A DNA stretch of 45,419 nucleotides from Mariprofundus sp. EBB-1. GTDB taxonomy: Bacteria; Pseudomonadota; Zetaproteobacteria; Mariprofundales; Mariprofundaceae. Made by a program: the position numbers and the translations under genes. Of this stretch, positions 1 through 45,419 are shown piece after piece. Numbering within the stretch: position 1 is the stretch's first letter; the number at the start of each line of letters is the position of its first letter. Location of the stretch: positions 1-45,419 of the forward strand of contig NZ_RCFQ01000025.1 in the NCBI RefSeq assembly GCF_003665155.1. Reading direction: 5' to 3'. The notes beneath the pieces were generated by a model. That model was given only the letters and a program-made list of their open reading frames with translations. It did not search any database and was not told where the DNA came from.

Positions 1-5
1 ACAGT

Positions 6-119
6 GACAGTTTACTAAATACACTATTTAGGCGAAGCTAAAAAAGCAGGGTTAGGTCGACAGATAAAGCCCCAGAACGTGGGCCAAAAATAATAATTAA
101 GTATATTTAGTAAACTGTC
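6..119. repeat. Short inverted-repeat element (MITE/REP-like)
   Basis: Bases 6-25 and 100-119 are inverted copies of each other, 19 of 20 matching, with core CAGTTTACTAAATA. They enclose about 75 bp with no credible gene. The right arm reads outward as TTTAGTAAACTGTCCCC, the style of terminal sequence often found next to REP-associated transposases; that link is from memory and unverified. The left arm lies at the window edge, so the element may extend further. The remaining bases to 355 hold no gene I can support. Confidence 0.55.
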
Positions 120-355
120 CCCTTGTTTCGGTCTTCCATGAAATACCCTGGCTCGACTGCATGCTCCTAACCCCAGCCGGAGGTACATTAAAATCGCTAA
201 TAAGGTGACATGATGTTTCTGCACTCTTGCCTTATCCTCATGTTTTTAGTGAACTGAATTAGTATCCTGTTTCTTTTTCGTTAGGCTTCGTTCAGTTTCT
301 GTCATCACAGAAGTACTGTTGTAAAAGTAATTTATCGGAGAAAACTAATTTCCTC

Positions 356-1660
356 ATGAGCATCGATCTGCCGAATAGTCATAATCAACGCCATTTACTC
401 AACGATGAATTGCATCAACATCCCTACGAAAATCTCATTCCACCTGAGCGCGTGATTTGCATTGGCATGCAGGTAAGCCCTGAGCAACGGGCTATGGAAC
501 TTGTGCACCTACAGCGCCTTTTCGATCACTTCGGTCAAAGGCTGGAGCTGGATGGTGATCGCATCCGATGTAATTTTGACGCGTTTCGCTTTAAGCTGGA
601 AAAGCATCAAGAGTTTACCCGTTACAAATTTATTTTTGCGATTGATTCCGACAATCATGAAGACCCGTTTAGTGGTAACCCACTGGATCAACTGCCGAAA
701 GGTTGGCTGGCCTCGCTGCCCGGTAAAATGCTGACTGCCATGGATGTGCCTATTTTATCTTATGCAGAAGGTTCCTCATCAACGCAAATGATTGAGCGCT
801 TTGGCCACTGCTTCAGCCAGCAGACTTTAATTGCTTCACTGGTTGGTCGTAGTGAAGGGCTGGTTATCACCGATTTTGCGATTCGCAACGATGGCATGTT
901 GCGTATGCTGATACTTTCTCGAGCGAGCTTACCGTCGCAGAACGGCCGTCTCATGCTTCGCCTGGTTGAAATTGAAACTTATCGTATGCTGGCAATGCTG
1001 ATGCTTCCGGATGCCAGAAAATTATTACAAAAACTGCCTCAGTATGATGCGCGTCTAACCGAGCTAACCAGCGCAATATCGCGTGGATCAGGTAGAGATG
1101 ATGAACAACTACTCGATGAACTAAGTACTTTGGCGGCCAATGTCGAAAGTCTGGTAGCCTCTAACTATCGCCGTCTGTCGGCTTCGCGTGCCTATTTTAA
1201 TCTGGTTACACAGCGCTTAAGTGACCTGCATGAACAACCCATCGAGCTGGTTCCCTCGCTGCGCGGTATCTTGAACCGCAGATTGGAGCCTGCGCGTATG
1301 ACTTGCGATTCTGTATCCCATTGGCTTGAACAGCTTTCACAGCGTGTGACGCATGCCAGTCAACTGCTTCGAACCCGTATCGATGTTGGTCGTGAGAAAC
1401 AATCACAGGATCTGCTTAAGGCGATGAATGATCGTTTCCATTTGCAACTGCGCCTGCAGTCTGCTGCCGAAATGTTATCTGTGGCGATCTTTTCCTTCTA
1501 TGCGATTGGCCTACTCTCCTACATGGGAGAAGCTGCCGCTCAACTCCTGTCGCTGACTTACAATCCCATTCTATTTAAGGCATTCGCCGTGCCTCTGGTG
1601 ACAGCGAGCGCCATCTTTTTTGTACTTCGATTACGAAAAAGACGAACACAGCAGGAATAA
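356..1660 (+). CDS. DUF3422 family membrane-anchored protein
   Basis: The 434-residue protein begins with the stretch typical of DUF3422: a DELHQHPYENL motif near residue 17 followed by PPERV. Most of the chain is soluble and rich in helix, with likely coiled-coil between about residues 230 and 370. Two hydrophobic segments follow at about 377-397 and 403-424, then a basic tail (RLRKRR), so it is probably held in the inner membrane by its C-terminus. The function of the family is unknown. The ATG at 356 has only a distant GGAG at 336-339, so the start is not certain. It stands alone on the strand, with 126 bp to the next gene. Confidence 0.8.
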   Translation: MSIDLPNSHNQRHLLNDELHQHPYENLIPPERVICIGMQVSPEQRAMELVHLQRLFDHFGQRLELDGDRIRCNFDAFRFKLEKHQEFTRYKFIFAIDSDNHEDPFSGNPLDQLPKGWLASLPGKMLTAMDVPILSYAEGSSSTQMIERFGHCFSQQTLIASLVGRSEGLVITDFAIRNDGMLRMLILSRASLPSQNGRLMLRLVEIETYRMLAMLMLPDARKLLQKLPQYDARLTELTSAISRGSGRDDEQLLDELSTLAANVESLVASNYRRLSASRAYFNLVTQRLSDLHEQPIELVPSLRGILNRRLEPARMTCDSVSHWLEQLSQRVTHASQLLRTRIDVGREKQSQDLLKAMNDRFHLQLRLQSAAEMLSVAIFSFYAIGLLSYMGEAAAQLLSLTYNPILFKAFAVPLVTASAIFFVLRLRKRRTQQE

Positions 1661-1786
1661 TTGTATCGTTCTTCTGAAGTTCGATGCATAAAGAGGCAGT
1701 GTGATTATTAAGAATAGAGATTGGCTTTACATCTGGTAATAACGCTTTGTATGTATTGTTGGCAGAATGGTTAGCATCAAAAGCAT

Positions 1787-2254
1787 ATGAGAATAGATAT
1801 CGTAAACATAAAAGCCATCAAAGTTGCTGCATTAGAACATCAGGGTGAGCCCGAGACTTTGGGTGAGTCTGTTGAAAATTTTAGAGCCTGGCGCAAAGAG
1901 AGTGGATACTCACCTGTGGCTAATATGCGTACCTTTGGTTTGGCTCACAGCAATCCGGAAGCCAGACCTGTTCAACAATTTCGTTTTGATATTTGCGGCG
2001 AAGTTGATGCTGACATCGTTGCAAACACCTATGGGGTGATCAATAAGGAAATTCCTGCTGGTCGTTGCGCAAAAGTGCGGCACACGGGTTCACATGATAC
2101 ATTGCAGTTACAAGTGAACGCCATTTCTCGCGATTGGTTGCCGAGTAGCGAAGAGGTTAAACGTGATGCTCCGATCTTTTTTGAATACCTGAATGTTGTG
2201 CCCGAAGTGGCAGAGAATAAGCAGATTACCGATATTTATTTTCCACTAAAATAA
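1787..2254 (+). CDS. GyrI-like / AraC effector-binding-domain protein
   Basis: This 155-residue protein matches the GyrI-like small-molecule-binding fold: an early VAALEHQG segment, a central NPEARPVQQFRFDICGEV region resembling the family's 'yDP..t.pe..r.D.cv.v' strand, then IPAGRCAKVRHTGSHD and a C-terminal IYFPLK strand. The domain occurs alone or behind AraC/MerR DNA-binding domains, and in SbmC it inhibits gyrase. Here no DNA-binding part is present, so it is probably a stand-alone ligand-binding or gyrase-modulating protein. There is no clear Shine-Dalgarno before the ATG. Confidence 0.8.
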   Translation: MRIDIVNIKAIKVAALEHQGEPETLGESVENFRAWRKESGYSPVANMRTFGLAHSNPEARPVQQFRFDICGEVDADIVANTYGVINKEIPAGRCAKVRHTGSHDTLQLQVNAISRDWLPSSEEVKRDAPIFFEYLNVVPEVAENKQITDIYFPLK

Positions 2255-2494
2255 TTTAACACGGTTAGAGAAATACCGAAAAACTACACGTCCATATAGT
2301 TTTCAGCTCTCAGTGCGGCTGCTTTGCGACCTGTGCATATTCGCTAAAACAGACAAATACTGTATGGTGGTCGATCTGCGTAGCGAAACCGTTGAACCCG
2401 ACATGCTGGTTTATCGGTTTTGTGAGAGTTTTATCCCTTCACTACGCGGTTACTTGGAAGATGCTTGTTTATTGGCTCCTGCCAAACATAGCTA

Positions 2495-2556
2495 GTAAAA
2501 GAAAAAAACGTCGTTTTCTTTTACTTACAAACCAACCACTTAAGTGGCTGGTTTTC
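2495..2556 (+). terminator. Tandem terminator-like hairpins
   Basis: GTAAAAGAAAA at 2495-2505 pairs perfectly with TTTTCTTTTAC at 2514-2524. Immediately after, AACCAACCACTT pairs with AAGTGGCTGGTT (2530-2553, one mismatch) and is followed by TTTT. The second could end transcripts reading rightward out of the GyrI-like gene or the repeat remnant. Confidence 0.4.
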
Positions 2557-2576
2557 AACCCGTCCATGGACAGCTC

Positions 2577-2607
2577 GGAAACACTGAATAAATCAGCACT
2601 TCCTTAA
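2577..2607 (-). repeat. End of interspersed MITE-like repeat (copy A)
   Basis: Read on the minus strand from 2607 this starts TTAAGGAAGTGCTGAT and continues TTATTCAGTGTTTCC. It matches the left end of the 157-bp element at 21980 at about 29 of 31 positions; the sequences diverge beyond that. It also contains CTGAATAAATCAG, itself nearly self-complementary. No opposite end was found nearby, so this is a solo end or a diverged copy. Confidence 0.6.
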
Positions 2608-2677
2608 TAATCCATGGTGTTTGTTAATATGGACACTCCTTTTGATTTTATCCGCCGCTTTGGCAGCTCCGGCCATC

Positions 2678-2693
2678 ATTGAAACGTTTCAAT
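2678..2693. promoter_or_regulatory. 16-bp palindrome, LacI-family-like operator
   Basis: ATTGAAACGTTTCAAT is a perfect 16-bp palindrome with the central ACGTTT/CG step common in LacI-family operators. It lies 157 bp upstream of the CeoS-like dehydrogenase start, with a terminator-like hairpin (2694-2727) in between. No LacI-type regulator is encoded in this window, so the assignment is an inference from shape only. Confidence 0.35.
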
Positions 2694-2727
2694 AAAAAAC
2701 ACCTGTATGTGCAGGTTGTTTTCTTTT
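2694..2727 (+). terminator. Terminator-like hairpin
   Basis: ACCTG and CAGGT arms are flanked by A-rich sequence before and T-rich sequence after (AAAAAAC...TGTTTTCTTTTT). It could end rightward transcription before the dehydrogenase, or act as an attenuator for it. Confidence 0.4.
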
Positions 2728-2850
2728 TGCCCTCTTGCGAACGCAATAGGTCTGAATGGATCCGAGTCACACAGATCAAATCTAAAAAAACAAGCCCCGG
2801 TGTTGATGGTATGCATCTTCAACATGTCTGTCGGGCACAAGGAAAGCATC

Positions 2851-4038
2851 ATGCGTAAAAAAACATTTGGAGTCATCGGGACTTCAAGAATGGAGAATGA
2901 GCAACGTGTACCGATCCATCCAAGACATTTGTCACGCATGCCCGCAGAGCTGCGTCAGCAACTGGTGTTTGAGCAGGGGTATGGTGAACCATTTGGCATT
3001 TCAGACTCGGAGATTGTTGCACAGAGCGGAGGCATGGCCACGCGCCATGAACTATTGGCTGAGATTGGTTCTGTAATTATCTCCAAGCCAATGGAAACTG
3101 ATTTTCAGGAACTTAAAGAGGGAGGAACCCTTTGGGGTTATGTGCATTGCACACAGCAACGCGCGGTTACGCAGATTGCAATCGATCGCAAACTGACGCT
3201 CATTGCCTTTGAAGATATGTTTGTCTGGAGTCCCACCGGACAGATTGGTCGTCATACGTTTTATAAAAACAATGAAATGGCCGGCTATTGTGCGGTAATA
3301 CACGCCCTGCAACTCAAAGGTATCGATGGCCACTACGGCAACCAGCGCAAAACGATTATTTTCAGTTTCGGTGCGGTCAGTCGTGGAGCTATCTATGCGC
3401 TCAAGGCACATGGATTCAGAGATATCACCATCTGCATTCAGCGACCGGATCACGAGGTGCGTGAAGAGGTGCTCGATTGTCACTATGTCACCATACGGGC
3501 AGGCGGAGAAGGTGAACCGCGTTTGTTGGTGCAAGAGCACGATGGCAGTGAGCGACCGTTGTCGGATCTGATCAGCGAATCAGATATCATCATTAATGGG
3601 GCTTATCAAAATCCAGATCATCCCATCAATTTTGTGACCGAAAAGGAGAGTACCTGCCTTAAACCCGGCTGCCTGATTATCGATGTCAGTTGTGATGAAG
3701 GCATGGGTTTCTATTTTGCCAAACCCACCACATTCAATGCGCCGATGTTTAAGGTTGGCACGGTCGATTATTATGCCGTTGATCATACACCAAGCTACCT
3801 CTGGGAAAGTGCTTCACGTTCTATTTCAGCTGCAATGATTGTGCATCTACCTTCTGTACTAGGAGGACGAGAGGGCTGGCAGGAGAATGAGACGATTCGC
3901 CAGGCTGTGAATATTGATGCCGGTGTGATTCAAAAACCGGTCATTTTGTCGTTTCAGCATCGTGAGCCTGACTATCCTCATGCAACAATAGCTGCAGTGA
4001 ATCATAGGGATGTTAGCTTGGATGCTCTTCCTGCATAG
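2851..4038 (+). CDS. AlaDH/PNT-family dehydrogenase, N5-(carboxyethyl)ornithine synthase-like
   Basis: The 395-residue protein has the alanine dehydrogenase/transhydrogenase architecture. Its closest recognisable pattern is N5-(carboxyethyl)ornithine synthase: an early RVPIHPRHL segment, SVIISKPMETDF, a YKNNEMAGYCAVIHAL helix, a Rossmann strand TIIFSFGAVSRGA, DIIINGAYQNPD, then LIIDVSCDEGMGFYF and VDHTPSYLWESAS. CeoS joins pyruvate to the ornithine side-chain amine with NADPH. This protein is longer than the roughly 310-residue Lactococcus enzyme, so the true substrate may differ. The ATG at 2851 gives an N-terminus that aligns with the family; an upstream in-frame start at 2707 would add 48 unrelated residues. 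Confidence 0.75.
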   Translation: MRKKTFGVIGTSRMENEQRVPIHPRHLSRMPAELRQQLVFEQGYGEPFGISDSEIVAQSGGMATRHELLAEIGSVIISKPMETDFQELKEGGTLWGYVHCTQQRAVTQIAIDRKLTLIAFEDMFVWSPTGQIGRHTFYKNNEMAGYCAVIHALQLKGIDGHYGNQRKTIIFSFGAVSRGAIYALKAHGFRDITICIQRPDHEVREEVLDCHYVTIRAGGEGEPRLLVQEHDGSERPLSDLISESDIIINGAYQNPDHPINFVTEKESTCLKPGCLIIDVSCDEGMGFYFAKPTTFNAPMFKVGTVDYYAVDHTPSYLWESASRSISAAMIVHLPSVLGGREGWQENETIRQAVNIDAGVIQKPVILSFQHREPDYPHATIAAVNHRDVSLDALPA

Positions 4039-4189
4039 CAACTCATGCAGACAAGTATGGCATAAGAGATCACTGTTATCAGACGGTGGTCTTATCCATT
4101 GCAAATGGAATATATAATCTCATCGCTCGTACTATAGCAGGTGATTGTCTAAGCTTGCTCGGCGCTGATGATTGTGGTTTGGAGACAGC

Positions 4190-4213
4190 ATGATTGACTG
4201 GAGGACAGCATGA
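4190..4213 (+). CDS. Possible 7-codon minicistron coupled to the dioxygenase
   Basis: The block GGAG(G)ACAGCATGA occurs twice in tandem, at 4181-4193 and 4200-4213. The first copy starts a frame reading MIDWRTA whose TGA overlaps the ATG of the dioxygenase gene (ATGA). Both starts have their own GGAG box. It may be a translated leader or only the trace of a small duplication; no leader function is visible. Confidence 0.3.
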   Translation: MIDWRTA

Positions 4214-5025
4214 CTATTTGTTCTAATGCATCTTTAGCTCCGGTGCTCTATCTGCCGCATGGCGGCGGGCCGTTGCCGCTATTGGGTGATCCCGCGCATC
4301 AGGAGATGATAAGCTGTCTTCAACATGTGGTGACATTGTTTGAGAAGCCATCGGCTATTGTTGTGATCAGTGCCCATTGGGAGGCCGATAGGCCAACTAT
4401 TACCAGTGGTTCACAGCCAGCCTTGATATATGATTATTATGGTTTTCCGAAAGAGTCGTATGATATTCAATACCCGGCAGCGGGCGAGCCAGAGCTGGCT
4501 CGAAATATATTCGATCTATTAAAGCGTGCCGGTATCGATGCTGCATTGGATGGAGTACGGGGATTTGATCATGGCATGTTTGTGCCGTTGAAAATCATGT
4601 ATCCGGATGCTGATATTCCCAGTGTGCAAATATCCCTGCTGCACACACTCGATCCATTGCAGCATATTCAGATTGGTAAGGCTTTGGCTGCATTAAGAGC
4701 GCAGAATGTATTGATAATCGGATCGGGATTGTCATTTCACAATCTTAAAGCCTTCTTTTCAACATCGACTGATCAGGGCAAGGGCTTGAATGCATCCTTT
4801 GAACGCTGGCTAATGCAGACCTGTTCAGACCGTGAGATAGATGAAGTGGCGAGGACGTATGCGTTGAGTCATTGGGAAGATGCGCCCGGAGCACGTTATT
4901 GTCATCCCAGAGAGGAACATCTGCTGCCCTTGCATGTCTGTTATGGTTTGGCGCAAGCGCCAGCCGGAGATGTATTTACAATGGATTTGATGGGGAAATC
5001 CATCAGTTGTTACCTATGGCGGTAA
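4210..5025 (+). CDS. DODA-type class III extradiol ring-cleavage dioxygenase (LigB/YgiD family)
   Basis: This 271-residue protein carries the family landmarks in order: YLPHGGGPLPLL (metal-binding His near residue 17), VVISAHWE near 55, YDYYGFPKESYDIQYPA, GFDHGMFVPLK near 120, and GSGLSFHNL near 180. These give the histidine set that binds a non-haem metal (Fe or Zn) in class III extradiol dioxygenases, which open catechol-type rings. The in vivo substrate of YgiD-like proteins in non-degraders is unclear. It is preceded by a strong GGAGG box and a possible minicistron, and followed by a weak AAAAAC...GTTTTTT hairpin near 5076-5095. Confidence 0.85.
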   Translation: MTICSNASLAPVLYLPHGGGPLPLLGDPAHQEMISCLQHVVTLFEKPSAIVVISAHWEADRPTITSGSQPALIYDYYGFPKESYDIQYPAAGEPELARNIFDLLKRAGIDAALDGVRGFDHGMFVPLKIMYPDADIPSVQISLLHTLDPLQHIQIGKALAALRAQNVLIIGSGLSFHNLKAFFSTSTDQGKGLNASFERWLMQTCSDREIDEVARTYALSHWEDAPGARYCHPREEHLLPLHVCYGLAQAPAGDVFTMDLMGKSISCYLWR

Positions 5026-5213
5026 TCCTTTGGAAAAGTAATAGTCTAATCAATAGAGTCGGTTGATCTTCCCAATAAAAACAGGCTGGTTTTTTTCATG
5101 CGACATGCAAAAGCTTTCAAACAAACAGAGGCTGGGTCAGCCTGCGCCGCGGAATATGGTTCGCCACATACTTCACATTGGCGTGTTTTATTAACAAGTT
5201 ATCCGGAGAACAT

Positions 5214-6224
5214 ATGAAAATCATCGTTGCCGCACTCTATCACTTTGCCACGCTGGATGATTACCGGTCCATGCGTGAACCGCTGCAGCAGTTTTGTGTC
5301 GAACACGGCATTAAGGGCTCACTGTTGCTGGCCGACGAAGGCATCAATGGCACGGTGGCAGGAAGACGAGAAAATATCGATGCGCTGCTGGTTCATCTGC
5401 GCAGTGACGCGCGCCTGCAGGGACTCGAACATAAAGAGTCGACGGCCACGACATGGCCGTTTTATCGCATGAAGGTGAAACTGAAAAAGGAGATCGTCAC
5501 GCTCGGCGTGGAAGGGGTGTCACCGACTGTCTGTGTGGGTACCTATGTTGAGCCACAAGCGTGGAATGCCGTGATCGCTGATCCTGATGTGCTGGTGATT
5601 GATACGCGCAATGATTACGAATATGAAATCGGCACCTTTAAAGGTGCGCTGGATCCGAATACGACCGCTTTCCGCCAGTTTCCTGCATATGTGCAGGCCC
5701 ATTGCGATCCGTTGAAACATAAAAAAGTGGCGATGTTCTGTACCGGCGGTATCCGCTGTGAAAAAGCTTCGGCCTATATGTTGCAACAGGGTTATGAAGA
5801 GGTATTTCATCTCAAAGGCGGCATTCTGAAATATCTCGAAGAGGTGCCTGAAGATGAGAGTTTGTGGCAGGGCGAGTGTTTCGTCTTCGATGATCGGGTG
5901 ACCGTCAAACATGCGCTGGAAGAGGGTGATTATGAGCTCTGCCGGGGTTGCCGCTGGCCATTGGCTGAAGCCGACAAGCAGTCTGAACATTATGAAGAGG
6001 GCGTCTGCTGTGAACGCTGCCATGATGTTTTGACAGCTGACAAGCGCAGTCGTCTTGAGGAACGAAAAAAGCAGACCCGTCTGGCCAAAGAGCGCGGTGT
6101 GCCACATCTGGGTATGTCACTGCAAGAGGCGAGGCAGCGTAAACGTGCTGCCAAGCAGGCGCTGGGTGCAAAGGTTGCGAAGCATCTGTTGATTGAACCT
6201 GATGACGGCAGTACGCCTGAATAG
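5214..6224 (+). CDS. trhO: tRNA uridine(34) hydroxylase TrhO (YceA), rhodanese-related
   Basis: The 336-residue protein matches TrhO, which makes 5-hydroxyuridine at the wobble position of tRNAs. It has an N-terminal acylphosphatase-like part, a rhodanese domain with the catalytic loop [12 protein letters not shown] near residue 180, the [11 protein letters not shown] segment, and a cysteine-containing C-terminal part (CRGCRWPL and CCERCHD, a probable metal-binding pair). The ATG at 5214, 5 bp after CCGGAGAA, gives the family N-terminus ([11 protein letters not shown]); upstream codons add unrelated residues. It appears to be a single-gene unit. Confidence 0.93.
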
Positions 6225-6390
6225 GAGATGATATACATGGTGATACTGGCATATTGAAACAATGAAATATCTGCTTTTGACAGTGCGGGTGTAGTCCGTA
6301 GCTTGGGGCAACAGATGAACAGTTGGAATGTAAGGGAGACTTCCCATACGTTTTTAACTGGAACATCAAGGTGTGAGGAGAACTTACGAA

Positions 6391-6753
6391 ATGAAAATAA
6401 CGAGACTAATGATTGCAGCAGCGGCACTTTTTACTGTTTGTGCGCTGGCTGATGGTATCTATCCTGCCTTTGCACCGGTTTCTGTGGCCAATGCTGAAGC
6501 AGAAGGGCCCGCACTAAAATTGATAAAGTCTGCCAAATTACATGTTGCTGCTTCGGGCCCGTCTCATGTTAGTGAAATAGTGTATCAAGATGATGTTGTC
6601 ATCTGGCTGGATAAAGTGGATGTCTGGGTTCAGGTACGAGTGAAAAAGAATGGTCATGTTGGTTGGATTCATCACAGCTATCTGAAAGCAGCTGTAAGTA
6701 CGTCTTCAGCACCGGCTAAAGCCAGTACTGTGAATGAACAGGGAATATTATAA
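6391..6753 (+). CDS. Secreted/periplasmic SH3b-domain protein
   Basis: The 120-residue product starts with a signal peptide (KITRLMIAAAALFTVCALA, then a likely cleavage around residues 35-40 after VANAEA). It is followed by one bacterial SH3-like domain: LKLIKSAKLHVAASGPS, a VVIWLDKVDVWVQVRV strand pair and GHVGWIHHSYLK. SH3b domains usually bind peptidoglycan or peptides in the envelope. The ATG at 6391 follows GAGGAG at 6375-6380. A strong terminator follows 33 bp after the stop, so the gene is monocistronic. Confidence 0.78.
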   Translation: MKITRLMIAAAALFTVCALADGIYPAFAPVSVANAEAEGPALKLIKSAKLHVAASGPSHVSEIVYQDDVVIWLDKVDVWVQVRVKKNGHVGWIHHSYLKAAVSTSSAPAKASTVNEQGIL

Positions 6754-6786
6754 ACGCAGGGTCTGTTTAACGCTCAGTTTTCAACT

Positions 6787-6820
6787 AAAAAAGACAGCTC
6801 TTTAGAGGCTGTCTTTTTTT
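6787..6820 (+). terminator. Rho-independent terminator of the SH3b gene
   Basis: AAAAAGACAGC pairs with GCTGTCTTTTT across a 9-base loop and ends in seven T. It is symmetrical, so it could also work leftward, though no minus-strand gene ends here. Confidence 0.85.
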
Positions 6821-6911
6821 ATGGCGTGTAGATAGAACAGGGTGATCATCTGTAGCGGCTGTATCACGTTCATCATTGTACTATCACTAACATTTGCAGT
6901 ACGCTTTTATC

Positions 6912-7463
6912 ATGCGTCTGTTTATTGCTATTCCACTGCCTCATCAGATTCAGCAAGCACTGGATGCCTGGTGGCATGATGAAAGACGGTTGTTACCCGG
7001 CTGGCGCAGTATCCCGGAAATCAACAGACATCTGACACTTCATTTCCTGGGTGACATCCATGGTAATAAATTGGATGACCTTGCTGAAAGCCTTGAAGCT
7101 AACTTTGCAATCACTGCTTCTATGCAGCTGGCCATCAATGGCATGGGTTTCTTTCCCTCTCCGTCCAGAGCCCGCACATTCTGGGTAGGGGTTGATGATC
7201 TGGATATGGCACTAGCAAGAGCTGCACGCCAATGTCGCAGGCTTTGTCAGCAGGTGCAGGATAAACATGGCAAAGCGACACCTTTTCGAGCCCATATCAC
7301 CATGGCCAGACATGCAGAAAAGTTTACAATTCCGAATCTTGAACAGTTCAGTGCACCACCATATCTATGCTGGAATGCTAATGAAGTACATCTGATCCAG
7401 TCCAGACTAAGGCCGGAAGGGGCGAGTTACCGGGTGCTTGAGCGCATCACTCTGGATGGATAA
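6912..7463 (+). CDS. thpR: RNA 2',3'-cyclic phosphodiesterase ThpR (LigT family)
   Basis: The 183-residue protein carries both HxTx motifs of the 2H phosphoesterase fold: HLTLHFLG near residue 43 and HITMAR near residue 130. It also has MRLFIAIPLP at the start and GMGFFPSPSRARTFWVGV in the middle. Members open 2',3'-cyclic phosphates and can join tRNA halves in vitro. The ATG at 6912 matches the family start; an upstream in-frame start at 6894 would add six residues. It converges with the methyltransferase gene, 18 bp apart. Confidence 0.9.
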   Translation: MRLFIAIPLPHQIQQALDAWWHDERRLLPGWRSIPEINRHLTLHFLGDIHGNKLDDLAESLEANFAITASMQLAINGMGFFPSPSRARTFWVGVDDLDMALARAARQCRRLCQQVQDKHGKATPFRAHITMARHAEKFTIPNLEQFSAPPYLCWNANEVHLIQSRLRPEGASYRVLERITLDG

Positions 7464-7481
7464 ATCATAAGAGCCTGTGCT

Positions 7482-8207
7482 TCAGGCTGGCGTTGCATGC
7501 GCTTTGTGTAACAGATCAATACGAACAGGCATCTGAAAATGGGCTCCATTGCTGCTCATGTGGGATTCAAACTGCTGTTTAACGCTGGCAAAGAGGTCAT
7601 CGGGTAAATGATGATCGGTATGGGTGACGTTAAGAATCTTCTGTTCAAAATCAGCAAAGTCTTCGAAGTGCATGGGAGCATTGAAAAAGCATTGCTGTTG
7701 CAGTGAAAACAGTCCTGACTCCACGCTCTGTTTGACCGCATTGAAGGCGGCAATGCGCACGGCTTCTTCGTCATGAAATATTTTCAGCAGATCGTTGAAG
7801 TCACCTGCAAATACCGGTTCGGAAATATAGGCAACACCACCGGGTTGAAGTACACGGTGAATTTCCTGCAGTGCCCGATCCATTCGCTCAAGCGGCACAT
7901 GGTGCAGTGATTTAAACATGAGTACGATATTGAAACTGCTATCCGGACAAGGGATCTGTTCTGCTCCAGCTTTGATAAATGTGACATTGGGTAGATCGTT
8001 AATACGCTGATGATAACGATGCTGGATTTGATCTACTTCCAATGCGGTAATGTGGCGGGCCATACCGTCTGTTGCGATGGCGCGTGTTATTTCAGCTTTG
8101 CCACAGCCCAGTTCCAGAATGCGCTGATTATCAAGTTGCAATAATGTGTTATAGATATCCTGTTCGGGGCAACAGCGCGTTATGTTCTCATCAGAAATAT
8201 GCATCAT
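7482..8207 (-). CDS. Class I SAM-dependent methyltransferase
   Basis: The 241-residue protein has the Methyltransf_11 motifs: ILELGCGKAEIT (motif I, SAM binding), ITALEVDQIQ (motif II), FNIVLMFKSLHHVP (motif IV) and IHRVLQPGGVAYISEPVFAG (post-IV strand). The substrate cannot be told. The start chosen is the ATG at 8207, 4 bp after the stop of the VOC gene. A longer frame to 8237 would overlap that gene and adds a poor N-terminus. The pair is probably one transcript with the VOC gene first. Confidence 0.8.
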   Translation of the reverse strand: MMHISDENITRCCPEQDIYNTLLQLDNQRILELGCGKAEITRAIATDGMARHITALEVDQIQHRYHQRINDLPNVTFIKAGAEQIPCPDSSFNIVLMFKSLHHVPLERMDRALQEIHRVLQPGGVAYISEPVFAGDFNDLLKIFHDEEAVRIAAFNAVKQSVESGLFSLQQQCFFNAPMHFEDFADFEQKILNVTHTDHHLPDDLFASVKQQFESHMSSNGAHFQMPVRIDLLHKAHATPA

Positions 8208-8211
8208 GGTG

Positions 8212-8619
8212 CTAAAGCTGCCTGTCGTCCTGCACAATTTCTAACAATATGCCATCGGGGTCTTTGATGAAAAAATAATCGATGCCGGTGCGGCCATGCA
8301 TGACCTGCACATTATCGGCAAGCTTGAGCTGTTGTAACTGTTGCAGTGCAGCGTGGATATCGCCCACACGCAGACCAAAGTGTTTGATGCCGATGCGGGG
8401 AAGATCACTTGCAAGATCACGAGAAGTAAGCGGGGCAGGTGAAGTGTTTTTAAAACAGAAGAGTTCCAGCAGCAAATCACCCTGTTTCAGATGCACAATC
8501 CTGGCTGAGTCATCATCGGCCTGCCAGTGATAGACCGGTTGAAAGTGTAGGGTGCTGTAAAAGGCAATGGATGCATCAAGGTCGGTGACACTCAAGGCGA
8601 CATGGTGAAGACTAAACAT
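8212..8619 (-). CDS. VOC superfamily (glyoxalase/dioxygenase fold) protein
   Basis: The 135-residue protein shows the two beta-alpha-beta-beta-beta modules of vicinal oxygen chelate proteins. It opens with SLHHVALSVTDLDASIAFY and continues with IGIKHFGLRVGDIHAAL and DYFFIKDPDGILLEIVQD. The metal-ligand pattern (His near residue 5, Glu near 60, His near 78, Glu near 127) resembles glyoxalase I-type enzymes. The exact reaction is unknown. It is first of a two-gene unit with the methyltransferase. Confidence 0.82.
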   Translation of the reverse strand: MFSLHHVALSVTDLDASIAFYSTLHFQPVYHWQADDDSARIVHLKQGDLLLELFCFKNTSPAPLTSRDLASDLPRIGIKHFGLRVGDIHAALQQLQQLKLADNVQVMHGRTGIDYFFIKDPDGILLEIVQDDRQL

Positions 8620-8764
8620 GTTCGCATCCTATTCAGATAGCCTGTGATCAAGCAACCAGTGTTGTTTGCAGTCAGATCCTACGGTAACACGTAATGGGTC
8701 ATTGTGCAGAAGAAATATGAAGCATAGATTTGTTTGTGGATATATTTTGAAACATGGAGGGGAC

Positions 8765-9670
8765 ATGGGAAATCTTGAACAGATGAATAGTGACTTTGGC
8801 ATTGACGGGCAGGTAAGGTTTCTGGCTGGTAAAGGTGGTATGCCGATGGTGAAGGTCGGCAATGCTCTGGGTGAGGCATCTGTTGCATTACAGGGTGCGC
8901 ACGTACTGAATTTTCAGGCTAAAGGGCAGCAACCCTTGATCTGGATGTCTGATGAAGCTACGCACGCACCGGGTAAATCATTGCGTGGTGGTGTGCCGAT
9001 TTGCTGGCCATGGTTTGGACCTCACGGCACCGATGCATCGCTGCCAGGGCATGGCCCGGCACGAACCGTTGATTGGAAGCCGGTTGAATCGGTTGCATTA
9101 TCAGATGGCAGGAACAAAGTCAGCTTTGAGATGATTGAAAACGATAAAACCAGAGCTGCATGTGCGCATCCCCTACGCGTGCGTTTGCATATCACGGTGG
9201 GTAGTTCGTTATTATTGGAAATGGAAACAACCAACCTCGGAGACTCAACATTTACCTTGGGTGAAGCCTTGCACACATATTTTCTGGTAGGTGATGTGCG
9301 AGAAGCGCAAATCAAAGGGCTCGATGGATCAATCTACATCGACAAAATGGATGGTTCTGTGCGCAAAGAGCAAAATGGTGCGGTTACAATCAGTGGTGAA
9401 GTGGATCGAATTTACCTGGATACCGGCGTGAAATCTGAAATTATTGATCCGGTCATGGCTAGAAAAATCATTATCAAATCCAGTGGTAGCGCATCAACGG
9501 TAGTGTGGAATCCCTGGGTTGCCACAGCCAACAAAATGGGAGATCTCGGGCCTGATGGATATCTGAATATGTTATGCGTTGAAACGGTGAATGCTGCCGA
9601 TGATGTAGTGGCGTTGGCAGCAGGAGCAACACATCGCATGATAGCGGACTATTCCAGTCAAGCTCTCTAA
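8765..9670 (+). CDS. D-hexose-6-phosphate mutarotase homologue (YeaD, aldose 1-epimerase family)
   Basis: This 301-residue protein matches the YeaD-type epimerases: GAHVLNFQAKGQQPLIWMSD, LRGGVPICWPWFGPHG near residue 79, PGHGPART, LGEALHTYFLVGDV, IYLDTG, VVWNPWVATANKMGD and MLCVETVN near residue 276. The family interconverts alpha and beta anomers of hexose-6-phosphates. The ATG at 8765 follows GGAGGGG at 8757-8763 closely; an in-frame start at 8666 or 8717 would give an unrelated leader. It is transcribed divergently from the VOC/methyltransferase pair. Confidence 0.88.
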   Translation: MGNLEQMNSDFGIDGQVRFLAGKGGMPMVKVGNALGEASVALQGAHVLNFQAKGQQPLIWMSDEATHAPGKSLRGGVPICWPWFGPHGTDASLPGHGPARTVDWKPVESVALSDGRNKVSFEMIENDKTRAACAHPLRVRLHITVGSSLLLEMETTNLGDSTFTLGEALHTYFLVGDVREAQIKGLDGSIYIDKMDGSVRKEQNGAVTISGEVDRIYLDTGVKSEIIDPVMARKIIIKSSGSASTVVWNPWVATANKMGDLGPDGYLNMLCVETVNAADDVVALAAGATHRMIADYSSQAL

Positions 9671-9740
9671 ACGCTCTTGCCGTTGGAGTCTATTGCATTG
9701 TAGGGCAGCTTCTGCCTTTCACAATATTTAAAGATAGAGG

Positions 9741-9770
9741 GATGAACGCTGTATTATTGCAGCGTTCATC
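9741..9770. terminator. Perfect 11-bp hairpin after the mutarotase gene
   Basis: GATGAACGCTG at 9741-9751 pairs perfectly with CAGCGTTCATC at 9760-9770 across an 8-base loop. It lies between two converging genes and probably blocks or stabilises 3' ends. There is no T run, so it is not a canonical Rho-independent terminator. The rest of 9671-9881 shows nothing else. Confidence 0.45.
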
Positions 9771-9881
9771 TGCTTGTTGGGTGTGGTAAAGGTGGTTGAC
9801 CGGTTATCAAGGCAGTGTTAAAAAAATAAGGATCGCTCCGCTGTTTTCACTGTTTCAGGTGATTGCTTTATATTAGAGCTT

Positions 9882-10382
9882 TTATTTCGTTGGAAAATCA
9901 CTTTTCTTGGATTTATTTGACAGCTTTTCTAATTCGCCCTTTGGTATTTCTATACATGCCGGACATATGCCATGACTAAATTCTGCTTCTGAATGATGGT
10001 CTATATACTGTTCTATTTGTGACCATTCACCTTGTTCATCTTTAATGTTTTTGCAATATGAACAAATGGGAAGTACTCCCTCCAGGATTTTTATTTTTTT
10101 AGAAGCTTTTTGTAATTCATTGTTTTTAGCAATAAGTAACAGGTTTAATTTGCGTTCTTCTTGCAAGCGTCTAATCGAAAACACAACCGTACAAATTGAA
10201 AAAACAATAAAGCTTAAAATAAGTCCATCTATATCATGGCGCTTTTGATTTGAAGATATTTGCATGATCATCTCAAGCAGATCAAGCTGAGAAAAAATGA
10301 TAAATGAAACCAGCGTTGCCAAGGCTAGTATAAAGATTAAGTATTTTTTGATTATAGGATTATTCAAGAATATTCTCCCCAA
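9882..10382 (-). CDS. Two-TM membrane protein with C-terminal CxxC...CxxC motif
   Basis: The 166-residue protein has hydrophobic segments at about residues 14-32 and 50-70, a short coiled coil (about 72-100), then a distinctive tail: LPICSYCKNIKDEQGEW, QIEQYIDHHSEAEFSHGICPACI. This tail, with two CxxC pairs, is known from the C-termini of many response regulators, PAS proteins and GGDEF proteins; its role is unknown, though four cysteines suggest metal binding. Here it sits on a small membrane stub with no kinase or receiver domain. It diverges from the Crp/Fnr gene, 103 bp apart, so the two may share control. Confidence 0.75.
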   Translation of the reverse strand: MGRIFLNNPIIKKYLIFILALATLVSFIIFSQLDLLEMIMQISSNQKRHDIDGLILSFIVFSICTVVFSIRRLQEERKLNLLLIAKNNELQKASKKIKILEGVLPICSYCKNIKDEQGEWSQIEQYIDHHSEAEFSHGICPACIEIPKGELEKLSNKSKKSDFPTK

Positions 10383-10485
10383 CCTGATGGACCGATATTC
10401 TGCCGTGTGTTAGTTGAAAACATCCGTGAACTATTTCACAGACATGTAAATAAATATTGCTATCTTCTAGCTTTAGGGAGTAAAA

Positions 10486-11166
10486 ATGCATACGACAACC
10501 AAGCCATTGATAGATGGAAGCCGGAAAACCTTTCAACCAGAGGATTTCCTGGGGGCGACTAAAATCAAAGTAAAAAAAGGCTATTGTTTAGTTCGTGAAG
10601 GAAATGAAAGTCAGAAAATAGCTTATTTGATTGAATCTGGTTGCGTGGAAGTGGTGACCGAATGTTATGATGGCACACAAACCGTGTTGTATAGTCTATA
10701 CCCTGGTGATCTGGTTGGAGAGCTGACCATGATGGGAGTGCATAAGCGCTCGGCAAGTATCTATGCTATTGAGGAAACGTCGCTATTAATCATTAACGAA
10801 AAAACATGGGATTTGAGTATGAAAAATCCAAGTTTTATGATCGATATATATGCAATGTTGTTATACAGATTCATTGAAACAACCAAGGTTGTCAGTCGTC
10901 TTGGTCAATCCACAGTATTAGAGCGCCTGGGCACCTACTTGCTGACGCTACCGCAATGGCATGAGCACAACGAAGATCAAATTATGGTAAGATTACCTAC
11001 GAACACACAACTTGCCTGTTTACTTAATTGTACTCGAGAGCGGATGAGTAAAGTGATGGGTAAACTCTATCATTTGAAGGCCGTTGAAAAACATGACAGT
11101 GGTGGGGGAATGATCATATACAGGTCCAAATTAACTGCTGTGCTGGTAGGCGGTAGTGATAAATAG
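10486..11166 (+). CDS. Crp/Fnr-family transcriptional regulator
   Basis: The 226-residue protein has an N-terminal cyclic-nucleotide-binding beta-roll (about residues 20-130: VREGNESQKIAYLIESG, YPGDLVGELTMMGVHKRSA) and a C-terminal winged helix (NTQLACLLNCTRERMSKVMGKL, about 165-190). The TRERMSKVM helix is the recognition helix of the family, where E. coli CRP has SRETVGRIL. It lacks the N-terminal cysteine cluster of Fnr, so it is not an FeS oxygen sensor. The ligand is unknown. The ATG at 10486 follows TTAGGGAG. Confidence 0.88.
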   Translation: MHTTTKPLIDGSRKTFQPEDFLGATKIKVKKGYCLVREGNESQKIAYLIESGCVEVVTECYDGTQTVLYSLYPGDLVGELTMMGVHKRSASIYAIEETSLLIINEKTWDLSMKNPSFMIDIYAMLLYRFIETTKVVSRLGQSTVLERLGTYLLTLPQWHEHNEDQIMVRLPTNTQLACLLNCTRERMSKVMGKLYHLKAVEKHDSGGGMIIYRSKLTAVLVGGSDK

Positions 11167-11562
11167 CAGCGTTCTGGACGCAAAAAAAAGGTGACAGTGT
11201 GATTATCGTTGCTATTGCGATGTACCTGTAGTCACTGTTTTTGCACTGGGTGAATTCATGTTTTGTAATGAAAAGAACGACAGTTCATCCGATAACACCT
11301 GAAATAATATCCGCTTGGTGGCTGTTGGTTTCACGGAGTTCACTGAATCCGATGATTGCCGACTTCTTGTTTGTTTTAGTCCGCGATAGCAACTTCACCC
11401 GCAATAGATAACAGTACGGCACTTTTTAATAGGATCGCTACAGTCTCTGGTGAGTATTGAAACATGCATGAAATGCTCAGATACAAGGTGATAAATGCTT
11501 GTGTATATTATTACTGTACCGTTGAATGGGTCGGCATAAATCCACACTGAGAGCGGGTATTG
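11167..11562. other. 396-bp intergenic region, no supported gene
   Basis: Only short frames occur. One minus-strand frame of 29 codons (11376-11465, ATG start, hydrophobic middle) has no ribosome-binding site and is not called. No clear terminator follows the regulator gene. The last 100 bp presumably hold the asmA promoter. Confidence 0.4.
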
Positions 11563-13935
11563 ATGGTTAAAAGAAGTGTAAAATTACTGATGACAGTGTT
11601 GGTTGGATTGGTGCTGCTGTTCATGTTCGCATGTGGTGGACTGGCACTGTATTTGAAAAACATGGATTTCAACAGCTATAAGCCCTTGTTCAAAGAGGCT
11701 ATGTTCGAAGCCATCGGCCGAAATATGGATATTGACGGGGTTATGGAATTGACCTTATCCATGCATCCATTATTGACCGTAGATGGATTGCATCTGGCCA
11801 ACGTGGCAGGTGGATCACGTACGAATATGATGAATGTCGGGCGTATGGAGATTCAACTCTCCTTAATGCCTCTGTTGGGCGGTAAATTGAAGGTAGATCG
11901 GGTTTATTTGATCGCTCCGGATATTTTATTGGAAACCCTGCCATCAGGGGCTAACAACTGGAGTTTTGAGAATGTATCGGATCAGGGTGATGAGAGAGAA
12001 ACAATAGAAAAGGCTACAGAATCAGATGCCCTGTTAATACCTCAAATTCAGCAAATAGTGATGCGGGATGTACAGATACATTACCATGATAGCATGGCTG
12101 AAGAAGACCGTTCTCTGACATTGACAGAATTAGCGTTTGACCAGTTACCGAATGACACGCGATTGTCACTTCGCGGTCAGGGCAAAGTGAACCGGGATAA
12201 TTTACAGTTCAGCGGCATGATTGATGATTTGCCAGGCTTGTTGGCGAATCGCGTGATTCAACTGCAGGCCTTTCAAGCCGAATATGTCGGAATGCATATC
12301 TCTTTCAGTGGAAGCATAGCGCAACCATTGGATGCGCAAGGGATGAATCTGAATCTATTATTAGAGACCGATAGCATGAATCCGGCTGCCAAAGCATTCG
12401 ATTTTGAGCTACCGCATGATTTCCCGTTGAAGATGCAAATGGGTATCACAGATAGTGACGATGGTTTTCAATTCTCGGATATCGAGCTGAAAATGGCTGA
12501 TAGTGATCTTTCCGGAGCGCTGAATCTGAACCTTATGGGCGAACACCCATCGATTGATGGGCTGTTGCATTCCATTAATGTTGATGTCACCCGGTTTTTG
12601 CCGCTTGATGCGCAGAATGCCACGCTTACGCAAGCGCCTGTATCTGAGATTGAGGATACAGTGCCGCAGAATAAACAAGCGATATTGCCAGCCGAGGCTA
12701 TCGATTTTTCTGCCTTGAAAATGGCAGACGTTAACTTGGAATTGCAGCTGAAACTGCTGAAACTACCAAACGTTGAACTGCATGATGTGGATACTAAAAT
12801 CAATCTTGCAAATGGTGTGTTGGCGTTGAATCCATTTTCACTGATTATTGCAGGAGGAGAGTTTCCAGACAGCGATCTATCTGGAGATTTAAGCCTGAAT
12901 ATTACGGGTGAACGCCCATCCCTTGATGGGAAATTGAGTTCAACAGACTTTGATCTCACCAGGTTTTTACCTGTTGAGGAAAAGGATAGCCGTGAACTTA
13001 TACCGTCTGACAATACAGCACAAAAGCAGCCTGCGAAGCAACGCTTGTTTTCTGCTGAAGAGATCGATTTTTCTCCGCTGAAGCTGGCAGATATTGCATT
13101 AGGGTTGCAGTTGAAACGACTGAAACTACCTGACCTTGAGCTGCTAAACTTAGATGCCAATATCCATCTGAAAAATGGTGAGCTGGCACTAAATCCATTT
13201 TCTCTGGGAGTTGCGGGTGGTCGTATGGGCGGGTCGGTGAAGCTTGCCTCGATGATGCCACAGCCATCCATTGCGATGACCTTGAAGATTGCCGACATGC
13301 AACCATCTTTTTTTCTGCCTGTAGAGAAGGATGGGAAAACACAAATTGAGGGTGCTCCGGTCAATGCCGATATTACATTTACAGGTAGTGGTAAATCGAT
13401 CGCTGAGATGATGGCACATGGTGATGGTGAGTTACTGGTCAAGCTGGGGAAGGGGCGTATTCAGTCGCAAGCATTGCGTTTCATCGGAGGTGATGTGTTG
13501 ATGAATTTAGCGAACACACTGAATCCGTTCGCCGAAAAAATGGATTATAATGTGCTGCAATGCGGTGTGGTGCACTTTCGCATCAATAATGGAGATATGC
13601 ATACCCGCAATGGCATTGCGTTTGAAACGGATCGTATGAATGTCATTAGTAGCGGCCATGTGAACTTGGCCAGTGAAAAGATTAATCTCTCAATCAATAC
13701 AGAAACGCGAGAAGGATTAGGCTTGAACGTAAGCAATATGGTCAATGTTGTGAAGTTGGGTGGTACATTGGTGGAGCCTGGTATCACTGTAGATGCCGGC
13801 AAGACAGGTATGGTGGCGGCACGCACTGTGGGAGCTATTGCTTCCGGAGGCCTCTCTATCATCGGAGAAAGTCTGATCAAGCGTGTAATCGTCGATACAT
13901 CCCCTTGTGATACAGCAGTCAAGATGGCGGAATAA
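11563..13935 (+). CDS. AsmA family envelope protein
   Basis: This 790-residue protein begins with an N-terminal membrane anchor (VKLLMTVLVGLVLLFMFACGG) followed by the AsmA pattern: FKEAMFEAIGRNMDIDGVMELTLSMHPLLTVDGLHLAN, and a C-terminal AsmA_2 region (GDGELLVKLGKGRIQSQAL, FRINNGDMHTRNGIAFET, INLSINTETREGLGLNVSN). AsmA-like proteins are bridge-like proteins thought to move phospholipids between the two membranes. The middle holds a duplicated block of about 125 residues (DFSALKMADVNLELQ and DFSPLKLADIALGLQ, each followed by ALNPFSL). The ATG at 11563 is preferred over TTG at 11560. It appears to be a single transcript. Confidence 0.88.
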   Translation: MVKRSVKLLMTVLVGLVLLFMFACGGLALYLKNMDFNSYKPLFKEAMFEAIGRNMDIDGVMELTLSMHPLLTVDGLHLANVAGGSRTNMMNVGRMEIQLSLMPLLGGKLKVDRVYLIAPDILLETLPSGANNWSFENVSDQGDERETIEKATESDALLIPQIQQIVMRDVQIHYHDSMAEEDRSLTLTELAFDQLPNDTRLSLRGQGKVNRDNLQFSGMIDDLPGLLANRVIQLQAFQAEYVGMHISFSGSIAQPLDAQGMNLNLLLETDSMNPAAKAFDFELPHDFPLKMQMGITDSDDGFQFSDIELKMADSDLSGALNLNLMGEHPSIDGLLHSINVDVTRFLPLDAQNATLTQAPVSEIEDTVPQNKQAILPAEAIDFSALKMADVNLELQLKLLKLPNVELHDVDTKINLANGVLALNPFSLIIAGGEFPDSDLSGDLSLNITGERPSLDGKLSSTDFDLTRFLPVEEKDSRELIPSDNTAQKQPAKQRLFSAEEIDFSPLKLADIALGLQLKRLKLPDLELLNLDANIHLKNGELALNPFSLGVAGGRMGGSVKLASMMPQPSIAMTLKIADMQPSFFLPVEKDGKTQIEGAPVNADITFTGSGKSIAEMMAHGDGELLVKLGKGRIQSQALRFIGGDVLMNLANTLNPFAEKMDYNVLQCGVVHFRINNGDMHTRNGIAFETDRMNVISSGHVNLASEKINLSINTETREGLGLNVSNMVNVVKLGGTLVEPGITVDAGKTGMVAARTVGAIASGGLSIIGESLIKRVIVDTSPCDTAVKMAE

Positions 13936-14014
13936 GTTTATCGGGAAGTTCAATTCCAGATCAATTGTGAACAATGATGATCAAACTGCTGATTTAGCTT
14001 TGCGATAACAGAAC

Positions 14015-14028
14015 TAAGGAAGTGCTGA
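14015..14028 (+). repeat. Solo core of interspersed repeat (copy B)
   Basis: TAAGGAAGTGCTGA matches 14 of 14 bases with the ends of the repeats at 2607 and 21981. The match stops there, so only the extreme end is kept, between asmA and tatD. Confidence 0.45.
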
Positions 14029-14080
14029 CTCCTTGCCGGATGCAATAAACAAGCTCACTAATGATTGCTTCGTCTATTTG

Positions 14081-14881
14081 TTAAGCCCCGATGTTAAAAC
14101 GTTTCAACGCATTGGCAGTAGTCTGTTTAGCCAGCGTTTCCAGACTTACACCCCGTACATCGGCGATGCATTCAGCGATATGGCGTACATAGGCCGGTTC
14201 ATTGCGTTTGCCGCGATAGGGAACAGGGGTCAGATAAGGGGAGTCGGTTTCAATTAACAGGAGATCATCAGGTATTTGAGCCGCGACCTCTCGCAAGGCT
14301 GGATTATTTTTAAAGGTGACATTACCTGAAAAAGAGATTGAAAAACCGAGATCAATGGCCTGTTTGGCTGTCTGCCAGTCGGAGGAGAAGCAGTGCATGA
14401 TACCACCGCATCTGTCCGCGCCTTCATCTGTTAAAATACGAATGCTTGCTTCATCGGCATTGCGGTCGTGCACAATGATCGGTTTATTGCAGGCCTTGGC
14501 TGCCTGTAGATGGGTGCGAAAACGTGACTCCTGTAGTTCGGGTTCAACACTGTTGCGGAAGAAATCCATACCGCTCTCACCAATAGCTACACAACGCGGG
14601 TGCTCGGCCAATGATAATAGTTCATCCACTGTCGGTTCTTTCGCTACTTCATGATTGGGGTGAACACCGGCACTGAACCAGACATTGTCGCGAGCTTCCG
14701 ACAATGCCCTTAGTTCAGACACATGTTCCAGGTCAACAGCAACAACTATACAACGATCAACACCTGCCTCAGACATGCGCTCAAACATAGCATCACGATC
14801 ATCGCTGTAATGCGGGAAATTCACATGGCAGTGGGTATCAATCAGGCTGATATGATCGTTGAGTTTGTGTTGCTCAGCCAT
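14081..14881 (-). CDS. tatD: TatD family metal-dependent hydrolase (DNase-like)
   Basis: The 266-residue protein has the TIM-barrel metallohydrolase motifs: LIDTHCHVNF (HxH) at the start, AIGESGMDFF (metal-bridging Glu), IIVHDRNADEA, IMHCFSSDW and LIETDSPYLTPVP (Asp). TatD proteins are 3'-5' nucleases acting on DNA ends. The ATG at 14881 is chosen because it gives MAEQHKLNDHISLIDTHCH; longer readings run into the upstream gene. It overlaps the stop of the cbbY gene by 8 bases, so the two are translationally coupled. Confidence 0.9.
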   Translation of the reverse strand: MAEQHKLNDHISLIDTHCHVNFPHYSDDRDAMFERMSEAGVDRCIVVAVDLEHVSELRALSEARDNVWFSAGVHPNHEVAKEPTVDELLSLAEHPRCVAIGESGMDFFRNSVEPELQESRFRTHLQAAKACNKPIIVHDRNADEASIRILTDEGADRCGGIMHCFSSDWQTAKQAIDLGFSISFSGNVTFKNNPALREVAAQIPDDLLLIETDSPYLTPVPYRGKRNEPAYVRHIAECIADVRGVSLETLAKQTTANALKRFNIGA

Positions 14882-15629
14882 GCATGATGGCCTGTAGATG
14901 TTTGAGTTCAACATGGTGAATATCAAGTGCATGCGGATTTTGAAGTAGCTTAATAGCATCACTATCTGCTTCGCCTAGTTCAGATACCACCAGGTCAGCA
15001 CCGGTGAAATCATGATCAGCGGTATAATCATTGATGGTGATAACACATTTCATGTCGGCATCGCGCACAGATTTCCAACCATTACTGGAATCTTCCAAGG
15101 CAATGGTTTCGGCTGCAGATACGCCGAGTTTATCGATGGCATAGAGATAAATATCTGGTGCAGGTTTTTTGGCAGGTACAATGTCACCGGCCGCCAGCAC
15201 AGCAAAACGATCAAACCACTCTTTGCCGAGAGAATGCTCAATTAGTGCATCAAGGGCTGCCGGAGTAGTGGTAGTGGAAACACCGAGTGTGATGCCCGCT
15301 GCATAGGCTTCTTCGAGTAGGCGACGCACACCGGGGCGAAGTGGAATAAGTCCATCTGCAATGAGTGTTTGATAATGAATGGTTTTGCGGGCGTGCAGTT
15401 TAGCGATCTCTTCAAACGGCATCTCAGGCATGCCGCCGCGATCAATATCAAAACGAATACGCTCTTTGCCACCGGTGACAGCCAACAGTTCACCATAGGT
15501 TGCAACATCCCATTGGCGGGAGAGGCCCGCTTCTTCAAAAGCCATATTAAAGGCTACACGATGCCCGTCACGTTCAGTATCGGCCAAGGTGCCGTCAACA
15601 TCCCATAAAATACATTTCAGTTCTGCCAT
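14874..15629 (-). CDS. cbbY: CbbY-type HAD phosphatase
   Basis: The 251-residue HAD protein has motif I WDVDGTLADTE (nucleophile and acid/base Asp), the CbbY-specific YGELLAVTGGKERI segment, motif II VSTTTTPAALDAL, motif III KKPAPDIYLYA and motif IV ALEDSSNGWKSV. The LAVTGGKERI block is characteristic of CbbY, which removes the Rubisco inhibitor xylulose-1,5-bisphosphate. That suggests a Calvin-cycle organism, though no Rubisco gene is in the window. It is first of a coupled pair with tatD. Confidence 0.85.
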   Translation of the reverse strand: MAELKCILWDVDGTLADTERDGHRVAFNMAFEEAGLSRQWDVATYGELLAVTGGKERIRFDIDRGGMPEMPFEEIAKLHARKTIHYQTLIADGLIPLRPGVRRLLEEAYAAGITLGVSTTTTPAALDALIEHSLGKEWFDRFAVLAAGDIVPAKKPAPDIYLYAIDKLGVSAAETIALEDSSNGWKSVRDADMKCVITINDYTADHDFTGADLVVSELGEADSDAIKLLQNPHALDIHHVELKHLQAIMHG

Positions 15630-15728
15630 GGTGATTAACCTCCAAGATTGGTTTCCGTACTTTTAGCATGAAAAAAGCTTCATCATATCATCATTGCCGA
15701 TCAAGTAAGCTGCGCTTACTATCAGCGC

Positions 15729-16058
15729 ATGAGCCAAATTGAGACCCCGGAAATCGTTCGCAAGGCTGCGACAGAAACAGCTGAACCTCAATATAAACGT
15801 CCCCCTATGTATCGTGTGGTTATGCTGAACGATGATTTTACACCGATGGATTTTGTGATTGAAGTGCTGGTACGTTTCTTTCATAAGTCGGAACAAATTG
15901 CCAACACACTGATGTTACAGATTCATAATGAGGGTAGTGCGCGCTGTGGTGTGTTCACGCGAGATATTGCTGAAACAAAGATGCAGCAGGTTGAAACAGC
16001 CAGCCGTACCAGTGGACATCCGTTGCGTTGTATCATCGAAATAGATAGCGAGGACTGA
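15729..16058 (+). CDS. clpS: ATP-dependent Clp protease adaptor ClpS
   Basis: The 109-residue protein matches ClpS: YRVVMLNDDFTPMDFVIEVL holds the N-degron-binding residues (NDD..PM), followed by MLQIHNEGSARCGVFTRDIAETK (with the conserved H and G) and LRCIIEID. ClpS delivers proteins with N-terminal bulky residues to ClpAP. It lies 179 bp before clpA on the same strand, the standard arrangement. Confidence 0.95.
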   Translation: MSQIETPEIVRKAATETAEPQYKRPPMYRVVMLNDDFTPMDFVIEVLVRFFHKSEQIANTLMLQIHNEGSARCGVFTRDIAETKMQQVETASRTSGHPLRCIIEIDSED

Positions 16059-16237
16059 TGCATGTTACATGCATGATACCTTTCTGAATTTTGCTTTTTA
16101 GAAAGTGGCATCAATGTTGCAGGTTGATAGTGAGATGATTGGCTGTGTTAAACGATGGGGTTGTACACGGGTACGTTGGAGTATTCGGTACGACAGATTA
16201 GAAAGAAAGAGTGTTCAATATTCCAGGAGGAGTGATT

Positions 16238-18538
16238 ATGGGTATTTTGAGTGAAGAACTTGAAGAGACACTAAATGATACATTCCGTGATGCACATATT
16301 CGCCGTAATGAGTTTGTGACTGTAGAACACCTGTTGCTCGGACTGCTTGATAATCCCAATGCTCTTGGCGTGTTGTTGGGTTGCCATGCCGATATAGAAG
16401 TACTGCGCAGTGAACTTTCTGAATTTATCCAGGATCATATTGCTATTTTGCCGGTTGAAGCCGGTGAAACGACTGCCAGCATTGGTTTGCAGCGGGTGAT
16501 TCAGCGGGCAGTAATGCATGTTCAGGCGGCAGGGAAACGTGAAGTTACCGGTGCACATGTACTGGTCGCCATTTGCTCCGAAAAAGAGTCCCATGCTGTG
16601 CATTTTCTTAATCGAATGGGTATTAACCGTCTGGATATTGTCAGTTTTATGGCTCATGGTGCGATGAGTAGAGAATTTCCTCAGCCTGATATAGGCGATG
16701 AAACACCTGCACTGGAGTCCAATCAGGCAGATGAGGGGCAGTCTCCGCTGCATCGTTATTGTATTAATTTGAGTCAGCGCGCGCGTGATGGAAAGATCGA
16801 CCCATTGATTGGTCGTGCAGAGGAGCTGGGCCGTTGCACGCAGATTCTTTGTCGCCGTCGCAAAAATAATCCACTGCTGGTGGGTGAAGCCGGGGTGGGT
16901 AAAACTGCGATTGCTGAAGGTCTGGCTCTAAGGATCGAAGACAAAGATGCGCCGGATGTGATTCATCATGCAGTTATTTATGCTCTGGATATGGGCGCAC
17001 TTCTGGCCGGCACAAAATACCGTGGTGATTTTGAAGAGCGTCTTAAAGCTGTATTAAAAGCACTTGAAGAAGAGGATCAGGCGGTATTATTTATTGATGA
17101 GATCCATACTATTATCGGAGCAGGTGCAGCCAGTGGTGGCACCATGGATGCATCTAACCTGCTTAAACCTGCGCTGGCTAATGGTGAGTTGCGTTGTATT
17201 GGAGCGACAACCTATCAGGAGTTCCGTAATCTGTTTGAAAAAGACCGTGCATTGGCACGTCGTTTTCAGAAGGTTGATGTACCAGAACCGAGTGTGGAAG
17301 AGACGGTTGAAATTCTTAAAGGGTTGAAATCCAAGTTACAGGAACATCATGGTGTGCGTTATAGTAATACGGCCATTGAACTGACTGCGAAACTGGCTAA
17401 ACGGCACCTGGCCGAACGGCATCTGCCTGATTCAGCTATAGATATTCTGGATGAAGTTGGGGCATCTATGCGTGTCAAACCAGAGGCTAAACGGCGCACG
17501 CAAATTAATGTCCATGATATTGAATCAATGGTTGCATCGATGGCCAGGATTCCGCATCAACAGGTCAATGCTTCGGATAAAAAACGTTTGTCATATCTGG
17601 ATCGGGATTTGAAGCTGTCGGTATTCGGGCAGAACAACGCCATTGATCAACTGGCATCGAGTATCAAGCTATCACGTGCAGGTTTATCCCATCCGGAAAA
17701 ACCGATTGGTTCCTTTCTGTTCACCGGCCCGACCGGTGTGGGTAAAACAGAAGTGGCCAGGCAGCTCGCCCGTACAATGGGTGTGGAGTTGATCCGTTTT
17801 GATATGTCTGAGTATATGGAATCGCATACGGTTTCCCGTTTGATCGGTGCCCCTCCGGGCTATGTAGGTTTTGATCAGGGTGGTCTGTTAACCGAAGCGA
17901 TTAATAAAAATCCACATGCAATTTTGTTGCTTGATGAAATAGAGAAAGCACATCCGGATCTGTTTAATCTCCTGTTGCAGATTATGGATCATGGAACGCT
18001 AACCGATAACAACGGACGCAAAGCCGATTTCCGTCATATTGTGCTGATTATGACCAGCAATGCCGGCGCTTTTGAGATGCAGCAAAACAGTATTGGTTTT
18101 AACCCTCAATCACGTCAGGGGGCTGATAATGAAGCAATTAAACGCATCTTTACACCGGAGTTCCGTAACCGCCTTGATGCCAGTATTGGTTTTGAAACAC
18201 TGACTGAAGAGGTGATTTTGCATGTAGTAGATAAGATGTTGATAGAGTTGGAAACACAGCTTTACGAGAAGAAAGTGGATTTGGATGTTAGTTTGGATGC
18301 CAAACGCTGGTTAGCCAAAAATGGTTTCGATGCGCAGATGGGGGCGCGACCTATGGCGCGTTTGATTCAGGAGCATATCAAGAAGCCGTTGGCAGATGCG
18401 ATTTTGTTTGGAAGTCTGCAAAAGGGTGGCACTGCACGCTTTGAGTGTAAGGACGATGCATTGACCATGTTGGATTCAGGGCTTGAAACAGACAATCCTC
18501 GAAGTAAAAATCAACTTTCAGAAAGTGAACCTGCATGA
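16238..18538 (+). CDS. clpA: ATP-dependent Clp protease ATP-binding subunit ClpA
   Basis: The 766-residue AAA+ unfoldase has the N-terminal Clp_N repeats (LSEELEETLNDTFRDAHIRR, VEHLLLGLLDN), D1 Walker A GEAGVGKT with Walker B VLFIDEIHT, D2 Walker A GPTGVGKT with Walker B ILLLDEIEKAHPD, and a ClpA-type C-terminus. It lacks the ClpB middle coiled coil. An IGF-like ClpP-binding loop is present (NSIGFNPQ). The ATG at 16238 sits 6 bp after CAGGAGGAG; an in-frame GTG at 16211 would add nine residues. Its stop overlaps the start of trmO (ATGA). Confidence 0.96.
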   Translation: MGILSEELEETLNDTFRDAHIRRNEFVTVEHLLLGLLDNPNALGVLLGCHADIEVLRSELSEFIQDHIAILPVEAGETTASIGLQRVIQRAVMHVQAAGKREVTGAHVLVAICSEKESHAVHFLNRMGINRLDIVSFMAHGAMSREFPQPDIGDETPALESNQADEGQSPLHRYCINLSQRARDGKIDPLIGRAEELGRCTQILCRRRKNNPLLVGEAGVGKTAIAEGLALRIEDKDAPDVIHHAVIYALDMGALLAGTKYRGDFEERLKAVLKALEEEDQAVLFIDEIHTIIGAGAASGGTMDASNLLKPALANGELRCIGATTYQEFRNLFEKDRALARRFQKVDVPEPSVEETVEILKGLKSKLQEHHGVRYSNTAIELTAKLAKRHLAERHLPDSAIDILDEVGASMRVKPEAKRRTQINVHDIESMVASMARIPHQQVNASDKKRLSYLDRDLKLSVFGQNNAIDQLASSIKLSRAGLSHPEKPIGSFLFTGPTGVGKTEVARQLARTMGVELIRFDMSEYMESHTVSRLIGAPPGYVGFDQGGLLTEAINKNPHAILLLDEIEKAHPDLFNLLLQIMDHGTLTDNNGRKADFRHIVLIMTSNAGAFEMQQNSIGFNPQSRQGADNEAIKRIFTPEFRNRLDASIGFETLTEEVILHVVDKMLIELETQLYEKKVDLDVSLDAKRWLAKNGFDAQMGARPMARLIQEHIKKPLADAILFGSLQKGGTARFECKDDALTMLDSGLETDNPRSKNQLSESEPA

Positions 18539-19116
18539 GCGACTGCAAAACTGATACTGTAGTGAATCAAGATCGTTCCATTTCAAAACGTAGCAGAAAG
18601 GCGAAAACATATGCCGCCGATCTTAATCAGGTGGATAACGCAAGCTTACATATTGATATGCAGGCTATCGGCGTGGTGCATAGCACCTATCACGAACGGT
18701 TTGCTACACCCCGGCAAGCAACGTTGGATCATCCGGAACCCGCTGAAATCCACCTCAATGCCGGCCTTAACTTTGAACAGGCCGTAAAAGATTTGGATGG
18801 ATTTTCACATGTGTGGGTGATTTACTGGATGCACTTGAATACAGGTTGGAATCCGACAGTGGTCCCGCCAAGAGGGCCTAAAGTGCGCCGTGGGCTGTTC
18901 GCTACCCGTGCACCGCATCGACCCAATAGTATTGGTCTTTCTGCTGTTAGATTGAAGAAAATAAGTGGTCGTATCTTGCATATCGAGGGCCATGATATGC
19001 TTGATGGTACACCGGTGCTTGATATCAAACCATACATCCCTTATGCCGATAGCATCGCTGATGCGAGTAGTGGGTGGCTCGCTGAATGCGGTTTAATTAC
19101 AACATCGGATGGATAA
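18535..19116 (+). CDS. trmO: tRNA (N6-threonylcarbamoyladenosine(37)-N6)-methyltransferase TrmO
   Basis: The 193-residue protein is a TrmO/TsaA (VirR/YaeB) beta-barrel methyltransferase. After about 40 non-conserved residues come IGVVHSTYHERFATPRQ, the DLDGFSHVWVIYWMH segment, the SAM-binding block RRGLFATRAPHRPNSIGLSAVRL, and GTPVLDIKPYIPYAD. It methylates t6A37 of some tRNAs. It overlaps clpA by ATGA, so it is coupled to it. A weak 9-bp hairpin with a T run (19115-19154) may end the transcript. Confidence 0.92.
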   Translation: MSDCKTDTVVNQDRSISKRSRKAKTYAADLNQVDNASLHIDMQAIGVVHSTYHERFATPRQATLDHPEPAEIHLNAGLNFEQAVKDLDGFSHVWVIYWMHLNTGWNPTVVPPRGPKVRRGLFATRAPHRPNSIGLSAVRLKKISGRILHIEGHDMLDGTPVLDIKPYIPYADSIADASSGWLAECGLITTSDG

Positions 19117-19245
19117 ATAACAGTCCCAGTGAATACACAAGCACCTGTTATTTTATTACTTGTTCATGAGCCTGATGTTGATGGTTCTCTTTATGGTTGT
19201 CGGTGACTATCATCAGCACAAATAGATTTAGGAGGCACGTTTCCC

Positions 19246-20334
19246 ATGCAAGATAAGTCTAATAACGGTGTAGATGACGAGGAATTCAGTTTGAATAAGT
19301 TCGACTTAAATGATGATCAAAAGAAACCGAATTCTGTCGATGAGAGTGATCTTTTTAACTCCATGATTGCTGGCGATGAAAGAGTAGATCCGCCTTTTGA
19401 AAGTGAAAAACATATCCCGAATCCGGTCGATGAGAATGATCAGTTTAATACCATGATTGCTGGTGATGAACATGTAGATCCCCCCTTTGAAGATGATAAA
19501 CATACACCTTCCATCCCGAATGCTTTTGATGTGAATGCTGAACCTGTTAAGGCTGATGTGTCGGAGACGTTGAATGATGCTGATTATGCAGCGCCGGTTG
19601 CTAATGAATCATTGATTGCTGATGAACCAGTAATTGCTGCAGATTTGGAACATTTGGATGATGTGTTTGTTGAAGATGAAGTTCCCCCTGAGAGTGAAGA
19701 GTCCGGAAGTCGCCTGTTTGGCATTTTTGTTGTTGTGGTGATCGTGATCGTCGGATTGGTCGCGTGGTTGAACATGGGAAATGATGATGAGGCAGTATTG
19801 AGTGAACGGCATGTGTCGCAGCCTGTGCTGGGTGAAGATGTTCAGATGCAGCGCTCTGAGAAAAAAATAATCGAAATGCAGGAGCGGTTGGCAGCCATGC
19901 AGGAACGCCTGTCAGCAAAAGATGAGCAAATCGCTGAATTGACACATTTGGTCGCCGAGCAATCCCGTAAACAGAAAAAAATGCCTACCCAAAAAGTAAA
20001 ACAAGTAGTTCAGAAGGTAAGGCCTGTAGTTCAGAAATCGGTGGACAGGTCTGTGTTCAAGCCGGTTCAATCGCAGCCATCGGTTGCTAAGAAACAGCGT
20101 GGTTGGATAATCGTGATCGCCTCTGTAGCGACTCGAGCAGCGGCAGATAAGGCCGTGAAAGGACTCAAAGCCCAAGGTATTAATGCAGAGGTGAACCCTA
20201 CAACGGTAAAAGGAAACCCATGGTACCGTGTTCAAATCAGTGGTTTTGCCAGTCGTGATGCAGCCAATCTGGCAAATGCATCCCTACTAAAACAACATGG
20301 TATTAAAGATACTTGGATTCATAAGCCCGGTTAA
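19246..20334 (+). CDS. SPOR-domain membrane protein with acidic repeat region
   Basis: The 362-residue protein has a very acidic N-terminal half, one membrane segment at about residues 162-181 (FGIFVVVVIVIVGLVAWL), a coiled coil at about 205-240 (MQERLAAMQERLSAKDEQ), a basic linker and a C-terminal SPOR domain (about 282-360: RGWIIVIASVATRAAA, YRVQISGFASRDAAN). SPOR domains bind denuded peptidoglycan at division sites, so it probably acts in septal cell-wall work. Residues about 28-57 and 58-87 are two copies of one 30-residue unit (MIAGDE.VDPPFE). The start follows AGGAGG. Confidence 0.85.
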   Translation: MQDKSNNGVDDEEFSLNKFDLNDDQKKPNSVDESDLFNSMIAGDERVDPPFESEKHIPNPVDENDQFNTMIAGDEHVDPPFEDDKHTPSIPNAFDVNAEPVKADVSETLNDADYAAPVANESLIADEPVIAADLEHLDDVFVEDEVPPESEESGSRLFGIFVVVVIVIVGLVAWLNMGNDDEAVLSERHVSQPVLGEDVQMQRSEKKIIEMQERLAAMQERLSAKDEQIAELTHLVAEQSRKQKKMPTQKVKQVVQKVRPVVQKSVDRSVFKPVQSQPSVAKKQRGWIIVIASVATRAAADKAVKGLKAQGINAEVNPTTVKGNPWYRVQISGFASRDAANLANASLLKQHGIKDTWIHKPG

Positions 20335-20352
20335 AATGGTGGCGTAAAGATT

Positions 20353-20961
20353 ATGCCTGAAACATCAAATAGAATGATATTAAGTAGTGCTGAGCAGAGG
20401 CTGGTAGCAGATGCCGGAGCGCTTGTTGTGCTTACCGGGGATGTGGGTAGTGGCAAAACACTTTGGTTGAAGCGCATGGCAATGTTGGTGGATATGCCTG
20501 ATGGTCTGACATGTACGATGGCAGAATCTGCACCGGTGGTACGCATGATGTTTGATCGCTGGCCATGCAGTTGGTTGGGACAAACCATTGAAGAAGAACT
20601 TATGTTTGGTCTTAAAACGCCTGTTTCAGAGCTGTTGATGGAAGAAACATTGCAGCGCTGGGGATTGAAGGGGGTGGCGCTTGCTGATGAAACGCATTCG
20701 TTGAATCGTTTACAAGGCATCCGTTTGTCACTCGCTGCAATTGATCTGGCCAAGCCAGCCTTGGTATTATTGGATAACCCCTCTGCAGCACTGTGCGAGC
20801 AAATGGCGCTGGATTTATCCATGGATATTGCCGCATGGTTTAAGCATACGAATACAATCGTGGTCGTCGCTACGAATCGCTGGCAGGATTGGCAGTCTGT
20901 ACTTACACAAACTTGGCATGTAGAAAGTCCCAAGTGTTTGCCAGAGCATGTGAAAGATTAA
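20353..20961 (+). CDS. Small P-loop ATPase, degenerate ABC type
   Basis: The 202-residue protein has Walker A GDVGSGKT near residue 30 and Walker B PALVLLDNPSA near 135, in which the usual Glu after LLD is Asn. The signature-helix position reads LNRLQGIRLSLA instead of LSGGQ. This gives an ABC-like fold with altered catalytic residues, so it may bind rather than hydrolyse ATP. No permease lies nearby. It is 18 bp after the SPOR gene and 25 bp before zapD, which places it in a cell-division operon, but no role can be assigned. Confidence 0.65.
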   Translation: MPETSNRMILSSAEQRLVADAGALVVLTGDVGSGKTLWLKRMAMLVDMPDGLTCTMAESAPVVRMMFDRWPCSWLGQTIEEELMFGLKTPVSELLMEETLQRWGLKGVALADETHSLNRLQGIRLSLAAIDLAKPALVLLDNPSAALCEQMALDLSMDIAAWFKHTNTIVVVATNRWQDWQSVLTQTWHVESPKCLPEHVKD

Positions 20962-20986
20962 AAACCGTAAAAGAGAAGGAACTAGC

Positions 20987-21766
20987 ATGACAGATAAGGT
21001 TCATTTTTCGTTCGCACTAAGTCCGCGAATGCGTTCGTTTATCGAATTGCGTGATGCACTTACCTGTCTTGACACCGCTTTTACCCATCAGCTTGGCTCT
21101 AACTGGTTACATGCTGCTTGTGATTTACGGGCCTCTTTACTAGGGGACCATGGACGCAAAAATGCCATTCCAGAAGTGATTGGTTTGTTTAAAGATATGA
21201 AAAATTATCTAAAAAAACTGGCTGATGACGTACCCAAATACCGTGAGCATATTCTGCAGTCCTGCGATCATATTGATGATGTTATTGCCCTTCTTAAACC
21301 GGGATTGCCCGAAGCGTGTCAATATTTAACGCAGGATGCGCTGGTAAATGCTTATCTCAATACGCAGAAAAAACATGACTGGTTGGGGCATAAGCTATGT
21401 ATGCAACAATGTATTAAAGCTATATGGAATCATGCTGATGCGCGTACCCAACCATTGCATCAGGCGCTTATCCCGTTGATTCATGCGATCAATAGTTTGA
21501 ATGATATGTTGAATGATTTTGTAGGTTGGGAAAGCTGTACGGCTGTGGCTGGCAGCGGCCAAATCACACCTGAACGTGGCAAATCCTTCGGACTTTTGGT
21601 TATTGCTTTGCCAGCCAGTGCGGTGGCAGAGGGTTTAATTCCTGATATTTCCGGAAATAAATTGGCAATTCGCCTTCGTTTTCAACGGTGGGCGCCGGGT
21701 GAACCACCTGCTGACTTCAATGAGAATATTGATTACTCCATGATGCTTGTGCCGATTGGAAATTGA
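20987..21766 (+). CDS. zapD: Cell division protein ZapD
   Basis: The 259-residue, mostly helical protein matches ZapD (DUF1342): an early FALSPRMRSFIELRDAL helix, a central HDWLGHKLCMQQCIKAIW region, and a C-terminal beta domain with IPDISGNKLAIRLRF and a charged PADFNENIDYSM. ZapD binds the C-terminal tail of FtsZ and bundles filaments. The gene next to it is yacG, one base beyond the stop; this zapD-yacG pairing is conserved in Gammaproteobacteria and supports the call. Confidence 0.82.
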   Translation: MTDKVHFSFALSPRMRSFIELRDALTCLDTAFTHQLGSNWLHAACDLRASLLGDHGRKNAIPEVIGLFKDMKNYLKKLADDVPKYREHILQSCDHIDDVIALLKPGLPEACQYLTQDALVNAYLNTQKKHDWLGHKLCMQQCIKAIWNHADARTQPLHQALIPLIHAINSLNDMLNDFVGWESCTAVAGSGQITPERGKSFGLLVIALPASAVAEGLIPDISGNKLAIRLRFQRWAPGEPPADFNENIDYSMMLVPIGN

Positions 21767-21767
21767 T

Positions 21768-21959
21768 ATGACAAATGAAGCAATATCAACGATAAAATTT
21801 TCTTGTCCGATATGTAAAAAAACGGTTAAACGTAGCAATGATGATTTTCCATTTTGCAGTCCGCGTTGTCGCACCAATGATTTGGGACAATGGGCATCCG
21901 GTGAATACCGAATCGCAGGTGAACCGGCTATCATACCCGATGATTCCGAAGGCTATTGA
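21768..21959 (+). CDS. yacG: DNA gyrase inhibitor YacG
   Basis: The 63-residue zinc protein has the YacG four-cysteine pattern CPIC...PFCSPRCR (CxxC-x(15)-CxxxC type), then DLGQWASGEYRI, as in the family. YacG binds the C-terminal region of GyrB and inhibits gyrase. The ATG at 21768 is one base after the zapD stop, so translation is probably coupled. Confidence 0.92.
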   Translation: MTNEAISTIKFSCPICKKTVKRSNDDFPFCSPRCRTNDLGQWASGEYRIAGEPAIIPDDSEGY

Positions 21960-21979
21960 ACGACAGTTTTTTCCGGTCA

Positions 21980-22136
21980 TTAAGGAAGTGCTGATGTATT
22001 CAGTATTTCCGTGCAGGTCACGGGTAGGCTGCCAAAGCGGGAGCGTGAGCAACCGATTAGTAAGCAGAAATAAACCCACGCTGTTGTTTCTGCGTACTGA
22101 TTTTTGGCAGGAATCAATTCATCAGCATCTCCTTAA
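21980..22136. mobile_element. 157-bp MITE-like element with terminal inverted repeats
   Basis: The left end starts TTAAGGAAGTGCTGATG and the right end, read inward on the minus strand, starts TTAAGGAGATGCTGATG; 18 of the first 21 positions agree. There is no open frame inside. The termini suggest a TTAA or TA target included in the ends; no longer flanking duplication was seen. The same left end recurs at 2607-2577 and 14015. The element occupies the whole yacG-maf gap and ends 6 bp before the maf ATG. Confidence 0.65.
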
Positions 22137-22142
22137 ACTTTT

Positions 22143-22742
22143 ATGCGTTTAATCCTTGCTTCAAGTTCACCATATCGTCGGGAATTGTTACAACGATTAG
22201 GGCTTGTTTTTGAGCAGGTAAGCCCTGACTTTGTTGAGGCATGCCCAGGTTCAATGCCGGCTGCTGAACTGGTGCAATATAATACCTTGGGCAAGGCGCA
22301 CAGCCTGCTCTCTTCTGATTCTCTTTCCGTTGATCCGGATGTCACGATCATTGCTTCAGACCAAATTGCAGTGTGTGGCTCTACTGTCTTGGGAAAACCA
22401 GGCAGCATTGAAAATGCCTGTGCACAATTGGCGATGTTGTCTGGGCGCTCGGTCACTTTTTTAACCGGTTTATCTGTATTGAGCAGGGAGTCTGAGTTTT
22501 ATGAAATGATTCCATTTAAGGTACATTTCCGACATTTATCAACGGCTGAAATAGACACTTATGTGGCAATTGAAAAACCATTGAACTGTGCCGGTAGTTT
22601 TAAGTCCGAGGGGTTGGGAATTTCATTATTTGACAGACTGGAAGGGGATGACCCAACCGCTCTGATTGGCTTACCTCTCATTCGCTTGAGCCAATGTTTG
22701 CAACCATTGTCGTTATTAGCTACCAAGGTGACGAAGGAATAA
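22143..22742 (+). CDS. yceF: Maf-family nucleotide pyrophosphatase, YceF (m7GTP) type
   Basis: The 199-residue protein has the Maf start LILASSSPYRRELLQRLG, then SDQIAVCGSTVLGKPG with the catalytic Asp, and FRHLSTAEIDTYV. CAGSFKSEGLGISLFDRLEGDDPTALIGLPL is the pattern of the YceF subfamily, which hydrolyses 7-methyl-GTP, rather than the dTTP/UTP-specific YhdE. No Shine-Dalgarno precedes the ATG; the bases there belong to the MITE-like element, so the native leader may have been displaced. Its 3' end overlaps fliR tail-to-tail by 27 bp. Confidence 0.92.
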   Translation: MRLILASSSPYRRELLQRLGLVFEQVSPDFVEACPGSMPAAELVQYNTLGKAHSLLSSDSLSVDPDVTIIASDQIAVCGSTVLGKPGSIENACAQLAMLSGRSVTFLTGLSVLSRESEFYEMIPFKVHFRHLSTAEIDTYVAIEKPLNCAGSFKSEGLGISLFDRLEGDDPTALIGLPLIRLSQCLQPLSLLATKVTKE

Positions 22743-23495
22743 TGGTACTTGACCGGATAGTGTAGTGAACGCATCACTCATCAGATAAATGATACCGGGC
22801 ATACCGAGTGCTAAGGTGAGTAAGCCTAAACCAATAGTGAGTGGGAAGCTGACAAAAAAGACCTGAATCTGCGGAACAGCACGGGATACCAATCCCAGTG
22901 CAATGTAAACAAAGGTGAGCAGTAACATGATAGGAGCTGCAATCTTCAGGGACAGAATAAACATCAGTGCCGCTGCATCCGTTAATTCCATGAAAGCTGA
23001 AAATGACCAGACATGATTAATCGGAAATTGACTGAATGAGTCAATCAACGTATGAATAAACATATGATGCGCACCGACTACAACCCATAACAACATGGCC
23101 AGAGTAATCGTTAACTGTGATAGCACTGACTGTTGGCTACGGGTGATAGGATCAAATACATTGGCTACGGTCATGCCCATTTGGAAACTCATTAATTGAC
23201 CTGCGAACTGGGCCGATGCAAAGATCAGTTGCGCAAAAAGTGCAATGGCACCGGCAATCAGCATCTCCTGTATGGCGATGGTGGCAAAAACAATGGGGTT
23301 GATCGGAATAGTGGGAACCTGATTCTGTACAATAGGAAAAATAAGCAGCGTAAGTAATACAATTAAGCCAATCTTCACCTGCATAGGTATCAGTTGGTGG
23401 CCGAGCACGGGTAGGAGGATTATCAAGGTACTCACTCGCAGCAATACGAGTAAAGCTACGATAATATGTTGGATATCAAACCATGGGAAATCCAT
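22716..23495 (-). CDS. fliR: Flagellar export apparatus protein FliR
   Basis: The 259-residue protein has six hydrophobic segments and FliR patterns such as LLVLLRVSTLIILLPVLG near the start, SFQMGMTVANVFDP near residue 110 and the VSRAVPQIQVFFVSFPLTIGLGLLTL block near 205. FliR joins FliP and FliQ to form the export gate core in the MS ring. It is the last gene of the flagellar run here. flhB and flhA, which often follow, are absent from this window; the neighbour is maf on the other strand. Confidence 0.95.
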   Translation of the reverse strand: MDFPWFDIQHIIVALLVLLRVSTLIILLPVLGHQLIPMQVKIGLIVLLTLLIFPIVQNQVPTIPINPIVFATIAIQEMLIAGAIALFAQLIFASAQFAGQLMSFQMGMTVANVFDPITRSQQSVLSQLTITLAMLLWVVVGAHHMFIHTLIDSFSQFPINHVWSFSAFMELTDAAALMFILSLKIAAPIMLLLTFVYIALGLVSRAVPQIQVFFVSFPLTIGLGLLTLALGMPGIIYLMSDAFTTLSGQVPLFLRHLGS

Positions 23496-23510
23496 TGTGA
23501 ATGCGTATGG

Positions 23511-23780
23511 CTAATTGGTCAGGGTGGGAATCATGTTAAAAATATCACGGGTGAAGGTGATCATGCGTTCTGTCATCCACGGGGCTGCAATAATCATGGC
23601 ACCAAATACGGCAATGATTTTGGGTACAAATGTCAACGTCATTTCCTGAATCTGGGTCAGTGCCTGAAATAGTGAAATGGCGATACCTACGACCAGCGCC
23701 ACTGCCAGCATGGGCAGAGAAATGAGCAAGACCATTTTGACGGCTTCACTGCCTATTTGAATAACTGAATCAGGTCCCAT
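23511..23780 (-). CDS. fliQ: Flagellar export apparatus protein FliQ
   Basis: The 89-residue protein has two membrane segments: residues about 16-38 (VLLISLPMLAVALVVGIAISLFQALTQ, a FliQ hallmark) and about 52-72 (FVPKIIAVFGAMIIAAPWM). It forms the export gate with FliP and FliR. It ends 15 bp before fliR. Confidence 0.95.
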   Translation of the reverse strand: MGPDSVIQIGSEAVKMVLLISLPMLAVALVVGIAISLFQALTQIQEMTLTFVPKIIAVFGAMIIAAPWMTERMITFTRDIFNMIPTLTN

Positions 23781-23841
23781 AATGTGTTAAGAGCAAAGGT
23801 GATGCCACAATGGATGATAGGCATAAGAGTTCATGACAGCT

Positions 23842-24591
23842 CTACATTTTAAAGCTGGCAAGCAGATTGGCAGTGATTAGATGCCAACCATCTACCAAGA
23901 CAAACAGAATGATTTTTAATGGTAAGGAGATCATCACAGGCGGCAACATCATCATACCCATCGACATCAATACACTGGCAACAACCAGATCAAGAATGAC
24001 GAAGGGAATATATATCAGAAAGCCGATTTCAAAGGCTGTGCGTAGTTCTGAGATAACAAAGGAAGGGATCAACACGTGCAGTGGCGTATCTTCTGCTTTG
24101 GCCGGTTTTTCCATTTTTGCAGCACCCAGGAACAGTATAAGATCATCTTCACGGGTCTGTTTCAACATGAATGAACTTAATGGTGCGATGGCGCGGTCAA
24201 TGGCGACGGATTGTGTGATATCTTCGTTGAGGTATGGGGTGAGTGCCTGAGTGTCAATTTTTTGCCACACAGGCATCATAATAAATATGGTTAGAAACAG
24301 TGCCAGTCCAACCAGAATTTGATTTGGTGGCGCTTGCTGTGTTCCCATGGCCTGACGCAGGAAGGCAAAGACAATAAGAATCCGCGTAAAGGACGTCATC
24401 ATAATCAATATCGATGGTGCCAGGGTGAGAATAGTCATCATGGCGATGATCTTCAGACCAGTGAACCAGGCATCCGGATCTTCGCTTTCTCCTAAACTGA
24501 ATGAAAGAGTAGGGAGATCAGCAGCATGTGCCCAGCCCGGTAAACATATTGCCAGACATAAGGATAAGAACAGAAACAGCTGTTTATTCAT
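23842..24591 (-). CDS. fliP: Flagellar export apparatus protein FliP
   Basis: The 249-residue protein has a cleavable signal peptide (residues 1-23, ending GWAHA) as in other FliP proteins. It is followed by PSILIMMTSFTRILIVFAFLRQA, GTQQAPPNQILVGLALFLT, the periplasmic part, and a C-terminal IPSFVISELRTAFEIGF...MSMGMMMLPPVMISLPLKI block typical of FliP. The first codons overlap the end of fliO by 8 bp. Confidence 0.96.
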   Translation of the reverse strand: MNKQLFLFLSLCLAICLPGWAHAADLPTLSFSLGESEDPDAWFTGLKIIAMMTILTLAPSILIMMTSFTRILIVFAFLRQAMGTQQAPPNQILVGLALFLTIFIMMPVWQKIDTQALTPYLNEDITQSVAIDRAIAPLSSFMLKQTREDDLILFLGAAKMEKPAKAEDTPLHVLIPSFVISELRTAFEIGFLIYIPFVILDLVVASVLMSMGMMMLPPVMISLPLKIILFVLVDGWHLITANLLASFKM

Positions 24592-24934
24592 CTGGTGAAG
24601 CCTTTAGATGGTTGTTCGTCAGTTCGCTTCTATTTTGTTTGTTTAGGTTCTGTTCGTTCAAATTCTGTTTGTGCGGGTTCATTTCACTGTGTAGCTGCAC
24701 CATGCCACCTGGAGATAGGCCTAGCAGATAGTGTTGATCTTTATGATGGACTTCGACAATGCTGTTTTTACTGTCGATGTATAAGCGTTGAATGATTTTA
24801 AAGTCACGTTGGCTTGGGCCGCCTTGATGAAGGTTCAAACGACGCATGCCCCACACCAGCAAGGCGAAAATGCCCAGCACAACAGCAAGTCCCAACATAG
24901 ATTGGAGTAATAGCGATAACATGCTGGTTTCCAT
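24584..24934 (-). CDS. fliO: Flagellar biosynthesis protein FliO
   Basis: The 116-residue protein has one membrane segment (about residues 10-30, GLAVVLGIFALLVWGMRRL) followed by the small FliO domain (IQRLYIDSKNSIVEVHHKDQHYLLGLSPGGM), where K-x-x-I-x-x-V-x-x...YLLGL is typical. The C-terminal tail is polar and Asn/Gln-rich (NLNEQNLNKQN), an unstable region probably grown by short DNA duplications. FliO helps FliP assemble. It lies between fliN and fliP. Confidence 0.9.
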   Translation of the reverse strand: METSMLSLLLQSMLGLAVVLGIFALLVWGMRRLNLHQGGPSQRDFKIIQRLYIDSKNSIVEVHHKDQHYLLGLSPGGMVQLHSEMNPHKQNLNEQNLNKQNRSELTNNHLKASPDE

Positions 24935-24954
24935 GATTGAATCCCTGGCTGAGC

Positions 24955-25269
24955 TTAGGATAGACTTTGAATGCGCGCAGAAGCGGATACGACTTCAGTG
25001 ATGCGAACACCTAATTTATCACCTGTAGAGACCACTTCACCCTTGGCGAAAATACTACCATTTGCCAATATTTGCACTTCTGCATTGGCTTCTTTGTTCA
25101 GTTCTATCACCATGCCTTTGTTCATGCGGGCAATTTGATGCAGAGGCATTTTAACGCGGCCAAGCTCTACACTGATCTCCAGTGGTACATGCATGATGGT
25201 TTCAAGGTTAGCAGATTGCCCTCCGCTTTGTAGCGCATCCTGGGTATCGTCTATTGCATTATCGGTCAT
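24955..25269 (-). CDS. fliN: Flagellar motor switch protein FliN
   Basis: The 104-residue protein consists of a short acidic tail and one SpoA domain: IMHVPLEISVELGRVKMPLHQIARMNKGMVIELNKEANAEVQI, then FAKGEVVSTGDKLGVRITEVVS. It builds the C-ring with FliM and FliG. The start overlaps the fliM stop by 4 bases (ATGA), so the two are coupled. Confidence 0.95.
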   Translation of the reverse strand: MTDNAIDDTQDALQSGGQSANLETIMHVPLEISVELGRVKMPLHQIARMNKGMVIELNKEANAEVQILANGSIFAKGEVVSTGDKLGVRITEVVSASARIQSLS

Positions 25270-26258
25270 GATTGACCTCCATTGTTAATTGGATCTAAAA
25301 TTTCTGCAGCCAAAGAACCGTCCTTTTCACCCGCTCTGGCATGAAACAACGGAATATCTTCAACCCACAAAGAGCATGGATCATTTGCTCTGGTAGTTAG
25401 TGGTAAAAAATCACCGGACTTAAGGGCCAGAAACGCACCGATATCTATCTGGCATCTGCCCATTTCAAAACAAACATTGGCGGATGTTTTGGAGATTTCT
25501 TCCAACAAGTTATCCGACCACTCATGATCAGTGTTTGTCGGTTCATCACTTACTGCTACACGTAAAATTTCAAACATGGGTTCAAGAAAAGCATGGGGAT
25601 AGTGCACCCCCATCTGACAGGTAAGTTCATCATTTACTTTGATGTTAAAATAGGAGCTGAAACATTTTTCCATCGCTCCTGTCATGGCTAAAAATTGCGG
25701 GTCGTGATCAATTTTAAATACTTTAAAATCCAGTGGGAATACCGGGGCCCACAAGGCGCACAAGGTTTGACCCAATTTGTCAGCAATACGCTCACTTAAG
25801 CGCATTTCTACAGGGGATAATACTTCCGGCTTGCTGGGTGCTTCACCATCGCCACCAAGCATGGCATCGACATAGGCTACAATCATAGCTGTATCGAAGG
25901 TGACCATCATGCGGCCACTGCCCTCAACTTCATAGACGAAATAGACCTGTGGGTGATCTACGGTAATGAGTTCTTTATAGATGCTGCTTTCCAGCTTTTC
26001 CAAATTAACACTAATATCCCGGTTGAATATTTCATCCCAGTTCTCATCCAGCATTTCTACCAGACGTTCCTGAAGGTTAACAAACATGGGATATCGTTCA
26101 GGACTATCTTCATCAACGCCACTGAAAGAATAGAGATCGACCTGTTCGGGTTGCGGCATCGGAGGCAAAGATGCAAACATTGCTTCGGTTTGCTCGGATG
26201 GATCAATTTTCGCCATTAAGGCTTCAATTTCCTCCGGTGCCAGAATGGGTTCACTCAT
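25266..26258 (-). CDS. fliM: Flagellar motor switch protein FliM
   Basis: The 330-residue protein starts with an EPILAPEEIEALMAKI helix and continues with a CheC-like middle domain (VYFVYEVEGSGRMMVTFDTAMIVAYVDAMLGG) and a C-terminal SpoA domain (CQIDIGAFLALKSGDFLPL). The N-terminal CheY-binding motif (LSQxEIDALL in enterics) is replaced by LAPEEIEALM, so CheY-P contact may differ. The central GGXG motif is not clear. Confidence 0.93.
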   Translation of the reverse strand: MSEPILAPEEIEALMAKIDPSEQTEAMFASLPPMPQPEQVDLYSFSGVDEDSPERYPMFVNLQERLVEMLDENWDEIFNRDISVNLEKLESSIYKELITVDHPQVYFVYEVEGSGRMMVTFDTAMIVAYVDAMLGGDGEAPSKPEVLSPVEMRLSERIADKLGQTLCALWAPVFPLDFKVFKIDHDPQFLAMTGAMEKCFSSYFNIKVNDELTCQMGVHYPHAFLEPMFEILRVAVSDEPTNTDHEWSDNLLEEISKTSANVCFEMGRCQIDIGAFLALKSGDFLPLTTRANDPCSLWVEDIPLFHARAGEKDGSLAAEILDPINNGGQS

Positions 26259-26302
26259 CTATTGCTCCAGTATGTGTGGTGATGATGCTCATGCTTGATG
26301 GC

Positions 26303-26818
26303 TTACTGAGACACGAAATCATCAAGGAAGAGATCAATAATTGGCTTACCACCGACAGTCTGGTTCATGCGCCAGACAAGCTCTTCTTTGAGTTTATATT
26401 GACCTTGTGGCGTGCGTATTTCAGAAAACTTTTTACTCATCAGGTATCGGATCACCAGATCGCGCACTTTTACAATTTTTGCATTTACTTTGGCTTGAGC
26501 TTCTTCATTGCGCACTTCCAGTTTTATTTTTGTGCGCAGGAATCGACTTTGGTCTGTATCCGCCAAATTGACTGTGATGTTATCAAGGACCATATAGACT
26601 GTAGGAACATCCGTTTCATCCTCAGCTTCCGGGATAGTTGTTTGATCTGTTTGTTCCACTTTGGTGGTGGGGGCTTCAGGTGGCGTTTCCATGCTCATCA
26701 ATTTCCATGCGATAAAACCGCCTACAGCCAGTACGAGTACCAATAAAACCAGGTTGATGATCGGTAAAATACCGCCTCCGGATTTACCTTTCTCTTCGCT
26801 TGTCTCGCTATCTGCCAT
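26303..26818 (-). CDS. fliL: Flagellar basal body-associated protein FliL
   Basis: The 171-residue protein has a short cytoplasmic start, one membrane segment (about residues 18-38, ILPIINLVLLVLVLAVGGFIAW), an acidic/proline linker and a periplasmic SPFH-like FliL domain (YMVLDNITVNLADTDQSRFLRTKIKLEV, with DLVIRYLMSKKFSEI near the end). FliL rings surround stators and support their engagement. It lies between motB and fliM, as in many proteobacteria. Confidence 0.93.
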   Translation of the reverse strand: MADSETSEEKGKSGGGILPIINLVLLVLVLAVGGFIAWKLMSMETPPEAPTTKVEQTDQTTIPEAEDETDVPTVYMVLDNITVNLADTDQSRFLRTKIKLEVRNEEAQAKVNAKIVKVRDLVIRYLMSKKFSEIRTPQGQYKLKEELVWRMNQTVGGKPIIDLFLDDFVSQ

Positions 26819-26873
26819 GATTATCCTCCACGTTCATCGTGTCTTTTTGTCTGGTTACATTCATGTGCTGTTA

Positions 26874-27575
26874 TCACTCCTTAGAAATAACAATATCAAC
26901 ACGTCTGTTTTTATTGCGTCCGAATGGTGTTGCTTCTGTTGAAACCGGGTGAGAAGGACCATATCCGGCCAGAGATAATCGTGATGCACTGACCCCTTCA
27001 TCTTCCAGTATATGCAAGACTGATGCCGCTCTGGCTAAAGAGAGTGACCATGGGTCGGCGAACTGGCTATCGCTTAAATCTATATCGGCATTGGTATGGC
27101 CTTGAACACTGATGTTGCCGGGCGACATGGCTAACATCTGTGCCAATTTTTTGATGGCCTGAGTATTTTCGGGTTTAAGTGTTGCGGAGCCTTCATCAAA
27201 TAAGACTGCATCCGGTATGCGCAGATAAAGGCGATCTTTAATAATAACACCTTTTACCTTGTGCTTTAAAACACTATTTTGCAGTAGTGCTTTGCTGTTT
27301 TGTCGCATGGCTAACATCAGCTCTTCAGTAGAAACAAGTTTTTGCATTTCAAAAGGAGGCATGATTTGCAGTTCGGTTTTATCACCGGAATTGAGTACGG
27401 ACACAGCATTTCTGAATGAGGTTTCGATATCTGATAGACCGGTTTTATCCATCGTGGACATGGAGATCAACAGGATGAAAAAGGTTAACATCAGACTGAC
27501 CAGATCGGCAAAAGTGGTCATCCATGCTTCCGTATTGGGAGCATATACTACCGGCCATTTTTTCTTCCTGGCCAT
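26874..27575 (-). CDS. motB: Flagellar stator protein MotB (canonical Asp)
   Basis: The 233-residue protein has a single membrane helix (about residues 20-40: TTFADLVSLMLTFFILLISM) with the essential ion-accepting Asp24, a plug/linker region, and a C-terminal OmpA-like peptidoglycan-binding domain (about 115-230: VLFDEGSATLKPE, VQGHTNADIDL, LSLARAASVLHIL, NRRVDIVI). It begins at the stop of the upstream second motB-like gene (one-base overlap). It should pair with MotA to drive rotation. Confidence 0.93.
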   Translation of the reverse strand: MARKKKWPVVYAPNTEAWMTTFADLVSLMLTFFILLISMSTMDKTGLSDIETSFRNAVSVLNSGDKTELQIMPPFEMQKLVSTEELMLAMRQNSKALLQNSVLKHKVKGVIIKDRLYLRIPDAVLFDEGSATLKPENTQAIKKLAQMLAMSPGNISVQGHTNADIDLSDSQFADPWSLSLARAASVLHILEDEGVSASRLSLAGYGPSHPVSTEATPFGRNKNRRVDIVISKE

Positions 27576-28345
27576 TAGAAACTACTGCTCGGAGGGGAAA
27601 TAACAGAACGTTGTTTCTGATGTATTTGGCCCTTCTGGACATTTTTATCGGTGGTTGGGCGGAATTTCAATGTGATATCCACTCTGCGATTGAGTTCAGG
27701 GTGATTGGCAACGGGATGTTTATCGCCCATACCTACGGCAATCATGCGGGTGTTGGCAACGCCACGCTCAAAAAGTGCATGAAAGACACTCATAGACCTG
27801 GAGGCGGAGAGCTCCCAATTGGATTGATAGCCGGAACCGCGTGTTGGCGTGTCATCGGTGTGCCCTTCAATTTTTATCTCAATGACTTCGGGACGCTTAA
27901 AACTCTCTGCAAGTCGGTCAATCAGTGGCATGGCCTCAGGAGATAATTCAACTTTACCGGGCTTGAAAGCAATGTGCTCAGAAAAACGAACACGAACTGT
28001 GTTTTTATCCAATGGTAATGCTGTCATGGCTCCATCAAGTCCGAGACCTTTGGATATCTCCGTCAATTCTTTGGCGGTTCTTTTTGGCGCGGTTGACCCA
28101 TCTACGATATCCCGTGTGGGCAGGGCAGGGCCCTCACCATCTGATAGATTAGCACCGCGAGGCATGGGGTTGAATGTACCTGCCAATGAGCCGATCGCAG
28201 CCAATCGTTTATCATCGACAATGACTGCATATGATGTCAGTAGAATAAAAAACGCTAACATCTGCATCATGAGTTCAAGAAACAGTGCTGCGCCGGGATC
28301 CGATGGGAACGGTAAGGGTGCCGGTTTCTTTTCTTTGCTGGCCAT
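27575..28345 (-). CDS. MotB paralogue with Glu at the ion-binding position
   Basis: The 256-residue protein has the same layout as MotB: a membrane helix at about residues 19-40 (LFLELMMQMLAFFILLTSYAV), a linker and a C-terminal OmpA-like domain (about 115-235: AFKPGKVELSPEA, IEGHTDDTPTRG, WELSASRSMSVF, NRRVDITL). In the aligned helix the usual Asp24 is Glu24, and the preceding Trp/Thr-Thr-Phe-Ala context is changed. A Pro/Lys-rich N-terminus precedes it and a long polar tail follows. It lies between motA and motB, 21 bp after motA, so it is expressed with them and may form heterodimers with MotB. Confidence 0.88.
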   Translation of the reverse strand: MASKEKKPAPLPFPSDPGAALFLELMMQMLAFFILLTSYAVIVDDKRLAAIGSLAGTFNPMPRGANLSDGEGPALPTRDIVDGSTAPKRTAKELTEISKGLGLDGAMTALPLDKNTVRVRFSEHIAFKPGKVELSPEAMPLIDRLAESFKRPEVIEIKIEGHTDDTPTRGSGYQSNWELSASRSMSVFHALFERGVANTRMIAVGMGDKHPVANHPELNRRVDITLKFRPTTDKNVQKGQIHQKQRSVISPPSSSF

Positions 28346-28366
28346 ATCTATTCCTTCACTACAACC

Positions 28367-29125
28367 TTAATCGAATGAAGACTTGCGTTCTTTGGGTGGC
28401 AGGTATCCCAATAGTTTTTGTTCCATGACACGCGGGTTTTCACCGGCCACTAGCGATTGAATACCAACTAGAATGATTTCATGTATGAGTAACTCTTCTT
28501 TACTTCGTGTCTTTAATTTTCCAGCCATAGGTAAAAATAATATATTGGCCATGAGCGCGCCATAGAAGGTCGTTAACAAGGCGATCGACATGGACGGGCC
28601 AATGGAGGAAGGATCAGACATATTTTGCAGCATTAGTACCAACCCAACCAGTGTCCCTATCATCCCCATGGACGGTGCATATGTGCCTAGCGCGGTGAAC
28701 ATATCAGCGCCAACAGAATGACGTTCAGATATTTTATCCATTTCCATATAGAGGATATCTTCAATGGCAGTGGGTTCCTGTCCATCAATGGCCATTTGCA
28801 AACCCTTGGACATAAATTGATTCTCAATGCTGCCGACTTCACTCTCGAGAGCGAGAATGCCATCTTTACGAACAGTCTGGGCTAGTTCTACAAGTTTGGC
28901 GATGACATCGGCACCTGCATCCAATTTGTACATGAAAGTTTTCATCACAACGCCGATGACACCGATACATTTGGCTAGTGGATAACCGACCAGTAGTACA
29001 CCGACCGTACCACCAATAACGATCATCATCGATGGAGGGTCAATAAAACTAGGTAATCCACTACCGATGGCAAAACCAACCAGCCCAAATGCAACGATAA
29101 TTCCGATAAGAGTTGCTATATCCAC
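28367..29125 (-). CDS. motA: Flagellar stator protein MotA (PomA-like)
   Basis: The 252-residue protein has four membrane segments (about residues 5-20, 30-50, 150-172 and 180-205). Landmarks are FIDPPSMMIVIGGTVGVLL near 27, the cytoplasmic charged loop, the APSMGMIGTLVGLVLML segment with the key Pro, and TTFYGALMANILFLPMA. The size and the FIDPPS start resemble sodium-type PomA, but the ion cannot be fixed from sequence alone. It is the first gene of the flagellar run. Confidence 0.95.
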   Translation of the reverse strand: MDIATLIGIIVAFGLVGFAIGSGLPSFIDPPSMMIVIGGTVGVLLVGYPLAKCIGVIGVVMKTFMYKLDAGADVIAKLVELAQTVRKDGILALESEVGSIENQFMSKGLQMAIDGQEPTAIEDILYMEMDKISERHSVGADMFTALGTYAPSMGMIGTLVGLVLMLQNMSDPSSIGPSMSIALLTTFYGALMANILFLPMAGKLKTRSKEELLIHEIILVGIQSLVAGENPRVMEQKLLGYLPPKERKSSFD

Positions 29126-29201
29126 GGAAACCTCCCGGATCCAATGCGTTGTTTTCCCGGCCTGAAACAGGTGGGTCTTTTTTATCTTCTAACTGGGTCA
29201 T

Positions 29202-29217
29202 AGCAAGAAGCGTGCTA
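29202..29217 (-). promoter_or_regulatory. Candidate sigma-54 promoter for motA operon
   Basis: On the minus strand this reads TAGCACGCTTCTTGCT. The sigma-54 consensus is TGGCACG-N4-TTGCW, so all but one conserved base agrees and the spacing is right. The mismatch (A for the first G of GG at -25) is at an important position. A start about 12 bp downstream would give a leader of some 65 nt to motA. Confidence 0.4.
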
Positions 29218-29465
29218 GTTTTTTCAATTGACTGGTGCAGGGAGTTATTGGATGAAGAAAATTGAGTTTTAAAAGGCAGAAGTTCTTTCGCGAAACACCG
29301 GGAATGTTGCTTCGGCTATACAAGAATAAGAGAGCTATGTCGTGATAGATAAGGGTGATACGAACACAGAGGAAAGGGAGATGCTCTTTATCTGACGGTA
29401 GAATTTTTAATGTTTAGAACGCTGCAACGTTGCCATTATGATGAATCCCACTACTGCGCAAGGCA

Positions 29466-29498
29466 CAAAAAAAGGGCCTCTGAAACCAGAGACCCTTT
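29466..29498 (-). terminator. Rho-independent terminator of the PuuD-like gene
   Basis: On the minus strand AAAGGGTCTCTG pairs with CAGAGGCCCTTT (one mismatch), with loop GTTT, and is followed by a T run. It lies about 30 bp after the stop of the gene at 29528. Confidence 0.88.
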
Positions 29499-29527
29499 AA
29501 TGCTAGTTGTGCTTTGTAGTGTTTAAC

Positions 29528-30115
29528 TTAGTTAAAGATTGGGAAGTGAGCGCTTGATGCCATGAAGAACAACATAGGAATAGAAAGCAATGTGTTGATG
29601 CGACTAGCCATCAATGCTTTTTTACCAGCAGCTGCTTTTTCATCTGCACTGGCTTGATCTATACCGATGACTTTTTTCTGATTTGGCCAGATGATGAAAG
29701 CGACATTGATCCACATAATAATACCAAATGTTGCGCCGATCATGATATCCATGCTGATTGCAGAAGCACCACCGGTTTTCCATAAGCCCATCAACAACAA
29801 CAGGCCGAAGAAGACTGTTGCCATGGCAGCAAAACGGAACCAGAACAGTGCACGACGTACGATGCTGCCTTCTTTAAACAGATCCGCTTTGGTTTCAGCA
29901 CTTACACCACCAAGTGAAGGTACTTGAACAAAGTTGAAATAATAAAGTAGGCCAATCCAGGTGATTCCCGCCAAAAAGTGACCCCAGCGTGAAACAGCAC
30001 CAAGCATCTGGTCGCCACTGAGTCCGCCACCTGTTGCTGTTGCTACAGCAATCAGTACAGCGGTGAGTACAAATCCGGCTATAATCGTAAGTTTGTGATC
30101 TAATAATATTTTCAT
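29528..30115 (-). CDS. PuuD-like (urate hydroxylase-type) four- to five-TM membrane protein
   Basis: The 195-residue protein has membrane segments near residues 10-28, 40-60, 85-105, 115-140 and 170-188. It carries the signature of the membrane part of PuuD-type proteins: SRWGHFLAGITWIGLLYYFNFVQVPSL near residue 40, FRFAAMATVFFGLLLL, and a MWINVAFIIWPNQKK block. Known urate hydroxylases carry a C-terminal cytochrome c domain that is missing here. Function is therefore uncertain; similar short proteins occur without purine genes nearby. The ATG at 30115 follows GGAGAAAG; a longer reading to 30160 covers the promoter. Confidence 0.7.
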   Translation of the reverse strand: MKILLDHKLTIIAGFVLTAVLIAVATATGGGLSGDQMLGAVSRWGHFLAGITWIGLLYYFNFVQVPSLGGVSAETKADLFKEGSIVRRALFWFRFAAMATVFFGLLLLMGLWKTGGASAISMDIMIGATFGIIMWINVAFIIWPNQKKVIGIDQASADEKAAAGKKALMASRINTLLSIPMLFFMASSAHFPIFN

Positions 30116-30168
30116 AATACTTTCTCCATAAGAGGGTAAACCCCAATATTTTGGGCGCATAATACCCT

Positions 30169-30197
30169 ATTATAACACTCAGGTATTCTTTTTTAAA
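30169..30197 (-). promoter_or_regulatory. Sigma-70-type promoter of the PuuD-like gene
   Basis: On the minus strand TTTAAA (30197-30192) and a perfect TATAAT (30174-30169) are 17 bp apart. The start would fall near 30162, about 47 bp before the ATG. A CCAAAATATTGGGG inverted repeat (about 30141-30154) lies in the leader and could be an operator. Confidence 0.55.
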
Positions 30198-30253
30198 TTA
30201 TGGTTATAGTAGATTACATCCATAATGACATGGTTAATGCCTGTGCGTAAATA

Positions 30254-30280
30254 AAAAAAGCCGCCCCAAGGGCGGCTTTT
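30254..30280 (-). terminator. Strong bidirectional terminator
   Basis: GCCGCCC (30260-30266) and GGGCGGC (30270-30276) pair across three bases, with A and T runs on both sides. It follows the stop of the 58-residue protein gene on the minus strand by about 75 bp and isolates it from the PuuD-like gene. Confidence 0.9.
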
Positions 30281-30353
30281 CGAACATATATCTGGCGCAA
30301 TGACTAAAGCTTATTGTGCGTGTTGGCAGATGTCATCTGGTAGATAAGCGCGC

Positions 30354-30530
30354 TTATTTATCGATAGAGCAGGCTAACTCTTCTTCGATTTTGGCACCGC
30401 TTTCTACTTCATCAATGATCTTCTGGTAGTGTTCATTTACAGGGCAGCCACAACCATGTTGGGTCGTTGCATGTAGACGAGCTTGTTCCATGTGCCACTG
30501 TGCAACTTTCAAATGCTGATCAACGTTCAT
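30354..30530 (-). CDS. 58-residue cysteine-containing small protein
   Basis: On the minus strand ATG at 30530 opens a 58-codon frame reading MNVDQHLKVAQWHMEQARLH, then ATTQHGCGCPVNEHYQKI and a C-terminal acidic helix ending ELACSIDK. The start has an AGAGGA box 6-7 bases upstream, and the gene ends before a strong terminator. A CxC pair follows a His-rich helix, with a third Cys near the end, so metal or redox chemistry is possible. I do not recognise the family. It is probably a real single-gene unit. Confidence 0.65.
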   Translation of the reverse strand: MNVDQHLKVAQWHMEQARLHATTQHGCGCPVNEHYQKIIDEVESGAKIEEELACSIDK

Positions 30531-30819
30531 ATCTTTATCCTCTTTGCATGTATTTAATCGGGGAATGGTTCCGATGAGGTTGATAAGCTAGCATGAGAAC
30601 AATAAAAAAAAAGAATGTTGAACTATTATCCATGCATTGCCTGGGGGAATCAGCCTACGTTGTTTCGTTAGTATTGCTGCGCGATTTAGATTTGATTCTC
30701 TGATTTGTTGCTTGCGCAAGGAAATATGGGATGAGAATTCGCTATTGAGGGACAATCAGGGCTGGCATCACCATTGAAGATGCATAATAATCGCTGATAT
30801 TGGAACGAGAGAGGTAAAA

Positions 30820-31101
30820 ATGGCAGAGCAGCAAAAGAATACATGGAAATTTGGAAAACGTGATATCGTTTTTCTTGCCATTATTGTAGCCGTAGTGATT
30901 GCGTTACTGTTAGGTACTACAGAGCGAAAAACAATTGCTGTACCAAGTGATGATGTGCATCGCACAGCTACCAGTAAGGCAGCTTGTATGGCTTGCCATG
31001 ATTCGGCTGGTGTTTACCCTCAGCCATCTACGCATACGAAAATGGAACGATGTTTTCTTTGTCATACACAGCCAAAAGGCTGGGTGGGTGCACCGAAGTG
31101 A
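30820..31101 (+). CDS. Membrane-anchored dihaem cytochrome c
   Basis: The 93-residue protein has one N-terminal membrane helix (about residues 15-32, IVFLAIIVAVVIALLLG) and two haem c motifs, CMACH and CFLCH, about 20 residues apart in a small periplasmic part. A histidine upstream of the first motif (DVHRTA) and HTKMERCF between them could be distal ligands. The size and spacing recall NapB/TorC-like small multihaem anchors, but no partner gene is nearby. The start has GAGGTAAAA upstream. Its TGA overlaps the GTG of nadK (GTGA). Confidence 0.82.
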   Translation: MAEQQKNTWKFGKRDIVFLAIIVAVVIALLLGTTERKTIAVPSDDVHRTATSKAACMACHDSAGVYPQPSTHTKMERCFLCHTQPKGWVGAPK

Positions 31102-31970
31102 AACGCATTGGCATCAGCCTTAAGCCTAATGACGAGCGTGCTTGTAATGTGTTGAATGATTTACAAGGCTGGTTGTTGGCAAAAGATTGTGAGGTGTTTG
31201 TCGATAATAGCGTGGATCACGGACTTGATCTGGATGATTCATGTCAATCAATGAGTCTGGTACAAATGCTGGGGCATATCGATTTAATGATTGTGCTCGG
31301 TGGTGATGGGACCTTATTGCATACTGCGCGCAATTTTATTGGTACGGGCACACCCATTCTGGGTATTAATCTGGGACGTTTAGGTTTTCTGACAGAAACC
31401 CCTGTTGGCGATATGTTTGATACTGTGGATAAAATTATATCCGGGCGTTTGGTTACCGAACGCCATTTCAGTCTGCGCGTCGAGATTTGGCGGGGGGAGA
31501 CCATGCTGGCCAGTGGGCAAGCCATGAACGATGTGGTCATTGAACGCAGCGTGCATCCCCGCATGATTGGATTTGAGATGTATGTGAATGATCAATTCGT
31601 ATTTCGCATGCGTGGTGATGGCCTTATTCTGGCAACACCGGCCGGTTCAACCGCTTATGCTCTCTCGGCTGGCGGTCCTATTATACACCCCAGTCTGAAC
31701 GCCATCAGTGTTGTGCCTGTTTGTCCGCATACCCTATCCAATCGTCCTATTGTACTCTCTGCTGACGTTGATATTGCATTGCATTTGCAGGAATCACATC
31801 ACTGTGCTGCACTTAATTTAGATGGACAGGAATTATTAGCCTTGGAACAAGGTGATCGGGTGGTTGTGCGAAAGGGTGCGGATATCTCACTGGTGTATCT
31901 ACCTGACCGTCATTATTATGAAGTGCTTAGAAGCAAGCTAAACTGGGCTGGACAGGTCGAAACAAGTTAA
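31098..31970 (+). CDS. nadK: NAD kinase
   Basis: The 290-residue protein shows the NAD kinase motifs: VLGGDGTLLHTARNF near residue 68, GINLGRLGFLTE near 93, MNDVVIERS, and DGLILATPAGSTAYALSAGGPIIHP near 173. It phosphorylates NAD to NADP. The start is GTG at 31098, which overlaps the cytochrome stop and gives VKRIGISLKP; the frame extends upstream to 31050 but that part is inside the cytochrome gene. The TAA overlaps the ATG of recN by one base. Confidence 0.95.
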   Translation: MKRIGISLKPNDERACNVLNDLQGWLLAKDCEVFVDNSVDHGLDLDDSCQSMSLVQMLGHIDLMIVLGGDGTLLHTARNFIGTGTPILGINLGRLGFLTETPVGDMFDTVDKIISGRLVTERHFSLRVEIWRGETMLASGQAMNDVVIERSVHPRMIGFEMYVNDQFVFRMRGDGLILATPAGSTAYALSAGGPIIHPSLNAISVVPVCPHTLSNRPIVLSADVDIALHLQESHHCAALNLDGQELLALEQGDRVVVRKGADISLVYLPDRHYYEVLRSKLNWAGQVETS

Positions 31971-33652
31971 TGCTTGTATCTTTAACGGTTAAACAATTTG
32001 CACTGATTGAGCATGTTCAGCTGGAGCTGCATGCCGGAATGACGGTGTTTACGGGTGAAACCGGTGCCGGTAAATCCATGCTGGTGGGTGCTCTAGGGGC
32101 TGTGTTTGGCGCCCGTGCGAGCAGTGAATGGGTGCGCCATGGTGCTGAGAAAGCCGATGTCACGGCTGTTTGGCAAGGTGATGATCAACGTATATCCAGT
32201 TTACTTGAAGAGCACGATATTGATGTTGAAGATGCGTTAATTCTCAGGCGTGTTGTTAGCAAAGACGGGCGTTCGCGTGCTTACCTCAATGGTGTACCCG
32301 TAGCATTGAAAATGTTGCGTCAGATCGGGGAGATCTGCCTGGATTTCCATGGTCAGCATGAACATCAGTCATTGATGCAGGCTGATGTACAGATGCAGGT
32401 GGTAGATGCGGCTCTGTCAGCTAGCGCTGATAACAATATATTCAACGATGTGGCCGTGGCATTTAAAGGCTGGAAACAACTACAGAAACAATTACTCTCT
32501 TTGCGTGCAGAGCGCGGTGATACTGAGCAGCAGGCCGCCTGGATGCGTGAAGAGTTGGCCAGAATTGAGGCCTTGCAGGTAGAACCGGGGCTGGCCGATG
32601 CACTGCAGATGCAAGTGGATGGTGGACGCCATCATGCGCAGGTGCAGCAGGCTGCATCCGAATCTGTAATGTTACTTGATGACGCTGAGCCGTGCGTGCG
32701 CGGGATGCTGGCCAGGGCCAGTCAGGCCTTGGGCCCGGTGGAAGCATTTCATCACGATTTGTCCGCAAGCCGCGAATTAATCGATCAGATGGATGCCTTG
32801 CTGGGTGAAGTGGTGCCTGCATTACGTAGTGTCATGGATCAATCCTTTGATGCATCTGAACTTCAAGCATGCGAAGAACGTCTTATGGCACTGCATGAAT
32901 CCATGCGCAGACACAGCTGTGATGAACTTGGTCTGTTAAGCTTGATTGAAGATTGGCAACAACAGTTGGCCAGATTGGATACTGCCGGTTGGGATGAGGC
33001 CAGTTTGTTACAGGCCTTAGAAGCAGCAGCTTTACATTATCGTAGTGTTGCGGGTACGCTAACAGAGCAACGCACAAGCATTGCAACCGATATTTGTCTG
33101 CAGTTACGTCCATTTCTTGATCGCCTGGCTCTGGCTGGAATGCAGGTGCGCTTTGATGTTGCAGCGCAGCAGGATGAACATAAGTGGCATGCTTCAGGCT
33201 GGGATGAAATCACCATGAAGGTAATGTCTAATCCGGGCGAACCATGGCGTGATCTGACGGCCGTCGCATCCGGTGGTGAAGTGTCCCGGCTGGTGTTGGC
33301 GCTAAAAGGTGGCGGTGCACTCAATGATATGCCAAATGTTGCGGTATTCGATGAAGTCGATACAGGTATTGGCGGTGAGACAGCTTGGTGTGTCGGTGAA
33401 TTGCTGGCATCGATGGGTAGAGAGCGACAGGTGTTAGTCATCTCGCATTTGCCTCAGGTTGCATCCTGCGCTGATCATCAAGTTGTTATTGGTAAAAATG
33501 AAAAAGATGGACGCACATTGACAGAGTTGAAACCGGTGCTGGCGGCTGACAGGCAGCATGAAATTGCCCGTATGCTTGGGGGTGCCGATGAGAATGGCCT
33601 GCAGCACGCTGAAGCGTTTCTGCAACGTGGGCAGAGCATGTTTGCCTCATGA
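31970..33652 (+). CDS. recN: DNA repair protein RecN
   Basis: The 560-residue SMC-like protein has Walker A GETGAGKSM near residue 30, DFHGQHEHQSLM near 120, coiled-coil arms, the ABC signature SGGEVSRLVLALK near 430, and Walker B VAVFDEVDTGIGGETA followed by VISHLPQVAS. RecN helps hold sister DNA during double-strand break repair. It starts at the nadK stop (TAATG) and overlaps the next gene by ATGA. nadK-recN neighbours are common in proteobacteria. Confidence 0.95.
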   Translation: MLVSLTVKQFALIEHVQLELHAGMTVFTGETGAGKSMLVGALGAVFGARASSEWVRHGAEKADVTAVWQGDDQRISSLLEEHDIDVEDALILRRVVSKDGRSRAYLNGVPVALKMLRQIGEICLDFHGQHEHQSLMQADVQMQVVDAALSASADNNIFNDVAVAFKGWKQLQKQLLSLRAERGDTEQQAAWMREELARIEALQVEPGLADALQMQVDGGRHHAQVQQAASESVMLLDDAEPCVRGMLARASQALGPVEAFHHDLSASRELIDQMDALLGEVVPALRSVMDQSFDASELQACEERLMALHESMRRHSCDELGLLSLIEDWQQQLARLDTAGWDEASLLQALEAAALHYRSVAGTLTEQRTSIATDICLQLRPFLDRLALAGMQVRFDVAAQQDEHKWHASGWDEITMKVMSNPGEPWRDLTAVASGGEVSRLVLALKGGGALNDMPNVAVFDEVDTGIGGETAWCVGELLASMGRERQVLVISHLPQVASCADHQVVIGKNEKDGRTLTELKPVLAADRQHEIARMLGGADENGLQHAEAFLQRGQSMFAS

Positions 33653-34167
33653 AACATCACATTATTGTACGTAATGCGAATGCATCTGATGTGCCACATA
33701 TCTACAAACTGTTAATACCTTTCGTTGAAAAGAAGATTATTTTGCAACGGGATGAAGATAATATATTTCAACATTTACAGGAATTTCTGGTTGCGGAATG
33801 TGATGGCAAGATTGCTGGTGTTGTATGCGCGCATATTTATGGCAAAAACCTGGCTGAACTACGATCCCTGGTAGTTGATCCTGAGTATCAAAAACATGGA
33901 ATAGGGCGATTACTTGTTGAAGGTTGTGAGCAGTGGGTGAACGATCTCGGTGTCGCGAAAGTGTTTGCCTTAACGTATGTCACTGGTTTTTTTACCAAGC
34001 TCGGTTATCGGGTGGTGAGTAAAGAGAGTTTACCCCATAAGGTCTGGACGGTATGTGTTCACTGTTCACGATTTGCGCATTGTGATGAGGTGGCGGTAGA
34101 AAAAAAAATGTCTGATGCACCGATTATGCCGATGTCGATATTGCCTATTATTGAAGTGGATGAATAA
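33649..34167 (+). CDS. GNAT N-acetyltransferase, N-acetylglutamate-synthase-like
   Basis: The 172-residue protein has the GNAT fold: RNANASDVPHIYKLLIPF at the start, LAELRSLVVDPEYQKHGIGRLLVEGCEQW (acetyl-CoA-binding motif A, QKHGIG) and VFALTYVTGFFTKLGYRVV, ending VWTVCVHCSRFAHCDE. The YVTGFFTKLGY and CVHCSRF..CDE pattern is typical of short ArgA-type acetyltransferases, in the arginine pathway. The Cys-x-x-Cys near the end is common in this group. It starts within the recN stop. Confidence 0.82.
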   Translation: MKHHIIVRNANASDVPHIYKLLIPFVEKKIILQRDEDNIFQHLQEFLVAECDGKIAGVVCAHIYGKNLAELRSLVVDPEYQKHGIGRLLVEGCEQWVNDLGVAKVFALTYVTGFFTKLGYRVVSKESLPHKVWTVCVHCSRFAHCDEVAVEKKMSDAPIMPMSILPIIEVDE

Positions 34168-34255
34168 CTGTTTCACGCTCTAGAGTATGATTTGGTTCGT
34201 GCATTTTTGTGTGCACGTTCAGTCTTGATCCGTCAGATCATGTTGCGATAGATGG

Positions 34256-35248
34256 TTAATGTGAATCGGGATTGGATTTTAGTGAACCGTAAATTTTTCC
34301 ATTATAATCAATGAGTAATACCTTCTGTTGCAAGTGATTCTGCAGTTTAATTCCTTGTTGCCCCTGCACAAACAGTGCTGTGCTCCAGACATCGGCAAGG
34401 GTAGCACTGCTGGCTATTATGGTGGCACTCTGTGCGCTGGTAGCAGGCCATCCCGTTTCAGGATTAATCAGGTGATGATAGCGCTTGCCCTTGTAGATAA
34501 AAAACCGTTCATAATCACCAGAAGTCACAATACTAACATCGCCTTGTAAGTTCAGCGCTTCAACCACATCACCTTGCTTGCGCGGGTGTCGAATACCGAT
34601 GTGCCAGGCTCGCTCTCCATGTTTACCAATCAGGCGAATATCTCCGCCGGCATTGATAATGGCATGTTGAATACCATGGGCTTTAAGTATTTTGATACCC
34701 TGATCAATAGCATAACCTTTGGCGATAGCGCCGAAATCAAGCTGGCAGTTAGCATGTGTGCGTGACCATTTATGAAGATCGCTCCCGTCCGGCTGTTTTT
34801 TAATACAGTGTGCCGCCGGCATGGCCGCTCTAATGGCATCTGCAGATGGTGGAGCGGAGGGAGGATTCTCTCCCGAAAAGCCCCATAGTAGATTCACCGC
34901 TCCCAGAACTGGACTGAATGCACCGTTGCTCTGTTGTTGAATGGATAGCGAGCGTTCCAATAATTGATTCACTTCATCGGGCAATGCGATAGGGGTGTTG
35001 GGCATAGAGGCATTGAAGGACTTCACTGCATTGGGGTGGTTGCCATAGATGGTGAACATATCTTCAATGCGTTGCATCTCATTGGCTGCCGCGGAAATCG
35101 CTGCTTCCACATCGTCCAGGTCGTGATCGCCCTTAACCACTGTGAATTTAACCAGCGTGCCCATGATAAAACGGGTGTCTTGCACATCAGCCGGTGATGA
35201 ACAGGCTGTGAGCAGGAAAAGAGAGATGATGATCAGCGTTTTAAACAT
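34256..35248 (-). CDS. apbE: FAD:protein FMN transferase ApbE (lipoprotein)
   Basis: The 330-residue protein has a lipoprotein signal (LIIISLFLLTAC, Cys near residue 16), then MGTLVKFTVV, LLWGFSGENP, LDFGAIAKGYAIDQ, HAIINAGGDIRLIG, SVVTSGDYERFF-type (here SIVTSGDYERF) and HHLINPETGWPA, all landmarks of ApbE. It covalently attaches FMN to proteins such as Nqr or Rnf subunits outside the inner membrane. The ATG at 35248 is chosen because a start at 35278 would weaken the signal peptide. No target flavoprotein is in the window. Confidence 0.92.
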   Translation of the reverse strand: MFKTLIIISLFLLTACSSPADVQDTRFIMGTLVKFTVVKGDHDLDDVEAAISAAANEMQRIEDMFTIYGNHPNAVKSFNASMPNTPIALPDEVNQLLERSLSIQQQSNGAFSPVLGAVNLLWGFSGENPPSAPPSADAIRAAMPAAHCIKKQPDGSDLHKWSRTHANCQLDFGAIAKGYAIDQGIKILKAHGIQHAIINAGGDIRLIGKHGERAWHIGIRHPRKQGDVVEALNLQGDVSIVTSGDYERFFIYKGKRYHHLINPETGWPATSAQSATIIASSATLADVWSTALFVQGQQGIKLQNHLQQKVLLIDYNGKIYGSLKSNPDSH

Positions 35249-35479
35249 GCAGCCATACTTATGTGAATCAAGCTGCATGCAAGGTAAGGGTTGAGCTGGG
35301 TTAGAAATGAGGGGGTTCTACGGCGTGGATCTGACGCATGGTGATTGTCGCAACCAGAAGTAAGCCCATCGCATGAACCAATGCACACTTATTTTGAATT
35401 AGCTGGTTTTACAGTCGGTGATCTGTAAAAATCGCTCAAGTTTCTGCTGCATTCAACAGAAACGATTGGAAGCGGAGGA

Positions 35480-36868
35480 ATGATGTACAAGCTGATGATG
35501 GAATGGAAAGCGGTAGCCCTGCAATTGCTGTGGCCGCAAAACATCGATTCACTGCCGGCCTGGAAGTTGTCCTTGTCACGTATGTTACAGGTGAGTTTTG
35601 CCGTGGTACGCGATTTTCTCGAAGGCCAGCTCACACTACGTGCAATGAGTTTGGTCTATACCACACTATTGTCTCTGGTGCCGCTGCTAGCACTTACTTT
35701 TTCAGTGCTCAAAGGCTTTGGGGTCCAAAATCAGCTTGAGCCAATGCTGGTGAATACCATGTCGGCACTGGGGGATCAGGGTGCTGAGATTGCCCGTCAG
35801 ATCGTCAGTTTTGTAGATAATATTAAAGTTGGTGTGCTGGGTTCGTTGGGGCTGGGTATGTTGATTTATACGGTGATATCTTTGCTGCACAAGATTGAAA
35901 AATCATTCAACTATATCTGGCACATTGATCATGAAAGGCCACTAGGCCAACGTTTTAGCGAATATCTCAGTGTTATTCTCGTTGGGCCACTATTGATCTT
36001 TTCGGCGCTTGGGATGACAGCATCGTTGATGAGTTCTGCCGTGGTTGACGTTGTCTCGACCGTACCGATGATGGGGTTTGTGGTGGAGTACATTGGTAAA
36101 TTGATTCCATACGGTTTGGTGATCATCGCATTTACCTTTATCTATATCTTTATGCCCAACACCAAGGTGAAAGTGCTACCCGCCCTGATTGGCGGCACTG
36201 TGGCCGGTATTGCCTGGGAGACAGCGGGTTGGGCGTTCGGCACGTTTGTAGTTAATTCAGGCAGCTATACCGCCATCTACTCCGGTTTTGCTATCCTGAT
36301 TATGTTTATGATCTGGTTGTTTGTCAGTTGGCTGATTCTGCTTCTTGGCACCAGCATCGCATTCTATTGCCAGTATCCGGGCCATCTGGGGGTAGGGCGC
36401 AAGGATAAAAAGGCGATCAGCGCCTTGATGACCGAGAAACTGTCATTGTTGGTTATGTTCTTTATCGGACGCCACTATTATCGCCATGAAAGTGAATGGC
36501 AGGTCGGTGAATTGGCCAACTGGCTCGGTGTGCCACTGCATGTCACCCAGGAGATCATCGATAAACTGCACGATTGTGAACTCATTATTCATACTAGCGA
36601 AGGTTCACCACCGTATGTGCCGGCACAGGATATGGAGACCTTATCGGGCAAACAGATTCTCGAGGCGGTACGTTCCGGTGATGAAGAGGGTGGTGTCATG
36701 CCATGGCGATTACCAAAAGAGCCTGTGGTGGATCAGATGATGCAAGCAACAGATGATGCCATTGAGCAGTTCATGGGCCAGCAGACACTCAAAGATATGG
36801 TGATTGCAGGCCTTGATGATGAACTCAATGCGATGGATAAAAGCAATCTGTCTGAAAAACGTATCTGA
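35480..36868 (+). CDS. YihY/BrkB family membrane protein with C-terminal winged-helix-like region
   Basis: The 462-residue protein has the YihY (once called RNase BN) domain at about residues 30-300 with six membrane segments: LTLRAMSLVYTTLLSLVPLLAL, VGVLGSLGLGMLIYTVISLLHKIEKSFNYIWHI, later GGTVAGIAWETAGWAFGTFV and YSGFAILIMFMIWLFVSWLILLLG. A long soluble C-terminus (about 320-462) looks like a winged helix (VGELANWLGVPLHVTQEIIDKLHDCELI). The molecular role is unknown. Starts at 35480 and 35483 lie beside GGAGGA; the exact one is uncertain. Confidence 0.85.
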   Translation: MMYKLMMEWKAVALQLLWPQNIDSLPAWKLSLSRMLQVSFAVVRDFLEGQLTLRAMSLVYTTLLSLVPLLALTFSVLKGFGVQNQLEPMLVNTMSALGDQGAEIARQIVSFVDNIKVGVLGSLGLGMLIYTVISLLHKIEKSFNYIWHIDHERPLGQRFSEYLSVILVGPLLIFSALGMTASLMSSAVVDVVSTVPMMGFVVEYIGKLIPYGLVIIAFTFIYIFMPNTKVKVLPALIGGTVAGIAWETAGWAFGTFVVNSGSYTAIYSGFAILIMFMIWLFVSWLILLLGTSIAFYCQYPGHLGVGRKDKKAISALMTEKLSLLVMFFIGRHYYRHESEWQVGELANWLGVPLHVTQEIIDKLHDCELIIHTSEGSPPYVPAQDMETLSGKQILEAVRSGDEEGGVMPWRLPKEPVVDQMMQATDDAIEQFMGQQTLKDMVIAGLDDELNAMDKSNLSEKRI

Positions 36869-37063
36869 CTCTGAATAGTCTGATCAAGGTCTTTTGAATG
36901 TTTTTCTGAAGATGCGCTTCTCAATGATGAAACATTGCGTTGAATCATTTCTCTGCAACAATAGAACTTTACCTCTGAGCCAATAGCTGATCATGGAGAC
37001 TTGCTATTTAAGCGTTGTTTACGCTTTTTGAGCTCAGTTTATCGTGAGGCAAGGAGCGTACCC

Positions 37064-38731
37064 ATGTACAAACAATCCGGCCCGAAACGGGTAGTTATCC
37101 TAGGCGGTGGTTTCGCGGGTGTTTATACAGCACGCCAGCTGCTGAAAAAAGCCAGACCGGGTGAAATAACGGTAGATCTTGTCAGCATGGATAATTTCAT
37201 GGCCTTTCAACCGCTGTTGCCCGAAGTGATATCCGGCAGCGTCGGCATCGCCGATACCGCTACACCCATCCGTCAAATATTGCCCGGCGCAACGATTCAT
37301 CTGCGAGAGGTGGAGTCGGTTGATGTGGAGAATCGCAGGGTGATTTGTTCGGCAGGCTTTCAGCCGCATTTGCTGGAGCTGAACTATGATCATCTGGTAA
37401 TAGCCCTTGGTAACGTCTGCAATTTTCAAGGCATGACCGGGCTTGCCGAGCATGCGATGCCCTTCAAAAATCTGGCCGATGCTATCACGCTACGCAATCA
37501 CATTATCCGCATCATGGAGGAGGCGGATTGCGAGAAAAGTGAGGCCTTTCGCCGCGAATTGCTTACCTTTGTAGTGGGTGGTGGCGGCTTCTCCGGTGTT
37601 GAAGTTATTGCCCAGATTCACGGACTGATCTGGCGTGCCCGCCGCAATTACCCGAATATCAATATGGATGAATGCCGTTTCATTCTTGTGCATTCGCAGG
37701 ATCGTATTTTGCCCGAAGTGGCTGCCAAGCTCGGGCATTATGCCGAAAAACAGTTGCGCAAGCGCAATATTGAGATCCTGCTCGGTTGCAGACTGCGTTC
37801 CGCCACACCGCGCTCAGCTATTCTGGCCGATGGGCGCGAGATCCGGACACGCACACTGGTTTCCACGGTTCCCAGTCAGCCGCATCCCGTAGTTGAGGCG
37901 TTGATCCGTCAGCAGGGCTGGCAACAGAGTACACCGGATGGCCGAAAGCGGCCCATGGTTCGCCTGCCGGATACCCCCATGCTACAGATGGAAGGGTTCA
38001 GCGATGTTTGGGCGGTCGGTGATTGTGCTCAGGTTCCGCTGCCAATGAAAGCTGGCCAAGCGCAAGCCTACGCACCACCAACAGCCCAGCACGCCTCGAG
38101 AGAGGCTGTCTCTTGTGCCCGCAATATACTGGCTGACATGCGTGGAGAAAAAGGCAAAGCGTTCAATTTCTTTGGCATCGGCGCACTGGCATCGCTGGGG
38201 CGAAGACGAGGCGTGGCACAGATATTGGGTGTGTGTATCTCAGGTTTTCCGGCCTGGGTGCTATGGCGACTGGTTCACCTTGGTAAGTTGCCCGGTATTT
38301 ACCGCAAGTTTCGAGTCGGCCTGAGCTGGTTGTTCGATTTCATCTTTCCCAGCGATATTATTCAGCTCTCACTCAAACAGAGCGGTGGAATCAGGCAAGA
38401 ACATTACGAAACTGGCGAGACCGTGTTTGAGCAGGGCGATGTTGGCGACCGCGTCTATGTGCTGATCAAGGGCGAGGTTGAGGTTATGCGCCATGAAAAT
38501 GATCAGGTGTGCCGATTGGCCCAGCTTCATAGCGGCGACATCTTTGGTGAAATGGCCGTACTGCATCGCGCACCGCGCAACGCCACCATCCGCTGCCTGG
38601 AGCCTTCGGAAGTCCTCAGCATCGAACGCCATCAGTTCGACACGCTGATACATTGTCTGAACGATCTGGGCCGTTCTGTGCGTGCCACCGCCGAATCGCG
38701 CAGCAACTGTAATGACAAAACAGATGTGTGA
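37064..38731 (+). CDS. Type II NADH dehydrogenase fused to a cyclic-nucleotide-binding domain
   Basis: The 555-residue protein is an NDH-2 type flavoprotein (residues about 1-430): FAD-binding VILGGGFAGVYTA near the start, a MAFQPLLPEVI stretch, NAD-binding TFVVGGGGFSGVEV near 170, and the second FAD motif VWAVGDCAQVP near 325. An amphipathic/hydrophobic C-terminal stretch (WVLWRLVHLGKLPGIYRKFRVG) fits membrane attachment. Residues about 440-540 form a cNMP-binding beta-roll: TVFEQGDVGDRVYVLIKGEVEV, SGDIFGEMAVLHRAPRNATIR. The GE..L..APR signature is kept, so a nucleotide could bind. The ATG at 37064 follows AAGGAG; an in-frame start at 37001 exists. Confidence 0.88.
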   Translation: MYKQSGPKRVVILGGGFAGVYTARQLLKKARPGEITVDLVSMDNFMAFQPLLPEVISGSVGIADTATPIRQILPGATIHLREVESVDVENRRVICSAGFQPHLLELNYDHLVIALGNVCNFQGMTGLAEHAMPFKNLADAITLRNHIIRIMEEADCEKSEAFRRELLTFVVGGGGFSGVEVIAQIHGLIWRARRNYPNINMDECRFILVHSQDRILPEVAAKLGHYAEKQLRKRNIEILLGCRLRSATPRSAILADGREIRTRTLVSTVPSQPHPVVEALIRQQGWQQSTPDGRKRPMVRLPDTPMLQMEGFSDVWAVGDCAQVPLPMKAGQAQAYAPPTAQHASREAVSCARNILADMRGEKGKAFNFFGIGALASLGRRRGVAQILGVCISGFPAWVLWRLVHLGKLPGIYRKFRVGLSWLFDFIFPSDIIQLSLKQSGGIRQEHYETGETVFEQGDVGDRVYVLIKGEVEVMRHENDQVCRLAQLHSGDIFGEMAVLHRAPRNATIRCLEPSEVLSIERHQFDTLIHCLNDLGRSVRATAESRSNCNDKTDV

Positions 38732-38789
38732 TCAGCTCAAAGGAGAAGTGTTTTATTGCCGGTGAACAATCCTGCTAGAGATCATCCGC

Positions 38790-38805
38790 TGTCACGTACG
38801 TGACA
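38790..38805. promoter_or_regulatory. 16-bp palindrome upstream of the acyltransferase gene
   Basis: TGTCACGTACGTGACA is a perfect palindrome, 64 bp before the OlsF-like start. It is operator-like in size and symmetry, but no regulator can be named. Confidence 0.4.
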
Positions 38806-38869
38806 TGCCGCTGCAATCTGGGTGTCATCGAAAATAAGTAGTCTATTGGTATTCATTGGGAGGCATTCA

Positions 38870-40582
38870 ATGTTGAATATCAATACACTCACGGCCAATC
38901 ATCTGCCCGAAGTGCTGAACAGACCGCCTGTGCTACGAAAATCTTTGCAAGCGATGCTGCGTATCCTCTTTCATGAGAAAGAGCTGAATCGATTTCAGGC
39001 AACGTATCCGCATCTCAAAGGTTTCGATTTTGTTGATCAGCTTCTGGAACATTTCGATTTCAGCTATTCATTGCGCGGCAATGAACGCGAACGCATTCCT
39101 GCCAGTGGCCGTGTGGTCATTATTGCCAACCACCCTATAGGTACGCTGGATGCAGCCGTGCTGATAAGTCTGGTCGGCGAGATTCGACGCGATGTAAAAG
39201 CCGTCAGCAACCAGGTGCTTTCCAATATCGATGCGCTTGAACCGTTACTGCTATCGGTTGATAACATGGGCGGACGCAGCAGTCGTGAGCAGTTAAAGGC
39301 TGTTTATAAACAACTGGAGAATGAGGGGGCTGTGATCATCTTTCCAGCCGGAGAGGTTTCCCGCATGAGCCATCAAGGGATTCGGGATGGTCGCTGGAAC
39401 AGCGGCTTTTTACGCATAGCCTCAGCTACCCAGAGTCCCATTTTGCCAATTTATATCGATGGCCGGAATTCCATGTTTTTCTATGCGCTCTCACTGTTTT
39501 CTAAACCGCTCTCCACCCTTTGGCTGGTCCGGGAGATGTTCAAACAGGCTCGGCGCTCGGTGCATATCTCAATCGGTAATCCTGTCACATATGATAGTTA
39601 TCAGGTCGCTAATCTGCCACTGAAATCGCGGGTTAAAATGTTTCAGCGCCATGTGTACCGCATAGGCAGTCAGAAGGCACCGGTGTTTGCTACCAACAAG
39701 GCCATTGCACATCCAGAAGAGCGTCAGCAACTCAAAGCAGAAATTCATCATTGCCAGCTGCTCGGGGAAACCAAAGATGCTAAACGTATATACCTGTTCG
39801 ATTTCAATCCCGATTGTTGCATTATGCGGGAGATTGGCCGGCTGCGTGAAGTTGCTTTCAGGGCGGTAGGGGAAGGTACAGGCAATCGTCGTGATGTGGA
39901 TGCTTTTGATCGCTTCTGTCAGCAGATCATTCTTTGGGATGAGGATGAGCTTGAAATTGTAGGAGCCTATCGTTTGCGTGATACTCGTAAGGATGATTAT
40001 AAAACAGCAGATGTTTACAGCGCCACACTGTTTGAATTTCAAGAGAGCATGCAGCCGGTGCTACAGCAAGGGCTGGAGCTCGGGCGCAGTTTTATTCAAC
40101 CACGCTACTGGGGTAAACGTAGTCTTGATTACCTCTGGTTCGGTATCGGGGCGTTTTTGCGCAATAATCCCGACTACCGCTATCTTTACGGGCCGGTGAG
40201 CATCAGTAACAGCTATCCGGCTGCCGCTAAAGATATGTTGGTCTGGTTCTACGGTAATTACTTTGCAGCCGAGCAGCAGAAGCTTAAAGCGCGATTACCA
40301 TATCGCCTTGATATCGAGGCCGAATCACAGATGCAGGAGTGTTTCAGCGGCAAGGATTTTAAACGTGACTACGTTACCCTGAAAAGTCGATTGGGGCACC
40401 TGGGTTGTAATGTGCCAACACTGTTCAAGCAATACAGTGAACTGTGCGAGCGTGGAGGTGTGAATTTTCTTGGTTTCAATGTTGATCCGGAATTCGGTAA
40501 CTGCATCGACGGACTCGTTGTGGTGGATCTACACTGTTTAAAAGAGAAAAAACGCCAACGGTATATTGGCGCCGATAGCTAA
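38870..40582 (+). CDS. OlsF-like bifunctional acyltransferase (ornithine-lipid synthesis)
   Basis: The 570-residue protein joins two acyltransferase parts. Residues about 60-270 are a PlsC/hemolysin-type lysophospholipid acyltransferase (IIANHPIGTLDAAVL, then NMGGRSSREQLK, IFPAGEVSRM). Residues about 300-560 are a GNAT-like OlsB-type domain (YLFDFNPDCCIMREIGRLREVAFRAVGEGTG, ELEIVGAYRL, FIQPRYWGKRSLDYLWFGIGAFL). Such two-part enzymes (OlsF) make ornithine lipids. The ATG at 38870 follows GGGAGG closely. It lies 138 bp after the NDH-2 gene. Confidence 0.82.
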   Translation: MLNINTLTANHLPEVLNRPPVLRKSLQAMLRILFHEKELNRFQATYPHLKGFDFVDQLLEHFDFSYSLRGNERERIPASGRVVIIANHPIGTLDAAVLISLVGEIRRDVKAVSNQVLSNIDALEPLLLSVDNMGGRSSREQLKAVYKQLENEGAVIIFPAGEVSRMSHQGIRDGRWNSGFLRIASATQSPILPIYIDGRNSMFFYALSLFSKPLSTLWLVREMFKQARRSVHISIGNPVTYDSYQVANLPLKSRVKMFQRHVYRIGSQKAPVFATNKAIAHPEERQQLKAEIHHCQLLGETKDAKRIYLFDFNPDCCIMREIGRLREVAFRAVGEGTGNRRDVDAFDRFCQQIILWDEDELEIVGAYRLRDTRKDDYKTADVYSATLFEFQESMQPVLQQGLELGRSFIQPRYWGKRSLDYLWFGIGAFLRNNPDYRYLYGPVSISNSYPAAAKDMLVWFYGNYFAAEQQKLKARLPYRLDIEAESQMQECFSGKDFKRDYVTLKSRLGHLGCNVPTLFKQYSELCERGGVNFLGFNVDPEFGNCIDGLVVVDLHCLKEKKRQRYIGADS

Positions 40583-40954
40583 TTTCCTGTGGTAGCGGGC
40601 TTTGAGGACGAGGTCAGAGTCATTGATCACGCCTACCTGCAGAATCGAAAAAATATAGTCGTATGTCGCCAATACCGGAATGATTGTAAACAAAGGCTTG
40701 TGCGCCGGGTAATCGATCAGGCGAAACTTACCTCCTACGCCAAAGCCACAGTGTTGTTATGTAGCGCGCTGATAAATTCGATGAAACTTATATAATATCA
40801 TGGGGTAGGTATTTTTTAATATCCTCAGAATGGCGTGAGGCAGAAGCACATTGAGCAGTACAATGAGAGATGCCTCTCACGAAGGAGAGGCATCTGCCAG
40901 AATGGCTAACCCGGGGGAGGGGGGGAGGGAGAAATGAGGTTAGCCGAACAACTT
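40583..40954. other. 372-bp gap with decayed frame and hairpins
   Basis: No intact gene. A minus-strand frame without a start (40538-40756) reads like a protein tail (FRLIDYPAHKPLFTII...GANIPLAFFLF) and may be a decayed remnant. Two hairpins follow: arms AGATGCCTCTC/GAGAGGCATCT at 40868-40895, and GGCTAACC/GGTTAGCC at 40904-40945 with a G-rich loop. The second lies just past the stop of the minus-strand glycine-zipper gene. Confidence 0.4.
40868..40895 (-). terminator. Perfect 11-bp hairpin after glycine-zipper gene
   Basis: AGATGCCTCTC and GAGAGGCATCT pair perfectly over a 6-base loop, 60 bp after the minus-strand stop at 40955. There is no T run on the minus strand. Confidence 0.4.
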
Positions 40955-41398
40955 TTAGTCTCTATGATCATGTTCATAGCGTTCGCTACGATGGTGTCTG
41001 TTGTTTATGTAGACTGCTCTTTGCTGGCGATGAGAGACCGGGCGATAATACTTATATGAGACCGGACGATAGTGCTGGTATATGACCGGACGGTAGTGCC
41101 TGTATGTGACCGGGCGATAGTGGCGATATGTGACAGGACGGTAGTGATGGCGAGGCTGCTCTGTAACATAAACAGCCTGCTGCTGGCTGCCGATAAATGC
41201 GCCGGCAATGGTGCCGAGAACGGCACCAAAGAGAGCACCTTCAATGGCCTGATTCTGGCTTGAACCAACCACTGCCCCCGTGGTTGCGCCGACAACGGCG
41301 CCGGTAGCCATACTGCGATCCTGATAGGATGCAGCCTGGGCGAGTGGAGCTGTAAGTAGTGCAGCACTCAAAATGGTAGTAGAAATAAATGTATTCAT
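40955..41398 (-). CDS. Secreted glycine-zipper protein with YRPV repeats
   Basis: The 147-residue protein has a signal peptide (residues 1-22, ending LAQAA), a glycine-zipper membrane-spanning segment (about 30-72: ATGAVVGATTGAVVGSS, ALFGAVLGTIAGAFIGS) as in outer-membrane 17-kDa-antigen-like proteins, then five tandem copies of an eight-residue unit of form HYRPVTYR (about 83-123) rich in Tyr, His and Arg, and a His-rich charged tail. It is probably an envelope protein; the repeat is unassigned. The start follows CAGGAG. Confidence 0.78.
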   Translation of the reverse strand: MNTFISTTILSAALLTAPLAQAASYQDRSMATGAVVGATTGAVVGSSQNQAIEGALFGAVLGTIAGAFIGSQQQAVYVTEQPRHHYRPVTYRHYRPVTYRHYRPVIYQHYRPVSYKYYRPVSHRQQRAVYINNRHHRSERYEHDHRD

Positions 41399-41730
41399 TT
41401 TATTCTCCTGGGGGGATGGTCTCCCTCATGGGTGAGAATGCTACGGTGTGAACTGTTGTGGTGTGTATGCGCTGTGTAAAAACCATGCAAAGAAACGTAA
41501 AGCCCCGAATGTTTGAATGTGCATGGAAAGTTAAGGTGAGAATTCACCTGTTTTTCAAACAACCCGAACAGCTAGACTGTTGTGAAGTAATTGCCTGTTC
41601 CTTTATTGCCATCAAAATAATTCTAAAATCTACCCCATATGGGGGATTCGCATCGCAGAAATATCTGCTTAACTATATACCAAGGAGCATTCAGTTCGAC
41701 TTAGCATGATAAAAAGAGAAAGGAGATTAT
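41399..41730. other. 332-bp intergenic region holding operator 1
   Basis: An 83-codon frame (41458-41709) has no domain and runs through the operator, so it is not called. The region contains the palindrome at 41633-41644 and a -10-like block; the rest is featureless. Confidence 0.5.
41629..41676 (+). promoter_or_regulatory. Operator 1 and promoter block (CCCCATATGGGG)
   Basis: The palindrome CCCCATATGGGG (41633-41644) lies in the frame AATC-N2..GATTCG and is followed at a fixed distance by CTGCTTAACTAT (41665-41676). The centre is 26.5 bp before CTGCTT, exactly as in operator 2. If TTAACT or TAACTA is the -10 box, the palindrome is centred near -43, a class II activator position. It precedes the truncated secreted-protein gene at 41731. 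Confidence 0.6.
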
Positions 41731-41919
41731 ATGAGACAATTGATAATATACAGTGGATTTGTTCTCCTTTTCCTGGCTACATCATTAGCTTATGTGTTCA
41801 CAGCAGATGCCTCTTCGACTAATCAAATATTAGCACTCCAACCAACGCATAGCGGGGCTGATATGAGTATCAAATTACTATATCAAATCATTCGTCACAA
41901 GATTGATGATCTTTTCTAG
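41731..41919 (+). pseudogene. Truncated paralogue of the small secreted protein
   Basis: The 62-residue product has a signal peptide (IIYSGFVLLFLATSLAYVFTA) followed by TNQILALQPTHSGADMSIKLL, which aligns with SHQILSVQPTASGNDITINLV of the 134-residue protein at 43833. The alignment fades after that and a TAG stop ends it at about half length. It has a good AAAGGAG box and the shared operator, so it is still likely transcribed and translated. It could be a degraded copy or a short form. Confidence 0.6.
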
Positions 41920-41975
41920 CGGGTGCTGTTGACCTGTTCGGGTAAAAAAAAGCAGCCACTTCAGGCATTTTTAGT

Positions 41976-43658
41976 TTAGCTGGCAATATCTTCCAGAATC
42001 TTATGCCAATGTGAAAAGAGCAGATAATGGCCTTGCCTGTCGATCCACTGGTGTTTGACGGTGTTGCTGAAACCTTGTGAAAACAGTTTTATATTTTCGA
42101 TAGAGATATGATTATCCTCTTTGCCATGCCAGATATTTACAGGGCAGTTGATTGCTGCTGCAGAGAGCTGCCAATCTTTAAGAATAAATAGTAGTTCTTT
42201 GCCGATGGCATCAAAACCTTGCTGGCTAGCGATGTTAAACGCCTGAGTCAGGTTTTGTTGAAGTTGGTTTGTTTCGAGTTGGGTGCGATCACTATCGGGT
42301 AGATGATCTTTAATCCTGTTGAAATAGCTGTCTGGATCATTGGATGCAACTTTCAGCGTTAATTCAATAAACTTTTTGGCGGCTTTCGGGTTGGTTCGAG
42401 CCAGATGAATAATCATTTGGTTGATTGGCAAAATGGATTTAATATCTGATTGCTTATTGATAGGTGCGCCACAGCTCACCAGACAAAGCGCTTCAATCAA
42501 ATCAGGGCATTCGGAAGCTAAATTCATGCCAAAACTGCCACCGGATGAGTATGCCAATACAGTCACTTTGGATGAGGATACTATAGGGATAAACAGGCGC
42601 ATATCATCTAACCAGGTCTGCATGATGTGCCCGGATGCAAGCGTACTATCTCCAAATCCAGCCCGATCAGGAATAATTAATCGAATGCCTAACTTATTCA
42701 GAATCTGTTTATTCGCAGGAGCACTTAAACGACTACCGCTAACCGGGTGACACATTAATAAAGGGCTACCATTCGGCGGGCCATATTCAGCATATGAGAT
42801 TGTTCTACCCGATGGTAAATGCGCCAAAAGGTGATCTCTGTTCAATGTTTTTTCTGGTTTTTTATTATCATGAAACAGCGTTACCGCCGGGTTGAGCATA
42901 ATCATCTGTATTAATTCAGTCTGGCTATGCGTATTCGTTTTGAGAAATATTTTTTTGAGGTGTGAGCGAGCAGTACTTAAACCGATATGCATGGACAAAG
43001 CGGCACTTTCAAGGCTTGCTCTCCCATTACAGAGCTCGCATACCAGCGTTGTCTCTTTTGGTGTTAAGGCATACATCTGTTGGAGTGCATCACAGCAGAT
43101 TTGATGCTGCACAGTGTGATCGGATAAGTAGATAACGATCTGTTTTTCGCTGTGTTTACTGATCCAGAGATTCAAGTCATCCAGACGCAAAGATTGCCCA
43201 TCAACATGTTGATGTAATACTTCATCAATGGTTTTGAGAAAGGTGCTTTGATCTTTTTTATTGGTAAAACAGACATGTTTTACACCATGCTCAATTTTAA
43301 TGCTTTTCAATAACTCCAGCGCGCGATGATTGGCTGAAATGATATGCCTCTCTTCAGTCATCATAATGATACCCATCGGTATATTATTAAGGATGTTTTC
43401 GCTGTGTTGTTGATCTAATTGCAGCTTATCCATTTTACCAATTAACATATCAGCACGTTCAAGGTGCGGTAGCATGGCAGATAATTCTGCGTCAAAGGTG
43501 TGGGCAGGCGACTGCTGAATCATAGCATCCAGCGTATGAATGATTTCAGGCCATTGCTGCTGATTATCTATCAATGCATAAATGTTATGAATTAACGTTT
43601 CACGTAATTCACTGAAAGAGCGTGCCTCTTCAGGCTGTCGTTTTTGTAACATCTCCAC
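41976..43658 (-). CDS. LuxR-type regulator fused to an alpha/beta-hydrolase domain
   Basis: The 560-residue protein has: residues 1-80 helical; about 85-180 a PAS-like part (ENILNNIPMGIIMMTEERHIISANHRALELL); about 195-252 a LuxR-type HTH (LTPKETTLVCELCNGRA...LSTARSHLKKIFLKTNTHSQTELI); and about 275-560 an alpha/beta hydrolase. The nucleophile elbow reads AYSSG (Ser371; Gly-x-Ser-x-Gly with Ala first), with DRAGFGDST, Asp515 in HGKEDNH and His544 in QGHYLLF completing a probable triad. It may sense or cleave an ester-like signal. Starts are GTG 43658 or ATG 43652. It is flanked by two genes bearing the same operator. Confidence 0.82.
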   Translation of the reverse strand: MEMLQKRQPEEARSFSELRETLIHNIYALIDNQQQWPEIIHTLDAMIQQSPAHTFDAELSAMLPHLERADMLIGKMDKLQLDQQHSENILNNIPMGIIMMTEERHIISANHRALELLKSIKIEHGVKHVCFTNKKDQSTFLKTIDEVLHQHVDGQSLRLDDLNLWISKHSEKQIVIYLSDHTVQHQICCDALQQMYALTPKETTLVCELCNGRASLESAALSMHIGLSTARSHLKKIFLKTNTHSQTELIQMIMLNPAVTLFHDNKKPEKTLNRDHLLAHLPSGRTISYAEYGPPNGSPLLMCHPVSGSRLSAPANKQILNKLGIRLIIPDRAGFGDSTLASGHIMQTWLDDMRLFIPIVSSSKVTVLAYSSGGSFGMNLASECPDLIEALCLVSCGAPINKQSDIKSILPINQMIIHLARTNPKAAKKFIELTLKVASNDPDSYFNRIKDHLPDSDRTQLETNQLQQNLTQAFNIASQQGFDAIGKELLFILKDWQLSAAAINCPVNIWHGKEDNHISIENIKLFSQGFSNTVKHQWIDRQGHYLLFSHWHKILEDIAS

Positions 43659-43714
43659 ATAGTTTTAGATCATATTTTCAAATTCGCAAGAATTAATTGC
43701 AACTAATTTCAAAA

Positions 43715-43762
43715 TCTCCCCCATATGGGTGATTCGAACTTCTTTCTTTCCTGCTTTAATTG
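43715..43762 (+). promoter_or_regulatory. Operator 2 and promoter block (CCCCATATGGGT)
   Basis: CCCCATATGGGT (43719-43730) lies in AATC-N..GATTCG and is followed by CTGCTTTAAT (43751-43760) at the same 26.5-bp distance as in operator 1. It stands in the gap between the LuxR/hydrolase gene (minus) and the secreted-protein gene (plus), so it could also regulate the regulator. Downstream, TGTGAAA-N6-TTTCACA (43767-43786) is a second inverted repeat, near the likely start site. Confidence 0.6.
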
Positions 43763-43766
43763 GGAT

Positions 43767-43786
43767 TGTGAAACTGAATTTTCACA
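43767..43786. promoter_or_regulatory. 7-bp inverted repeat in the leader
   Basis: TGTGAAA and TTTCACA are perfect inverted copies separated by 6 bases, close to the predicted transcription start. It could be a second operator or a 5' hairpin; it is not present upstream of 41731. Confidence 0.35.
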
Positions 43787-43820
43787 TGATTTTATGTTTG
43801 ATGAATGAAGAAGGATCTTA

Positions 43821-43829
43821 GGGGGGGGG
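43821..43829 (+). repeat. G9 tract at the ribosome-binding site
   Basis: Nine consecutive G end three bases before the ATG at 43833 and would form the Shine-Dalgarno region. Homopolymer G tracts of this length slip in replication in other bacteria, which would change spacing and translation. Confidence 0.7.
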
Positions 43830-43832
43830 AAT

Positions 43833-44237
43833 ATGAAACATTACTTTTTAAACGGGGTGCTTGCTTTGCTGCTGATATTTACATCAGCGGGATATGCTTA
43901 CGCAGTTGATATATTAGCATCACACCAAATACTTTCAGTACAACCTACAGCAAGTGGTAATGATATAACAATAAATCTGGTCTTATCGAATATATCTGCT
44001 CAAAACATTAATTACATTACAGTGGATCAGAATGATTCGACATGGCAAATCAATGCTGCCACTACTCTCCCTCTTAAATTGGGCGCTATTATTGCAGGGG
44101 GGGCATTAGCCAATACTTGGCAACTAAACACAAGTCTTTCGAGTTTCGATGGCACTTTACCTTTAACAATTCACTTATTTTATGAAGATGCAAATGGAGC
44201 TCCAGTTGACATTGATATAATAAGTGTGGCGAGGTAA
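43833..44237 (+). CDS. Small secreted protein, family unknown
   Basis: The 134-residue protein has a signal peptide (LALLLIFTSAGYAYAVD, cleavage near residue 24), then a mostly beta-type sequence: QILSVQPTASGNDITINLV, YITVDQNDSTWQINAATTLPLKLGAIIAGGALANTWQL, LPLTIHLFYEDANG. There are no cysteines. It contains a G7 tract (44097-44103) coding GG. It is the full-length relative of the truncated gene at 41731. It leads a run with the PKD gene, 6 bp away, and is controlled by operator 2. Confidence 0.7.
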   Translation: MKHYFLNGVLALLLIFTSAGYAYAVDILASHQILSVQPTASGNDITINLVLSNISAQNINYITVDQNDSTWQINAATTLPLKLGAIIAGGALANTWQLNTSLSSFDGTLPLTIHLFYEDANGAPVDIDIISVAR

Positions 44238-44243
44238 CTAAAT

Positions 44244-45419
44244 ATGAAAATCAAAGCATTGAAATGTTTGTTGGCTATTCCTTTTTTTATTGTCGGTGTG
44301 ACTCAAGAGGCCATTGCTTTAACTGGGGGACCAGATGCAGGAGGGTATTCTTTTATTGATTCCCATGAAGTTGGAGGTCCTTCATATAATTATGTGGATA
44401 TTTCCTTAGTTGGCTCTGTTATCAGTCTTTATGATGACTCTTCTAGGATGGTGCCTATTGGATTTACTTTTAATTATTACGGTGTGAATTATACAAGCGT
44501 AAACGTTGGTTCTAATGGGTTTCTAACGTTCAATACGGGCAACTATGGTAGGTATAGTGAGTTAAACCTTCCTACGCCATGGATGCCGTCTACTGTTGTC
44601 GCTCCATTTTGGGATGATCTATATCCTAGGTATGGCCAGGTACATTATCAAACGCAAGGTACTGCACCAAATAGGACATTTATTGTACAATATAGGCCAC
44701 CTTTCTATTTTTTCTCAGGAACAAATAACTTTGAGGTAATTCTTCACGAAGGCAGCAATGATATATTGTTTCAATATGCTTATGCAGGAACTGTGAGAAA
44801 TCAGGGTAGTAGCGCATCTATTGGCATCCAACGTGATTCTTCTACCGGTTTGCAGTATTCATTTCGCCAACAAAGGGTAAGCGCTGGTTTGGCTGTTTTA
44901 TTTAGAGGAGGGCCTATTAATTCCGCTCCAACAGCGAGTGGGGGGGCTGCGCAGACAGCACAGTGTACTGGCGGTTCAAGTGCCAACGTTATGTTAGATG
45001 GCACCGCCTCATCTGATCCTGATGGAGATACGCTGACTTATTCTTGGACGTGGGATAGCGATAGGAATGGTATCTTTGATACAACTGTTACGGGAGTGAA
45101 TCCATCCGCTTCATTTCCTATTGGAACAATAGATATTTATTTGACCGTAGATGATGGCAATGGTCATACGGCCTCGTCAACCACTTCGGTTACAGTACAG
45201 GATACAACAGCTCCAACCGTCAGTGCAGGCGCTGATCAAACAATTGAAGCAACCAGTACTTCTGGTGTGTATTTTGATGTGTCTACTCAGGCAACGGCTT
45301 CAGATACATGCTGCGTTGTGACTCTTAACTCAGCACTAGGAACTTATGCTTTGGGCGCTCACACCCTAGCCGTGTCAGGTAGTGACTGTTCTGGAAATAG
45401 TGCGAGTGATTCAATGGTT
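44244..45419 (+). CDS. Secreted PKD/HYR-domain protein (partial, runs off window)
   Basis: An open frame of 392 codons continues past the window end. It starts with a signal peptide (residues 1-25, ending EAIA), then an N-terminal domain with GGPDAGGYSFIDSHE, IGFTFNYYGVNYTSVNVGSNGFLTF and VVAPFWDDLY, resembling nidogen-like/extracellular domains of secreted bacterial proteins (about 26-225). A PKD domain follows (about 233-315, DGTASSDPDGDTLTYSWTWD...YLTVDDGNG), then a HYR-like domain (DTTAPTVSAGADQTIEA). A G7 tract lies at 44940-44946. It is probably surface-exposed or released. Confidence 0.82.
   Translation, partial: MKIKALKCLLAIPFFIVGVTQEAIALTGGPDAGGYSFIDSHEVGGPSYNYVDISLVGSVISLYDDSSRMVPIGFTFNYYGVNYTSVNVGSNGFLTFNTGNYGRYSELNLPTPWMPSTVVAPFWDDLYPRYGQVHYQTQGTAPNRTFIVQYRPPFYFFSGTNNFEVILHEGSNDILFQYAYAGTVRNQGSSASIGIQRDSSTGLQYSFRQQRVSAGLAVLFRGGPINSAPTASGGAAQTAQCTGGSSANVMLDGTASSDPDGDTLTYSWTWDSDRNGIFDTTVTGVNPSASFPIGTIDIYLTVDDGNGHTASSTTSVTVQDTTAPTVSAGADQTIEATSTSGVYFDVSTQATASDTCCVVTLNSALGTYALGAHTLAVSGSDCSGNSASDSMV

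Follow-up and report, generated by a model that had tools for sequence, protein, structure and literature searches.

A conserved palindrome at a fixed distance from the -10 element as the putative operator of a PAS-LuxR-hydrolase regulon in Mariprofundus and related Zetaproteobacteria

The DNA analysed here (the window, 45,419 nucleotides) is contig C18 of the 2.88-Mb, 63-contig genome of Mariprofundus sp. EBB-1. It contains a gene for a LuxR-type protein joined to an alpha/beta-hydrolase domain (LuxR-hydrolase), flanked on each side by a gene for a small secreted-type protein; we name these two genes by their first coordinates, 41731 and 43833 (Table 1). The 41731 protein has no Pfam or NCBIfam match, and the 43833 protein is weakly related (E 0.02) to a divergent 123-aa secreted protein encoded beside the LuxR-hydrolase gene of another genome, G070. 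The large secreted protein encoded behind 43833 (44244) is a paralogue of an operator-linked protein on contig C30 (43% identity over 165 aa; L055 1-1911). Ahead of these genes, a glycine-zipper secreted protein (40955-41398, minus strand) shows HYRPV repeated in tandem within the C-terminal half of the protein (window 40955-41150). An Rfam search of the window gave no match, and an RNA element at the locus is unlikely.

Table 1. Features of the locus, domains of its LuxR-hydrolase, and sites and genes elsewhere that are discussed in the text
Feature	Position	Strand	Basis or remark
Small secreted-type protein, 62 aa, short paralogue of the 43833 protein N-terminus	41731..41919	+	18/50 residues identical
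LuxR-hydrolase, 560 aa	41976..43658	-	Pfam, AlphaFold, Foldseek
Secreted-type protein, 134 aa, first gene of a likely two-gene operon	43833..44237	+	
Large secreted protein, PKD and HYR domains	44244..45419 (runs off the contig)	+	6 bp behind 43833
Operator 1, 24-bp imperfect dyad, core CCCATATGGG	41627..41650 (core 41634-41643, centre 41638.5)	+	class consensus match
Operator 2, core CCCATATGGG	43713..43736 (core 43720-43729, centre 43724.5)	+	class consensus match
Putative extended -10 of the 41731 promoter, TGC TTAACT	41666..41674 (hexamer 41669-41674)	+	sequence; spacing kept at other operators
Putative extended -10 of the 43833 promoter, TGC TTTAAT	43752..43760 (hexamer 43755-43760)	+	sequence; spacing kept at other operators
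LuxR-hydrolase, helical N-terminus	residues 15-91		
LuxR-hydrolase, PAS fold	residues 96-180		
LuxR-hydrolase, GerE helix-turn-helix	residues about 198-252		
LuxR-hydrolase, alpha/beta-hydrolase	residues 277-559		
Site before the second LuxR-hydrolase gene	C1:84535-84552		TAGGGT at +31
Site upstream of a collagen-like secreted-protein gene (Pfam Collagen E 3e-11)	C20:42341		weak TTGAGT at +31
Site before a secreted PKD/HYR protein	C30:2051		TACCAT at +31
Site before small genes without assigned function	C61:23968		TAGGGT at +31
Phenol_MetA_deg or similar-looking genes	L063 1949-2668; L065 609-1556; L066 477-1475		

A first-pass annotation of this DNA had claimed that both small secreted-protein genes are preceded by a palindrome, and both palindromes are indeed present (AATCTACCCCATATGGGGGATTCG, core 41634-41643, and AATCTCCCCCATATGGGTGATTCG, core 43720-43729). 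The AATC motif it described was found as well, with a gap that is fixed at 2 nt and not variable from 1 to 3 nt. Its distance from each dyad centre to CTGCTT (starting at 41665 and 43751) is exactly 26.5 bp as claimed, and this block is best read as part of an extended -10 element whose hexamer begins 31 bp after the dyad centre (+31). If the hexamer is taken as -12 to -7, the dyad centre falls at -42.5, and transcription would start at about 41681 for the 41731 promoter and about 43767 for the 43833 promoter. Operator 2 is flanked by the LuxR-hydrolase gene and 43833, which are transcribed divergently; no -10 is found at +31 in the LuxR-hydrolase direction, so autoregulation of the window copy is uncertain.

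The 41731 and 43833 promoters are paralogous together with the first ~50 codons of their genes, as seen both in the protein comparison and in a DNA alignment. The promoters are thus old duplicates, and the spacing match within the window pair is by itself weak evidence, as it could be inherited. In the DNA alignment, however, the stretch between palindrome and -10 has diverged between the two promoters, and because unrelated promoters elsewhere keep the same spacing, we consider the spacing to be constrained.

A search of the whole genome revealed CCCCATATGGG at four places only, with none for the reversed-pattern control. The looser core CCCAWWTGGG has 17 genomic sites, but only six of them also have the extended flanks of the operator, and each of these is located at the start of a gene. 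Two are the window sites; of the other four, one precedes a second LuxR-hydrolase gene, two precede genes for surface proteins, and one precedes small genes. The motif is therefore not scattered at random through the genome, which was the outcome named in the first-pass annotation as telling against a regulon. Its description of the locus as a self-contained regulon did not hold, because the second LuxR-hydrolase on C1 has the same operator and further sites lie on C20, C30, and C61. The C61 site, slightly altered, was found again with its -10 in genome G019. This genome also keeps the C30 operator and the sequence preceding it (L155 2995-3110; L055 1911-2204), with TACTTC as the +31 hexamer; the secreted gene behind a C30-type operator was not found there. 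Copies of the core within coding sequences (gcvT-like, glmU-like, and others) were considered as operators and rejected as protein-driven coincidences.

To quantify the spacing, we used 29 oriented operator-gene pairs, with both promoters of the window left out and no selection for a -10. In 14 of the 29, the first base of TANNNT falls exactly at +31, in site lists that were compiled by hand from intergenic matches and include related genomes that are not fully independent, whereas counts over all offsets in 2000 shuffles peaked at 7. Where the core lies in coding sequence, 0 of 68 orientations had TANNNT at +31. The operator is used in both orientations, and about half of the oriented promoters are without TANNNT at +31, many of these being the second orientation of a shared site. 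That the identical spacing is simply inherited from a duplicated promoter, with no functional regulator behind it, could be argued from the paralogy of the 41731 and 43833 promoters and N-termini. This explanation is contradicted by the out-of-sample tests, since the same spacing recurs at unrelated genes in other genera, is missing from the coding controls, and is kept despite the divergence of the stretch separating the conserved blocks; we regard it as extremely improbable.

Judged by eye, the promoters have a -10 and no evident -35 element, and at the sequence level they show the class II (lux-box type) layout of a dyad near -42.5, a -10, and no -35. The earlier proposal of a common regulator binding near -43 gains weight from the out-of-sample promoters, at which the dyad would again be centred at -42.5; activation by this regulator is our reading of the layout. 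A repressor operator is the alternative, with a regulator at -42.5 that blocks RNA polymerase, or one that acts dually depending on its ligand. The site overlaps the would-be -35, activation and repression are indistinguishable from sequence, and we count in favour of repression that the LuxR-mediated repression reported for ainS of Vibrio fischeri requires a lux box overlapping the -35 (PMC5601948). However, the distance to the -10 is strictly fixed and no -35 is recognisable, which speaks against a repressor, and we find this alternative quite unlikely. A fixed -10 distance and a missing -35 are typical of activator-dependent class II promoters.

Searching with the window protein, we found LuxR-hydrolase homologues in 20 of the 78 genomes of the class; a profile search of the same class added proteins that mainly match the PAS-GerE part only, and a five-row alignment search of the genome contigs returned nine loci. 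For the upstream comparison we took 18 related genes chosen by protein only, with the N-terminus present and at least 100 bp upstream. Comparing the upstream regions of every called gene proved unsuitable because of over-long start calls and because some loci had been chosen for the palindrome. The exact core CCCAWWTGGG was present upstream of 9 of the 18 protein-selected genes, where dinucleotide shuffles predict 0.04, and a core with at most one mismatch was present upstream of 12 (0.54 expected from the same shuffles). An alignment of 22 distinct sites gave the class consensus TATAVCCCAT/WTGGGNGATGYG, with dyad information reaching 12 bp to either side of the centre. As in the window, the LuxR-hydrolase gene of G018, G053, G070, and G071 shares its operator with a divergently transcribed gene for a secreted protein or lipoprotein.

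The operator is absent before the class LuxR-hydrolases of G047, G030, G044a, and G045b, and more distant homologues (G384 and alphaproteobacterial types) are also without it; its absence from distant homologues is expected because the binding site would be clade-specific. Among the GerE-hydrolase fusions examined outside the class, none had an operator of the window type except for a variant dyad, TATACCCCATTTGAGGTATA, in a gammaproteobacterial metagenome-assembled genome (L185), where a lipoprotein gene lies in the opposite orientation. At L068 (G011:C38), another palindrome, CTACCCCTCAATTGAGGGGGG, lies just before the LuxR-hydrolase gene, and the recognition helix of the protein reads RGYMK, not RTQIK; the two possibly reflect co-varied specificity. 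A second LuxR-hydrolase gene in G044:C16 (L142 6600-8390) is found in two frames (65609-66610 and 66526-67359), apparently frameshifted, with the operator still upstream.

The GerE family (PF00196) was matched in all 11 homologues (best E 2e-5), which places them with the LuxR-type regulators; the window protein alone matched it below the curated cut-off (E 0.0044) and matched PAS_8 just above the cut-off, giving a PAS and GerE combination. PAS went undetected by Pfam in most of the 11 homologues, and the families listed for these 11 members include no Pfam match to an autoinducer-binding domain, with PAS and the helical region found instead. An AlphaFold model of the window protein had a mean pLDDT of 75.7 and contained all four regions of Table 1, with a PAS-like fold at residues 96-180 and the GerE helices at 189-255; its hydrolase domain matched esterases and bromoperoxidases in a Foldseek search. 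The window protein retains S371, D515, and H544 of the Ser-Asp-His triad, and all operator-bearing homologues in which this region is present retain the Ser. In place of the catalytic His, G013, G018, G071, G012, and the C1 copy of the genome itself have N, F, or S, and in the operator-less group G047, G044a, and G045b, the Ser is also lost. Because several operator-bearing homologues no longer have the catalytic His and the operator-less group no longer has the Ser, the hydrolase-like domain is most likely a ligand receptor rather than an enzyme. A Phenol_MetA_deg family protein is encoded directly 3' of the LuxR-hydrolase in G013 and G018, with a similar-looking gene in G071, a neighbourhood that is a possible hint at a hydrophobic ligand.

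The window-type operator was present in 10 of the 20 genomes with a LuxR-hydrolase and in 2 of the 58 without (Fisher p 7e-6), where the sites had been sorted into two operator types after they were seen; before a sister type was split off, the counts were 10/20 and 5/58 (p 2e-4). Of the two exceptions, one resembles a repeat region and the other, G035, has the operator before a secreted gene with no LuxR-hydrolase detected in a genome that is 82% complete. Co-occurrence and adjacency make the LuxR-hydrolase the best candidate for the protein that binds the palindrome, in keeping with its earlier designation as the obvious candidate. We also considered that the palindrome is bound by another LuxR/NarL-type regulator encoded in this genome and that the LuxR-hydrolase genes are merely among its targets. 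Besides the two LuxR-hydrolase paralogues, the genome encodes ten other, stronger GerE proteins, and the G035 operator fits this explanation too. It is further favoured by TGTCCCCCAWWTGGGGGACA, a sister operator of identical core and spacing, which has 7-11 sites in each of five Mariprofundus genomes (G005, G006, G008, G009, and G012) and none in 73 other genomes or in the control. TANNNT lies at +31 in 16 of 82 orientations of the sister sites, which precede genes for a SixA-like phosphatase, a DinB-like protein, and others (L266 3699 and 6235, L267 2935, L270 2454). As three of the five genomes (G005, G008, and G009) are without a LuxR-hydrolase, the core there is read by at least one other regulator. 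On the other hand, the window-type operator occurs almost only in LuxR-hydrolase genomes, mostly beside the gene, and the window genome has no sister sites, and we therefore judge it unlikely that another regulator is the binder.

Taken together, these comparisons give good support to an operator-promoter architecture that is real and conserved. We hypothesize, and consider it probable, that a one-component PAS-LuxR-hydrolase regulon has this palindrome as its operator, where a dimer at -42.5 activates surface-protein genes; what we infer from the sequences is that the LuxR-hydrolase binds, that it activates and does not repress, and that it senses a ligand. The PAS-LuxR-hydrolase dimer would bind the 24-bp dyad of the class consensus beside RNA polymerase and activate promoters that have a -10 and no evident -35, as LuxR does at the lux box. 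Its targets in this genome would be the 43833-44244 operon, 41731, the C20 collagen-like and C30 PKD/HYR genes, and one of the two LuxR-hydrolase genes, and in relatives the LuxR-hydrolases would activate their own genes too. The hydrolase-like domain would serve as the ligand receptor.

The closest parallel is the class II lux box of the quorum-sensing regulators LuxR and TraR, which share with our system the GerE-type DNA-binding domain, a dyad of ~20-24 bp that overlaps the -35 position (here with its centre at a presumed -42.5), and an operator that often lies between divergent regulator and target genes. In contrast to LuxR and TraR, the operator sequence is different here, PAS and alpha/beta-hydrolase domains are present, and no autoinducer-binding domain was found. 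The PAS-LuxR regulators of Streptomyces are not known to have a C-terminal alpha/beta-hydrolase domain. In these regulators (reviewed in PMC9774167), a PAS sensor is likewise joined to a LuxR-type DNA-binding domain. The taxa and the targets, however, differ from those here. An alpha/beta-hydrolase fold is teamed with PAS, in a signalling and not a metabolic role, in RsbQ with RsbP of Bacillus and in KAI2/D14-type receptors, whereas in our proteins the hydrolase, PAS, and DNA-binding domains lie in one polypeptide and the catalytic His is missing in several. Fusions elsewhere in the phylum, such as those of G310, G338, and G379, have the same order of GerE followed by alpha/beta-hydrolase, but their sequences are divergent and CCCAWWTGGG does not occur upstream.

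Literature searches returned no earlier description of the operator sequence, of hydrolase-fused LuxR regulators, or of such regulation in Mariprofundus, and no quorum-sensing-like circuit in Zetaproteobacteria; a paper on the Zetaproteobacteria stalk does not mention LuxR. A one-component LuxR-type regulator at -42.5 is known in kind, and the operator, the domain set, and the targets are new as far as these searches show. A bolder and rather doubtful idea is that a hydrolase pocket with partly lost catalysis senses a small molecule, possibly self-made, and switches on surface and matrix proteins via the -42.5 operator; the fused PAS-LuxR-hydrolase receptors would then represent a signalling system in iron-oxidising Zetaproteobacteria.

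What began as one pair of repeats has become a testable regulon across several Zetaproteobacteria genera, for which the operator and the promoter geometry are defined, a candidate regulator is named, and surface-protein targets are listed. The regulon would offer an entry point to the control of surface proteins in iron oxidisers and to the ligand of the hydrolase-fused LuxR family.
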